Below, piece after piece: positions 1 through 47,475 of a stretch of 47,475 nt of DNA. This stretch comes from a virus. Made by a program: the position numbers and the translations under genes. The DNA is taken from positions 1 to 47,475 of IMG/VR virus record IMGVR_UViG_3300017987_005486; one strand, 5' to 3'. The notes beneath the pieces were generated by a model. It was not told where the DNA came from and did not search any database. It saw only the letters and a list, made by a program, of their open reading frames with translations. Within the stretch, counting starts at the first letter, position 1. Every line of letters begins with the position of its first letter.

Positions 1-132
1 AAAACTGCAAAGAAAGCAATGAAAAAGCCTGCTAAGAAGGCTGAAAAGTCTAAAGAGCCTGCTAAGGAAACTGAAAAAAAGACTGTTTCAACCAAGAACC
101 CTCTTCCGGCTCTTGATCTCGAAAAGCTTTAA
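1..132 (+). CDS. C-terminal end of a Lys/Ala/Pro-rich protein (partial)
   Basis: The window opens inside a gene whose frame starts at base 1 and stops at TAA 130-132. The visible 43 residues are almost all Lys, Ala, Pro, Glu and Thr (AKKAMKKPAKKAEKSKEPAK and similar), ending in the less biased NPLPALDLEKL. Such basic, low-complexity tails resemble histone-H1-like or DNA-condensing tails, and also disordered tails of phage structural proteins. The start is outside the window, so the function cannot be set. The next gene follows after 12 bases with its own AAGGAG ribosome site, so the two are probably co-transcribed. Confidence 0.7.
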   Translation, partial: KTAKKAMKKPAKKAEKSKEPAKETEKKTVSTKNPLPALDLEKL

Positions 133-144
133 GGAGTCGATAAT

Positions 145-420
145 ATGATCTTCCAATATGTATGCAATCGTTGCCAAAAGGTCCATGAAAGCACCCATCG
201 GATTGGGAAAGCTCCACGAGAAATTTCTTGCCCCGATTGTGGTGAAAAGTGTGAGCGCTTTTATGGTGAGATGAATTTCATTCTTAAAGGATCAGCTGGA
301 AGTTGGCCCAGCAAAGGCAAAAAGTTCAATCGCGAGATGACAAAGCGCAACGAGGAAGCAGGAAAGAAGATGCGAAAGACGTGGGGTGGTACTCAACCTA
401 AGCTGATCGATCAGAGTTAG
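145..420 (+). CDS. Small zinc-ribbon protein, FmdB-like
   Basis: This 91-residue protein begins with a zinc ribbon: CNRC near residues 7-10 and CPDC near residues 29-32, followed by GEKCERFYGE. The spacing and the aromatic start (MIFQYVCNRC) match the FmdB/putative regulatory zinc-ribbon family, which is common in large phages next to structural genes. The C-terminal half is basic (KGKKFNREMTKRNEEAGKKM) and probably contacts nucleic acid or a partner protein. The start is well set by AAGGAG eight bases upstream. The biochemical role of these small phage ribbons is unknown; the fold call is fairly secure, the function is not. Confidence 0.7.
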   Translation: MIFQYVCNRCQKVHESTHRIGKAPREISCPDCGEKCERFYGEMNFILKGSAGSWPSKGKKFNREMTKRNEEAGKKMRKTWGGTQPKLIDQS

Positions 421-434
421 AATGGAGCTCTGAA

Positions 435-704
435 ATGATGAAGGATAAGGACGACAACAAGTCTACGCTGTATCGTACCAGCGACATCTATTTTGCCGCG
501 TATCTTTGCGCAATTGATTTGACGATGGAGACGACAGAAAGCGAAAAAAATGAGAATGGTGGAAAGAAGGTAATTTTCGTTTTCAAAGTGCCTCGTAAAG
601 ACTTAGAAAGACTTAAGGCGGGCTTTTTCGGGGGCTCAGCTACGGTTAAGGTTCAAAGGTACGTACAAGCAATTCGAAATTTGAAATCGATGTGCTTCGT
701 CTGA
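435..704 (+). CDS. Small conserved-looking protein, resembles DUF5659
   Basis: The 89-residue product has the layout YRTSDIYFAAYLCAIDL, then KKVIFVFKVP, then VQRYVQAIRNLKSM. This order (a T-S/T-D-hydrophobic helix, a strand of the form V-F-V-F, and a closing helix with I-R-x-L-K) is what I recall for the DUF5659 family of small phage and bacterial proteins of unknown role. Two ATGs (435 and 438) are adjacent; GGAGC lies about eight bases before the first. It sits between the zinc-ribbon gene and a virion protein. No catalytic motif is visible. Confidence 0.6.
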   Translation: MMKDKDDNKSTLYRTSDIYFAAYLCAIDLTMETTESEKNENGGKKVIFVFKVPRKDLERLKAGFFGGSATVKVQRYVQAIRNLKSMCFV

Positions 705-716
705 TAAGGGGAAAAG

Positions 717-1472
717 ATGGCAACTTTTCCTGGTTCTTATGTTCCGATAGATGCGCATTCAAATGCGAGAGTCAATGAAATTGTTGACAATTTGCTGACT
801 CCACGTTTATTGAATTTTCGTCAAGTATCCGTATATGACGAAACAGCGCAACGAGTAAGTGCAACTGTCTTTAATTTGACATACTCAAATTGGAATGCGG
901 CTTTTTCTGTGGTGGTCCATTTGAATGGGGACCAAATTGTTATCCCAGCTTCGATTGACTATGTTTTGGGTTCAGTTACTCTTGCTGCGGCTACAACTGA
1001 AGCGGATACGGTCCAAGTTACCTATAACATTGATTGGTTCCCGGTGGGAGTTCTTGCTGGAATGATTTACCAAGCAATTGATGTGATTAACAATTCTGGT
1101 ACAAGTTCTGCAACTACGTACACAATTGCTGATGCTCCCAGCAACTGGAATAGTGTTATAGCTGATCTTGTTGTAGCTATGTGCATGGAAAAGCTATTGC
1201 TTGATTATGACCTTTGGTATGGACGTCTCATCTTCTCAATTGGGGCAAATGAACTAAATGAGGGTGGTGGAGATGTAGTAGGTCAAATCGAGACAATTAA
1301 GACCAATGCAGAAACACGTGCTAATACCGCACTGGAAAATGAGAAATTCAAAATCGGGAATTTGCTTTCACCCCCGACTTCAATATATTATGCAGCAGTA
1401 CGGGGAATAGGTCGTACAGGAGCTCATACTTACGGGAAGTTGCGAGGTTGGAAACCGCGTCGTTATATCTGA
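717..1472 (+). CDS. Putative virion (head-completion or tail) protein
   Basis: This is a 251-residue protein of unrecognised family. The first 110 residues look like a beta-rich domain with regular hydrophobic strands (VHLNGDQIVIPASIDYVLGS, then VTLAAATTEADTVQVTYNID). This is followed by a helical segment (GVLAGMIYQAIDVINN; VIADLVVAMCMEKLLLDYDL) and a basic C terminus (GKLRGWKPRRYI). The ribosome site AAGGGGAAAAG sits directly before the ATG. A beta domain followed by helices, located upstream of a connector-like gene, suggests a structural or head-tail joining role. That role is inferred from position only. Confidence 0.6.
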   Translation: MATFPGSYVPIDAHSNARVNEIVDNLLTPRLLNFRQVSVYDETAQRVSATVFNLTYSNWNAAFSVVVHLNGDQIVIPASIDYVLGSVTLAAATTEADTVQVTYNIDWFPVGVLAGMIYQAIDVINNSGTSSATTYTIADAPSNWNSVIADLVVAMCMEKLLLDYDLWYGRLIFSIGANELNEGGGDVVGQIETIKTNAETRANTALENEKFKIGNLLSPPTSIYYAAVRGIGRTGAHTYGKLRGWKPRRYI

Positions 1473-1482
1473 GGAGAAAAAC

Positions 1483-1737
1483 ATGGATAGGAAGCAAAAA
1501 GTCAGAGTTGCAAGAAGTCTTGTAAGATTGGCCAAAGAACTGAATGCGCAAGACAGGATTCGTCGCCGCGAACAGGGAATGAACGCGCTTGTAACCAAGC
1601 TTATTGATTTCACAGATGGTGATCTTAGAAAGATGTTGACAGCGGTGATTATGGCTGGTCAGAAGGCAGGCAAGATTCCAGCTGGCTCTACAATGAAGCT
1701 GATCAACAAGCTACAGCAGGCATTGAAGGTTGTTTAA
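1483..1737 (+). CDS. Small basic protein with the shared N-terminal helix
   Basis: The 84-residue, strongly basic protein starts with VRVARSLVRLAKEL (residues 7-20), one of several copies in this window of an N-terminal amphipathic helix of the form A-[RK]-x-L-[VL]-[KR]-[LI]-A-K-x-L. The rest is predicted helical (MNALVTKLIDFTDGDLRKML; GSTMKLINKLQQALKV). GAGGAG lies six to eleven bases before the ATG. The stop codon overlaps the next start (TAATG), so translation is probably coupled. Function unknown; the shared start suggests a common destination, perhaps the virion. Confidence 0.65.
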   Translation: MDRKQKVRVARSLVRLAKELNAQDRIRRREQGMNALVTKLIDFTDGDLRKMLTAVIMAGQKAGKIPAGSTMKLINKLQQALKVV

Positions 1738-2069
1738 TGAACGAGATTGCACGAGAGATAGCTGAAATTAGACGCATACTGAGTTCGGCACGTCTAATTG
1801 ACGTTGTTCGAAAAGAGGTGCGTCGTGCAATGTGTGGGCAACGTGCTATGGTTCTTGGAGGGGAAGTTTCTGACAATCCGAATTATGATGTCATTATTAT
1901 GCACGATTCAGGAAAACAAGGAAATGGTTTGATTACCAGACGATTGAAGAAAGCAGTAGATGATATTGAAATTACAGAATTGAATAGCATGGTCAAAAGT
2001 GTGCTTGGAATTCGCTATGCGCGACGAGGTAGAAAGCATGGAGTACCTAAAGCCGAACAGTCTTCATGA
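1737..2069 (+). CDS. Small protein of unknown function with a related N-terminal helix
   Basis: The 110-residue product is coupled to the gene before it by TAATG. Its N terminus (EIAREIAEIRRILSSARL) is a weaker version of the helix shared by neighbours. The middle has strand-like segments (MVLGGEV, YDVIIMHD) and the end is basic (RYARRGRKHG). Its last 32 bases overlap the start of the L,D-carboxypeptidase gene in another frame. I recognise no family. Confidence rests on tight packing and a codon pattern like that of its neighbours. Confidence 0.55.
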   Translation: MNEIAREIAEIRRILSSARLIDVVRKEVRRAMCGQRAMVLGGEVSDNPNYDVIIMHDSGKQGNGLITRRLKKAVDDIEITELNSMVKSVLGIRYARRGRKHGVPKAEQSS

Positions 2070-2985
2070 CGGTGATCGGGTTGCAATTATTGCTCCATCT
2101 TCGCCTGTATCGTCCATGCGAAGCATTCAAAATGCTTTTTCCGTATTTGAGGCTAATAATCTTGTTCCAGTCTTAGGGCAGAATCTAACTCATGTTCGTT
2201 CAGATTGTTGGAGTGCTGCATCTATCAAAGAACGAGTTGATGAAATTATATGGGCTTTTGAAGATAGCTCTATAGCTGGAGTAATGGTAGCGGAAGGGGG
2301 ATATTCAGCCATAGAGCTATTGCCTTATCTCCCTTTTGAACTGGTTCGCGAATCTCAAAAACCCTTTGTTGGGATGTCGGATGTTACATCTATCAATAAT
2401 GCTTTTCTGCGATTTTCAGGGTTAGTGAATTTTTTAGGACCAAACATTCGTATACGCGATAAAGAACCTTTGGATCAAAACAGTTTGGCAACAGCATTAA
2501 GGCTGCTCAAAACTTCCGTAGCATGGCATGAGAAGCCTTGGGATAATATGCAGGCACCCGCACGTTGTGTTTGCGAGGGAATTGCGAAAGGAAAAGCTAT
2601 TGGGGGAAATTTGACATTGTTTACGGCATTGACGGGAACTCCATTTATGCCGAATGTAGACGGGGCTATATTGTTTTTTGAGGACATTCATACAGGTGGT
2701 TTTGAAGTTTCGCTTTGTTTGAATCAGCTTGAATTGGCAGGCGTATTTGACTCTGTTGCTGGAGTTGTCTTTGGTGAGTTTTGCAAAGTGCCTGATAGAG
2801 GAGATGGAGACTTACCAATAGAGGATGTCGTTGTTCGCTTTTTCAAAAAACGAGTACCATGTGTTATGGGGATGAATTTTAGTCATGGACATACGGTAGC
2901 AACAATTCCTCTTGGTGCAGATGTTTTGCTGGATGCAGAAAAGGGAATAGTTGATTTCGGGAATCCGTTTAATGTCGCAGCTTGA
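2038..2985 (+). CDS. L,D-carboxypeptidase / microcin-resistance-like peptidase (S66 family)
   Basis: The 315-residue protein has the S66 serine peptidase layout. It opens with the family's GDRVAIIAPSSP segment (residues 12-23). The nucleophile elbow GMSDVT contains Ser114, Glu215 lies in the strand ILFFEDIHTG, and the His site is GHTVATIPLG with His285. The Ser-Glu-His triad is therefore complete and the length is typical. LdcA enzymes remove the terminal D-Ala from murein tetrapeptides; MccF relatives cleave microcin C. In a phage a cell-wall role in lysis, entry or peptide recycling is plausible, but position alone does not decide. ATG 2038 is chosen because GAGGT lies about ten bases upstream; GTG 1999 and ATG 2017 lack a good site. 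Its end overlaps the next gene. Confidence 0.88.
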   Translation: MEYLKPNSLHDGDRVAIIAPSSPVSSMRSIQNAFSVFEANNLVPVLGQNLTHVRSDCWSAASIKERVDEIIWAFEDSSIAGVMVAEGGYSAIELLPYLPFELVRESQKPFVGMSDVTSINNAFLRFSGLVNFLGPNIRIRDKEPLDQNSLATALRLLKTSVAWHEKPWDNMQAPARCVCEGIAKGKAIGGNLTLFTALTGTPFMPNVDGAILFFEDIHTGGFEVSLCLNQLELAGVFDSVAGVVFGEFCKVPDRGDGDLPIEDVVVRFFKKRVPCVMGMNFSHGHTVATIPLGADVLLDAEKGIVDFGNPFNVAA

Positions 2986-3550
2986 AAAAAAGAAGACCGT
3001 TTTAGGCACAAAGGTGATAGCAGACAGTGAACTTGTTTTAAGCTTTTCGTTGTACAAGAAGGGCGATTACGTAAGTGGAAATTGCAAATGGGAAACTGAC
3101 GGAGAAAAATATTCTGATACTCGTGTATTTGGGAAAGTTGGCGACTCAAATGTTGAAGAGTCAATCGCTAAGTGGATAAGCGATATTTCTGATCAAGTAG
3201 ATGTTCCAATCAGTGTTGAACAATGGGATACAGGTGATGATATGAAACCATTAAACAAAGTTTTACCAGCACCAAAATTGAACTTGGCCAGGATGGTTGA
3301 TGAAGTTGCGCGACAATTTACGACCAGAAACATAGTTGGTCCTCCAGAACCTGAAGAGGGAGATGAAGAATACCTTAGAGTTGCATACGGAGATGACAAC
3401 CTCAAGGTCGTAATTGAGGCTGAGAATGGTGAGTTTGAGGTTGAAGTTTACAAGCTTGAAGATGGTGTCTGGAATTCGATTGAAGAGTACTACTTTGGCA
3501 CGTATGATGAAGCGGAAGCAAAATTCGAAGAAATTCTTGCAGAGTTCTAA
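2972..3550 (+). CDS. Acidic protein of unknown function
   Basis: The 192-residue protein begins at ATG 2972, inside the end of the carboxypeptidase gene; an in-frame TTG at 2951 is less likely. It opens with strand-like repeats (VIADSELVLSFSLYKKGDYV; GNCKWETDGEKY). The second half is strongly acidic (PEPEEGDEEYLRVAYGDDNL; FEVEVYKLEDGVWNSIEEYY). It has a linker rich in Pro and Lys around residues 95-105 (NKVLPAPKLNLARMVDEVAR). No catalytic or metal motif is visible. It lies between the peptidase and a connector-like gene, so it may be a small virion or assembly factor. Confidence 0.6.
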   Translation: MSQLEKKKTVLGTKVIADSELVLSFSLYKKGDYVSGNCKWETDGEKYSDTRVFGKVGDSNVEESIAKWISDISDQVDVPISVEQWDTGDDMKPLNKVLPAPKLNLARMVDEVARQFTTRNIVGPPEPEEGDEEYLRVAYGDDNLKVVIEAENGEFEVEVYKLEDGVWNSIEEYYFGTYDEAEAKFEEILAEF

Positions 3551-3560
3551 GGATTGAATT

Positions 3561-4049
3561 ATGCCTGATGGTAAGTCTCCAACAACTGGTGAAGCTTTCT
3601 ATTCAGGAAGCTGGGAAGATATTCGCAAGCTTTGCAAAGTATTGAACATTGGTGAGGGACGGATTGCCCAAATCAATCAAGAGCTGGTAGAATTTTATCA
3701 AGAGCAGGTTGACCGCGAAATTGATGGTGAGTTAGAGCGGTATTACTATATCCCGTTGCATGCATATAACGTCTATCAACGAGGAACAAGCTCTACTGTT
3801 CCAGTATTTCCAGGTGCAATTCGTTCGTTGGCAAGGTATTGGACGGCTGGAATATTATTGACAAGCGAGTTTCAAGGTCTTGAGCCAAATGCAAATGAAT
3901 CGGCACAAAACTACATAACGGAAAGCAAGCAAAAACTTTATGATTTCATACGGTTTCAAAAACGCATTCCAGGACAGCGATGGAAGCACAATTTGAGAAC
4001 AATGCCACCGACAATGGCACCAGGGTTCAACCCGGAACCTGATTGGTAA
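3561..4049 (+). CDS. Head-tail connector/adaptor-like protein
   Basis: The 162-residue protein resembles small head-tail joining proteins (gp15/gp36-like adaptor families). It has an early helix (WEDIRKLCKVLNI), then EQVDREIDGELERYYYIPL, then PGAIRSLARYWTAGILLTSE. The pattern 'helix, I-D-x-x-L-x-x-x-Y, Pro, helix with A-x-x-W-T-A-x-x-L' is typical of these adaptors, which form a dodecameric ring under the portal. The C-terminal tail is long and Pro/Asn-rich (PPTMAPGFNPEPDW). The ribosome site TAAGGA is close to the ATG. The exact family cannot be named without a profile search. Confidence 0.6.
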   Translation: MPDGKSPTTGEAFYSGSWEDIRKLCKVLNIGEGRIAQINQELVEFYQEQVDREIDGELERYYYIPLHAYNVYQRGTSSTVPVFPGAIRSLARYWTAGILLTSEFQGLEPNANESAQNYITESKQKLYDFIRFQKRIPGQRWKHNLRTMPPTMAPGFNPEPDW

Positions 4050-4064
4050 AGGAAAAGGAACGAA

Positions 4065-4409
4065 ATGGATAGAATCAAGATTGCTCGAACCCTGTTAAAA
4101 CTTGCGAAGCAGTTGATTTCCGGGCAAATTAAGGGTGATAATGTTGATACCGTTATCAGAAGTATCCGTAAGGAGATAAAGGCATTTACACAGGTTTCAC
4201 TTCCGGTTGTGACGGGAAGCAGGGTGCGCGATGGCAAGGCTTTATTTATTGGGTATCCGTCACGTGACGACGCTTCTGAGGCTAATAGATATTTGAACAA
4301 ATTGGTTGCTAACTACAAAGGCAGAATAGCTATCAAGGTTGGAGCGGTAGTCATGGGTCGTAGCAGAAAAGCTCCTTTTGAATTTTTGGTGACTGTCAAA
4401 GAAGAATGA
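4065..4409 (+). CDS. Small protein with the shared N-terminal helix
   Basis: The 114-residue product starts MDRIKIARTLLKLAKQLISG, a clear copy of the N-terminal helix found in neighbouring genes. After residue about 40 it becomes a mixed alpha/beta domain (VSLPVVTGSRVRDGKALFIG; AIKVGAVVMGRSRKAPFEFL). AAAAGGAA lies just before the ATG. The stop overlaps the topoisomerase start as ATGA, so the two are translationally coupled. I recognise no family. If the helix is a targeting tag, this domain would be delivered to the same place as the topoisomerase. Confidence 0.6.
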   Translation: MDRIKIARTLLKLAKQLISGQIKGDNVDTVIRSIRKEIKAFTQVSLPVVTGSRVRDGKALFIGYPSRDDASEANRYLNKLVANYKGRIAIKVGAVVMGRSRKAPFEFLVTVKEE

Positions 4410-6148
4410 AAGAGATAGTTGCAGAGCTGCTTAGCATCGCTAAACTGTTACGTACGGTAAATCCGTATCTCAATACTCCTCCAACGGAGCTTGCTCGAAG
4501 GGTCAAAACTGAGAAAGACTCTAAAAAGAAGAAGCAAATGCAAGAAGCTCTTGGAGCTTGGAGATATGTTGTTCCAGGCCCATTTCGAAAGGTTGCACAA
4601 GAAAAGCTGACTCCAGCTCAACAAGCTCAACGAGTACGCAAAAGGTCAGATGGTGTTAGGAAGCTTGCTGAAAATTTGGGACGTTTGAGGGACAAGATAA
4701 ACAAGGACCTGAAATCAAACGACGAGAAAGAGCAATTAACTGCGATGGTTGTTGCTCTTATGGATAAGACGGCTGAACGTGTGGGGAATGAGAGCTCAGC
4801 AAAAAACAATGATCACCTTGGAGTAACAACGTTCAGGAAGAAGAATTTCTCGATTGATGGAGATAGAGTCAAGCTTGTCTATACAGGAAAGTCAGGAGTC
4901 AAACACCAGAAGGAATTTACAGACAAGCGTTTAGCTACTATGCTCAAAAGTTTGTTGGATAGAACGAACGGAAACTCGGATTTTGTATTCAAAACGAACG
5001 ATGGGTTCAAAATCAAAGCTGATCGGATAAATAGGTTTTTGCAGCCATTTAACATTCGAGCAAAGGATATTCGAGGATATGCAGCTAACCGCTACATGAT
5101 TCGTTCTTTGAAACGTCGTGCAATTGAGCCAGATGAAAAAGACAGAAAAAAGCGATTTTTGGAGACTCTTAAGGATGTAGCAGAAAGAGTGGGACATACG
5201 CCAGGAATGCTTCGAAATTCGTATCTACTGCCCAATCTTGAAGAGCAGTACATCAAGAAAGGAAAAATAGTGGAGTTGAATGGTAAGAAACGCACAGCGG
5301 TGCAATGGGGAGCGCCAAACAACTTAGCACAGGCAAAAACTTTAAGGCTTCTGTGGAATTTTTGGAAGATGTCGGGAATCAAATTTGCCGACTTCCAAAC
5401 ACATACGGAGGTCAAGTTTCCGCCTTCTGATGACAATGTAGACGATAGAGTAGAAATGGACTTTTACACGCTGCTGAATGAGTTTCATATCACAGCAACG
5501 GTAAAGGGAGATTACCTTGGAGCAACACAGTCCAATAGGAGAGCACGCGCTTCGGAAGATTGGGACCGTGGTAGTGACCTTTCGGATGGACCTTTTTCGT
5601 TTGAAACGTGGGCAAACATTTTAGGCGATATGTTGAGTTGTGAGTTGGAGAATGTCGTTTCTGATGTGATGCATAACCCAGAATGGCAAAAGTATCACGG
5701 TTGGACTCCCAGGTGTGAAGGTGGAGAGGGAATTTCAGAGGGTGAAATGGAGGAGAAGTTACAAAATCAAAGTGAGGGAGCATTAGACTCTCAAATTAGC
5801 GTCTGGGAGGGAGAGGGAATGGAAAACGAAAAAGTTGCCAAGGAATTGGTTAGAATTGCCTATTTGGTGTTAGCAGCAGATGTTTGGACTCTTTTGAAAG
5901 AAAATGTTCCCGAGCACAAGCTCCGTCCTGAAAGGAAAGATAAGGACCGTATTTACAGAAGCATTTTTGAGAGAGCACGTGGAGACGTAAACAAGATGCT
6001 TCAGTTAGCCAGAGCTATGGCAAAAAGCATAAAGGGTGCAGCTAAAGCATGGCGGCGTTATGAAGCTGCTGAAGACCAGAATTTTCATGACGTTGCAGAA
6101 ATTTTTCATGAGCGGGCAAGAGAACTCGCCTTGCAAGGAAAGTTCTAA
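4406..6148 (+). CDS. Type IB DNA topoisomerase with a long C-terminal extension
   Basis: Residues about 70-290 form a poxvirus/bacterial-type topoisomerase IB core. The whole catalytic set is present: Arg125 (AERVGNE), Lys162 (YTGKSGVK), Arg223 (KDIRGY), His264 (VGHTPG) and nucleophile Tyr273 (RNSYLLP). Enzymes of this family relax supercoils through a 3'-phosphotyrosine intermediate. The protein starts with the helix shared by its neighbours (EIVAELLSIAKLL). Residues 305-580 are an extension not found in ordinary TopIB. They include a strand-rich part (VEMDFYTLLNEFHITATVKG), an acidic linker and a helical tail that starts with another copy of the shared helix at residue 472. The gene lies among head-tail joining genes, not replication genes, so a virion-borne or packaging-linked role is possible (inference). 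Confidence 0.9.
   Translation: MKEIVAELLSIAKLLRTVNPYLNTPPTELARRVKTEKDSKKKKQMQEALGAWRYVVPGPFRKVAQEKLTPAQQAQRVRKRSDGVRKLAENLGRLRDKINKDLKSNDEKEQLTAMVVALMDKTAERVGNESSAKNNDHLGVTTFRKKNFSIDGDRVKLVYTGKSGVKHQKEFTDKRLATMLKSLLDRTNGNSDFVFKTNDGFKIKADRINRFLQPFNIRAKDIRGYAANRYMIRSLKRRAIEPDEKDRKKRFLETLKDVAERVGHTPGMLRNSYLLPNLEEQYIKKGKIVELNGKKRTAVQWGAPNNLAQAKTLRLLWNFWKMSGIKFADFQTHTEVKFPPSDDNVDDRVEMDFYTLLNEFHITATVKGDYLGATQSNRRARASEDWDRGSDLSDGPFSFETWANILGDMLSCELENVVSDVMHNPEWQKYHGWTPRCEGGEGISEGEMEEKLQNQSEGALDSQISVWEGEGMENEKVAKELVRIAYLVLAADVWTLLKENVPEHKLRPERKDKDRIYRSIFERARGDVNKMLQLARAMAKSIKGAAKAWRRYEAAEDQNFHDVAEIFHERARELALQGKF
5819..6148 (+). other. Possible internal translation start inside the topoisomerase gene
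   Basis: ATG 5819 is in frame with the topoisomerase (its residue 472) and is preceded by the purine-rich GGGAGGGAGAGGGA. The 109-residue product from here would begin MENEKVAKELVRIAYLVLAA, which matches the N-terminal helix used by separate genes nearby, followed by a basic helical domain. This suggests either a nested second product, or a formerly separate gene fused in frame to the topoisomerase. Only the sequence pattern supports it. Confidence 0.45.
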
Positions 6149-6163
6149 GTAGTTGGTAGATAA

Positions 6164-6748
6164 ATGTATACGAATCCGAGCAACATTATCAAAACCCTTA
6201 TTCGTATGTTGCAGACGAATAAAGAAAATGTCGATTGTGTGATTCGAGTTTATGAGCCTTCTAAGCAGCTAACTATTTTGGAAGGAATGAGAAAGACCCT
6301 TCCAGCAGATTCTTTCCCAAGTCTTGAAATTGAACCAACAACTGGATCGAACAATTGGTATGCAACTCGCGCTCAAATGCCACGTTATAGCTTTGAATGC
6401 ACTTTAACGGTCTTGAATAGCAATGAGCAATACGGAGTTGAATACATTTCTACTGTAGCTTCAGCTGTTATAGAGATTATGTCTGATCCACAGAATTTGC
6501 AACTTCGTGTTATGAACGAAGTTAGGTGGGACCCGAACATTGGATTGTGCGATACGTACATTACAGATAGCTTGGTGGAAAATGCAACCTACAATGCTCT
6601 AAAAGATGGTACAGTAAGGACTTGTACATTTGATTGGTTCGCAATGATACATGAACCATTTCCTGACAGTCATTTTTGGATTTTCTTTGCAAATGCGCCT
6701 GAACCAGTAACAGTTAGGCCCAGAGAGAAAATTATTCCTCCTGCGTAG
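6164..6748 (+). CDS. Putative neck or tail-terminator protein
   Basis: The 194-residue protein has an N-terminal helix (PSNIIKTLIRMLQTN), a central alpha/beta part (YSFECTLTVLNSNEQYGVEY; ISTVASAVIEIMSDP) and a strand-rich end (VRTCTFDWFAMIHEPFPD). Small alpha/beta proteins between connector and tail-tube genes are often tail terminators or tail-completion proteins, and that is the best guess here. No diagnostic motif is visible. The ribosome site is weak (GGTAG). The stop is directly followed by an AT-rich promoter-like element, so a transcription unit may end or be boosted here. Confidence 0.5.
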   Translation: MYTNPSNIIKTLIRMLQTNKENVDCVIRVYEPSKQLTILEGMRKTLPADSFPSLEIEPTTGSNNWYATRAQMPRYSFECTLTVLNSNEQYGVEYISTVASAVIEIMSDPQNLQLRVMNEVRWDPNIGLCDTYITDSLVENATYNALKDGTVRTCTFDWFAMIHEPFPDSHFWIFFANAPEPVTVRPREKIIPPA

Positions 6749-6783
6749 CATAATTTTTTTATATTTTGTCATTCTATAGAAAG
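6749..6783 (+). promoter_or_regulatory. AT-rich phage promoter-like element, copy 1
   Basis: The 18 bases CATAATTTTTTTATATTT at 6749-6766 are repeated perfectly at 45119-45136. At both sites TATA-(C)-GAAAG follows some 10-12 bases later, and a gene starts downstream (here ATG 6791). A shared element of this length in two short intergenic gaps suggests a phage-specific promoter. It does not match a sigma-70 -35/-10 pair. Confidence 0.5.
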
Positions 6784-6790
6784 ACAAAGT

Positions 6791-7042
6791 ATGGATGCCG
6801 AAAAAACTCTTACCAGCATTCAGCAAGCAAAGTTGCTTGCGCAGATGGACAGGGTAATTAAGCCCTTTACAAGGGTTTGGGATACAAATAGGGCTGCATT
6901 GGTTGATTTTATGCTGGATGAAGACGACGCAGGCGCTGTTTCTGCTGTTGAAATTATGCCGAAAGAAGTTGATAAGCTGATACAAGAAATCATGCAATAT
7001 CGAGAGAAACTTTTTGATATTGCATTTGCGATGGGTAGCTAA
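6791..7042 (+). CDS. Small helical protein of unknown function
   Basis: The 83-residue protein is probably all-helical (EKTLTSIQQAKLLAQMDRVI; VEIMPKEVDKLIQEIMQYRE), with an acidic centre (MLDEDDAGAV). It is the first gene after the repeated AT-rich element. GAAAGACAAAG precedes the ATG. The stop TAA runs straight into the ATG of the next gene with no gap, so the pair is probably made together. Size and position before the tail genes would suit a small tail-assembly or regulatory protein; nothing more can be claimed. Confidence 0.5.
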   Translation: MDAEKTLTSIQQAKLLAQMDRVIKPFTRVWDTNRAALVDFMLDEDDAGAVSAVEIMPKEVDKLIQEIMQYREKLFDIAFAMGS

Positions 7043-7282
7043 ATGACTCCGACAGCACGAAACTATGTTAATTTGAGGGTTATTTATCGTTTGAAGGACG
7101 TTCAAAAAAGTCTTGCTGTTTTGAAAAGAGCAGCAATTGATTTGCAAAGGTTCAGCGGAAGAAATTTGACAGAAGATCAACTAACAACGATTCTTGAACG
7201 TGCTGACTCGGATTCACAAAAAGCGTTAAAAGCTTTGGCTGATTTGAAGAGAGATGTCAAAGGGTTTCTAAGGAGGATATAG
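7043..7282 (+). CDS. Small basic helical protein of unknown function
   Basis: The 79-residue product is helical and basic, with likely coiled-coil segments (LKDVQKSLAVLKRAAIDLQR; SQKALKALADLKRDVKGFLR). It starts immediately after the previous stop codon without a separate ribosome site, which implies coupling. Its own end contains AAGGAGGATAT, the strong ribosome site of the next gene. No family recognised. Confidence 0.5.
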   Translation: MTPTARNYVNLRVIYRLKDVQKSLAVLKRAAIDLQRFSGRNLTEDQLTTILERADSDSQKALKALADLKRDVKGFLRRI

Positions 7283-7283
7283 A

Positions 7284-8051
7284 ATGGGACTTATTCAATC
7301 CAGCGTATTGCTCGGAATTGCTGATCGTTGTGCGTATCAGTATGGTTTACTCGTGCAAAATTGGGATAGCATTAACGTAACCGGTGGAGGTTATTACTGG
7401 CAGCGTGTAACAGCTACGGATGATCCTGACGTTGAAATTCCACTGCTAAATACATATTATCTCCTTGACACACAAGGTTTTAACCTTACACAATTGGTTC
7501 AAGGTGGTGTGCCAAAACTGTTAACTGTCGTAACGGCAATGGATGCACACTTCTCACGAGTTGGTCATGCAAATGGATGGGATGGCTATCTCAATGCTGT
7601 TGATGATCGTGTGAGTGACTATTTCAACCAAGTCTATTATGCTGCCAAAGGCCAGTATATGCTGGCTAATAACGTCTTTTCAGAAACTGATGATGTTTTT
7701 GGGACATTTAATGGCGCAGCTGTCTACGTTGATGGGATAGACTATGGGGATGGCTCATGGCTGAATAGAGCTGACGGAAGTCATTTTGCAGCTACTCAGT
7801 TAAAACTTGTAGTAGGTGCTGGAGCAACAGCAACATCCCTTGTGGTTCAGGTTAATGGAAAAGACAAGGAAAATCAACCACATTCTGCCTCGAACAGTAC
7901 GCCACTAACTGGAGGTGCGGGGACCACGGTAACCGTAGGTACAACTGCGGATCGATTCCTCGATACCACAGGAATTTCTATCACAGGTGGGTCATTGAGT
8001 GGCGGAAATTGTACGATTCAAAATGTAGTGGAACGAGCGGTTGCACCGTAA
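7284..8051 (+). CDS. Putative tail structural protein
   Basis: The 255-residue protein has a strong ribosome site (AAGGAGG, eight bases before the ATG), as expected of an abundant virion protein. The N-terminal 160 residues mix helices and strands (LLGIADRCAYQYGLLVQNWD; VTAMDAHFSRVGHANGWDGY). The last 90 residues are Gly/Thr/Ser-rich and strand-forming (KLVVGAGATATSLVVQVNGK; TTVTVGTTADRFLDTTGISI), like an Ig-type or decoration domain. It precedes the first tail-tube-like gene. I do not recognise the family; a major tail or decoration protein is plausible. Confidence 0.55.
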   Translation: MGLIQSSVLLGIADRCAYQYGLLVQNWDSINVTGGGYYWQRVTATDDPDVEIPLLNTYYLLDTQGFNLTQLVQGGVPKLLTVVTAMDAHFSRVGHANGWDGYLNAVDDRVSDYFNQVYYAAKGQYMLANNVFSETDDVFGTFNGAAVYVDGIDYGDGSWLNRADGSHFAATQLKLVVGAGATATSLVVQVNGKDKENQPHSASNSTPLTGGAGTTVTVGTTADRFLDTTGISITGGSLSGGNCTIQNVVERAVAP

Positions 8052-8096
8052 AAGGAAACGTTCAAAAACGAAAGTCGGCGATAGGAGGATTTGACT

Positions 8097-9209
8097 ATGG
8101 CTATGGGTTACATGGGATTTGCAAAATTCTATCAGCAAAGTTCTGGTGGAACGCCCAGTTCACCAATCTTGCTGCTGGCTACCGGTGCAAGCGTTAACCT
8201 TACGCTCGAACCGATCAACTCAACAGCGGTTTGGGGTGCTGGTTGGTATAATGCGGCGTCAACATCGCATTATGCTGATGGTGCGTTGCGTTACGAAGGG
8301 ACTATCGACGTTGAGTTGCAAGGTACGAATGAGCTCTGGAACTTTGTTCGTGACTGGGCTATTGAGTATCGTGCATTCCCAATGTCTGGTGAAATTAGTC
8401 CTGATGGTCGTCGTGTTTATGCTTTCCATGCAAGTGGCGATTACGTAATCGGCAACCACAATGAGAACTCGTTTACCAACAACGGGATGTATTGTACGTC
8501 GTTGGGAATGACAACCAGTGAAGGTTCGTTCGTTACAGCGTCAATCGGTGCTGTTGGGTTGCACCGTGTTATGACCTTGACCGGTAAGAAATACATCTTG
8601 AACCGAACGGGAATTACAACTTGTTCAGAACTTGCTACGACGTTCCCGTTGAACCCATCTTCGTCCAACATTTCGCCTATTCCATTTTGGCGAACCAATG
8701 CAAACTTGCTTGATCTTGGCGTTACTTCGTACCCAGTTTATCCTTCTTATACGCCGTTTTCTGGTGGTTCTGTATTCCAGGCTGATTTGGAGACAGTGGA
8801 CTGGTCAGTTGATGTCACGAACAACCAAGTCATTCTGTATACGTGCGATGGAGACCGTGAAGCGACAGCAGTGCTCATGGGTACGATGGATGTGACTGGA
8901 TCAGTTACTCTCTTCTCTGAAGAAGGCGTGTTCGACCCAATTCTGGGTCCGACAGGTACAGAGGGTACTGAGTCTAACCCGTACTTGTATGCTCAGAGAA
9001 CGATTTTCAGAATCGAAATTCAGCGTTCTCCAGCTTCTGTGAACCCTGTTTTCATCGAGCTGCCTGCTGTTATGGTTGAGTCGGATGACTACGGTTTGAA
9101 GGGTCAGAACGACGTAACAAACCGTGGATTCAGTATTCGTGGTTTGGGTGGTCGTTGTGATGGTGGTGGAACTCTGTATCCTCCCTGTTTGATGTCACAA
9201 GCTACGTAA
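8097..9209 (+). CDS. Tail-tube-like protein, paralogue A
   Basis: The 370-residue protein has the strongest ribosome site in the region (AGGAGG 8083-8088, eight bases before ATG 8097); the upstream TTG is not used. It is strand-rich and shares landmarks with the products at 9546 and 11783: an N-terminal GYxGxA-type segment, ADGALRYEGTIDVEL (residues 60-74), PIPFW (194-198) and DWSVDV (235-240). These are the marks of a duplicated beta-sandwich tail-tube or virion fold. High expression and position make it a good candidate for the major tail-tube protein. The long insert at residues 95-190 is its own. Confidence 0.6.
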   Translation: MAMGYMGFAKFYQQSSGGTPSSPILLLATGASVNLTLEPINSTAVWGAGWYNAASTSHYADGALRYEGTIDVELQGTNELWNFVRDWAIEYRAFPMSGEISPDGRRVYAFHASGDYVIGNHNENSFTNNGMYCTSLGMTTSEGSFVTASIGAVGLHRVMTLTGKKYILNRTGITTCSELATTFPLNPSSSNISPIPFWRTNANLLDLGVTSYPVYPSYTPFSGGSVFQADLETVDWSVDVTNNQVILYTCDGDREATAVLMGTMDVTGSVTLFSEEGVFDPILGPTGTEGTESNPYLYAQRTIFRIEIQRSPASVNPVFIELPAVMVESDDYGLKGQNDVTNRGFSIRGLGGRCDGGGTLYPPCLMSQAT

Positions 9210-9221
9210 GGGAAAGTTGAA

Positions 9222-9542
9222 ATGGATAACGAACAACTTGCAAGAGAGCTTGTAAAGCTTGCTAAAATGCTGTGTGAAGAAAAGCCAAAGCAGGCATCAA
9301 GAAAAAGAGTAGCTGCTGGTGTTGTACGAGATACTTGGTCTGTTGCAAACAGACTTTCTGATATGGTAACTGCGGTTTCGGTAGATTTGCGAAAAGGAAA
9401 AGGCGAAATTGAGCACTCTTTGAAAGCATGGATCAAGGATGGCGTTATTGATCCCAATGATAGAAATTATCAGTACCTCAAAAAGGGCCTTGACGAATTA
9501 GAGAGTGCTCTTTCTGCTTTGGAAGAGGCTCAGCGCAACTAA
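9222..9542 (+). CDS. Small helical protein with the shared N-terminal helix
   Basis: The 106-residue product starts MDNEQLARELVKLAKMLCEE, the clearest copy of the helix shared with the products at 1483, 4065, 4406 and 5819. It is followed by a basic stretch (KPKQASRKRVAAGVV) and a helical domain (DTWSVANRLSDMVTAVSVDL; YLKKGLDELESALSALEEAQ). It lies between two tail-tube-like genes. AGGGAAAG stands before the ATG. Family unknown. Confidence 0.6.
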   Translation: MDNEQLARELVKLAKMLCEEKPKQASRKRVAAGVVRDTWSVANRLSDMVTAVSVDLRKGKGEIEHSLKAWIKDGVIDPNDRNYQYLKKGLDELESALSALEEAQRN

Positions 9543-9545
9543 ACA

Positions 9546-10448
9546 ATGGCATTAGGATATGAAGGCGCAGCACTGATTGACGGTAACCTGTTTCTGTGCA
9601 CCTCAATGGAGGTGCCAGAGCAGGAACAGAGGTTGGATTCTGGCGGCGCTTTTGGTGGTGGGATACCAATTGCAGTCGGAAGTAATTATGGGAATGCGAT
9701 AGAATCTCCTCATACCTATGATTACCCAGAAAACAATGGAAATGCTTCGTTTGATGTCAACCCACCCTTAGTGACTTTTTTGAAGAGTTGGATCGGAGAT
9801 CGAGGATCGTCGAAACCAATTGCTTTGTATCCGAACTCAAGCGCAGCACAGACTTTTGCAGAGTGTTTTTGGTCATCAATAAGTCTTTCTGCTGCTGAAG
9901 GGAGTGCAATTTCTGGAAGTCTTGATTTTCTTACAATTTCAAGATCATCAGAAACGATTGGTGACGCATATATTTTAGACCGTTTGGGTATGTTGCAAAA
10001 TGGAACATTACCTGGACATACAACGAATGATTTGAAAAGTGCTACAATTGGAGCATTGGGTGGTGGAAATGTTCAACCGATTCCATTTTGGAAGGGAGTG
10101 CCAATCAGTTCAGAGTTGATTCCAGCTTCAACAAGTGTAGTTTCTTGGACGGTTACGATTAGTCAAAATCTGCAACGATTTTTTACTTGTGAAGCATTTG
10201 GGATACCTCAAGCTCCTCGTTTTTTGGGTGTAGGTGCTGTAACGGTTGAGTTTCAAATTGAGTTGTTTATCAACAATACGACGTATACGTTGCGAGACGA
10301 TGTGTCCAGTTTGAGTTTGGATATTGGTGGTGAAACGATTGGGTTGAGTGACCTCGAATTGCAAACTCACTCACAAGCACTAAGAGGTCAAACTGATTTT
10401 ACGAATCTCGCTATGACATACAACGCATACGGTTTGAATGTAGCTTGA
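9546..10448 (+). CDS. Tail-tube-like protein, paralogue B
   Basis: The 300-residue strand-rich protein starts MALGYEGAALIDG, close to the MGYMGFA start of paralogue A. It also keeps PIPFW (residues 178-182) and SWTVTI (200-205) in the same order. Together with 8097 and 11783 it forms a set of three diverged copies. The gene starts three bases after the previous stop and has no clear ribosome site, so its translation may depend on coupling. A hairpin terminator follows 36 bases after its stop, which suggests that this gene ends a transcript. Confidence 0.58.
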   Translation: MALGYEGAALIDGNLFLCTSMEVPEQEQRLDSGGAFGGGIPIAVGSNYGNAIESPHTYDYPENNGNASFDVNPPLVTFLKSWIGDRGSSKPIALYPNSSAAQTFAECFWSSISLSAAEGSAISGSLDFLTISRSSETIGDAYILDRLGMLQNGTLPGHTTNDLKSATIGALGGGNVQPIPFWKGVPISSELIPASTSVVSWTVTISQNLQRFFTCEAFGIPQAPRFLGVGAVTVEFQIELFINNTTYTLRDDVSSLSLDIGGETIGLSDLELQTHSQALRGQTDFTNLAMTYNAYGLNVA

Positions 10449-10450
10449 TT

Positions 10451-10465
10451 CCGACTTTTAGTCGG
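10451..10465 (+). other. Short hairpin after the tail-tube-like gene
   Basis: CCGAC and GTCGG form a perfect five-pair stem around TTTTA. No T-run follows, so by itself it is not a terminator; it may protect the 3' end of the message or be chance. Confidence 0.35.
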
Positions 10466-10484
10466 GCAATATGATATGAAAGAT

Positions 10485-10544
10485 AAAGGCACAAGACAAG
10501 TATCTCATTGCGTCCTTTTGGGATATTGGTCTCGTGCCTTTTTT
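10485..10544 (+). terminator. Rho-independent terminator, two-stage hairpin
   Basis: AAGGCACAAGAC (10486-10497) pairs with GTCTCGTGCCTT (10529-10540) with one mismatch, and the stem is followed by TTTT. Inside the loop, TATCTCA and TGGGATA (10501-10507 and 10519-10525) pair as a second stem, with one G-T pair. It lies in the 122-base gap between 10448 and 10571, one of the longest gaps in the window, and would separate the tail-tube transcript from the chaperone and tape-measure genes. Confidence 0.7.
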
Positions 10545-10570
10545 GTTGCCCTTGATATGGGAGAATATAG

Positions 10571-11074
10571 ATGGCAAAAAAAGTGATTCCAAAAATCGAA
10601 GATGAGCTGCCAAAAAAGTCTGATACAGGACAAGAAGAACGTGTTGATGAGAAAATCTACAAATCGGGAAAATACGAGATAACTGAAAACGAAGATTTCA
10701 CAATTAAGATTCCTGTGTGGCGTGAAGACGAGTCATCCCGATGGGTGATAGTTGATGCTAAAAATGCTCAAGAGACTCATGAAGTTGTTTTTAGGATGTG
10801 GAGTTATGAAGAGGAAATTGAGCTTAGAAAACAAGCTACTAATTATGATCCGATTAAGCGTATACACCTCATTGACCACGACATGCTGAACCGATTGAAA
10901 ATTCAACGTCTTATGAAATCGTGGTCGTTTGAAAAAGATAACCCAAGATTGAAATTGTTGCATGTTAACGGGGTAATGGTAGACGAAAGCTTCAAAAACG
11001 TAATGAGACTGCATCCGAATATCCTTCGGTTTCTTATCGAGAGGATGAACAATGTACTTGAGTACAATGGATGA
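10571..11074 (+). CDS. Tail-assembly-chaperone-like protein, paralogue 1
   Basis: The 167-residue protein has a disordered, charged first 35 residues, a strand region (FTIKIPVWRE; SRWVIVDAKN) and a helical C-terminal half. The central segment RLKIQRLMKSWSF, followed some 30 residues later by LHPNILRFLIERMNNVL, matches the products at 11052 and 12595 in order and spacing. Small helical proteins just before the tape measure are typically chaperones that coat it during tail assembly. In many phages the two chaperones are made by a ribosomal frameshift; here the next gene has its own ribosome site instead. GGGAGAATATAG precedes the ATG. Confidence 0.58.
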   Translation: MAKKVIPKIEDELPKKSDTGQEERVDEKIYKSGKYEITENEDFTIKIPVWREDESSRWVIVDAKNAQETHEVVFRMWSYEEEIELRKQATNYDPIKRIHLIDHDMLNRLKIQRLMKSWSFEKDNPRLKLLHVNGVMVDESFKNVMRLHPNILRFLIERMNNVLEYNG

Positions 11075-11780
11075 TATAAGAAAAGAGTATGAGCTTATCG
11101 TTGGTAGAGATCAAGTCACAATACGTATGAATGCAAAACGATATGGGAAGTTCTATTTGCCTGATGATGAAGGGGACATTGAGCTTTGGGCTAAGTTTCA
11201 GGTCATGACCGTGGATCGTTTTTGGGTAATTGAAAAACTCACACTTCGTGAAGTTGAGCATGATAGAGTTGTTGAATCTGATTATGATTCTGAAGAGGTG
11301 CGACGCCAAATTGTGCGTTACCAGTTGGTCGACTGGAATGTTGGAATTCCCTTAGAACACGACGAGGAAGAAAAACTGACTGAAGCATGTTGGAGAGCTG
11401 TTTTGAGGCTTCCAGCTCCTTTGGTTGGTGCATTTGTTGATCATTATATTGACTCGTACATGATAAAGAAGCAGGAAGAAAAGGTTATTGATCGCCAGTG
11501 TGCTACCTTGTTTGCTAAGAATAGCCGTGGTGTTGAAAATCCGTGTGAAGCAATTGCTTTGTTTTGTGTGCTTGGAAATATGTGGGAGAAATTTGGAATC
11601 AATCGATTTCAACTAAAGGATTTGTCGTATCGGGAATACGTGATGCTTAGAATGGTTTTGAATCGTGAGATTGAAAAGCAAAAAGCGCAAATGGCTGCTT
11701 CCAGAAGACAGAGTCGTACACGTATTGCTGGTCGGGATGGGAAAACAAGGCCCAGTCGTGGTGTTGTGGTGGAAGAATAG
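11052..11780 (+). CDS. Tail-assembly-chaperone-like protein, paralogue 2
   Basis: The 242-residue protein overlaps the end of the previous gene by 23 bases in another frame. It has a clear ribosome site (GAGG, seven bases before ATG 11052), so frameshifting is not needed. It carries the landmarks of the other two chaperone-like products: RRQIVRYQLVDWNV, then LRLPAPLVGAFVDHYIDSYM. The first 70 residues are strand-rich (KRYGKFYLPDDEGDIELWAK). The extra C-terminal part is helical, then basic and disordered (MAASRRQSRTRIAGRDGK). Its role is probably tape-measure or tube chaperoning; this is inferred from position and similarity among neighbours. Confidence 0.55.
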   Translation: MYLSTMDDIRKEYELIVGRDQVTIRMNAKRYGKFYLPDDEGDIELWAKFQVMTVDRFWVIEKLTLREVEHDRVVESDYDSEEVRRQIVRYQLVDWNVGIPLEHDEEEKLTEACWRAVLRLPAPLVGAFVDHYIDSYMIKKQEEKVIDRQCATLFAKNSRGVENPCEAIALFCVLGNMWEKFGINRFQLKDLSYREYVMLRMVLNREIEKQKAQMAASRRQSRTRIAGRDGKTRPSRGVVVEE

Positions 11781-11782
11781 CA

Positions 11783-12577
11783 ATGGTAGTTGAAGTCAAA
11801 AAACTGGGTTTTGCGGGAGCTGGGTTGGTTGACAATGTCCAGGTGTTTATGACATCTGGTAGTGCTACTGTAGAAAGGAATATCCCATACATTACTCCAT
11901 TATCGCTCCCGAAACCTACAGGAATTACTGGAGGAGTGTCTCGGACCAAAGTTCGTTATGCAGATGGGACCTATATTGTCAATGGTAGTATGAGTTTTGA
12001 TCTGACTGCTGCGTCACTCTCTTTGATGTCGAAGGAGCGATTGTTAAAGAGAGGATACAATTTTCCAGTATCGATTTTTGACGGTGAAAAAGGTAGGAAG
12101 ATTCACAATTGCTATGTGACAACAGTTTCGTTGAATGGTGGTGTTGGAGGGTTGGTTTCAGCGTCTGTTTCGTTTATTTCAGGACAAGACATAACAGATT
12201 TGTCAGGTGCTGGGCAATTTAACAGAACAGATGAACCTTTGGGTTATTGGGTGTCGGGTAATGTCAATGTACGAGATTGGTCGTTCAATTTTACTCAGGC
12301 CGCAGACCCTGTTTATTTGAATGATGATGGGACAGGCGATTGGTGGCCACGATATATCAAGATTGGCATGATTGATTATACTCTTGATCTTACGACGTAC
12401 GAACAGTTTTTTGATCAGGATTCTGTTTTCATCTATTCAGCAGCTTTTCGATTGACTGGAAATGTAAGAACAAAAACATACAATTTCAATGGAACAACGG
12501 ATTTTGGGATGTTTTCGCATACGTTTGAGTCTTCCGGTCAACCTGGTGATGGGTCTGATGCGGTGATTATTACATGA
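11783..12577 (+). CDS. Tail-tube-like protein, paralogue C
   Basis: The 264-residue protein shares three landmarks with the product at 8097: YADGTYIVNGSMSFDL at residues 59-74 (there ADGALRYEGTIDVEL at the same positions), EPLGYW (151-156; there PIPFW) and DWSFNF (165-170; there DWSVDV). It is strand-rich throughout and lacks helices long enough for another class. GGAAG precedes the ATG by about ten bases. It sits between two chaperone-like genes, directly upstream of the tape measure, the usual place for a tail-tube gene. Which paralogue is the main tube protein cannot be told from sequence. Confidence 0.6.
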   Translation: MVVEVKKLGFAGAGLVDNVQVFMTSGSATVERNIPYITPLSLPKPTGITGGVSRTKVRYADGTYIVNGSMSFDLTAASLSLMSKERLLKRGYNFPVSIFDGEKGRKIHNCYVTTVSLNGGVGGLVSASVSFISGQDITDLSGAGQFNRTDEPLGYWVSGNVNVRDWSFNFTQAADPVYLNDDGTGDWWPRYIKIGMIDYTLDLTTYEQFFDQDSVFIYSAAFRLTGNVRTKTYNFNGTTDFGMFSHTFESSGQPGDGSDAVIIT

Positions 12578-12594
12578 ACTGAAGGAGGTTGGAA

Positions 12595-13188
12595 ATGGCT
12601 AAGACGGCGCAGCAGAGCAAGAAAGAAAAGTCTGAGAGCAATGAAGCAGTTGATTCAAAGAAAAGAGCAACTGGAATCAAGGAACAAGCTGGAAACATGG
12701 CAGCTGTGAAAGAAGTAAAGGAGACAAAAGAGGAAAAATTCAAGTACCCTCAATTGTTTGTGAGTGACGACGAAAGAGTCAAGGTTGGAGTTGATATCCT
12801 GTTTGACCCCGCGACTGGTCGTCCACTTTTGATGCTTGGTAGCAAGGAAGAGACAAGTACGCAATTGAAGTTTTTGAATCGCACACATGAGTGGGCAGAA
12901 TTTTCACATCCGTCCTATGACGATGTTGTAGCATATCGTGAAGCATCGATGACATGGGATAATCAGTCAAGGCAGTTTCTTTCTGACCCAGTGAAAATGC
13001 GGTTGCACTATATTCGCTATCATTTGAAGGCGTGGAGCTTGCAAAATAATGGTAAACCAGTTGAGCTTGAATTTGCCAGAGATGGTGCTGAGTTGTCGCA
13101 GGATTGCATGAATAGAATTGGCAAGGTAACTCCATCTTTAATGGACCTGTTTTTGACTGAGTTTGAAAGAGAAACCATGTTGGGGTAA
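12595..13188 (+). CDS. Tail-assembly-chaperone-like protein, paralogue 3
   Basis: ATG 12595 is chosen because AGGAGG ends seven bases upstream; the in-frame TTG at 12589 overlaps that site. The 197-residue protein begins with about 50 disordered, charged residues (AQQSKKEKSESNEAVDSKKR). A short beta part follows (VDILFDPATGRPLLMLG), then a helical half with RLHYIRYHLKAWSL and TPSLMDLFLTEFERETML. The helical half matches the products at 10571 and 11052. Its place directly before the tape-measure gene, six bases away, is the classic place for the tail-assembly chaperone. Confidence 0.6.
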   Translation: MAKTAQQSKKEKSESNEAVDSKKRATGIKEQAGNMAAVKEVKETKEEKFKYPQLFVSDDERVKVGVDILFDPATGRPLLMLGSKEETSTQLKFLNRTHEWAEFSHPSYDDVVAYREASMTWDNQSRQFLSDPVKMRLHYIRYHLKAWSLQNNGKPVELEFARDGAELSQDCMNRIGKVTPSLMDLFLTEFERETMLG

Positions 13189-13194
13189 TGAAAA

Positions 13195-16100
13195 ATGCCA
13201 CGTAACTTAATGCCAGGCGGATTGCCACATATTGATCCATCAGAAGCAATTGACGCTGATGCTCTTGAAAAAGCTTTGAGAGAAATTGCTGATGCGGCAG
13301 CAAGCGATATTGGCGGTGTTGTCGATGGATTAACAAAACGTCTGGATGTTATTGGCACTACTATCAAAAAACTGGGTCCTGAACTTGCTGCGTTGGAAAA
13401 AAGACGTGCTGCTGGTGCTTTGGTTGATCCTGACGACCTCAAAAGGCTTATCCAGCTTCGAAAGCAGATGGAAGCTTTGAAAATTGAGGCGTCGGATTTG
13501 CCATCTTTTATAGAGCAATTCGCTGAGGCATTTCAGCTTGCTGCTAATTCATCAACGAGACTCGGAGGAACGATTGATCTCCTTCGTAAACGAGTGAAAC
13601 CAAAAGATTGGGATGCTTATGCAAAAGCAATAGGATTGAGCAAACAATCGTTGGATAGAATCAAGGCTTCATACGAACAAGCATCCAAAGCGATTAGTGC
13701 CAACAATAAATTCCTTAGAGAACAACAAGCGGCTTTGTTAGAAGGAAAGAAGCTTCGAGCAGATGATGCTAAAGAAATTGCTCGTGCACGTGTAGAAAAT
13801 GAAAAGTTGGGAGAAGTTGTTTCAGTCATTAGCGATGTGGTTGATGAGTATCGTGATTTGTCTATTGAAACTGAACAGGTTGTTTCACAGCTTTCCAAAG
13901 TTACACAAGAGATTTCAGCGAAAGAATGGGAGACTTATCGTCGTTCTGTTGCAGGAACAAGCGCAGATATTAACAAACTCACGTTGGATTATGAGGATTT
14001 GACTAAGCAACTTAATGCTCTTGCTACTGAACAACGTGACTTGATCGCTAAAAGGATTACTATAGGTTTGGAAGCAGGGGAAGAAAAACGTTTAGCAGAA
14101 GCAGTTGAAGAATATGGGAAACTTGCTGACAAAAAAGGAGTTATTGAATCAGTTGTTCAATCTGCTCGTGATTTGACGAGTGAAACGTCTGATGCATTAA
14201 GCATAATGCGTACTTTGGGCACGACTTTATCAATTAAGGAATGGAGACAATTTCAAAAGATAACAGGTTTGTCTGCTGATGAAGTAGCTAACGTGCAACA
14301 AAAATACAGTGCTCAAACTGAAGAACTGAAGAAAAACACGCAGCAATTATTGCAATTGCAAACAAAACAGAAGGTCGGGATTAAACTAAGCAACGATGAA
14401 GAAAAGCAAATGGGTGAACTTGCTAAGGCGATTCAACAAGTTTCGGATGAACGTGAAGGTTTTGTTCAACTGGTAATGGCATCATCAGATGCTGTTGAAA
14501 GCTTTGAAAAGCAGGTTGATAGAACTACCATATTGGGCAAAGTATCGGCTGAAGCACAAGATGAGGTTGATAGGCTTGCGGGAGGCTTAGGAGAAACAGC
14601 GACAGGTGCTCTTGCTGCTGGAATTGCGCTTATCTATGTTGCAGGCAAAATCAAAGAGTTTGGCGAATCGATAGAAGATACGAATAGAAAATGGGCTGAA
14701 TACAATGCTCAAACAGCTATTACAGTCAGAACAATGCCAGACTTTTCAGGTGGCATTGCAGGTTTGGATGAACTTCGTGTAAGATTGAGAATGACTTCCA
14801 GCGAAGCTTTGGAATTTCAAGAAACATTGAAACGAGGAGCTTCTACGGGTGTTGCAAGCGTAGAACAATTGGTTGAGGCGGCAGAAAAACTTGCTGAAGC
14901 TTTCGGTGATGACCCAACCAGACGGCTTGAGAATTATGTTGATTTGCTGAAGGAGATTCCTACTCTTGAAACCGATCTTACCATTACTGCGTCATTGGAC
15001 GACCAAGCAGCTGCGTGGTTTGCTATTGCCGAGCGCGGTAGAGTTCGTCAGGTTATTGAACTTCAAACAGCAGGACTTTTGGGTGCCGAAGAATTGATTC
15101 CACCGGAAGGAACTGAGGCGGAAATTGCGACTCTCAAAGCGATCCGTGAAACAGAGGTTGTCCAAGAAAATATTGAGAAAGCCATAACGGGGTGGATTGG
15201 CGGTTCGTGGGTTCCTTGGGTAACCAAGTCTCTTGCTTTTGGCGCACAAGCTGGTGCGATAGGGTGGACTCTGGTAACGTCTGCTGCTGTGATGAAAAAA
15301 TTGCTTATGAGAGTTGCTGACAATACTGGAGAAACAGCAAGAAAAGTTGGAGGAATTGGAAAAGGTGCTGGTGCTGATGTTAGATTTATGGATATGTTCA
15401 AAAGAGAATTGGCAAAAGGTCGCTTGGGTCGTTTAGGTGGTAGAATAGGAGCAGCAAGGACTGGGTTGGCTGCTGGTGGTAGAGCATTAGGTGGTGGGTT
15501 AATGGCTCGTGGTGGCGCAATGGCAGGTCCGGGTGCAGGATTGGCCACAACAGTAGTAGGTAAAGCTACAGCAGGTCTTGGAACTGTAATTACTGGTTTG
15601 TCAACGGAAATTGGAGGAATTACAGCTGCTGTTGGTCCTTTGGGTGCTGCTGCCACAGCTGTGGCAGGAGCACTTGGGGTTGTTGCAGCCGCAGTAGGAC
15701 CTTTTGTTTTGGCAGGAAAATACGGTGAAGTAGTAGGAGAAAAGCTAAAAGAAACTGCGGAGGATATTGAAGATACCAATTTCAATAAGATTTTGACTCA
15801 GGTACTTGGTGGTCCTGCACTTACCGCTTTGAATGTGCTTGGAGTGGAAGGTCTCACGGCTGCTGATGCTATGAAGTTTGCTGGTGAGCAAGCAGAACTT
15901 GTAGGCAAGTGGTGGAGTGATGCTGGATCAGCAATTTATGATTGGTTGTTTGTTAGTGAGAAACAACGGAAAGCTCAAGAAGAAGCTGCTGATGCTGCTC
16001 TTGAACGTGCTAAACAAGAAATACAATTGCGTGAAGAATTACGGAAAATGCAAGTATCAGCGTTAGAGCTTGAAAAAGCACTTGGATTTATTGCAGCTGC

Positions 16101-19100
16101 TACAGAGTCACCAATTACAGCTTTGGCACAATTAGGTACAGAGGTATCAGAGTTGAGATTGGAGGAATTGAGAGAGCTTGGTGGTACTGCTTTGGAATTT
16201 CGCGAAGCATTGGAACAGGGTGCAGTAGGAATTACCAGAGAGTTTGATCAAATGAATCGAGCTTTTGGTAAAGCTCGCAATATGATTATTGGCAATGCAA
16301 GTTTGAACGCTGAGCATCGACGTGCTGCTTTGCTCAAATTGCATAAAGCAGAATTGGAAGCAACAGCTAAGTTTATCAAAGCTATGTCAGAAATGGTTGG
16401 TCGTTTTTCTGAGATTCCTGAAGTTGCAAGAGCAGAATTACAATCAGGAATTCGTAAAGCAATGATTGATTTGGATTTTGAAATCGGTGAGGATATTGTT
16501 ACTGATACCTTTGAAAATATTGTGGCTGATATCAATGATAGAGTGAAAGCTTTGTCAGCTTCGGCGGAACAAGTTGGTAAAGATTTTGAGCTATCGCAAG
16601 AAGCTGCTGACAAGCTTTCTCAAAAACTTCGCGTTGAGGGACCAGATTTAGCTAAAACCCTTGAGGGGATTAAAAAGGATTTAAGCGCAGCGGGTGAGGG
16701 TTTGGTTCCGGAAGATGTTGATTTGGCAGAAAAATTGAAGGCCAGCATTGATTTAGAAGGCGATATTGAAATTAAGGAAAGTGGAATCCCAAAGGAGATT
16801 GCTGAAAAAGCACAGGAGAGAATTGAACAAATCAACAAGCAGTTGAGCGGAATCGAAGGTACTGAATTGGTTGCAGAATTAAGTAAAATTCGATCAGAGT
16901 ATATTGCTGCTTATAAAGAGCAAGCTGCTGTTGATAAAGAATTACAAGCTCAAGGAGAATTGATTGCGGAGCTAAAAAGCTATGCAGGTACGTGGCGTGA
17001 AAAGACAACTGAAGTTAAGAAAGAGACAGCTAAATTAGTTAGCATAACTCAAAAAACAAACGCAGCCAATGAAAAAGTTTCCAAGCTTGCTGATGAAAAA
17101 ATAGCTATCGAAGAAAAGGTTATTGCAATTACAAAGAGAATTATTGGCCCTGAAAAAGCCGCGACGATGCATCGTTTTCAATTGCTTGAACTTGGCGAAA
17201 AGCAATTAAAAACGGTAAGTCAAAATAGGAATGTATTGGAAAGAAGAAGAGCTGCCTTAGAAGAATTGAAGAGAAGTGGAGAAAAAATTGCGGATATTGA
17301 GAGATTGCGACTTGATTCAATTCAAAGACAAAGGAAAATTACCGAGGCTTACCTTGAACAGATTTCGGGATTGTTGGGTAGTCTTGATACTTTGGTTGCT
17401 ATGATTGAACGTGATCCAACAGTTCAAAGAATGCAGAAAGAAATTGACATTCTTGAACAAAGAAACGAGCTAAATGCGCTTCTGGGTAAAAATCTCGATA
17501 CATTTGCTGAGCAACTTGATAAACAACGTGGCGTTTATTTGAGACAACTCAAACTGTCACAAGATGGTTTGAAAGTGCTTAAAAACTTAAGTGCGGGTGG
17601 AGAAGCACAAGCAAAAGCTCTTACGAAGATACGTACGTCGTTTAATGCCGCTCTTACAAATATCGGGAAGGTTTTTGAGGCAGATGAAGCAATAAAAGCG
17701 TTTGGTGGAGGGGTCGCGGGAAAGAAAGCAGCGGATGAAGTAAGGGCGACTCTTGCAGATCAAGCTGGTAGAATGCGTACAGCGTATGATGAATTGCGTA
17801 AAGCTTTTGAAAGTGGCGAAGCTACTGAAGAGGAATTGCGCAATTTGGGTACAGGATTTTCAAAAGAGAGGAAAAAATTTGACCAAATATTGCAGGGCTT
17901 GGCTAAAAGAGGGATTGAAATTGATACATCCAATATCACTGGTCCGTTGGATTTGGTGAGTGCATCGGTTAAAGGGATGGCAGGTGGGATGGCATCTGCT
18001 ACACGTAAGCTTACACTTACTGGAGCTACAGCTGAAACCAATTTGGCTAAGCTTGCACAAACTTGGGAAAATTTCTTGCAGAGCCTTGAAGACGATCAAA
18101 TAATTCGAACAGCAAGAGCATTGAAATCTCAAGCGGAGGCAGAAATAGATTTAGCTGAAGTAACTTTTGACACAAATGCAGCGTTTCGTGCTCAAGAAAG
18201 AACACAGCAAGAGGCCATGAAAGAAAGAAATCGGTTGCTTTCACGTTTGGAGACACAGGAGGCTGCTCGCGCAAAAGATTTGGCGAAAGAGATTGACGAA
18301 CTGAAAAGAATAGGGGCAGAAGAAGAGCGCATTACTTTAGCCCGACAGCAGTATGAAGAAGATATTGCGAAAATTGCTGCAAAGAAAGCAGAAGTAGAAC
18401 GAAACGCTTTCCGAGAAATTGCTGATTCGATTGAAAGAGCTACTGAAGTAGCTTTGGCTCCTTTGGAGATCAGAAAGGAAGAGCTGGATATTGTAGAAGA
18501 CCTTGCACAAACACTTGGTGCAAATTTGGGTACGATGCTTAATATCCAAATGCAACAATTGTCAGTGGCAAGGGAAGAGTCAGAGGTGCTGAGAAAAGCA
18601 TGGGAGGACGCAGTAGCAAGTGGAGTCGACCAAGCGACGCAAGAAAGGTTACGTTTAAGATATGTTAGGTCAGCAGCAGAGGTTCAGAAGAAAGCGCTTG
18701 GTTTGCAACGTGATGCTTTTGATAAGTTGATGGAGCGAGCTTTTGGTGCAATTCGTGGAGCCAGGGGTGCGCGTCGTCAACTGCTTACAACAGCGCAAGT
18801 TTTTGGTCCAGGCTATGTACGTGGAGCTGCTACAGGGTTGGTTACTGGTGGTGGTGCAAAAACAATTGCTGCTCGACAAGCTGCTTTTGCTACTACTGGT
18901 TTGGGTGGTCCACGTGGTATTGCAGCTCCAAGACCAGCTTTGACACCTGAACAAAAACAGGAAAAAGAAAATGCTGACCAAATGACGAGTGCTACCGCAC
19001 AATTTAGTGGTGCGGTAAAAGAGTTTGGATCAATAATGCTGGGCGGAGGTGGGTTGCTTCGAAGTTTGCAAATGAATCTTCGAACCAGAGTTCCTTTAAC

Positions 19101-20007
19101 ACCAACCAGGCATCCAGTGGCAATGATTCCACCGGGGGGAGCACCAGGTCGTCGGATGGTAGGTGGAGCACCGTTACCTCCAGCAGCCCCAGCTCCAGCA
19201 GCACAACCAATTGCTGCCCCTTCAGCACGACGAGGACCACCCACAAAACGTCCTCTTGAGGAAGACACGTTTGTGAAGATGTCCAATAAAGCTGGTCGTG
19301 AAATAGTTCTTGGAATGAGGGAAAATCGTGATGAAATAGAAAGAATGCGTCAAGAAGGTTTTAAGATAACAGAGCTTGTTGCTCCAAAGAAAGACATAGC
19401 AGAGGAGACACGTTTTAGAGAATATGAAGAACGTGGCAAATCATTCCAAAAGATGGCAGAAGGCATAGATGGGGTTTTTGAATCAACTCGTTCAATTGCT
19501 TATTTGACGGACGCATTTTCGAAAGAACAAGTTGATTTTTACAGGAATTATCTTAAAGAGCAAGAAGAAAGCTCAAAAGCTCAGCAAGACAAACAGCAGA
19601 AGCTTTTAGAAGCGAGTGTGGACCTTGAACAAGATGTAAAAGCGCCTGGAAGTATCTATACTCACGACACTCATCTCGAAGCATTATTCAGAGAATTTCT
19701 TGCTCGGCCTATGCCGGTTGAACCAGTTGAAGGAGTAGCTCCAAGAGCAGAGCTTGGTCCTGTGGCTCCGATTGCACCTGCGGGAGGTGCGGGAGTAGGA
19801 GCTGCTGGAGGAGTTGGCGCAGCAACAGTAGGAGGGGTTGGTGGTGGAATTAGGGTAGAGGTTGAGGTCGGAGTCACGAAGGATGGCAACCTTACCGCAG
19901 CAGTGAAGAAAATCACAAAGGAAAATATGCCTGAGCTGTTGAGAACAAACCAAACAACAGGAGCATTGGTTAACCAGGGATTTGTCAATACCAGCTATAA
20001 TGTTTAG
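13195..20007 (+). CDS. Tail tape-measure protein
   Basis: At 2,270 residues this is by far the longest gene. It follows the tail-tube and chaperone genes and precedes the tail-tip hub, and consists mostly of long charged helices, so the tape-measure call is firm. Residues about 100-430 hold three tandem copies of a unit about 105 residues long, each marked by a K-x-W segment and GLS-like turn (Trp139, Trp245, Trp350). Residues about 740-842 form a Gly/Ala-rich, hydrophobic stretch likely to insert in a membrane during DNA entry. The C terminus is Pro/Ala/Gly-rich. By the usual 1.5 Angstrom per residue, the tail would be about 340 nm. No peptidase or lysozyme motif was recognised inside. Confidence 0.92.
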   Translation: MPRNLMPGGLPHIDPSEAIDADALEKALREIADAAASDIGGVVDGLTKRLDVIGTTIKKLGPELAALEKRRAAGALVDPDDLKRLIQLRKQMEALKIEASDLPSFIEQFAEAFQLAANSSTRLGGTIDLLRKRVKPKDWDAYAKAIGLSKQSLDRIKASYEQASKAISANNKFLREQQAALLEGKKLRADDAKEIARARVENEKLGEVVSVISDVVDEYRDLSIETEQVVSQLSKVTQEISAKEWETYRRSVAGTSADINKLTLDYEDLTKQLNALATEQRDLIAKRITIGLEAGEEKRLAEAVEEYGKLADKKGVIESVVQSARDLTSETSDALSIMRTLGTTLSIKEWRQFQKITGLSADEVANVQQKYSAQTEELKKNTQQLLQLQTKQKVGIKLSNDEEKQMGELAKAIQQVSDEREGFVQLVMASSDAVESFEKQVDRTTILGKVSAEAQDEVDRLAGGLGETATGALAAGIALIYVAGKIKEFGESIEDTNRKWAEYNAQTAITVRTMPDFSGGIAGLDELRVRLRMTSSEALEFQETLKRGASTGVASVEQLVEAAEKLAEAFGDDPTRRLENYVDLLKEIPTLETDLTITASLDDQAAAWFAIAERGRVRQVIELQTAGLLGAEELIPPEGTEAEIATLKAIRETEVVQENIEKAITGWIGGSWVPWVTKSLAFGAQAGAIGWTLVTSAAVMKKLLMRVADNTGETARKVGGIGKGAGADVRFMDMFKRELAKGRLGRLGGRIGAARTGLAAGGRALGGGLMARGGAMAGPGAGLATTVVGKATAGLGTVITGLSTEIGGITAAVGPLGAAATAVAGALGVVAAAVGPFVLAGKYGEVVGEKLKETAEDIEDTNFNKILTQVLGGPALTALNVLGVEGLTAADAMKFAGEQAELVGKWWSDAGSAIYDWLFVSEKQRKAQEEAADAALERAKQEIQLREELRKMQVSALELEKALGFIAAATESPITALAQLGTEVSELRLEELRELGGTALEFREALEQGAVGITREFDQMNRAFGKARNMIIGNASLNAEHRRAALLKLHKAELEATAKFIKAMSEMVGRFSEIPEVARAELQSGIRKAMIDLDFEIGEDIVTDTFENIVADINDRVKALSASAEQVGKDFELSQEAADKLSQKLRVEGPDLAKTLEGIKKDLSAAGEGLVPEDVDLAEKLKASIDLEGDIEIKESGIPKEIAEKAQERIEQINKQLSGIEGTELVAELSKIRSEYIAAYKEQAAVDKELQAQGELIAELKSYAGTWREKTTEVKKETAKLVSITQKTNAANEKVSKLADEKIAIEEKVIAITKRIIGPEKAATMHRFQLLELGEKQLKTVSQNRNVLERRRAALEELKRSGEKIADIERLRLDSIQRQRKITEAYLEQISGLLGSLDTLVAMIERDPTVQRMQKEIDILEQRNELNALLGKNLDTFAEQLDKQRGVYLRQLKLSQDGLKVLKNLSAGGEAQAKALTKIRTSFNAALTNIGKVFEADEAIKAFGGGVAGKKAADEVRATLADQAGRMRTAYDELRKAFESGEATEEELRNLGTGFSKERKKFDQILQGLAKRGIEIDTSNITGPLDLVSASVKGMAGGMASATRKLTLTGATAETNLAKLAQTWENFLQSLEDDQIIRTARALKSQAEAEIDLAEVTFDTNAAFRAQERTQQEAMKERNRLLSRLETQEAARAKDLAKEIDELKRIGAEEERITLARQQYEEDIAKIAAKKAEVERNAFREIADSIERATEVALAPLEIRKEELDIVEDLAQTLGANLGTMLNIQMQQLSVAREESEVLRKAWEDAVASGVDQATQERLRLRYVRSAAEVQKKALGLQRDAFDKLMERAFGAIRGARGARRQLLTTAQVFGPGYVRGAATGLVTGGGAKTIAARQAAFATTGLGGPRGIAAPRPALTPEQKQEKENADQMTSATAQFSGAVKEFGSIMLGGGGLLRSLQMNLRTRVPLTPTRHPVAMIPPGGAPGRRMVGGAPLPPAAPAPAAQPIAAPSARRGPPTKRPLEEDTFVKMSNKAGREIVLGMRENRDEIERMRQEGFKITELVAPKKDIAEETRFREYEERGKSFQKMAEGIDGVFESTRSIAYLTDAFSKEQVDFYRNYLKEQEESSKAQQDKQQKLLEASVDLEQDVKAPGSIYTHDTHLEALFREFLARPMPVEPVEGVAPRAELGPVAPIAPAGGAGVGAAGGVGAATVGGVGGGIRVEVEVGVTKDGNLTAAVKKITKENMPELLRTNQTTGALVNQGFVNTSYNV

Positions 20008-20015
20008 GAATAACA

Positions 20016-22544
20016 ATGTCTGATAATCCAAGAATCACAATAGCAAATGAAATTCCTGCACCTCCTCAGCCTGTGATTGTACGAGAAACTTTCACACAAA
20101 TTACATTTGCTAATGAGTATGTGGCGGTTTATGCAGAGGATATCGATCCAAACGCTTTGCCTGTGAGTTTTGAACCAACAAGTCCTACATCACATTTCTT
20201 TTGGAATATGCTTTACGCATATCAAAGAACTGGGTTTCCTGTACCTCCAGATTTTGTTGATTTGGCTGTTTGGGATAAAACACTCAAAACGTCTCCTTCA
20301 GGATTTGTTACGGCAGTCAATTCTGTGATGCCAAAGCTTATAGTACCAAGTCAAGTGGTATGTGCTAACGGATTTTATGACTGTGGTACGGATAAGGAAG
20401 CTAAGAATGTTGGAGGAGATTTTGATGGAACACATGTTTTTGACTGGCGGGTGTCACTTTTGGGAGGTGCTACTCCAACAGCTGAGCAGAAAAAGATTGA
20501 TTTGGTAAAAAGTCCAAAACAGAATTCAAGCTATATTTCGGTTAAGTACAAAAATGATAGTACTGCTGGAACTGCTGTTGCTAATACACTTCAATTGCTT
20601 GAACCAACAGCACCAAAGCCAGAAGGAGAGTGGGAGCCAACTACGCTTGTTGTTGAGGGAGCTTTTTGTTTAATGTTGAATCCCGTAACTTGGACTACAG
20701 GTAAAAGTACTCCGGATGATGCCGAGAAAAAATGGAGTGTGACTTTCACTTTTGGCGAAGTTGTAATCAAACTTGATGAGAGTGGATCGTTGACAACAAA
20801 TATAGGTACTGAAACTACGCGTGCACAGTTGTCAGATTCACAGGCTAAGGAAACATTGCCACAAGCAAAACAACTTACTAATCCCTTGGTTATCGTGATT
20901 TATCCTGTTTGGAATGGAGTGATAGTACAAAGTGGTATTCAGGATACCAAGGCGGTAGTTGCATCTGCCAGTCAATTCTGTATCAAAGATAGGGAAGTTA
21001 GTATCAGCGATGAAGCTTATCAACAACAAGGACCAGGTGGCGCGACAGGTCGTTTTGATCCTAATAATCCTGCTCCGGTGTTTATCAAGACCACATCCGA
21101 CGTAAAGGTCAATTTTGGTTCGTCAATTGTTGCGGTAACAGAAAACTGTCGATTTGAGCTTGCATATGTTCCTTTGTTCTTTTCTAATGCTGCTGTGTTG
21201 GATTCGTTTTTCATAGGGCAAAGAAGCCATCCGGGTGACCCAGAAGAAGGTGAGCTTCCAGTTACATATGAGTACACTGCGTACCCTATATGGACTGACA
21301 ATGACACAAGTTATACCAGTGATTATAGCATGAATACCCTCAAGGAAATTGATGAGGATACTGAGTGGAGGTATATTCGTTTTACATTTGAGGCGGACAA
21401 GCCAAATCGTCGAGCAGGAGAATTGTTTGGCTACATTTTGAGAACCAGTGAAAGTCGTGAAACGACCACTCATACAGACAATGGAAGTTTTGAACTAAAT
21501 GTAACTGATGGAACTCCAGCTGCCCCTTGGCAAGATTATATCAAGAGTGTGAGTGTAACGACTGGGCTTGATGGAATTAGTGGCCAGGTCGTAGTGGATA
21601 AGTATGGATTTGCTGGACAATCGGCTGTTCCAGTTCAGGATATTGGTGCCTTGGTTTTGACAGTTTCAAGGGCTCCTGCCAGCTCTGTTACAGGAACAAT
21701 TTTTTCTGGTATTGCGATGGGAATTTCGGATACACAGAGTTCAGAGGGAGGAGAATTTACGATTCCACTCGTTGGTTTGCATCAAAAGATGGAAGATATT
21801 GTGTTAATCAATGTGCCATTTTTTGATGGGGAACGTTTTGGTTACGTGGCACAATTTTTGGCAAACTATTGTGGTCTTATTCCGAATTTTGGTTTTGCCA
21901 GCACAGGGGATATATTGCCAGCTTCTGATGATATTACGGCTCCATTGATTGATTTCAAAACAGGGACAACAGTTGCTGATGCAATGAATCAGTTGATGGA
22001 ATTTAGTGCACATAATTTTGTTTTCCAACCAGATGGACAGGTGTATTTTTACAAGCTTGCAACCGATGGCTTGCCAGTGACTTTAGGGACTGATTGGGAG
22101 CCTGATTATCCTGACACGAAGGTTATCAGTATTGACAAGACTCCTGATTTTGAGGATTTGAGAAATGAAGCACTCGTTATTGGTTTACAGCAAGTAGGTG
22201 AACCGGAAAGACAAAGAGCGACTGTTCAAGAGTACCCGACTATTCCTTTGATTTTGCAGTACACGAATTATGGTATTACGCCTCCTATCCCATGGTCAAA
22301 ACCAATGGTTTATGGAATTCCGGGGTATGTGACTGAAAGCATATTGCAGCGAGTGATGGATCAAATTGAGGTGTTGACTAAGATTTATGAATTGACTGGG
22401 CGTACTACTATTCCAGGAAATGCACAAGTTAAACCCTATGATCGTTGGGGCGATTATGTGATTGTTTCTGTGACTCAAAATGTTGACTTGGAAGGAAAGA
22501 CGTGGACAACTGATTTAGAGTTTGCATCAGGGAGAACATCGTAA
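20016..22544 (+). CDS. Tail-tip / baseplate hub protein
   Basis: The 842-residue protein directly follows the tape measure. The N-terminal 500 residues are strand-rich with disordered Pro/Thr linkers. The last 330 residues look like a tail hub (gp27/Tal-like) fold, with EFTIPLVGLHQKMEDIVLIN, then FDGERFGYVAQFLANYCGLI, then AMNQLMEFSAHNFVFQPDGQ. This order (a strand set, a helix with 'A-x-x-L-x-x-x-C-G', a helix, then a strand ending in PDG) recurs in hub proteins that close the tail tube. AGGAAT precedes the ATG. The stop overlaps the next start as TAATG. The family call is by overall pattern, not a single diagnostic motif. Confidence 0.65.
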   Translation: MSDNPRITIANEIPAPPQPVIVRETFTQITFANEYVAVYAEDIDPNALPVSFEPTSPTSHFFWNMLYAYQRTGFPVPPDFVDLAVWDKTLKTSPSGFVTAVNSVMPKLIVPSQVVCANGFYDCGTDKEAKNVGGDFDGTHVFDWRVSLLGGATPTAEQKKIDLVKSPKQNSSYISVKYKNDSTAGTAVANTLQLLEPTAPKPEGEWEPTTLVVEGAFCLMLNPVTWTTGKSTPDDAEKKWSVTFTFGEVVIKLDESGSLTTNIGTETTRAQLSDSQAKETLPQAKQLTNPLVIVIYPVWNGVIVQSGIQDTKAVVASASQFCIKDREVSISDEAYQQQGPGGATGRFDPNNPAPVFIKTTSDVKVNFGSSIVAVTENCRFELAYVPLFFSNAAVLDSFFIGQRSHPGDPEEGELPVTYEYTAYPIWTDNDTSYTSDYSMNTLKEIDEDTEWRYIRFTFEADKPNRRAGELFGYILRTSESRETTTHTDNGSFELNVTDGTPAAPWQDYIKSVSVTTGLDGISGQVVVDKYGFAGQSAVPVQDIGALVLTVSRAPASSVTGTIFSGIAMGISDTQSSEGGEFTIPLVGLHQKMEDIVLINVPFFDGERFGYVAQFLANYCGLIPNFGFASTGDILPASDDITAPLIDFKTGTTVADAMNQLMEFSAHNFVFQPDGQVYFYKLATDGLPVTLGTDWEPDYPDTKVISIDKTPDFEDLRNEALVIGLQQVGEPERQRATVQEYPTIPLILQYTNYGITPPIPWSKPMVYGIPGYVTESILQRVMDQIEVLTKIYELTGRTTIPGNAQVKPYDRWGDYVIVSVTQNVDLEGKTWTTDLEFASGRTS

Positions 22545-22753
22545 TGCAATTTAGAGCACGCTCAAAACCACATACAAAAATGGTACGAAAAGCATATTCA
22601 CAAGCGCGTGCTCAGGTGGCTGTCGCGGATATGCTTGCACGTTGTGGACAGAGCGTTCGCATCAGAACAACAAATCGTTGCAACAAAGATGGGATACCAT
22701 ATTTTCGTGCTGGGAGCTCTAAGGTTGGAAGCAATCACGTTGCAGGACCGTAA
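22544..22753 (+). CDS. Small basic protein of unknown function
   Basis: The 69-residue product is strongly basic (MQFRARSKPHTKMVRKAYSQ; VRIRTTNRCNKDGIPYFRAG) and contains two Cys. It is coupled to the hub gene through TAATG. Its own end carries the AAGGAG ribosome site of the next gene. The codon pattern and tight packing support a real gene. A small tail-tip or nucleic-acid-binding protein is possible, but nothing specific is visible. Confidence 0.5.
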   Translation: MQFRARSKPHTKMVRKAYSQARAQVAVADMLARCGQSVRIRTTNRCNKDGIPYFRAGSSKVGSNHVAGP

Positions 22754-22764
22754 GGAGTAGAATA

Positions 22765-23634
22765 ATGAAATACAGGAAGTATACGCCTTTCTTCAAGATT
22801 CCTGTTATTTGCGCTGACCAAACTGTGTCAGAACAAGAGGAGTGGAGAAAGTACAACATCATAGAGAATCAGTTGCTTGCAGGAACGAAGGGTGTGAAAT
22901 GCTGTGTTTTTGAAGATGGACATTATCGTATTGTGGATAATGTTGATGGCACTTTCACTGTTATGTTGGTTGGGACAGGACAGCATGTAGCACTTGAAGG
23001 GATTCTAAATGGAGGTTATTGCTTTTCTAAAAATCCAGTGCTTTGGGAAAATTTGAGAGGAGGAAGAATCTATCATCTGTATGTTTCGTACACGAAAAAG
23101 CTTTATGAAGATGAAACAGCATTTGGTATTATTGCGAAGGAAGCTACTCCTTACTCGTATGAAATCCCAACGTATTTGTACTTAGCTAAGTTCGATGCTA
23201 CTGGAGGAAAGCCGGTAGTAGATTCTTTTCCTGATGGGAAAGTTTACGCAAACGATATAGCGGTTCATGCAAATGATACAACCAATCCGCATGGAACACA
23301 CCAAGTGCAAGATCAACTCACTATACGCAACCAATTGCAATTTGGTGAAAGATTACTGTTGAACGAAAATGGTAGTGGTGAGCTTAATGATGTTTTGCAG
23401 CGGAAATTTTTAGCTGCGCAAACTACTTCTGGTGGGAAGGAAGGGCGCAAAATTGATCTCCCAAAAAGTGTGACTAAGATTCTTAATGTCAGTGTGAATG
23501 AGATGTGCTGGGAAGGACAAGGTCCGATTTTTTCGTTGGGGGAAGTTGCAATAAACTACAATCCCGCTTTGTTTACTGTGTATAATGGTGGTGTGGCAGG
23601 ATTGCCCATTTACGTAGCAATTTGGTATGAGTGA
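22765..23634 (+). CDS. Tail-fibre protein with an NPHG motif
   Basis: The 289-residue protein contains IAVHANDTTNPHGTHQVQDQ at about residues 168-187. The 'H-x(6)-N-P-H-G-T' segment is a known landmark of phage tail-fibre and collar-type proteins, where it precedes a fibre shaft. The N-terminal half is beta-rich (VDGTFTVMLVGTGQHVALEG). The end forms a compact strand domain (ILNVSVNEMCWEGQGPIFSL). AAGGAG lies eight or nine bases before the ATG. It opens the fibre cluster and overlaps the next frame by a few bases at most. Confidence 0.65.
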   Translation: MKYRKYTPFFKIPVICADQTVSEQEEWRKYNIIENQLLAGTKGVKCCVFEDGHYRIVDNVDGTFTVMLVGTGQHVALEGILNGGYCFSKNPVLWENLRGGRIYHLYVSYTKKLYEDETAFGIIAKEATPYSYEIPTYLYLAKFDATGGKPVVDSFPDGKVYANDIAVHANDTTNPHGTHQVQDQLTIRNQLQFGERLLLNENGSGELNDVLQRKFLAAQTTSGGKEGRKIDLPKSVTKILNVSVNEMCWEGQGPIFSLGEVAINYNPALFTVYNGGVAGLPIYVAIWYE

Positions 23635-23639
23635 TTCAA

Positions 23640-24404
23640 ATGGCTTTTCCTCATGTTTCAAGACAGCCCGAATCAATAATTTTTCACGATAGGGATGTTA
23701 TTGCATACATTCCTGATCGTTTGAAAGATGATATAACAGGCAGCTTTCAAATCTATGATAAAGCAAGCGGAGTTTTACTTTATGAAGTAAGTTCAAGCAA
23801 CTTGCCAGATGCTGATAATCGTGTTTTGCTAACTGGCAGAACGTTGTCGAATGGAGTATTGGCAAATGGTTTGCATTGTTGCATCTATAAAACAGGAGTT
23901 AGTGCAACTGATGCCAAAGTGCTGCGTGAAATTATTAGTCCAAGGGTGACCTATCAGAGAGACTCGAATGTTGTAGTAATGTGGTTCTGGACCAATTTTG
24001 AGGAGGACGTTACTGAGTACACTGATGAAGAGGGCAAACTCTATTGGATTGATGAAGACAATTTTGATGAAAGCAAAGAGGTTATTCGTGCTCTATGCTG
24101 TACAGTCGGGTATATTGAGAGACGCTACCGTGTTGGTGGTTTGATTCAAAATTCTGGCGGTGCGAATGGATTTGATCTGGTAACGGTTTTTGAAAAACCA
24201 ACCATTTTGATGAAGCGTCCTCAACCCGAAGAAGCGGGTGACCCAATGGGTGTCCCCATTATTGATTTTACGGCAGGTGGTGCTGGTGGTGGTTTGCTTT
24301 ACAGAGCTACTGAAAATCAAAGCGGTAGTACAATTCGGGTACGAGCAGTTGCTGCTGATGGCTCTACGACAGGCCCGACAATAACTTTGCAGGTGGTGAC
24401 GTAA
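23640..24404 (+). CDS. Putative tail-fibre-associated protein
   Basis: The 254-residue protein begins at ATG 23640 (an in-frame GTG at 23631 lies inside the previous gene and lacks a ribosome site). It is strand-rich with a very acidic middle (DVTEYTDEEGKLYWIDEDNF). The last 60 residues look like a small Ig-type domain (SGSTIRVRAVAADGSTTGPT, then ITLQVV). Such endings are common in tail proteins. It is coupled to the next gene by TAATG. No specific family recognised; the fibre role is inferred from its place between two fibre genes. Confidence 0.5.
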   Translation: MAFPHVSRQPESIIFHDRDVIAYIPDRLKDDITGSFQIYDKASGVLLYEVSSSNLPDADNRVLLTGRTLSNGVLANGLHCCIYKTGVSATDAKVLREIISPRVTYQRDSNVVVMWFWTNFEEDVTEYTDEEGKLYWIDEDNFDESKEVIRALCCTVGYIERRYRVGGLIQNSGGANGFDLVTVFEKPTILMKRPQPEEAGDPMGVPIIDFTAGGAGGGLLYRATENQSGSTIRVRAVAADGSTTGPTITLQVVT

Positions 24405-26395
24405 TGACGGTTGAAGCTGGCGCAAACATGCATGGTTTGCGGCTTTGGGCCGCAGCAGAGCCTTATTGTAGAATGGTTAAAGGTTCTGCAACTCTTGACA
24501 ACTTCTACTTTGCGTACGACATGTCTTGGTTATACGCGGGGATGAAGGCGTATGTCAATTATACGACCTACAAAGTTCCTGCGGACATAACAAGTGGTTC
24601 AAAAATTGTAGCAGTTAGTACGAGCAGGTTGATGACAGGGATGTCTTTGAATCTTCGAATGCATTATCGCTATACGGGAAGTACGGTAAAAGACTCTAAA
24701 ATAGTCACATTGGCAACAAGCTTTCGTGCAATCACAGGAATGCATATTAGCGGTGATGGAATCCCATCGGGAACTTATGTTGAGTCTTTCGATATTCCTG
24801 CAAAAAAAATAACGATGACTCAGGAGGCGACAGCAACCGTCGTAAACACTAATATCTATCTTGATGCGGATACTCCAACTGGAATTCTTTCGGGAACTAC
24901 CATTGATACGATTGACGGTGGTAGCCAGTTGACTATGAGTCAGGCAGCAACAGAGACAGGTGGAGCACAAATATATTTCTCGGCTACGCCGTATCTTGGG
25001 ATTCCAGAAAATACGTTGATTCAAAGCATTGACTATACCAACAAGATAATCTACTTGGATACGTCTGCCACAGAGGATGGGACTCCTTATGTGACTTTTG
25101 AACCACAACGTATGTGGGCTGTGATTGAAATGATAGAGCGTCCTTATCCTCTTCAAAAGAAGATTATCACCAATGAATTGGTTTATGCTATCCCGACAGT
25201 TGATGGTGGTGAATTTGCTTTTCGTGTTAAGCCAATGACCACATTGGGCGAGTATGGGTGGAGTGCTGAGTTGCAGCCTCCATTTTGGAAGTATATATTC
25301 GGTGTAGGTGGGGGACAAATTGATGATTTTAGGCCAGGCTATGCGGAACCTTCTTGGCTTAGCGATGTTTATACCAGTGTGGTCAATGATGGAGGAGGAC
25401 TTTGGCATGTAGATTTCTATTGGAGTAACCAAAGACTCCCTTCGCAAAAAGTTGGGTACACAGCTCAATATCCAGCATCAGCGACAGGATACAAGGAAAT
25501 TTTTGGCCAGATGGGAGGTCATGTAACAGTTAATGATACTGGTCCTATAGCAACCAATGATTTGCTTTTGCGTGCTTACAAGGAAGATGCAGCTGTTCGT
25601 TCCCCCAAATTGTTTTCAGGTTCAATTGGAATTGCGGATTGGTTTTTGATGGGAAAAAATGCGAGTTGCTATTACAATTTTCCAAGTATTTGGTGTTATG
25701 GAAGTGAATCAAAAGATTCGATGATTACGCATTGTAATTGGGGTACGCATATTCTTCCTAATTTGGTTGCTGCGCCTGTAAAAATACAAGAAGTGGTTCA
25801 GTCTCCTCTATTGTTGGATAATACTTGGTGGCCAAAAATTGCAGCAGTAAATGATTACTGCTATAAAGGATACTATGGTTACCAGTGTGATCGTTATGTG
25901 AGTGAAGATGGACGACTCGCACAAATTGGAGGTAGTTGCGGGCCAGGAAATGTGTGGGGATATAACTACAAATTGCATCTTACTGTAACTCCCGCTGGGA
26001 ATAATGGAATTTGGGCTATTGTTGGAGATATGTTTATTAACAATTTCAACATAAAAGTTATGTGGGGCTATAATGATACTGGTTATCATACTGGAACTGT
26101 TCTCGCTACCTTTCCTGTTACAACTGGATATTCGGGAATAATAGATATTCCGGAAGGCGAAATTAGTCGAGACTCGGTAGGTCGTGTGAATCAGAATTTG
26201 GGGATTACTTTTGTAGTCGATGATTTTACACCCATTACCAATGATCCTCGCTACATGGGAATGCCTTATACCAATTGCTGGATGGGGGAATATGGGTCGT
26301 GGTGTGGAGATTTTTTGAATTGCTGGGGAGGAATGCAGTGGGCATGGGAGTCTTCAATTGATGCAGGTTTCACCTATGATTATGTTGAGAATTAA
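24404..26395 (+). CDS. Large tail-fibre / receptor-binding-type protein
   Basis: The 663-residue protein has, at residues about 60-230, several tandem beta units of the form 'S-K-I-V-x-[VL]-x-T-S ... M-x-[IL] ... G-I-P-x-G-T-x-[VI]-x-S-x-D' (for example GDGIPSGTYVESFD, GILSGTTIDTID, GIPENTLIQSID). Units like these are known from phage tail and surface proteins. The remaining 430 residues are rich in Trp, Tyr, Gly and Cys (NAYF-type strands, CYKGYYGYQCDRYVSEDG, NCWMGEYGSWCGDFLNCWGG), like an extracellular ligand-binding domain. It is followed with no gap by the glycosyltransferase-like gene. Receptor binding is inferred. Confidence 0.62.
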   Translation: MTVEAGANMHGLRLWAAAEPYCRMVKGSATLDNFYFAYDMSWLYAGMKAYVNYTTYKVPADITSGSKIVAVSTSRLMTGMSLNLRMHYRYTGSTVKDSKIVTLATSFRAITGMHISGDGIPSGTYVESFDIPAKKITMTQEATATVVNTNIYLDADTPTGILSGTTIDTIDGGSQLTMSQAATETGGAQIYFSATPYLGIPENTLIQSIDYTNKIIYLDTSATEDGTPYVTFEPQRMWAVIEMIERPYPLQKKIITNELVYAIPTVDGGEFAFRVKPMTTLGEYGWSAELQPPFWKYIFGVGGGQIDDFRPGYAEPSWLSDVYTSVVNDGGGLWHVDFYWSNQRLPSQKVGYTAQYPASATGYKEIFGQMGGHVTVNDTGPIATNDLLLRAYKEDAAVRSPKLFSGSIGIADWFLMGKNASCYYNFPSIWCYGSESKDSMITHCNWGTHILPNLVAAPVKIQEVVQSPLLLDNTWWPKIAAVNDYCYKGYYGYQCDRYVSEDGRLAQIGGSCGPGNVWGYNYKLHLTVTPAGNNGIWAIVGDMFINNFNIKVMWGYNDTGYHTGTVLATFPVTTGYSGIIDIPEGEISRDSVGRVNQNLGITFVVDDFTPITNDPRYMGMPYTNCWMGEYGSWCGDFLNCWGGMQWAWESSIDAGFTYDYVEN

Positions 26396-27358
26396 ATGCA
26401 ACATGTGATGATCGAATGTACAAATGGGATACACCCTGAAGATGTCGTTGCACTCACCGCTTTGATGCGTGACGTCAATTACAAGTGCAGAGACTATTTT
26501 CGTTTTTCGTTAGTGTCAAATAACAAAGCTGTTCTTCCCGAAATGCTTGAGAATAACCCAAACATAGCTGAATTACAATCAGGTGCGAAGGTGTTGAAGT
26601 TTACGGGCATAAAGCCTTCTGAAGAGCGTCATCATTTTGACGGGCTCCCAAAATGGTTTCAAGATCACACGATGATATCATTTTTGTTTCAAAACTTTCA
26701 TGGAGAATTGTTTTTGACCGAACAGGAGAAAAAAGAAAATCCAGTAAAGAGCGATAACTATATTTTGGTTGGGGTTGACAAGAAATTTCATTGGCCTTAT
26801 TGGTCTGAAATAGCCAAGAAAAATCCAACAAGAGATGTTGTGTGTGTTGGTTTGGAAAAAGTCGAAATCGATGGGGTAATAAACAAGACTGGCGAGCTAA
26901 CTTTGCGTGAGATTGTTCAACATGTCTATCATTCTGGTACTGTGGGGACAACATGTAGGTTTATCCAAAGTGTAGCAGGAGCATTGGAAAAACCTTGTAC
27001 GTATTTGGTTGGTGGACGTGAATCACTTACATGGCGGCAGTTTTCTTGTTGTCGTATGTTAGGTGGTCAAGAAGGGATTTGCCAAAAGCAACCTTGTTGG
27101 AGTGATGGTTGCTTCGAACTGCATTGTTTGAATTCAATAGATGTAGAGAAGGTGAATAACTGTTTGCATTCTTTTGAGAGACCAACGATAGATAGATTTG
27201 GAAAATGTAAGTATGCAAAGCTGATAGATGAGCAATGGCATGAAGCAAGGCCATGTAAGGGATGCAAAGTTGAATGTCAGAACCCAAAGTGTCCGATAGA
27301 TATTTGGTATGTTGCTGGTTGTAATCCTCGTAAATGCAAATTCTATGAAGGAAGCTGA
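26396..27358 (+). CDS. GT9-type (heptosyltransferase-like) glycosyltransferase with Cys-rich tail
   Basis: The 320-residue protein starts directly after the fibre stop codon. Residues about 10-60 resemble the first half of GT9 glycosyltransferases (GIHPEDVVALTALMRDV; FSLVSNNKAVLPEML). Residues 167-213 match the family's nucleotide-sugar region (ELTLREIVQHVYHSGTVGTT; FIQSVAGALEKPCTYLVGGR, then ESLTW). After that comes a Cys-rich end with CC, ICQKQPCW, HC, and four further Cys pairs (CKGCKVECQNPKC; CNPRKC), probably binding metal or disulphide-bonded. GT9 enzymes move sugars from ADP- or similar donors. In phages relatives sit near tail or capsid genes; modification of fibres or of host surface sugars is a fair guess but not shown. 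Confidence 0.58.
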   Translation: MQHVMIECTNGIHPEDVVALTALMRDVNYKCRDYFRFSLVSNNKAVLPEMLENNPNIAELQSGAKVLKFTGIKPSEERHHFDGLPKWFQDHTMISFLFQNFHGELFLTEQEKKENPVKSDNYILVGVDKKFHWPYWSEIAKKNPTRDVVCVGLEKVEIDGVINKTGELTLREIVQHVYHSGTVGTTCRFIQSVAGALEKPCTYLVGGRESLTWRQFSCCRMLGGQEGICQKQPCWSDGCFELHCLNSIDVEKVNNCLHSFERPTIDRFGKCKYAKLIDEQWHEARPCKGCKVECQNPKCPIDIWYVAGCNPRKCKFYEGS

Positions 27359-27360
27359 AA

Positions 27361-27864
27361 ATGGTTGATGAACTTGATGGTCGCTATAGCGGGTCATACC
27401 AATTGCATGACGCTGCTCCGGATACCGATTATGGTATCCCAGAAACGATACTTTGTGAGCTGGATTTTCAAGATGAGATCATTTGTCTCATTGATCGTGA
27501 ACAGGAGAAAAGTGCCATGGTTTCTAAAAACTTGGAATTGTTCAAAGGGAATAACAAGCAGTATGTTTGTTACGTCAAAGATCGACAATTGCAACCTATC
27601 GACATTAGCAATGGTGTATGCTATTTTACAGCAAAAGAAGACCGATCAGACCCTACTCCAGTAATTGAAAAGAGCACGAATGTTCCAGGTGAAGGACAAA
27701 TAGGTGCAGCAAACAAAGGAGAGTTTTATTTCTACTTGGTTCCTGCTGATACAAGCTCTTTGGAGCAAAATCAGTACTTTTTTGATGTTACTGTTGTTTT
27801 GAGTTCGGGGAAGCTTTACACAGTTGCTCAAGGGATGCTTTATGTGAAAGACCCGATAAGGTAG
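27361..27864 (+). CDS. BppU-like baseplate / fibre-attachment protein
   Basis: The 167-residue protein has an acidic N-terminal 45 residues, then a single beta-sandwich that reads like the N-terminal domain of BppU/upper baseplate proteins: LFKGNNKQYVCYVKDRQLQP, IDISNGVCYFTAKEDRSDPT, GEFYFYLVPADTSSLEQNQY and FFDVTVVLSSGKLYTVAQGM. The order 'v-x-D-x-x-G-x-P-x-D-[IL]-x-G-x-x-x-x-F-x-x-x' followed by 'L-x-P-A-D-T ... Y-x-[FY]-D-V' is diagnostic enough for a moderately firm call. Such domains fix receptor-binding proteins to the baseplate. GGAAG lies seven bases before the ATG. It is the last tail gene before the replication block. Confidence 0.65.
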   Translation: MVDELDGRYSGSYQLHDAAPDTDYGIPETILCELDFQDEIICLIDREQEKSAMVSKNLELFKGNNKQYVCYVKDRQLQPIDISNGVCYFTAKEDRSDPTPVIEKSTNVPGEGQIGAANKGEFYFYLVPADTSSLEQNQYFFDVTVVLSSGKLYTVAQGMLYVKDPIR

Positions 27865-27902
27865 TGAAAATTGTCAAATCTTCAAAATATCGCCAGCGTA
27901 GA

Positions 27903-27916
27903 TCATATAACACATC
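27903..27916 (+). repeat. 14-base repeat upstream of the SNF2 helicase gene
   Basis: TCATATAACACATC occurs here, 22 bases before ATG 27938, and again at 29738-29751, 28 bases before the DnaB-type helicase start. It could be a shared promoter or operator element. A 14-base match can arise by chance in an AT-rich window of this size, so support is weak. Confidence 0.3.
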
Positions 27917-27937
27917 GAAGCAGAGGATTATTTGCGT

Positions 27938-29731
27938 ATGAGTATGCTGCTTGCCAGAGATGGTATGCTGTGTGTTTTGGATTGCTATCACGAACGGCAT
28001 ATCGTCAAATCTATGGGTGCTGTCTGGCACAAAGACTCCAAACTTTGGGTCATGCCTCTCACGCCGTCCAATTTGGAGACGGCTTTAGAACGTCTCAAAA
28101 ATCCAATCATTGAAGCTTCTTTAGAGGAAGCTCTTGAAGCAAAGCTCAAAAAAGAAGCACGCCTTAGTAAGATTGCCAAACTTGCCAAAAAAGATGCACC
28201 GGTAAAAATGATGGTGCCCGGTTTGAAGTTGCCTTTGTTTAACTACCAGAAAATCGGGGTTATGTTTTCGTTGGCTAACTCTGATGGCGTATTGATAGCT
28301 GACGAAATGGGGTTAGGCAAAACCGTTCAGGGTATTGCTTCGGCATGTTATAAAAAGTATCACAATGGATGTAAGCGTTGCTTTGTGATAGTACCAGCAG
28401 CGGTAAAGTGGAATTGGCCTATTGAGGTTGAGAAATTCACTGATGAGCCCTATGTTGTAATCGATGGTGTGCCAGATGAGCGAGTGAGACAGTGGGCAGG
28501 TAAAGTTGTGTGTCGTAGGCAGAAAAGTGGTAAGTACAAATACGTTTCTGGAGAGCCTTTTTTCTACATTGTGAATTATGAGCTGATAACAGAAGACTTG
28601 TTTGGTGGTAGAACGATTTCGATCAGCGAAGATGACCCGGAAGATGTTACACGCAAAAAGGTGAAAAGAATCAATGCTGCTAAGCAGAGAGCAACACAGT
28701 TGAAGCATGTAAAAAGCAGAGTATGGGGTTGCATTATCATTGACGAAGCTCATTATCTAAAAAGTCATACCAGCAAACGTAGTTCTCATGTCAAACAACT
28801 CAAAGGGGTTTTCCGAGTAGCTCTTACAGGGACACCTTTGGATGGAAAGCTGGAAGAATTGCATAGTGTGATGGGTTTTGTGAAGCCTGGTTTGTTTACC
28901 AGCAAGCACCGATTTTTGCAGCGTCATGCAACATATGATTTTTGGGGCAAGATAGTAGGGTACAAACGTATCGATGAGGTGCGAGAAAAAATCAGGCCGT
29001 TTTTCATTCGTCGTTTGAAAAAAGATGTGATGAAAGACTTGCCTGAAAAAACGTATCAAAATAAGTATGTTGTGCTTTCTGCGCAAGAACGCAAAATCTA
29101 TGAAGCCATTGCAGATCGAAAACATGAGGTCACGGTGGATACTGAAGCAATGGTAAAGGTGATTCGTTGTAAGCAGTTTTGTGACCATCCCGTATTGATT
29201 GACGAGTCGTGCAAATCGTCAAAGATGAATTTGTTTCTTGAAATTGTGGAAGAGTTGGTTAAATACAATGGTGAAAAGGTTATTGTGTTTACTCAGTACA
29301 AACAGATGCTTGATATTATCGACGATGAGTTGCGTCAAATGAAATTGCGATTCTTGAGAATTGATGGGGATACGACACTCAGACGTCGTGCTGAGATGCA
29401 GGAAGAATTCAATACTGATCCAAAAATCGATGCCATTATTGGCACTGAAGCAATGAGTGAAGGATTGAATTTACAAGGAGCTACTTACGTTATCAATTAC
29501 GATGATAATTGGTCGCCTTCCAAAATGCATCAGCGGGAAGATAGAGCACATAGGCAAGGGCAAAAGAATGCTGTTACGGTAATCAATTTTATTGTCCGTG
29601 ACACAATCGAGGAACGTATTAGGGAAGTCTTGTATGATAAAGAGGTGGTCTCAGCGGAGACGTTGGGCGATGAGACTGACGAAATGGTGATGAAGCGTCT
29701 TGGGCCTCAAGAAATTGCTAAATTGGTCTAA
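27938..29731 (+). CDS. SNF2-family DNA-dependent ATPase/helicase
   Basis: The 597-residue protein has every SNF2 (SF2) motif: DEMGLGKT (122-129), DEAH (269-272), TGTP (297-300), GTEAMSEGLNLQ (502-513) and QREDRAHRQGQ (532-542). Residues 1-52 (ERHIVKSMGAVWHKDSKLWV) look like the small HARP-type DNA-binding domain found in SMARCAL1-like annealing helicases. Such proteins move along or remodel branched DNA, which would suit recombination-dependent replication. AGAGGA lies about ten bases before ATG 27938; TTG 27932 is possible but too near that site. It opens the replication block. Confidence 0.9.
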   Translation: MSMLLARDGMLCVLDCYHERHIVKSMGAVWHKDSKLWVMPLTPSNLETALERLKNPIIEASLEEALEAKLKKEARLSKIAKLAKKDAPVKMMVPGLKLPLFNYQKIGVMFSLANSDGVLIADEMGLGKTVQGIASACYKKYHNGCKRCFVIVPAAVKWNWPIEVEKFTDEPYVVIDGVPDERVRQWAGKVVCRRQKSGKYKYVSGEPFFYIVNYELITEDLFGGRTISISEDDPEDVTRKKVKRINAAKQRATQLKHVKSRVWGCIIIDEAHYLKSHTSKRSSHVKQLKGVFRVALTGTPLDGKLEELHSVMGFVKPGLFTSKHRFLQRHATYDFWGKIVGYKRIDEVREKIRPFFIRRLKKDVMKDLPEKTYQNKYVVLSAQERKIYEAIADRKHEVTVDTEAMVKVIRCKQFCDHPVLIDESCKSSKMNLFLEIVEELVKYNGEKVIVFTQYKQMLDIIDDELRQMKLRFLRIDGDTTLRRRAEMQEEFNTDPKIDAIIGTEAMSEGLNLQGATYVINYDDNWSPSKMHQREDRAHRQGQKNAVTVINFIVRDTIEERIREVLYDKEVVSAETLGDETDEMVMKRLGPQEIAKLV

Positions 29732-29737
29732 CATGCC

Positions 29738-29751
29738 TCATATAACACATC
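29738..29751 (+). repeat. 14-base repeat upstream of the DnaB-type helicase gene
   Basis: This is the second copy of TCATATAACACATC (first at 27903-27916). Both copies stand at nearly the same distance before the start of a helicase gene. The site lies in the 47-base gap after the SNF2 stop codon. Confidence 0.3.
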
Positions 29752-29778
29752 AGCAAGCCGAATACGAGGAGCAAATAC

Positions 29779-31431
29779 ATGTCGTTCAAAACAATGGAAA
29801 TCCAGCGACATTTGTTGAAAATATTGACTACCAACAAGGTATTGGCGAGACCATACATACTGAAAGTTCAGCCACAATGGTTTACCGGCTATCGGCGATT
29901 AATATTCCAACTCGTTCAAGACCTCTTTAAGGTCACACCTTCGCTTCTTACCAAGCAATTATTTGAGGCAGAAATTGCAAAATTATTGCCTGATCCGAGT
30001 CAGCAGGCTGATCGTGATAAGTATTTGACAGAGTGGATTATTATTCAGCAAGCTACTGTACACGAGAGCATCGATGCTTTAATAGAGAAGCTGAAAGAAA
30101 AGGAGCAGATTGAAGCAATATCAAAAATTTGTGAGCAAACATTAGGTGAGCTGAAAAAAGGAGATATCAAAGCTGCTGCGTCAACTTTGAAAAACGAATC
30201 GATCATGTTGGATACGGCTTTTCGCGAAGAGAAGCCTTTGATCAACATGACTGATATCAAGGACCTCGATGAGAGAATTCAAGATCAGCAACGTGATCCG
30301 GCAAAGTATGGAGGAATTAGAACAGGACTGGGTCGATTTGATCATGTAACTGGTGGAGTTTTTAGAGCTGAGATGACTTTGTTTGCTGCAATTACAGGTG
30401 TGGGAAAATCTACCTTATTGAAGCAGATTGGCTATAACATTGTGATGGGGAACCAAAATCCGAGAAATCCTTTGGAGAGATACCCTGGTAAAAATGTTTT
30501 GCATATCACAAATGAGGAACATCAGGATCAAGTGCGATTGAAATACTGTGCTTTGTTTGCCAATCTCTCATTTGATTTATTCAAAAAAGCAACGATTTCA
30601 GATGCGGAGTTGGAGAGTTGGCGAAGAGTGATGAAGGAGTTAGAGCAATCGCAGTATGGACGGTTGTATATCAAAGACATTGGTCAGCACACAACAGTAG
30701 CAGAAATTTATCAGGCGTTTATGGAATTGGAGCAAAAAGGTGTTAGAATTGATGTGGTCATTCTTGATTATATGGACCATTTGTCTCCAATGCAAAAAGC
30801 GTTTAGTGAAAATGATGAGCAAGCGAAAATTGCTTGGGATTGTAAAGGGTTGAGTGTTGATTTGAATGTGCCATTGATCACGGCAACACAAGCTGCAACG
30901 ATTGTTGAAACTAAGCAGGAAAAAGGACGTCGGTTTGGTAAGCTGGATGTGTACGGGTCAAAGAGACGCATTCATGCAAGCAATACGTTTGTTGGGGTAA
31001 TGGTAAGCGGGTTTGATGATAGTCAGTTGATTGCAAATGGTGGTGATCGGGAAGACGAGAATGCTTGTGATAAGTTTTGGACAGCTGAGGTTTGTAAGGA
31101 TCGCGATGGTCGAAATTTCACTTTCGAGCTAAGGCATAAAGTCAAAACAGGCTATGTAGTAGATGAGCATTGGAGTAAGGGCGGAACAGGTGCGACAGGG
31201 GCAGTTCAACCTAAGAAAATTGATAAGGTGATTCAACAGTCTGCCACAAGCCAGCAGCCAGTTTCAGCGAGTTCTAAGCCTGTTGAGGGTAGCCAGAATA
31301 CTCAAACGCCTGAAACAAGTGAAAACACGACAGAAAGCTCGGAGAAAACGTCTGACCCACTAATGACAGGGCCAGCAGGCAGAGTTAGCTCAATTTTGAA
31401 GAGGATTCGCCAACACAAGGATGATACCTGA
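29779..31431 (+). CDS. DnaB-type replicative helicase
   Basis: The 550-residue protein has a DnaB-like N-terminal domain (EIQRHLLKILTTNKVLARPY; PQWFTGYRRLIFQLVQDLF). A RecA-like motor follows, starting with TGLGRFDHVTGGVFRAEMTL. The Walker A is ITGVGKST (205-212), the Walker B is VVILDYMD (326-333), and the sensor Gln is in LITATQA. The last 90 residues are disordered and Gln/Ser/Thr-rich (SATSQQPVSASSKPVEGSQN), possibly a contact tail for primase or SSB. GAGGAG lies seven bases before the ATG. It is the most likely motor of the replication fork. The winged-helix gene overlaps its end by 11 bases. Confidence 0.87.
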   Translation: MSFKTMEIQRHLLKILTTNKVLARPYILKVQPQWFTGYRRLIFQLVQDLFKVTPSLLTKQLFEAEIAKLLPDPSQQADRDKYLTEWIIIQQATVHESIDALIEKLKEKEQIEAISKICEQTLGELKKGDIKAAASTLKNESIMLDTAFREEKPLINMTDIKDLDERIQDQQRDPAKYGGIRTGLGRFDHVTGGVFRAEMTLFAAITGVGKSTLLKQIGYNIVMGNQNPRNPLERYPGKNVLHITNEEHQDQVRLKYCALFANLSFDLFKKATISDAELESWRRVMKELEQSQYGRLYIKDIGQHTTVAEIYQAFMELEQKGVRIDVVILDYMDHLSPMQKAFSENDEQAKIAWDCKGLSVDLNVPLITATQAATIVETKQEKGRRFGKLDVYGSKRRIHASNTFVGVMVSGFDDSQLIANGGDREDENACDKFWTAEVCKDRDGRNFTFELRHKVKTGYVVDEHWSKGGTGATGAVQPKKIDKVIQQSATSQQPVSASSKPVEGSQNTQTPETSENTTESSEKTSDPLMTGPAGRVSSILKRIRQHKDDT

Positions 31432-32134
31432 TTTTGTATCAGACGCATTCCCTTACTTTGTTGGGAAAGAGCTACAAGTAGTATATGCAATTGACACGTA
31501 CACAAGTGATGGTGTATGTGTTGCCTCTATAGCTCAGCTTGCCAATATTGCATGCCTCAATGATGGGACTGTTTCTAAATTGTTGCAAAATCTTGAATTA
31601 CTACGAATTATTGATGTCGAAAGACGTCCAGGAAAGAATTCCAGGATTCGATTTGGCAATGTAGAAAATGTCAGGAAGGCATGTTTAGCTAAGATGGAAA
31701 GTGTTGCTGTGAAAAGACGCGGACAAACAGAGAAAGCAAGAAAGATGCGAGCCATGTTCAATAACCGAGGTTGTTCAACAACCGGAGTTGTTAAACATAG
31801 TGGGTTAAATAACAACAAAAATAATAAGAAAGAAGAAAAGAAGAAAAGAAGATATGAAGAATCGTATTGTGAAGTTGTTTTTCAAGTGTATGTTCAATAT
31901 TCGTGGGCGATTCAAAAAGTTTGGCAACCGAAATTCATTGCAAAGGATTCGATTCGAGAACATTGTCAGGTGCTTTGTGAGAATCAGTGTGTAGGTGAAT
32001 ATTTTGAGTGGGTGCATGCTAAGCTTGGTGAAATTGAGAAGACGACAGGAAAAAATTACAAGCGATATTTTGCTACTATGTTGGCAGATACGTGGTTTTT
32101 TGAGTTTTTTGAGAAAAGGCAAAAACTGCTGTGA
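31421..32134 (+). CDS. Winged-helix protein, possible replication initiator or helicase loader
   Basis: The 237-residue protein overlaps the helicase gene by 11 bases. Residues about 25-78 form a winged helix-turn-helix (GVCVASIAQLANIACLNDGT; VSKLLQNLELLRIIDVERRP). A Lys/Asn-rich linker follows (LNNNKNNKKEEKKKRRYEES), then a helical C-terminal domain (YFEWVHAKLGEIEKTTGKNY, then KRYFATMLADTWFFEFF). This layout, together with its place next to the replicative helicase, is like phage replication initiators and DnaD/DnaI-type loaders. A simple transcription factor is the alternative. No ATPase motif is present. Confidence 0.58.
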   Translation: MIPDFVSDAFPYFVGKELQVVYAIDTYTSDGVCVASIAQLANIACLNDGTVSKLLQNLELLRIIDVERRPGKNSRIRFGNVENVRKACLAKMESVAVKRRGQTEKARKMRAMFNNRGCSTTGVVKHSGLNNNKNNKKEEKKKRRYEESYCEVVFQVYVQYSWAIQKVWQPKFIAKDSIREHCQVLCENQCVGEYFEWVHAKLGEIEKTTGKNYKRYFATMLADTWFFEFFEKRQKLL

Positions 32135-32143
32135 CAGTTGCAA

Positions 32144-32149
32144 TATAAT
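32144..32149 (+). promoter_or_regulatory. Possible -10 promoter box
   Basis: TATAAT followed by ATCCTGTGTT resembles the -10 region at 34643, which reads TATAATATCTTGATGTGTT. No good -35 box stands 16-18 bases upstream. A small hairpin (AACTG/CAGTT) lies directly before it. The site is in the 69-base gap before the YhaM-like gene. Confidence 0.3.
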
Positions 32150-32203
32150 ATCCTGTGTTACATTTTTTCAGTCGTTTGTCGTGAGCAAATAAGGAGTAGA
32201 TTT

Positions 32204-33247
32204 ATGAAGTCAGCATTGAAGGCTGCAATCAAAAACAGCCAATCAGCCCAGCAGTCCAACGAGAAGAAAGCAAAGTCAAACACACCTCCAGATCACACAC
32301 CAATTAGGTCAGTTCATGTGGGTGACTCTTTTGCGGGAGTCTATTATGTTCGAGCTGCGTATGAAAAAATTGCTCGAAACAACAATGTCTATAGTGATTT
32401 CACTGTGGCAGATTGTTCGGGTGAAGCATTTGTAAGGCATTGGAACGAATCAAAGGGAATTAAGAGGGGCGATTGGATCGCGATTATTGCGAACGTTGAA
32501 GAGTATCAGGGTAAGCCTCAAATCATTGCACAAAGAATAGAAAAATCACCTGCTCCAGAACAGTCGGATATGATTCATTACATTCCGATCAGTGAAACGA
32601 AAGCTGAGGATAAAGAAAAGTTTGAGAAATATGTAAAGCGTGTAGAGGAAATTGCTACTGCTATCAATGATCCAACTTGCAAATATATTTTGGATGCAGT
32701 TTTTACGGATAGCTTCAAAGAGGAATTTTTCTCTGCGCCAGCGAGTGAAAGGACATTCTATGGAATGGTTGGAGGGTTGCTTAGTCATACAGTTAAAGTA
32801 ACTTACGCTGTTGGAGGATTTGCAAGTCAGTACAGTTTTTCTCATGATGAAACGTGTGTAGCTGTTTCAGCAGCTTTGTTGCACTATATTGGTGCTGTTG
32901 CTGCGTTCGAAATTGAGGGTTGTCAGCCTGCGATGACTGTACGAGGAAAATTGAATGGGATTAAGCAGCTAACGTTGCAATTGGTTGATTGTGCAATTGA
33001 AGATGTGCAAGAAAAAGAGGATTACAATGATGCTACTGCACAAAGGTTGGTACATGTGATAACAGCTCAGACGGGAGAAGAAGTTTTGCCGATGACAAAG
33101 GAGGCAATTCTTTTAGCTGAGGCGGTCAGTGCAGATATGAAATTGGTAAGTGCAATTGATTTCATTGAACAGGATATCAATGAGGAGGAGTTTACTGCAT
33201 TTGATCCTGTTAACAGACGGCAGTATTTCAAGGGCATAAAAAAGTAG
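32204..33247 (+). CDS. YhaM-like OB-fold/HD protein with degraded active site
   Basis: The 347-residue protein follows the YhaM 3'-5' exoribonuclease plan: OB-fold at about 38-112 (YSDFTVADCSGEAFVRHW; GDWIAIIANVEEYQGKPQII), then an HD-type helical domain. The metal-binding residues are lost. Where YhaM has HH before GGLLxHT, this has TFYGMVGGLLSHT (184-196). Where it has LHDIGK, this has LHYIGA (226-231). Where it has a conserved HHG near the end, this has AQTG (288-291). The protein should therefore bind nucleic acid without cutting it by the usual chemistry. Replication-gene context suggests a structural or single-strand-binding role (inference). AAGGAG lies seven bases before ATG 32204. 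Confidence 0.7.
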   Translation: MKSALKAAIKNSQSAQQSNEKKAKSNTPPDHTPIRSVHVGDSFAGVYYVRAAYEKIARNNNVYSDFTVADCSGEAFVRHWNESKGIKRGDWIAIIANVEEYQGKPQIIAQRIEKSPAPEQSDMIHYIPISETKAEDKEKFEKYVKRVEEIATAINDPTCKYILDAVFTDSFKEEFFSAPASERTFYGMVGGLLSHTVKVTYAVGGFASQYSFSHDETCVAVSAALLHYIGAVAAFEIEGCQPAMTVRGKLNGIKQLTLQLVDCAIEDVQEKEDYNDATAQRLVHVITAQTGEEVLPMTKEAILLAEAVSADMKLVSAIDFIEQDINEEEFTAFDPVNRRQYFKGIKK

Positions 33248-33258
33248 TCAGCATTTTG

Positions 33259-33299
33259 CCTTAAGAGCAGTTAGTTAATTGAAGTAGTCGCTCTTAAGG
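33259..33299 (+). promoter_or_regulatory. Perfect 10-base inverted repeat covering a ribosome site
   Basis: CCTTAAGAGC (33259-33268) and GCTCTTAAGG (33290-33299) are exact complements around a 21-base loop. The right arm ends in AAGG of an AAGGAG ribosome site (33296-33301). No T-run follows. It may be an operator for a dimeric protein, or an RNA hairpin controlling translation downstream. Confidence 0.5.
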
Positions 33300-33313
33300 A
33301 GATCGACCATATC

Positions 33314-33364
33314 ATGAGGTCATTCGTAATCAAAGAGAAAAAACATGAATGTCAATTGTCTTGA
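33314..33364 (+). CDS. Possible 16-codon leader peptide
   Basis: ATG 33314 lies 12 bases after AAGGAG (33296-33301) and reads MRSFVIKEKKHECQLS, stopping at TGA 33362-33364. It overlaps the start of the zinc-ribbon gene (ATG 33345) in another frame. The spacing is long and the peptide resembles no family. It could couple translation or be a chance ORF behind the inverted repeat. Confidence 0.22.
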   Translation: MRSFVIKEKKHECQLS

Positions 33365-33563
33365 GGGTATCGTTTGTCCAAATTGTAAAAGCCTTGGACC
33401 ATTCAGTATTGTTGCACAAGCTGTTTTTGTTGTGACAGATGATGGTACGGAAGAGTATAGTGAAGTGGAGTGGTCTGACCAGTCTCACATACGTTGTGTT
33501 GATTGTAACAGGGATGGAACAGTAGGAGAATTTAAGAGGTTGGCAAAAAGATTATATGGGTAG
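33345..33563 (+). CDS. Small zinc-ribbon protein
   Basis: The 72-residue protein has two Cys pairs: CPNC (residues 11-14) and CVDC (51-54), separated by a beta-hairpin with an acidic tip (VVTDDGTEEYSEVEWSDQSH). This is a typical treble-clef or zinc-ribbon microprotein as found in many phage replication blocks. Its last eight bases overlap the primase start. The upstream inverted repeat and possible leader suggest control of this gene and the primase. Its partner is unknown. Confidence 0.65.
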   Translation: MNVNCLEGIVCPNCKSLGPFSIVAQAVFVVTDDGTEEYSEVEWSDQSHIRCVDCNRDGTVGEFKRLAKRLYG

Positions 33564-34623
33564 CATTAAAGACCAATTGCTTTTCAGAGATATTCGTTGG
33601 TTGATGTCCAAAGTGGATGTTAAGAGGGTTTTGGAGTATCTTGGTGTTCGTGTTGACAAGCAAATTGGTGACGAAATTTGGGGTTGGTGTCCAGACCATT
33701 ATCAGCATGTAGGACGAATTCCAAGTCATCCAAAATGGTCTGTGAATATCAAAACAGGTGTTACGTATTGTTTCACGGAAAGCCGTGGAAGTAACTTAGT
33801 TTGGATTGTAGCACGATTGAAGCATTGTTCACCAAAAGAAGCTGCTGAATGGATGTGCGATGGGGAGATGAGTGTAAGTGAAATCAGCATTCAAAATATG
33901 CAAGAAGAATGCAAGCGCTTGAGAGAAGCTGAAAAAGAGAAGGAGAAAAAGGCAGTAAGTTCTATCCAAAAAGCAAGGGAGTGGGTGGAAGCAAGCCAAA
34001 TGTATGAAGAAGGTTATCACTTCTTTATGCATCCGCCTCCACCAAAAAAGCCGACCTTGATTGAAAAACTTACTGTTGACCATTTTCGTTGTGTGCAAAT
34101 TCGGTCTGGTTTTTATGCTAATCGAGTTGTGATTCCATTTTTCCAAAAGTTGGAATTTGTTGGTTTTGCTGCGGTTGACATTTTAGGGTTAGAAGAATGG
34201 AAAAAAAGGCATCCAACGTTAGACCCAACTCGTTTTTATAACAAAGTGTTGTATCCAAAAGGATTTAGTCGAAGGTTATGTTTGTTTGGGTTTGACGAAG
34301 TGAAGTCTGAATCGGTTGTAGCTTTGACAGAGGGGCCACGTGAAGTAATGAAGTTGTGGCAATTGGGTTATCAGGCTCTTGCAGTTTTAGGAGCAAGCAT
34401 GTCGTCAGAACAAGTCAAATTGCTTGCTGAGTTGAACCCAAAAATTGTGTTATTGATGTTTGATGGTGACGAACAAGGGTATGAGGCACAAAGGAGGATT
34501 CACGATCAACTGAAGGAATTTTTTGCGGTTGTAAAAGGGACAATTCCTTATGGATTTGACCCGAAGTGTTTGGAACCTGAGCGTGTCAAAAAAATCTTTG
34601 AAAAATGTCAAAAAAGTTCTTGA
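33556..34623 (+). CDS. DnaG-type primase with partly degenerate zinc finger
   Basis: The 355-residue protein has an N-terminal CHC2-like finger: WCPDH (Cys45, His48), then SHPKWSVNIKTGVTYCFTES (Cys72). The usual fourth ligand, expected three residues after Cys72, is Ser or Glu here. The TOPRIM domain keeps Glu259 (LTEGPREV) and the DGD site (Asp303 and Asp305 in LLMFDGDEQGYEAQ). It would lay RNA primers on template exposed by the DnaB-type helicase. It lacks the long C-terminal helicase-binding domain of cellular DnaG. Residues 110-150 are a charged coiled coil. Start at 33556 overlaps the zinc-ribbon gene. Confidence 0.83.
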   Translation: MGSIKDQLLFRDIRWLMSKVDVKRVLEYLGVRVDKQIGDEIWGWCPDHYQHVGRIPSHPKWSVNIKTGVTYCFTESRGSNLVWIVARLKHCSPKEAAEWMCDGEMSVSEISIQNMQEECKRLREAEKEKEKKAVSSIQKAREWVEASQMYEEGYHFFMHPPPPKKPTLIEKLTVDHFRCVQIRSGFYANRVVIPFFQKLEFVGFAAVDILGLEEWKKRHPTLDPTRFYNKVLYPKGFSRRLCLFGFDEVKSESVVALTEGPREVMKLWQLGYQALAVLGASMSSEQVKLLAELNPKIVLLMFDGDEQGYEAQRRIHDQLKEFFAVVKGTIPYGFDPKCLEPERVKKIFEKCQKSS

Positions 34624-34648
34624 TTTTGCCACAAGACTATCTTATAAT
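34620..34648 (+). promoter_or_regulatory. Sigma-70-type promoter before the sigma-like factor gene
   Basis: TTGATT (34620-34625), a 17-base spacer and TATAAT (34643-34648) give a near-consensus host housekeeping promoter in the 93-base gap before ATG 34717. The -35 box overlaps the primase stop codon. A short hairpin, GCCGA-TAA-TCGGC (34690-34702), lies just before the ribosome site AAGGGG. Confidence 0.6.
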
Positions 34649-34716
34649 ATCTTGATGTGTTGTAAGTAGTCTGTGGTTAGTTGTTAGCTGCCGATAATCG
34701 GCCAAGGGGTTTTTGC

Positions 34717-35394
34717 ATGCCTGAAGACATTTCGCTCGATCAGTCTGAACAAAGAATTGTACGTGTTCCGGTTATCATTCGTAAACCGTGGACTCGTAAA
34801 GATTTGGCAATCCTGATTGCGCGTGGTGAGGCTACGCCTTACGAAGAGCAAATCTTTTTTGAATCGATTGAGGGTGCAATTCGTGCAAATGTCTACAATC
34901 ATGGTTTATGTGATAGTCGAGACGAAGTGGAAGATTGGGTATTCAGCACGTATGACCATTTGAAATCGGTTTTGCACAAGTATAACCCGGAAAGAAAGAA
35001 TGAGTTTATTACATGGATGTGGACTGTTGTTGTGCGATATATTCTTGGGGAAAGAGAGAAGCTTGCGAGGTATCGAGATACGCAGCAGTTGTCTGATACA
35101 ATAGAAGCAACGCCTTCTGGGGAATACCAGGAAGATGAGGCTGTAAAAGTTTTGCGTATGGACTTGCGTGAAACTGTGAAACTACTGCTTGAGAGGATGG
35201 CACATAGAAAGATTTGGATTATAGCAATGCTTGGTGATCCTCACGATGATAATTGGCGTGCGCTTGGTGGAGCTCCCAATTTTACACAGGTTGCAGCAGA
35301 TTTGGGAGTTCCGGAACAGATGATGCAAATTCGTTCTTTCTGGCATGACCATGTTCGCCCATTTTTGCGGAGACATTTGAGAATATATAGTTAG
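34717..35394 (+). CDS. RNA polymerase sigma-factor-like protein
   Basis: The 225-residue protein resembles a two-domain (ECF-size) sigma factor. Residues about 45-120 look like region 2 (SRDEVEDWVFSTYDHLKSVL, then YNPERKNEFITWMWTVVVRY, then ILGEREKLARYR), with the acidic D-x-V-E-D and the F-I-T-W of that region. Residues about 148-222 look like region 4, ending in a helix-turn-helix (NFTQVAADLGVPEQMMQIRS) and a basic helix. It would bind host polymerase and redirect it to phage promoters. ATG 34717 is chosen over TTG 34681 because of AAGGGG upstream. Region 4 is more diverged than region 2, so the call is not certain. Confidence 0.62.
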   Translation: MPEDISLDQSEQRIVRVPVIIRKPWTRKDLAILIARGEATPYEEQIFFESIEGAIRANVYNHGLCDSRDEVEDWVFSTYDHLKSVLHKYNPERKNEFITWMWTVVVRYILGEREKLARYRDTQQLSDTIEATPSGEYQEDEAVKVLRMDLRETVKLLLERMAHRKIWIIAMLGDPHDDNWRALGGAPNFTQVAADLGVPEQMMQIRSFWHDHVRPFLRRHLRIYS

Positions 35395-35404
35395 GAGAGG
35401 CACC

Positions 35405-35989
35405 ATGCAAGAGCTTGGTGAAAAAATGAAGCATTTGCAGGAGAATATTAAGCAGGGTGCATGTTTTCGCCGTTATGACTCCAACATGATGGAGTGCAAG
35501 ATTTGCATGTTGCGCGATTTCTGTCGTGAAGCAACACAGAACGCTGAATACAAGTTTCAATCACTTCCTACTGATGAGAAAGGGAAAAAGGTTGTTGTAG
35601 AGCCAGCAGCAAAAACTCCACCACCAAAAGAAGAAATTGAAAGAGCGACATCTTCTGTGAAGGAAGCAGTATTGAAGGCCATGTCACCACCGAAAAAGGC
35701 GATGCAAAAACCAAAGTTGTTTACGGAAGAATTCATTGAGGCTATGAATAAGGAATTCACCTTACGCAACAAAAAGAAGGGACAAGTCGGGACTTTATGG
35801 GTATTTGATCGTGACGGAATCAACTGCATTGTTGTAATTGGGAATGCGGGAGCAACAGAAATAGCAGTAAATGGTAAAACAGTGAAAGAGTTGAGGTTGA
35901 TAGAGCACGACCAAATTGATAGCATTGTTTCTTCTCTTGTTGAATGTGTTGAACGTGAAAAAGCTGAAATTCGTGATGAAGACAAGTGA
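35405..35989 (+). CDS. Protein of unknown function with N-terminal Cys cluster
   Basis: The 194-residue protein has a Cys cluster near the start (CFRRYDSNMMECKICMLRDF, then C), giving C-x(10)-C-x2-C-x5-C, which could hold zinc or an iron-sulphur cluster. A Pro/Lys-rich linker follows (VVVEPAAKTPPPKEEIERAT). The C-terminal half is alpha/beta (GTLWVFDRDGINCIVVIGNA; ATEIAVNGKTVKELRLIEHD). AGGAGAGG precedes the ATG. Its end overlaps the helicase start by 14 bases. I recognise no family. The context between the sigma-like factor and a helicase suggests a nucleic-acid role. Confidence 0.55.
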   Translation: MQELGEKMKHLQENIKQGACFRRYDSNMMECKICMLRDFCREATQNAEYKFQSLPTDEKGKKVVVEPAAKTPPPKEEIERATSSVKEAVLKAMSPPKKAMQKPKLFTEEFIEAMNKEFTLRNKKKGQVGTLWVFDRDGINCIVVIGNAGATEIAVNGKTVKELRLIEHDQIDSIVSSLVECVEREKAEIRDEDK

Positions 35990-36938
35990 ATACAAGTACT
36001 TCAACTTTCCGTTCTATGAATTCAACAAGGCACAGTCCGCTGTCATCCCGCATATAACGCGTGACATTAATCTTGTTGTTTCATTTCCGACCGCAACTGG
36101 AAAGACTGCCATTGCTGAGGCTGCGTTTGGTTACTATTTGCAGACAATGCAAAACAGCAAATGTATTTATGCATCACCATATCGTTCGTTGAGCATGCAA
36201 AAACAATCTGATTGGATGGAGGATTTACAGTTATCGAGGTATGGCATAGTGATCAACACGGGAGACCATTTGGCTGATACGAGTGAATTTGAAGCTGCCA
36301 GACTAATAATTTTGACTACGGAATCATTTGATTCAAAAACCAGAAACAAGCAACAGTATTCTTGGCTGAAAAAGGTTATTTGCGTAGTGATAGATGAGGC
36401 ACATCTGTTGGGTATGAAAGGTCGGGGAGATAGTGTAGAAGCGGTGCTAATGAGGTTTACCGAACTAAATTCGGCAGCGCGTATCATTTTGCTTTCAGCA
36501 ACAATGTCCAATGCTGAGGAATTGTCAGCTTGGTTGAAAATGCTAAATGGCAAAGAGACTTTGAAAGTGACGAGTCGGTGGCGTCCAACTCGGATACGAA
36601 CACAGTTCCACACGTTTGATGAGTATGACAAGGAATCATGGGCAAATAGAATAAAGATGACAGTGGAGTTGATACAGTCAATTCCAGATAGCGAAAAGGT
36701 GATTGTTTTTGTGCATAGCAAAAGATTGGGTAGGGAGTTGGCTGCTTTAATACGTCGAGCAGGAGTAGCTTGTGCATTTCATAATGCCGATTTGTCTCAT
36801 TCTAAGCGCAAACAAATTGAAAAAGCATTTGATGACCCACTATCTGGATTGAATGTGATAGTGTCTACATCTACTTTGGCGAGCGGGGTTAACATTGGCG
36901 TTTTGTTTCTGACTTTTTGTGCTGCTTTACTCTTATGA
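35976..36938 (+). CDS. Ski2/Hel308-type helicase, N-terminal half of a split gene
   Basis: The 320-residue product has the first part of a superfamily-2 helicase: Q-type motif (YEFNKAQSAVIPHI), motif I PTATGKT (38-44), motif II DEAH (140-143), motif III SAT (174-176), motif IV (KVIVFVHSKRLG) and motif V STSTLASGVNIG (297-308). It then leaves the family pattern and stops after 12 unrelated residues (VLFLTFCAALLL). Motif VI and the C-terminal domains lie in a separate gene at 38353. The two halves together make about 660 residues, the usual size. The halves may assemble into a working enzyme, as known for other phage genes split by homing endonucleases. ATG 35976 is chosen over the upstream TTG. 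Confidence 0.82.
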   Translation: MKTSEYKYFNFPFYEFNKAQSAVIPHITRDINLVVSFPTATGKTAIAEAAFGYYLQTMQNSKCIYASPYRSLSMQKQSDWMEDLQLSRYGIVINTGDHLADTSEFEAARLIILTTESFDSKTRNKQQYSWLKKVICVVIDEAHLLGMKGRGDSVEAVLMRFTELNSAARIILLSATMSNAEELSAWLKMLNGKETLKVTSRWRPTRIRTQFHTFDEYDKESWANRIKMTVELIQSIPDSEKVIVFVHSKRLGRELAALIRRAGVACAFHNADLSHSKRKQIEKAFDDPLSGLNVIVSTSTLASGVNIGVLFLTFCAALLL

Positions 36939-38356
36939 AAAGAAGTTGCTTAGTATGTGGTAAAATATTCCATGTTGTGCCCGCAATAGTGAGAAGCGGG
37001 TATGGGAATTTTTGTTCGATAAAATGTAAAGGGATAGCCAAACGAGTAGCAAAGAAGGTATGTCCTGTATGTGGAAAAGAGCTTAGGGTGACAGTTGGAG
37101 CTAAAAAGGGGAAATTTTGTAGTATTAAATGTTTTGGGATTTCTGCAAGAAAGAAAAAAGTGGATATTATTTGTGCACAGTGTGGGAAAGCATTGAGTTT
37201 GGACTTGCATAGGACCAAGAACGTTAAAAATAATTTTTGCTCACGTGAGTGTCACGACAAGTATCAGCGAAGAAATACTGTAAAAGCTGTTTGTAAAATT
37301 TGTGGGAAAGAGTTTACGATGCCTCCGGGACAAGCACGACAAAGAAAGAGCGCTAAATATTGTTCTATGAAGTGTCGAAATTCTGATGAAGATTTTATTG
37401 AGTTTCTTGCTATACAAAATCAAAAACAACAACAAAGGAGAAAGGGTTTGAATAAGTTGGAACTTGCTGGGAAAGAAATACTTAATGACCTTGGAATAAA
37501 GTTTTGTGAGCAAGTACTGATGTTTAAGAGATTTGTTGTTGATGTGTTACTCTTAGAGCATAGAGTGATTGTGCAATGGGATGGGGATTATTGGCATTGT
37601 CATCCAAAGTATGAGAATCCTAATAAGGTACAGCTTCGCATAAAAGCTAAAGATAAAGCTGTTAACGCATATTTGAAAAAATGCGGGTATCGGGTTTTGA
37701 GATTTTGGGAATCTGATGTAAAGCAAAAACCTGATTATGTTCGAAGAAAGATTGTTTCGCAAATTAGGAAAATGGAAGCTCATGGGTAAAAGTAAAGCAG
37801 AAACGCTGACTGAATTGCAGCAACGTTGTTTAGCATGCCGGAAGTGTTCAATTGGTGGTAAGCTGATTGGCGGCAGATTGAGCAATGTGTGGTCGAACAT
37901 GTCTATGAAGGCCCAGATAATGGTTATAGGCCAGAATCCGGGTCAAGTAGAGGTTGAACTGGGAAGGCCATTTGTTGGGCCTTCTGGACATTTCTTTGAT
38001 AGAGCGATCAAAGACGTGTTGGAGTTGGATCGATCACATTTCTATATTTCCAATTGTGTACGTTGTTTTACGCCAAACAATCGTGGTCCGACTCAAGATG
38101 AAAAAGACAACTGCCAAGAATTCTTGGATGCAGAAATTGTAGCTGTTGATCCAAAATTGATTGTTACGCTGGGTGGACCGTCGTTAGAACAGTTGTCAGG
38201 ACGGCGTGGGATTATGAGATTGCACGGAAAGACTTTCATGTCGTTGCGGTATAGCAAACCTGTATTGCCCTTATTGCATCCAAGTCCTTTGAATATGAAT
38301 TCAGTAGAAAAGAGAGAGATGTTTTACAAAGACTTGGAAGCTTTGAGAGAGTATGT
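36900..38356 (+). mobile_element. Putative homing insertion splitting the helicase gene
   Basis: This is the segment between the end of helicase motif V (after GVNIG) and the first residues that resume the family pattern (DRIIIVGI). It holds the homing endonuclease and the uracil-DNA glycosylase and little else. Joined across the gap, the helicase would read LASGVNIG-DRIIIVGIRRG, as expected for the family. The edges are estimated from protein alignment by eye and may be off by several bases. Confidence 0.6.
36935..37789 (+). CDS. Homing endonuclease, EDxHD/Vsr-like, with four zinc fingers
   Basis: The 284-residue protein starts in ATGA overlap with the helicase fragment. Residues 5-147 hold four tandem fingers of the form C-x2-C-G-K ... 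[FY]-C-S-x2-C: C5/C8-C27/C31, C43/C46-C62/C66, C80/C83-C102/C106 and C120/C123-C143/C147. These would read the target DNA. Residues 170-275 form a Vsr/PD-(D/E)xK-like nuclease with Glu176 (KLELAG), Asp203 (VVDVLL), QWDGDYWH (Asp216, Asp218, His221) and CGYRVLRFWESDV. This is the plan of EDxHD homing endonucleases such as I-Bth0305I. Its place exactly inside a conserved helicase gene supports a mobile role. It is written with codons similar to its neighbours. Confidence 0.8.
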   Translation: MKRSCLVCGKIFHVVPAIVRSGYGNFCSIKCKGIAKRVAKKVCPVCGKELRVTVGAKKGKFCSIKCFGISARKKKVDIICAQCGKALSLDLHRTKNVKNNFCSRECHDKYQRRNTVKAVCKICGKEFTMPPGQARQRKSAKYCSMKCRNSDEDFIEFLAIQNQKQQQRRKGLNKLELAGKEILNDLGIKFCEQVLMFKRFVVDVLLLEHRVIVQWDGDYWHCHPKYENPNKVQLRIKAKDKAVNAYLKKCGYRVLRFWESDVKQKPDYVRRKIVSQIRKMEAHG

Positions 38357-38360
38357 CTGA
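37782..38360 (+). CDS. Family-4-type uracil-DNA glycosylase
   Basis: The 192-residue protein removes uracil from DNA. It has the family-4 signature: N-terminal CLACRKC (Cys16 and Cys19), GQNPG (50-54), GRPFVGPSG (61-69), NCVRCFTPNNRGPT (91-104), NCQEFL (Cys111) and the active-site HPSPL (His166). Cys16, Cys19, Cys95 and Cys111 fit the four ligands of the iron-sulphur cluster found in this family. ATG 37782 overlaps the endonuclease stop by eight bases; its own stop overlaps the second helicase half by eight bases. It lies inside the segment that splits the helicase. Why it is there is unclear: passenger of the endonuclease, or a gene recruited later. Confidence 0.87.
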   Translation: MGKSKAETLTELQQRCLACRKCSIGGKLIGGRLSNVWSNMSMKAQIMVIGQNPGQVEVELGRPFVGPSGHFFDRAIKDVLELDRSHFYISNCVRCFTPNNRGPTQDEKDNCQEFLDAEIVAVDPKLIVTLGGPSLEQLSGRRGIMRLHGKTFMSLRYSKPVLPLLHPSPLNMNSVEKREMFYKDLEALREYV

Positions 38361-39381
38361 TCGGATTATTATTGTTGGTATTCGGCGTGGAAGTGAAAAA
38401 GTTCCCATTTCTGAAATTGTGCAGATGCAGGGACGTTGTGCACGTACTCCTGGTGCAATAGGGTATGTGGACATTTTAGTTGGTGAAGATGATTTGGAAG
38501 AACTGAAGTGTGGGTTGGCTGATATTGACAATTTGTACGTTAATTCCATGATGAGCGATAGTGAAACACTTGCGTTTCATTTGGTCGCTGAAATCAGCTT
38601 GGGACGAGTTTCAACATTGCGTGAGGCTGAAGAATGGTACAAAAAGAGCTTTGCTCATCATGTGCGATTGCCGGTTGATTTGTCTGAGGTGATGGAATTA
38701 TTGGTGAACGAATGGGATGCTGTGATTAAACGGGGGCCTTTGTTTTTGCCTACTCAGTTTGCTCATTTGGCAACACGTTATTATTACCACCCTGCGGATA
38801 TTTTTGATTGGAAGGAAAATTTCATAGAGCTTTTTTCAAGCGGAAGAAAAAACAATGACGTTGCCCTTTCGTGGGCATTATCTCATGTTTGTTTTGATAA
38901 AACGAGATATAATGTTTATGGAAGTTGGGAGGCGATAGATGAATACAAAAGCCAAACAGCTTCATTGGGCCTTGATTGCACAGGTAGTGTTGCTGGTGGA
39001 TTGATTTGGTGGAGTATTTTAGGTGGGCCACCTGTTGGGCGACTGCGTAGTATGGTAAAAACTGTGCGAGAAGATTTTGGTCGTCTATCTAAAGTGTTGA
39101 TGGAACTAAATGGTATCTGCGGTTGGAACCAACAGAAGTTTTTCGAGGATTTGAAAGTGCGCGTTACTTATCGTGTTACTGAGGATTTGGTGGAATTATG
39201 CAAAATTCAAGGAATCAATAAAACTCTTGCGGCTGAACTATATAATTTTGGTGTAAGAACGCTGGATGATGTTGAAGATAAGTGGGTACAAATAGAGACG
39301 TATGGTAGTAGCCACCTTGTGAGAGTGCTGAGAGGGTTAGTGAATGGTAAAGGACCTTTTGTATGGTCAACGAGCGGTTAG
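38353..39381 (+). CDS. Ski2/Hel308-type helicase, C-terminal half of a split gene
   Basis: The 342-residue product starts MSDRIIIVGIRRG and soon gives motif VI as QMQGRCAR (24-31), normally QxxGRxGR; the two Arg are kept. A winged-helix and helical bundle follow (VMELLVNEWDAVIKRGPLFL; TQFAHLATRYYYHP). Near the end is a helix-hairpin-helix (GINKTLAAELYNFGVRTLDD), as in Hel308-like enzymes. It has no Walker A of its own and can only act with the product of 35976. It overlaps the glycosylase by eight bases and the HEAT gene by 38 bases. Confidence 0.8.
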   Translation: MSDRIIIVGIRRGSEKVPISEIVQMQGRCARTPGAIGYVDILVGEDDLEELKCGLADIDNLYVNSMMSDSETLAFHLVAEISLGRVSTLREAEEWYKKSFAHHVRLPVDLSEVMELLVNEWDAVIKRGPLFLPTQFAHLATRYYYHPADIFDWKENFIELFSSGRKNNDVALSWALSHVCFDKTRYNVYGSWEAIDEYKSQTASLGLDCTGSVAGGLIWWSILGGPPVGRLRSMVKTVREDFGRLSKVLMELNGICGWNQQKFFEDLKVRVTYRVTEDLVELCKIQGINKTLAAELYNFGVRTLDDVEDKWVQIETYGSSHLVRVLRGLVNGKGPFVWSTSG

Positions 39382-39826
39382 TAATTTTTGTATCGCAGCC
39401 GAACGTGGGAAACTTTCTCCTCGTCATGTCAGAGATATTCTAAGGCATAAATCTCGTGATATAGATATCGAACCAATTGTGCCTTTGCTTCAATCTGATG
39501 ACCCGTGGATACGAAAATGTGTTGCTCAAATAGTTGGAGCTTTTGGAGGTAACCAAAAGTCTTTGATAGAAGCTGCGAAATGCGAAGATGACAGAGACGT
39601 TTTGTTGGAACTTCTTAAGCAGTTAGTTTCTACCAAAGAGGGATTGGAAGAAATGGTTTATCTGCTTGAATCAGAAGACAAAGCAGTAAAGCAGTCTGGT
39701 ATTGATATGTTTAGGAAAGCAGGTAGAGCTGATTGTTTGATGGGCTTGCTTTTTGATGACGACGACGAACTGGTAAGTCGTATCAAACGGTATATGAATG
39801 AGCAAGATAATAAAGAAGTATCGTAG
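39344..39826 (+). CDS. HEAT-repeat protein
   Basis: The 160-residue protein consists of short helical pairs of HEAT/PBS-lyase type: IVPLLQSDDPWIRKCVAQIV, GAFGGNQKSLIEAAKCEDDR, then MVYLLESEDKAVKQSGIDMF, then LLFDDDDELVSRIKRYM. Each has the 'L-L-x-S-x-D-x-x-[VI]-[RK]-x-x-[AV]' core. Such proteins are scaffolds for protein contact. AGAGGG lies seven bases before ATG 39344, which is inside the second helicase half in another frame. It may hold the split helicase together or bridge it to other replication proteins, but nothing shows this directly. Confidence 0.68.
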   Translation: MVKDLLYGQRAVSNFCIAAERGKLSPRHVRDILRHKSRDIDIEPIVPLLQSDDPWIRKCVAQIVGAFGGNQKSLIEAAKCEDDRDVLLELLKQLVSTKEGLEEMVYLLESEDKAVKQSGIDMFRKAGRADCLMGLLFDDDDELVSRIKRYMNEQDNKEVS

Positions 39827-40499
39827 CTCTGGAACAGAACCCAAAACTCCGTTAGAGCGAAAACCTGTTCCAGAGGATAATTTCAAACGATTTCACTTTT
39901 GGGTGATTGAGCAAGCCCATATGTATGGAGTTTTGAAAGATGCAGATGTCAAGAGGGCAATTGAAATACTGTTAGACAAACTCGAAAGACATATTGGAAA
40001 GCCGTCGCCTGCAAAGAATTATTTGCAAAGGCAGGCATGGAAGTTTTTTGAAATTTTTTGCCAGAAGTACTTGCATTTGACAGACTTGCAATATACAGGC
40101 AATTTTGGTCCTACTGAAATAAAGCTCGTTCAAACTCTTGTTCAGAAATTGGATGACCAAGGAATTTCTGTAGAGGAGTACGTAGTATGGTTGTTTGATG
40201 ATTTCTACTCGAATAATGATTTGGTGGCAAATATCTATCTTTCGGTAAGTAACAATGTGTTGCAGGAGTTTATGTACAAGAATGCACACATACTCAAACA
40301 ACGTAAACAAGCAAGAAGAGCTGAATTGGAAGAGGATGAGTTGTTGAAGCAAGCAAGTATGATGATTCGAACTGCTAAAAAAGAAGAGCATAAAAAAGAG
40401 GTTGTTGACGTTTTGCAGCTGTACAAAAATGGGGTGCTTAATCTCGGTGAGTTTGCAGTAAAGATGAACACTCTGGCAAAAAAACATGAAAATTCGTGA
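39798..40499 (+). CDS. Helical protein of unknown function
   Basis: The 233-residue protein overlaps the HEAT gene by 29 bases. After a basic start (MSKIIKKYRSSGTEPKTPLE) it is mostly helical (FHFWVIEQAHMYGVLKDADV; AWKFFEIFCQKYLHLTDLQY; VEEYVVWLFDDFYSNNDLVA). A charged coiled coil follows (QRKQARRAELEEDELLKQAS). Its place between helicase and recombination genes would suit a loader or accessory factor. I recognise no family and see no ATPase or metal motif. Confidence 0.5.
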   Translation: MSKIIKKYRSSGTEPKTPLERKPVPEDNFKRFHFWVIEQAHMYGVLKDADVKRAIEILLDKLERHIGKPSPAKNYLQRQAWKFFEIFCQKYLHLTDLQYTGNFGPTEIKLVQTLVQKLDDQGISVEEYVVWLFDDFYSNNDLVANIYLSVSNNVLQEFMYKNAHILKQRKQARRAELEEDELLKQASMMIRTAKKEEHKKEVVDVLQLYKNGVLNLGEFAVKMNTLAKKHENS

Positions 40500-40510
40500 G
40501 TAGAAAACGA

Positions 40511-40516
40511 TATAAT
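40511..40516 (+). promoter_or_regulatory. Possible -10 promoter box
   Basis: TATAAT stands in the 78-base gap before the recombination-gene set and is followed by AAAACAGGTGTATGTTGT, loosely like the stretch after the -10 box at 34643. There is no convincing -35 box. Confidence 0.3.
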
Positions 40517-40577
40517 AAAACAGGTGTATGTTGTGAGTTGTTGGTTTTGAGTTTTGTTTGGAAAAGGAGGAGCAGCA

Positions 40578-41201
40578 GTGGTACTTCAAACCAAGATTAG
40601 CGATGTGGTAGAGAAGATTGAAACAGCTTGCGATGAAGCAGGCAAGAAGGAAATTGGAGGTGTATCATTAGAGAATCCTGATCCGAGGCTGTTGGATGTA
40701 CGTGATGGGGACTTTGATGAACATGTGGCAATGCAGCCAGCAGCAATTGCATATTTTGGTGTGTTGAAAAAGGAATCAACGCGTCAGCTTGAAGCCATGA
40801 AAAGGGGATATGATCGTTGGCAAAAAAAGAAGTTTCAAGAGGCACGCCAAGCACTTGAAACAACCAGTGCTTCTAAAAAGCCTACCATTGCAGATGTTGA
40901 GGCGTTTATTTTGATGAACAATGAATCGCAGATCGAAAAGTGGGAAAACGATATAGCGTTTTTGCAAGAGCAAGCAGATACGATGGATGTTTGGTATGAA
41001 GCATGGAGGCAAAAGTCTTATAGTTTAAGAGAGCACGGTATAACGATTTCGGATGAACGGCATACAACGCCACATTTGTATGGTTCAAATGATGGAGGAA
41101 ATACAAATGCTGCACAACAACGTGCTGAATCGACGATTGATCGTATACGTCGATTTCAAAAAGAGCGTAAAAAGAAAGGAGGTACTATGGGTGGTAAGTA
41201 G
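40578..41201 (+). CDS. Putative recombination mediator (UvsY-like role)
   Basis: GTG 40578 is the likely start, since AAAGGAGG ends seven bases upstream. The 207-residue protein is helical: MQPAAIAYFGVLKKESTRQL, then KKPTIADVEAFILMNNESQI, then DVWYEAWRQKSYSLREHG. The pattern 'Q-P-A-x-x-A-Y-[FW]-G-x-L', a long helix, 'K-P-T-x-x-x-[VI]-E' and a closing helix occurs in phage proteins encoded beside SSB and RecA genes. These are thought to load the recombinase, as T4 UvsY does. Here too the next two genes are SSB and RecA. The assignment rests on this context and pattern, not on a catalytic motif. Confidence 0.45.
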   Translation: MVLQTKISDVVEKIETACDEAGKKEIGGVSLENPDPRLLDVRDGDFDEHVAMQPAAIAYFGVLKKESTRQLEAMKRGYDRWQKKKFQEARQALETTSASKKPTIADVEAFILMNNESQIEKWENDIAFLQEQADTMDVWYEAWRQKSYSLREHGITISDERHTTPHLYGSNDGGNTNAAQQRAESTIDRIRRFQKERKKKGGTMGGK

Positions 41202-41247
41202 TGTGTAGTGTGTCTTTTGTTGTGAGCGAAACGCTAAGGAGGTTACA

Positions 41248-42477
41248 ATGAGTAAGAGTGTATTGGAGAAGATCAAGAAGCTGCGTGAAAGTCGACCCCA
41301 ACCACAAAATTGGGCGAGACACAAGGACATCTTTTACGAGTTCCAAAAAGGGGATAACCCAATCAGATTGGTTGGTGAGTTCCTACAGCAGAAAATCCAT
41401 TTCATCGCTCCGAACAAGCGATTCAAAGATCGGGGATTGTGTATTGCGGATGCTTTTGAAGGTGAAGACCGCATTCCAAAAATGATTAGTTGCTTGGATT
41501 GGAATACTGATGAGGAACAACCAACTGCTGAAAAGACTTGTCCGATTTGTCATTTGCACAGAATTGTGAAGAAGGTGCTTCGCGAAGGTGGTAGCAGTGT
41601 TGAACCTCAAGACCGTCAGTATCTTGAAAAACTTCAGAAGGATTCTGGGGTTGGAACGTCGCTGAAGTGGAATGTCATTGACCGACGTGATCCACACGTT
41701 ACTGAGGTTGATGAAAATGGAAATGAGAAAAAGGTTTTGGGGTACAAGGTTATCAATATTGGTATGGAGGCATGGTATGATATTGATAGCATTTTCCGTC
41801 AGCTTGATAGGGATATCAGTGATCCAGAAGAAGGAGTTGATATCAATATCATTCAAGATCATAACGGGGTGAGAACTTGCTACTCAGCTCAAGTTGTGAT
41901 GGACGGGGTTCAAGCAAAATGCACACCTTTGACCGAAGCTGAGCGCCAGTTGACTCTTCATGATTTGAAAAGACTTGTTGGAAGGCAAATTTCAGCCAAA
42001 CAAGTTATTGATGCTTTGCATGATGACATCCGGGAAATTTTGGCGGATTCGGGTGTTACTCAGCAGATTTTTGAGGCTGAGGCACGTAAGGAAGCACAGC
42101 AAACACAAAAACCACAAGAGACTAAGGAGGAAGAGCCTCAATCGGATTTTCGACAAGCTCCGGCGGGGGAAAGTGATTCAACGTCGGAGCCAGTTCAAAC
42201 AGTCCAAACTGAACCAAAAAAGACAGAAGAACCACAGAAGAAGCTTCCGCCGCTTTCAGAGGACTTTGGTTTTGGCGAGATAGGTGAAGGAGTTAAAGAG
42301 CAAGCTGAATCGCAGCCAGAGTCACAATCGAAAGAACAACAGGAAGCGCAGGAAGAACAGCAGGTTCAGTGGGAATGTTTTGGAACGATTGAAGACGAAA
42401 ACCATGAGGAATGTTCTAAGTGTGCGAGCAAAGAACAGTGTCTTGCTGAAGCTGCAAAGCGCAAGTCGGAAGCGTAA
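41248..42477 (+). CDS. Single-stranded DNA-binding protein, T4 gp32-like
   Basis: The 409-residue protein has a gp32-like core. It starts with a basic segment (VLEKIKKLRESRPQPQNWAR), and the OB-type region contains a zinc site near CPICHLH (Cys98, Cys101). Residues about 270-370 are a long acidic, Gln/Glu-rich disordered tail that would recruit other replication proteins. Unlike T4 gp32, it ends with a Cys-rich module (WECFGTIEDENHEECSKC, then a further Cys) of the form C-F-G-x(10)-C-x2-C-x4-C. AAGGAGG lies seven bases before the ATG. RecA follows 59 bases later, matching the usual recombination cluster. Confidence 0.75.
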   Translation: MSKSVLEKIKKLRESRPQPQNWARHKDIFYEFQKGDNPIRLVGEFLQQKIHFIAPNKRFKDRGLCIADAFEGEDRIPKMISCLDWNTDEEQPTAEKTCPICHLHRIVKKVLREGGSSVEPQDRQYLEKLQKDSGVGTSLKWNVIDRRDPHVTEVDENGNEKKVLGYKVINIGMEAWYDIDSIFRQLDRDISDPEEGVDINIIQDHNGVRTCYSAQVVMDGVQAKCTPLTEAERQLTLHDLKRLVGRQISAKQVIDALHDDIREILADSGVTQQIFEAEARKEAQQTQKPQETKEEEPQSDFRQAPAGESDSTSEPVQTVQTEPKKTEEPQKKLPPLSEDFGFGEIGEGVKEQAESQPESQSKEQQEAQEEQQVQWECFGTIEDENHEECSKCASKEQCLAEAAKRKSEA

Positions 42478-42509
42478 ACAAGAGGGGGACTCAGGCTGAA
42501 AATGTTTGG

Positions 42510-42531
42510 GTCTCCTTCGATTTTTGGAGAC
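42510..42531 (+). promoter_or_regulatory. Hairpin that hides the recA ribosome site
   Basis: GTCTCC (42510-42515) pairs perfectly with GGAGAC (42526-42531) around a ten-base loop. The right arm contains GGAG, the ribosome site seven bases before the recA ATG (42537). When folded, the stem would block translation. A single-strand-binding protein such as the one encoded just upstream could control it, as T4 gp32 does for its own message (inference). Confidence 0.45.
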
Positions 42532-42536
42532 TGCAA

Positions 42537-43691
42537 ATGTCACAATCAGAACGCGAAAAGAAGCGTGTAGAGCGTCTGAAAAAAGTAGGGCAAATATGTA
42601 CTGCTATCAACAACGGGAAATTTGGTGGTCCAAATAAAGATGCTTGTTTGTTTTTTGGAGGAGCAGAGGTTAAAAGTGTTGAAAGATTTCCTTCCGGCGC
42701 AAAAACATTGGATTGGGCACTTGGAGGAGGTTGGCCGTTAGGGAGGATTTGTGAAGTGTATGGTCCCGAAGGTGGAGGTAAGTCGACACTTTGTCTTCAC
42801 GCTATAGCAGAATTCCAAAGAGCATATCCAGATGTAAACGTAGCAATAATCGATAGTGAGTTTAGCTTTGATGTAGACTATGCAAAAGCGTTGGGAGTTG
42901 ATGTCGACATATTGATTATTCACCAACCAGAATCAGGCGAACAAGCCCTCAATGTGCTTGAGCAACTCGTCTATCAGGGAGTTCGCTTGATAGTTGTTGA
43001 TAGCGTTGCTGCTCTTGTTCCTCAAGCCGAGCTTGATGGTGAAATTGGGGATGCACATGTTGCAACACAAGCACGGTTGATGTCGCAAGCACTTAAAAAA
43101 CTGGTTGGAGTAGTTGGTAGATCGGAAGCTTGTATTTTGTTTACCAACCAAGTGCGGGAAAAAATTGGTGTTACTTGGGGAAAAAGAACAACGGAACCAG
43201 GCGGTCGTGCTTTGAAATTTTATGCTTCTTGTCGAGTTGATGTTGTTGCGATAGGGAAAGAAGTTGAGGGCGAGGAAGTGGTTTCTAACCGCATCAAAGC
43301 GACAGTAACTAAAAACAAGGTTGCTCCACCTTTCCGCGAAGCACACTTTGTGATCACTTTTGGTCATGGTATTGATCAAATTGCGGCATTGTTGTCTGAA
43401 GCAATTGATCGTAAAGTAATCAAAAAGAAAGGTGCATGGTTTAGCATGGGCAATGAACAGCTTGGTCAAGGTCGTGCTAATGTGTTGAATAGACTTCGTG
43501 AGGATGCCGGTTTTCGGCAAAAGCTTGAGGAAAAGCTGGCAGAGGTGGGGGACTCAGGAACAAAGCAAGACGATGGAAAGATAACTAAACCAGTGGTGGG
43601 AAAGGCAAAGCAAGAACTTCCCGAACTTGACACGAATATACTTGATGAGAGTACCGAAGAAGAAGAGGTAACTGTCGAGGAGATTAAATGA
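42537..43691 (+). CDS. recA: RecA recombinase
   Basis: The 384-residue protein is a full RecA: Walker A GPEGGGKST (76-84; cellular RecA usually GPESSGKT), the catalytic Glu108 in IIDSEFSFDVDYAKALGVD, Walker B LIVVDSVAAL (151-160), loop 1 (PQAELDGEIGDAHV) and the L2/C-terminal core FTNQVREKIGVTWGKRTTEP and GGRALKFYAS. It pairs homologous strands, and in large phages often starts replication from recombination forks. The C-terminal 60 residues are acidic and disordered. The ribosome site lies in a hairpin. The stop overlaps the flap nuclease start as ATGA. Confidence 0.95.
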   Translation: MSQSEREKKRVERLKKVGQICTAINNGKFGGPNKDACLFFGGAEVKSVERFPSGAKTLDWALGGGWPLGRICEVYGPEGGGKSTLCLHAIAEFQRAYPDVNVAIIDSEFSFDVDYAKALGVDVDILIIHQPESGEQALNVLEQLVYQGVRLIVVDSVAALVPQAELDGEIGDAHVATQARLMSQALKKLVGVVGRSEACILFTNQVREKIGVTWGKRTTEPGGRALKFYASCRVDVVAIGKEVEGEEVVSNRIKATVTKNKVAPPFREAHFVITFGHGIDQIAALLSEAIDRKVIKKKGAWFSMGNEQLGQGRANVLNRLREDAGFRQKLEEKLAEVGDSGTKQDDGKITKPVVGKAKQELPELDTNILDESTEEEEVTVEEIK

Positions 43692-44560
43692 AGGTTTTGC
43701 TTATTGACGGAAATAATCTTGCCCATAGAGTTCATTGGACACACAAGCATTTGACTTGTGATGATATGCCGGTTTCTTTGTTGTATGGATTTTTTCGTAG
43801 TCTTGTCTCATTCAAAAAGAAGTTTCCTGCACACTTATGCGTTGTGGTATGGGACGGAGGTTATAAACGTCGGGAAGCTGAGTCAAAGAAAGCTGTGAAT
43901 GAGGGAATTATTCCATCAGGATATAAAGAAAATCGTGAAGAAGAACCACCTCCCGAAGTTGAAGATTTGTTTAAGCAAATGCCTTTGCTGAAAGAAGCCT
44001 TGAAACTGGTTAGGGTTTTGCAAGTTCGGGTTGATGGAGTTGAGGCAGACGATATTATCAATACATATGCTCAGCAAAACAATGGCGGGGAGACAGTAAT
44101 TGTTACGTCAGATCAGGATTTTTATCAATTGCTTAGTGACAGTGTTATCATATTCGATGCTATGAAGAACAACTATTGGACGAAAGAATCTTTTGTGGAT
44201 ACTTACGGGTTTGACCCAAAACTGTGGGTAGATTGTGGAGCATTGATGGGTGATTCATCTGATAACATTCATGGAGTGCCTGGCATTGGAGAAAAGTGGG
44301 CAACAAAGTTTGTCAAGCAGTTTGGGGATATTGATGGAGTTTTGAAAGGGTTAGCAGAAAAGAAGAAACGTGGCAAAAAAGAGCAAGCTGTTCTTGACAA
44401 TGAACCACGGCTGCGTTTAGCTAAGTCGTTGAAGAAGATGGATGAGATTGATAATTTGCCAGCGTTTCGCTGTAGACCTCGTGAGAAAGGACCTCTATTG
44501 GAGTGGTTTTCAAGACTCCGATTTGAGAGTTTGAAAATGGATGCGTGGAGACTTGTATGA
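43688..44560 (+). CDS. 5'-3' exonuclease / flap endonuclease (FEN/PIN family)
   Basis: The 290-residue protein matches phage flap endonucleases and the polymerase-I exonuclease domain. It has LLIDGNNLAHR with Asp7, VVVWDGGYKRREAE, VDGVEADDIINTYA, VTSDQDFYQLLSD, and GDSSDNIHGVPGIGEKWATK with the helix-3-turn-helix. These hold the acidic residues that bind two metals. The enzyme removes RNA primers and flaps. It overlaps recA by four bases and the next gene by four bases, so the three are made as a unit. Confidence 0.9.
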   Translation: MKVLLIDGNNLAHRVHWTHKHLTCDDMPVSLLYGFFRSLVSFKKKFPAHLCVVVWDGGYKRREAESKKAVNEGIIPSGYKENREEEPPPEVEDLFKQMPLLKEALKLVRVLQVRVDGVEADDIINTYAQQNNGGETVIVTSDQDFYQLLSDSVIIFDAMKNNYWTKESFVDTYGFDPKLWVDCGALMGDSSDNIHGVPGIGEKWATKFVKQFGDIDGVLKGLAEKKKRGKKEQAVLDNEPRLRLAKSLKKMDEIDNLPAFRCRPREKGPLLEWFSRLRFESLKMDAWRLV

Positions 44561-45108
44561 AGAAATTGCGTGTGGGGATTGTAGGGTCTGCGGGTACAGG
44601 GAAAAGCGGTTTAGGTCGTGATATTGCTGCTAAGCTTGAAATTCCTTTTTTGCCCGCGAAAGACATTACTCGTCCAATACTGAATCAGAGAAAGTACGAT
44701 TGGGCTGGTGGAGTGTATGTTGAAAAGTTTTTAGCATTAGAAGAGTGCCAAGATGAGATATTGAAACGAACGGTTGAGGTACAAAAAAAGCATGAGTCGT
44801 TCGTGACAGACCGTACCAGTATTGATTTAGCAGCCTATGCAATTGCTGAGCTACACCACCACCCAGACAAGGTTAATGCTGTTGTTGCTGCATGTCGTTC
44901 TCATGCAAAAACTTACACACATCTTATTTTTTGCCCGTGGGGACTTGTTCCTTTGGAGAGCAATCAGGTTAGAACAGTCAATCCTTGGTATCAGTTTTGT
45001 GTTCATAGTCTCATGCTGGGTGTGCTGCGCGAATGGGGATTGCCATTTAAGGTGATAGAGACGACAGGCGATTCTCGTTTGCCAGCTGTTTTTGAGTACA
45101 TTTCTTAG
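44557..45108 (+). CDS. P-loop kinase/ATPase, AAA_28/NadR-like
   Basis: The 183-residue protein begins MKKLRVGIVGSAGTGKSGLG, with the Walker A GSAGTGKS at residues 10-17. It continues with an adenylate-kinase-like fold (FVTDRTSIDLAAYAIAELHH; AKTYTHLIFCPWGLVPLESN). The F-V-T-D-R-[TS] segment is typical of AAA_28/NadR-type nucleoside or nucleotide kinases, common in phages and usually linked to nucleotide supply. The substrate cannot be read from sequence. ATG 44557 (TGGAG six bases upstream) is preferred to GTG 44545. The gene ends the recombination set; a promoter-like element follows. Confidence 0.72.
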   Translation: MKKLRVGIVGSAGTGKSGLGRDIAAKLEIPFLPAKDITRPILNQRKYDWAGGVYVEKFLALEECQDEILKRTVEVQKKHESFVTDRTSIDLAAYAIAELHHHPDKVNAVVAACRSHAKTYTHLIFCPWGLVPLESNQVRTVNPWYQFCVHSLMLGVLREWGLPFKVIETTGDSRLPAVFEYIS

Positions 45109-45118
45109 GTTTTCATGC

Positions 45119-45151
45119 CATAATTTTTTTATATTTGGCTTTATACGAAAG
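45119..45151 (+). promoter_or_regulatory. AT-rich phage promoter-like element, copy 2
   Basis: This is the second perfect copy of CATAATTTTTTTATATTT (45119-45136), followed by TATACGAAAG (45142-45151). It stands in a 112-base gap at the head of the repeat-protein/tubulin pair, as expected for a promoter. The first copy is at 6749. Confidence 0.52.
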
Positions 45152-45161
45152 AGCTGATTTT

Positions 45162-45186
45162 CTTGGAGGAAAGCAATTCCTCCAAG
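45162..45186 (+). promoter_or_regulatory. Perfect 10-base hairpin in the leader of the repeat-protein gene
   Basis: CTTGGAGGAA (45162-45171) and TTCCTCCAAG (45177-45186) pair perfectly around AGCAA. No T-run follows, so it is not a normal terminator. It lies 11 bases after the promoter-like element, so it would be near the 5' end of the transcript, where such hairpins protect messages or regulate translation. Confidence 0.5.
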
Positions 45187-45220
45187 GAGTTTAACATAAA
45201 ACATTATAGGACAAGTTGTT

Positions 45221-46099
45221 ATGCCAATTCAACCACTCCGTAGGCGACATGATTACGGATTGCGCGATGACAAAGAAGAGGATAAGGAGGATAAGAAAAT
45301 GTCATTAAAAAGGGTCGCAGCTGAGCAAATGATTATGAGAATTGCTATCGATCAATTAGTGCAAGATTTTCCTGATAGCATGATTACAGCGAACGAAATG
45401 GAAGAAATTTGTGCTCCTTGCGCTGCCAAAATGCGTGAATTGCATGTTAAGTCAGTTAAGTTGTCTGCTGTGCGAGACACAATCATGCAAAAGGCAGCGG
45501 CTGATTACACACCTCGTGATTTGAAGGAGTGGACTCAAAAAATCAAGAAGGCAGTAACTGAATTACGTAAGAATTGGCATAGCTCTGGTTTGAAAAAGGC
45601 AAGTTTGGGAACTCATGTTTGTGAGATGACGGGTCTTGAACCATGGCAGGTTCGTGCCGTGTTAGATCGAGTTAGATCAAGAACAGCATTGGGTTGGAAA
45701 GATTTGCCTCGCGGTTGGACGATGGAAAGCGTCAAAAGCTATTGGGCTACTCTTACTGGTGATGCTAAACATAAGGTTACAAAGTGCATGAAAGATATGG
45801 CTGGTAAAGTAACTGACCCGGCAGCTTTTTGTGCTTCATTGCGTGATATGATCGAAGGAACTACTTATTGGCGTGGTCCTTCTCGGCGTGCAGCTTGGGA
45901 GAAACTTCCTCGTGGTTGGACACGTGAAAGCGCATTGAAGTATTGGGCTACTCTTACTGGCGATGCCAAGCATAAAGCCACAAAGTGCATGAAAGATATG
46001 GCTGGTAAAGTAACCGATCCAGCGGCTTTTTGTGCTTCATTGAAGGATTATGTGGAGGGGACCACTAAGTGGCGTAAGGGGCCAAAGAAGACAAAGTAG
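45221..46099 (+). CDS. Basic protein with two tandem 67-residue repeats
   Basis: The 292-residue protein is strongly basic. Residues 162-228 and 229-288 are two copies of one unit, each starting LPRGWT and running through YWATLTGDAKHK, TKCMKDMAGKV, TDPAAFCASL and EGTT. Two Cys per unit (TKCMK and AFCAS) are kept. The copies are close to identical even in DNA, so the doubling is recent. I have an impression of similar single units in other large-phage proteins but cannot verify it. ATG 45299 has a far stronger ribosome site (AAGGAGG, eight bases upstream) and may be the true start, giving 266 residues that begin MSLKRVAAEQ. The stop overlaps the tubulin-like gene's GTG (TAGTG), implying coupled translation. 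Confidence 0.68.
   Translation: MPIQPLRRRHDYGLRDDKEEDKEDKKMSLKRVAAEQMIMRIAIDQLVQDFPDSMITANEMEEICAPCAAKMRELHVKSVKLSAVRDTIMQKAAADYTPRDLKEWTQKIKKAVTELRKNWHSSGLKKASLGTHVCEMTGLEPWQVRAVLDRVRSRTALGWKDLPRGWTMESVKSYWATLTGDAKHKVTKCMKDMAGKVTDPAAFCASLRDMIEGTTYWRGPSRRAAWEKLPRGWTRESALKYWATLTGDAKHKATKCMKDMAGKVTDPAAFCASLKDYVEGTTKWRKGPKKTK
45704..46084 (+). repeat. Tandem 201-base direct repeat
   Basis: The unit starting at 45704 repeats at 45905, exactly 201 bases later, and the second copy is cut slightly short. The stretch from TATTGGGCTACTCTTACTGG onward (45740 and 45941) differs at only a small number of positions over about 100 bases, mostly third codon positions. It encodes the two 67-residue protein units. 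Confidence 0.85.
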
Positions 46100-47475
46100 T
46101 GCAACTGAAAAGGTTCATGCTTCGGAGGGTTGGCAATAAAGTTGAAATAGTGATTGATGATGACGTCGAGCGAAGCACGGGAGAAAGAGTTATGGGGAAA
46201 AAGAAGTTGGACTTGGATGTGAATGCTTTGAGTGCCGGTATGGATACCGGAGAAGATAAACCTAAAGGAGAAACTCCCATGGAAAACCAGAGTGGATTTG
46301 TTGTTCCAAACATTCCGATGCCTGCTGATGTGGAGGAAAGAGAAGTTGTCCATGATGAGTGCGATGTAGCATTCAAATTTGCGTTTATTGGAGCAGGTCA
46401 AGCTGGCGCACGAATGGTAGAAACTTTTTACAAGTTAGGCTATCGGCGTGTTTGTGCGATTAACACAAATAGTCAGGATTTAACAGCAATCAACATTCCA
46501 GAAGAGAATAAGCTGGTGATGGATATTGGTGAAGGTGGTGCAGGAAAAGAACCGGAAAAAGGAAAGCAGGCAGTCAAACAGTATTATGAAGACGTCTACG
46601 ATTTGATGAAAAGGAGCTTTGGGAAAGATTGGGAGCGTATTTTGATTTGCATTGGAGCTGGAGGAGGAACAGGCAGTGGTTCTGTAGAGACGCTTGTTGA
46701 TATCAGTCATGATATTGCTGAATCTTTCAAGCTTGAGGGTGGTCCTGGTCAACCTCCTGTTGTTGGTGTACTGGTATCTATGCCTCAATCTGGCGAAGGA
46801 CAAAAGGTCAACTATAACGCGCACAACGTTTTGACTATGCTTTTTGGGAAAGTAGGAAGGGACAAAGGCAAAATAGCGGGCCGAAGCATTTCGCCTTTGA
46901 TTATCGTTGACAATGACCGTATCAGCAAGCTATACCCAGGTTTGCCTGTGACGCAGTTTTGGGGTGTGGCTAATCAAAGCATTAGTGGTTTGTTTCACCT
47001 GTTTAACAATATTGCTGCTACAAGAGGCGAGAATGCGATAACTACGTTTGACAGGTCTGATTTGGCAGGAGTTCTTACCAGCGGTGTGATTACTTTTGGA
47101 GCAACACCATTGATAAAATGGGATAGTGCTACGGATATTAGCTATGCTATTCGTGACAATTTGCGTAGGAACATATTGGTTGCGGAATTGGATTTGAACA
47201 TTGCTTCTATAGCAGCTTGTGTAGTGATTGGAAAGTCAAAGGTTCTTGATGTGATTCCACAAGAAAATCTCGAACATGGCTACGAAATGCTTAGCCGTGT
47301 TATGAAGTCGAATAGTGTTGTTCATCGTGGGCTTTATAAGTTGGATAAAGAGCTGGATAGCGCAGAAAATCAACCCGACTTGGTTGTGTATACAGTTTTG
47401 GGCGAATTAGGTGTTCCTGAATCAAGGATGGATGAAATTGCTCGAATTGGGGGAAAAGGCACTCCAAGACGATGA
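46099..47475 (+). CDS. Tubulin/FtsZ-superfamily GTPase (phage tubulin)
   Basis: The 458-residue protein has the tubulin/FtsZ GTP site: T1 loop FIGAGQAGARM (96-106), NTNSQDL (122-128), and the signature T4 loop GAGGGTGSGS (186-195). The T7 loop TTFDRSDL (315-322) has the Asp residues that trigger GTP hydrolysis in the neighbouring subunit, so it should polymerise and hydrolyse. Known phage tubulins (PhuZ, TubZ) position DNA or replication sites in the cell. The C terminus is basic (GGKGTPRR), unlike the acidic end of PhuZ. The start is uncertain: GTG 46099 is coupled to the previous stop, while ATG 46279 (residue 61) has AAAGGAG eight bases upstream and begins just before the GTPase fold. The gene ends at the last base of the window. 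Confidence 0.87.
   Translation: MQLKRFMLRRVGNKVEIVIDDDVERSTGERVMGKKKLDLDVNALSAGMDTGEDKPKGETPMENQSGFVVPNIPMPADVEEREVVHDECDVAFKFAFIGAGQAGARMVETFYKLGYRRVCAINTNSQDLTAINIPEENKLVMDIGEGGAGKEPEKGKQAVKQYYEDVYDLMKRSFGKDWERILICIGAGGGTGSGSVETLVDISHDIAESFKLEGGPGQPPVVGVLVSMPQSGEGQKVNYNAHNVLTMLFGKVGRDKGKIAGRSISPLIIVDNDRISKLYPGLPVTQFWGVANQSISGLFHLFNNIAATRGENAITTFDRSDLAGVLTSGVITFGATPLIKWDSATDISYAIRDNLRRNILVAELDLNIASIAACVVIGKSKVLDVIPQENLEHGYEMLSRVMKSNSVVHRGLYKLDKELDSAENQPDLVVYTVLGELGVPESRMDEIARIGGKGTPRR

Follow-up and report, generated by a model that had tools for sequence, protein, structure and literature searches.

When a gene is found in pieces, the selfish endonuclease that occupies the gap usually gets the blame; in 2009, Dassa et al. 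reportedly described fractured genes that combine split inteins with endonucleases of the EDxHD type. Two phage genes also provide close comparisons for the locus described here. The nrdA gene of phage Aeh1 is split by mobE, and the split NrdA is fully functional (PMC2988022). Gene 43 of Aeromonas phages 25 and 44RR shows the same split with and without an endonuclease, the 43A and 43B proteins of phage 25 copurify and have polymerase activity, and the endonuclease has been suggested as a possible invader of an already split gene (PMC2988022).

We analyzed a 47,475-nucleotide stretch of viral DNA (the window) in which a helicase gene lies in two halves, with an endonuclease gene and a uracil-DNA glycosylase (UDG) gene between them. 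Genes in pieces of the Aeh1 nrdA kind are already known, and a helicase with a UDG in its break is a variant of that kind. As with Aeh1 nrdA, a phage DNA metabolism gene is cut at a functionally critical place, and the interruption holds a free-standing endonuclease; the gene is intact in 65 relatives, and an endonuclease lies between the pieces both in the window and in one relative, L065. Unlike with Aeh1 nrdA, the broken gene encodes a helicase, the cut separates motif V from motif VI, the break always houses a UDG, and the endonuclease, seen in just one lineage of the seven, is seemingly secondary. The two-piece product of Aeh1 nrdA works; for the helicase halves, reassembly is predicted, and an Aeh1-like assembly is the most likely way in which they would function. 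The locus resembles gene 43 in having the same split with and without an endonuclease across phages, but the other spacer of gene 43 is untranslated and the spacer here is a conserved enzyme gene. Like the Dassa-type fractured genes, it is a two-part gene with a Vsr/EDxHD-like endonuclease between the parts; those genes have split inteins and this one has none, so its pieces would have to assemble without protein splicing. The comparison with relatives suggests that the usual order of events can be reversed, with a stable, long-kept break that holds an enzyme gene and was invaded by an endonuclease afterwards.

The elements of the break are the following (a slash marks a junction here and below).

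35976-36938, plus strand: helicase N-half, with RecA1 and the first part of RecA2, motifs I to V
36899-37781, plus strand: endonuclease cassette of 883 nt, missing where L005 and L229 have the corresponding junction (GG/ATGA)
36935-36938, plus strand: ATGA stop/start overlap of 4 nt between the N-half and the endonuclease gene
36935-37789, plus strand: free-standing endonuclease gene, with a Cys-rich, zinc finger-like N terminus and a Vsr/DUF559 (EDxHD-like) nuclease domain
37782-38360, plus strand: family-4-like UDG, with four aligned cysteines, GQNPG as motif A, and HPSPLN as motif B
38353-38360, plus strand: overlap of 8 nt between the UDG stop and the C-half start, with zero noncoding sequence between
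38353-39381, plus strand: helicase C-half, with the remaining RecA2 including motif VI (QMQGRCAR), C-terminal domains, and a helix-hairpin-helix-like end

An earlier note on this DNA had placed the two halves and the two intervening genes at these positions, and we found all four there; the ORF coordinates also bear out its description of 4- and 8-base gene overlaps with almost no noncoding DNA. The native N-half ends with the Gly codon at 36897-36899, and the following 12 amino acids are read from the insert; the terminus is STSTLASGVNIG (GVNIG), and we assign the 12-residue tail, VLFLTFCAALLL, to the insert. The C-half begins with MSDRIIIVG, just ahead of the strand that follows motif V. The ATGA that joins the N-half to the next gene is also found in L005, L229, and L065. 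With its ATG at 37782, the UDG overlaps the endonuclease gene by 8 nt; a longer UDG ORF from 37737 was rejected because the start in the relatives corresponds to 37782. In the window's break, neither the promoter scan nor the terminator scan gave a result above chance. The overlapping stops and starts suggest that the N-half, UDG, and C-half would be made from one message by coupled translation.

The split gene is a Hel308/Brr2-like helicase cut directly after motif V. The N-half matched the Pfam families DEAD (1.6e-26) and Helicase_C (2.1e-9), the latter over profile positions 4-81 of 110 only. Profiles of both halves matched Hel308 2p6r in complementary ranges, the N-half from residue 26 and the C-half from residue 340. 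AlphaFold models of the separate halves had mean pLDDT values of 86.7 (N-half) and 88 (C-half), and Foldseek searches with these models returned Brr2 and Hel308 as the best PDB matches for the halves. The complementary 2p6r ranges and the Brr2/Hel308 model matches indicate that both halves come from one parent family. This agrees, by sequence and by fold, with the single parental Ski2/Hel308-type helicase of the earlier note; we also looked at whether the halves derive from different parent families, and both align to 2p6r. The two products carry the motifs that had been reported for them, I to V in the N-half and VI (QMQGRCAR) in the C-half, and taken together they hold the Hel308 fold and motifs. 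The unsplit relative L002 missed the NCBIfam Hel308 equivalog cutoff (208 bits versus 1200), and by this measure the family is Hel308-like, not Hel308. A second helicase of the same type was not found in the records of the split lineages, which may be fragments and carry no completeness estimate.

Relatives were gathered by alignment-based scans, and after removal of duplicates, we compared 74 helicases, of which 65 were uninterrupted, 5 carried an in-frame insertion of 1296-1305 bp, and 4 were split. Unsplit relatives, for which the earlier note had proposed a search, thus number about 65 distinct sequences, with one codon, sometimes two, at the break site. Scans of viral contigs with the N-half or C-half as a single-protein query returned nothing, and alignment queries were needed; genome contigs yielded a single helicase-bearing MAG contig, which is unsplit, and plasmids yielded a weak match only. 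In the metagenomic contig L106 (6320-7736), the helicase is frameshifted near motif V, which is either real or a sequencing error. The in-frame inserts are LAGLIDADG inteins flanked by AWG and CNLP (AWG/C...HN/CNLP; L010, L052, L079, L098, and L188, the last called from insert size only). On the helicase tree, these inteins are dispersed (one-clade AU P = 4e-11), and near-identical intein-free sisters exist (L014/L015 for L010 and L110 for L098), so motif V appears to have been repeatedly invaded, in a pattern that fits recent mobility. These inteins of related phages invaded the same motif of the same helicase family as the break described here, but they are in-frame cis elements placed two to three residues nearer the N terminus, whereas the break divides separate genes. 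One short motif has drawn inteins, endonucleases, and cargo genes.

The same break with a UDG was found in the window and in six further phage lineages (L005/L004, L115, L214, L216, L229, and L219), and this recurrence shows that the split is not chance. L005 and L004 are one phage sequence, and L213/L215 have a locus identical to that of L115. The order in L005/L004 is N-half, UDG, C-half; the genes overlap by 4 nt and 11 nt, and no endonuclease is present. In both L005 and L229, the UDG overlaps the N-half by 4 nt and fills the entire 570-nt gap. L115, which was found with a C-half query, has the same order; L214, L216, and L229 were found with a UDG query; and L219, at the end of its contig, gave an N-half and a UDG. 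In every case, the residues just before the break are GVN[LIM] or GINI. The UDG is the constant resident (7/7 lineages, in a sample retrieved partly with a UDG query, which favors UDG-bearing cases). The other cargo varies: the window has the endonuclease, L219 has small ORFs before the UDG, L115 has them after it, and L214 has one small ORF after it; the small ORFs of L115 had no significant PHROG match. In L219, small ORFs and a terminator-like hairpin (5941-5966) lie between the N-half and the UDG (5164-6003), and a TATAAT-like box, seen by eye and not listed by the promoter scan, stands just before the UDG.

The N-half, C-half, and UDG trees each placed the split lineages on one side of a branch, with support of 100/99-100, and all three agree on the pairs window with L005 and L115 with L214. 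The outgroup L231 was dropped from the UDG tree because its long branch was disturbing. For the N-half, UDG, and C-half alike, pN was well below pS, with dS saturated or >2; motifs I, II, III, V, and VI are kept, and the frames are open in all split lineages. The shared trees and the purifying selection suggest one old break with a UDG, inherited and selected, and the split with its UDG appears to be the older, inherited arrangement.

The UDG of the window gave a Pfam match of 1.1e-29 and a TIGR00758 score of 113.6 bits, against a cutoff of 125.3. The four Fe-S cysteines and the HPS of motif B align with 4zbx and 1vk2 and are invariant among three relatives. Motif A is GQNPG in 7/7 break UDGs, and several phage UDGs that stand alone have it too; in family 4, it is GE(A/G)PG. 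The Glu that is replaced in the break UDGs is a conserved residue of both family 4 and UdgX, and an E52A mutant of UdgX has much lower activity (PMC10359453, PMC10776899). We place the break UDG nearest to family 4, below the curated cutoffs and with putative activity. Both genes that the earlier note described between the halves, an EDxHD-type endonuclease and a family-4 UDG, are present, the first as an EDxHD-like gene and the second as a family-4-like one that falls below the family cutoffs and has GQNPG. In the records of L088, L089, L108, and L186, a UDG domain lies within long ORFs (849-1105 aa), like those of phages with a UDG fused to DNA polymerase, and in the record of L089 (L202), the UDG part is apparently interrupted by an intein-like end (HN/S). 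ORFs starting like intein C-parts were seen in L226 (3036-4286, PVHKNSH) and L228 (2890-4056, PIHKNSH), upstream of stand-alone GQNPG-type UDG genes.

The window endonuclease matched Pfam DUF559 (9e-11) and Vsr (3e-7) and is classed by profile match, catalytic residues aside, as Vsr/DUF559 type and EDxHD-like. Its gene has a GC content of 36.5%, versus 41.7-43.3% for the helicase halves and the UDG (UDG, 43.3%). A search for it in the records of the UDG-split relatives returned no match, and the GG/ATGA junctions of L005 and L229 are the empty site of the 883-nt cassette. Since these relatives are split without it, the endonuclease seems to have joined a gene that was broken before, most likely by entering exactly between the N-half and the UDG. 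The proposal that the window's endonuclease broke the gene is not supported in that form, as the same split with a UDG and without the endonuclease occurs in six other lineages.

L065, from another branch of the family, shares the site of the helicase cut; between its halves lies a lone Vsr/EDxHD-like endonuclease, with an ATGA and an 8-nt gene overlap as in the window. The two endonucleases have only a short nuclease stretch in common (26% over 69 columns). An AU test with three split lineages, before L214, L216, L229, and L219 were added, did not reject L065 as a member of the split clade (P = 0.30). An endonuclease alone at the site makes an endonuclease-caused break possible in principle, also for the ancestor of the UDG clade. 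On the same contig as this split helicase (L065, 7186-10280, and L204 in reverse complement), the gene for a ribonucleotide reductase has the look of a textbook fractured gene, in the order intein N-part, EDxHD-like endonuclease, intein C-part (ending SHN/S).

We consider it fairly probable that the locus reflects a single ancestral break, a resident UDG, noncovalent reassembly, and a later endonuclease. A Hel308-like gene would have been broken once, in the ancestor of the lineage, at the codon after motif V (GVNL/P-ADR), and a UDG of the phage GQNPG subfamily would have stayed in the break ever since. The N-half and C-half would reassemble noncovalently into one ATPase with motifs V and VI from different chains. 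Judging from the fold, the halves must meet because the two motifs belong in one active site, and the conservation of both halves suggests that they probably reassemble into one working enzyme. Such a superfamily 2 motor, divided in nature between its motif V and motif VI ATPase elements, would be a test case for a helicase core that operates with two chains. In the window lineage, a free-standing and presumably homing-type endonuclease would later have inserted between the N-half and the UDG; we infer the order, split and UDG before endonuclease, from the gene arrangements. Later insertion is the simplest reading, and its rival is an ancestral endonuclease that broke the gene first, was joined by the UDG as a passenger, and was lost from the other lineages. 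The lone endonuclease of L065, with its identical site and overlaps, fits that order, as does the position of the window endonuclease at the edge of the break, and endonuclease loss is common in general. However, presence in only 1/7 UDG-split lineages requires several losses, and the low similarity of the L065 and window endonucleases means that they are not demonstrably one element; an endonuclease-first origin seems to us rather unlikely. The split may instead have been kept as useful, with the UDG as a functional partner and the N-half, UDG, and C-half forming a three-subunit repair helicase. The UDG is in all seven lineages and its tree matches the trees of the halves, whereas the rest of the cargo varies between lineages, and UDGs are fused to DNA polymerase in other phages, so that linkage to replication proteins recurs. 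A compact operon and difficult precise excision would nevertheless explain this constancy without interaction, and the use of a UDG query in finding relatives favored UDG-bearing cases, which leaves the three-subunit enzyme doubtful. Its extension, in which the two-chain motor and an obligate UDG partner form a phage repair/restart complex with the break as a cargo landing site, is more doubtful still.

One gene in two pieces could also be a decaying helicase, with the halves as functionless remnants. The motifs kept, the open frames, and pN far below pS with saturated dS make this highly improbable; the pseudogene reading was rejected on pN/pS, and the halves in relatives, whose decay would have spoken against the earlier note, are conserved. 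Rejoining of the halves by a self-splicing intron or a split intein has in its favor that such endonucleases are found within introns and next to split inteins and that cis-inteins occupy the same motif V in other phages. The spacer, however, had no Rfam match for a catalytic RNA core, and in L005 and L229 the UDG overlaps the N-half and fills a spacer that is coding; an intron was rejected on these grounds, as the earlier note had ruled out an ordinary group I intron. The N-half stops at the motif (GVNIG and 12 residues) and the C-half resumes at the next residues (MSDR), which leaves no intein halves, and a split intein was likewise rejected; in contrast, the ribonucleotide reductase on the L065 contig has what read as real split-intein ends. 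From these gene boundaries, an intron or split intein is very unlikely, and we give rejoining by splicing almost no credence beside a noncovalent assembly.

Elsewhere in the window, 46099-47475 encodes what is by eye an FtsZ/tubulin-like protein (GGGTGSG) that runs off the window end, and the product of 4406-6148 is by eye like a type IB topoisomerase (VGHTPGMLRNSYL).
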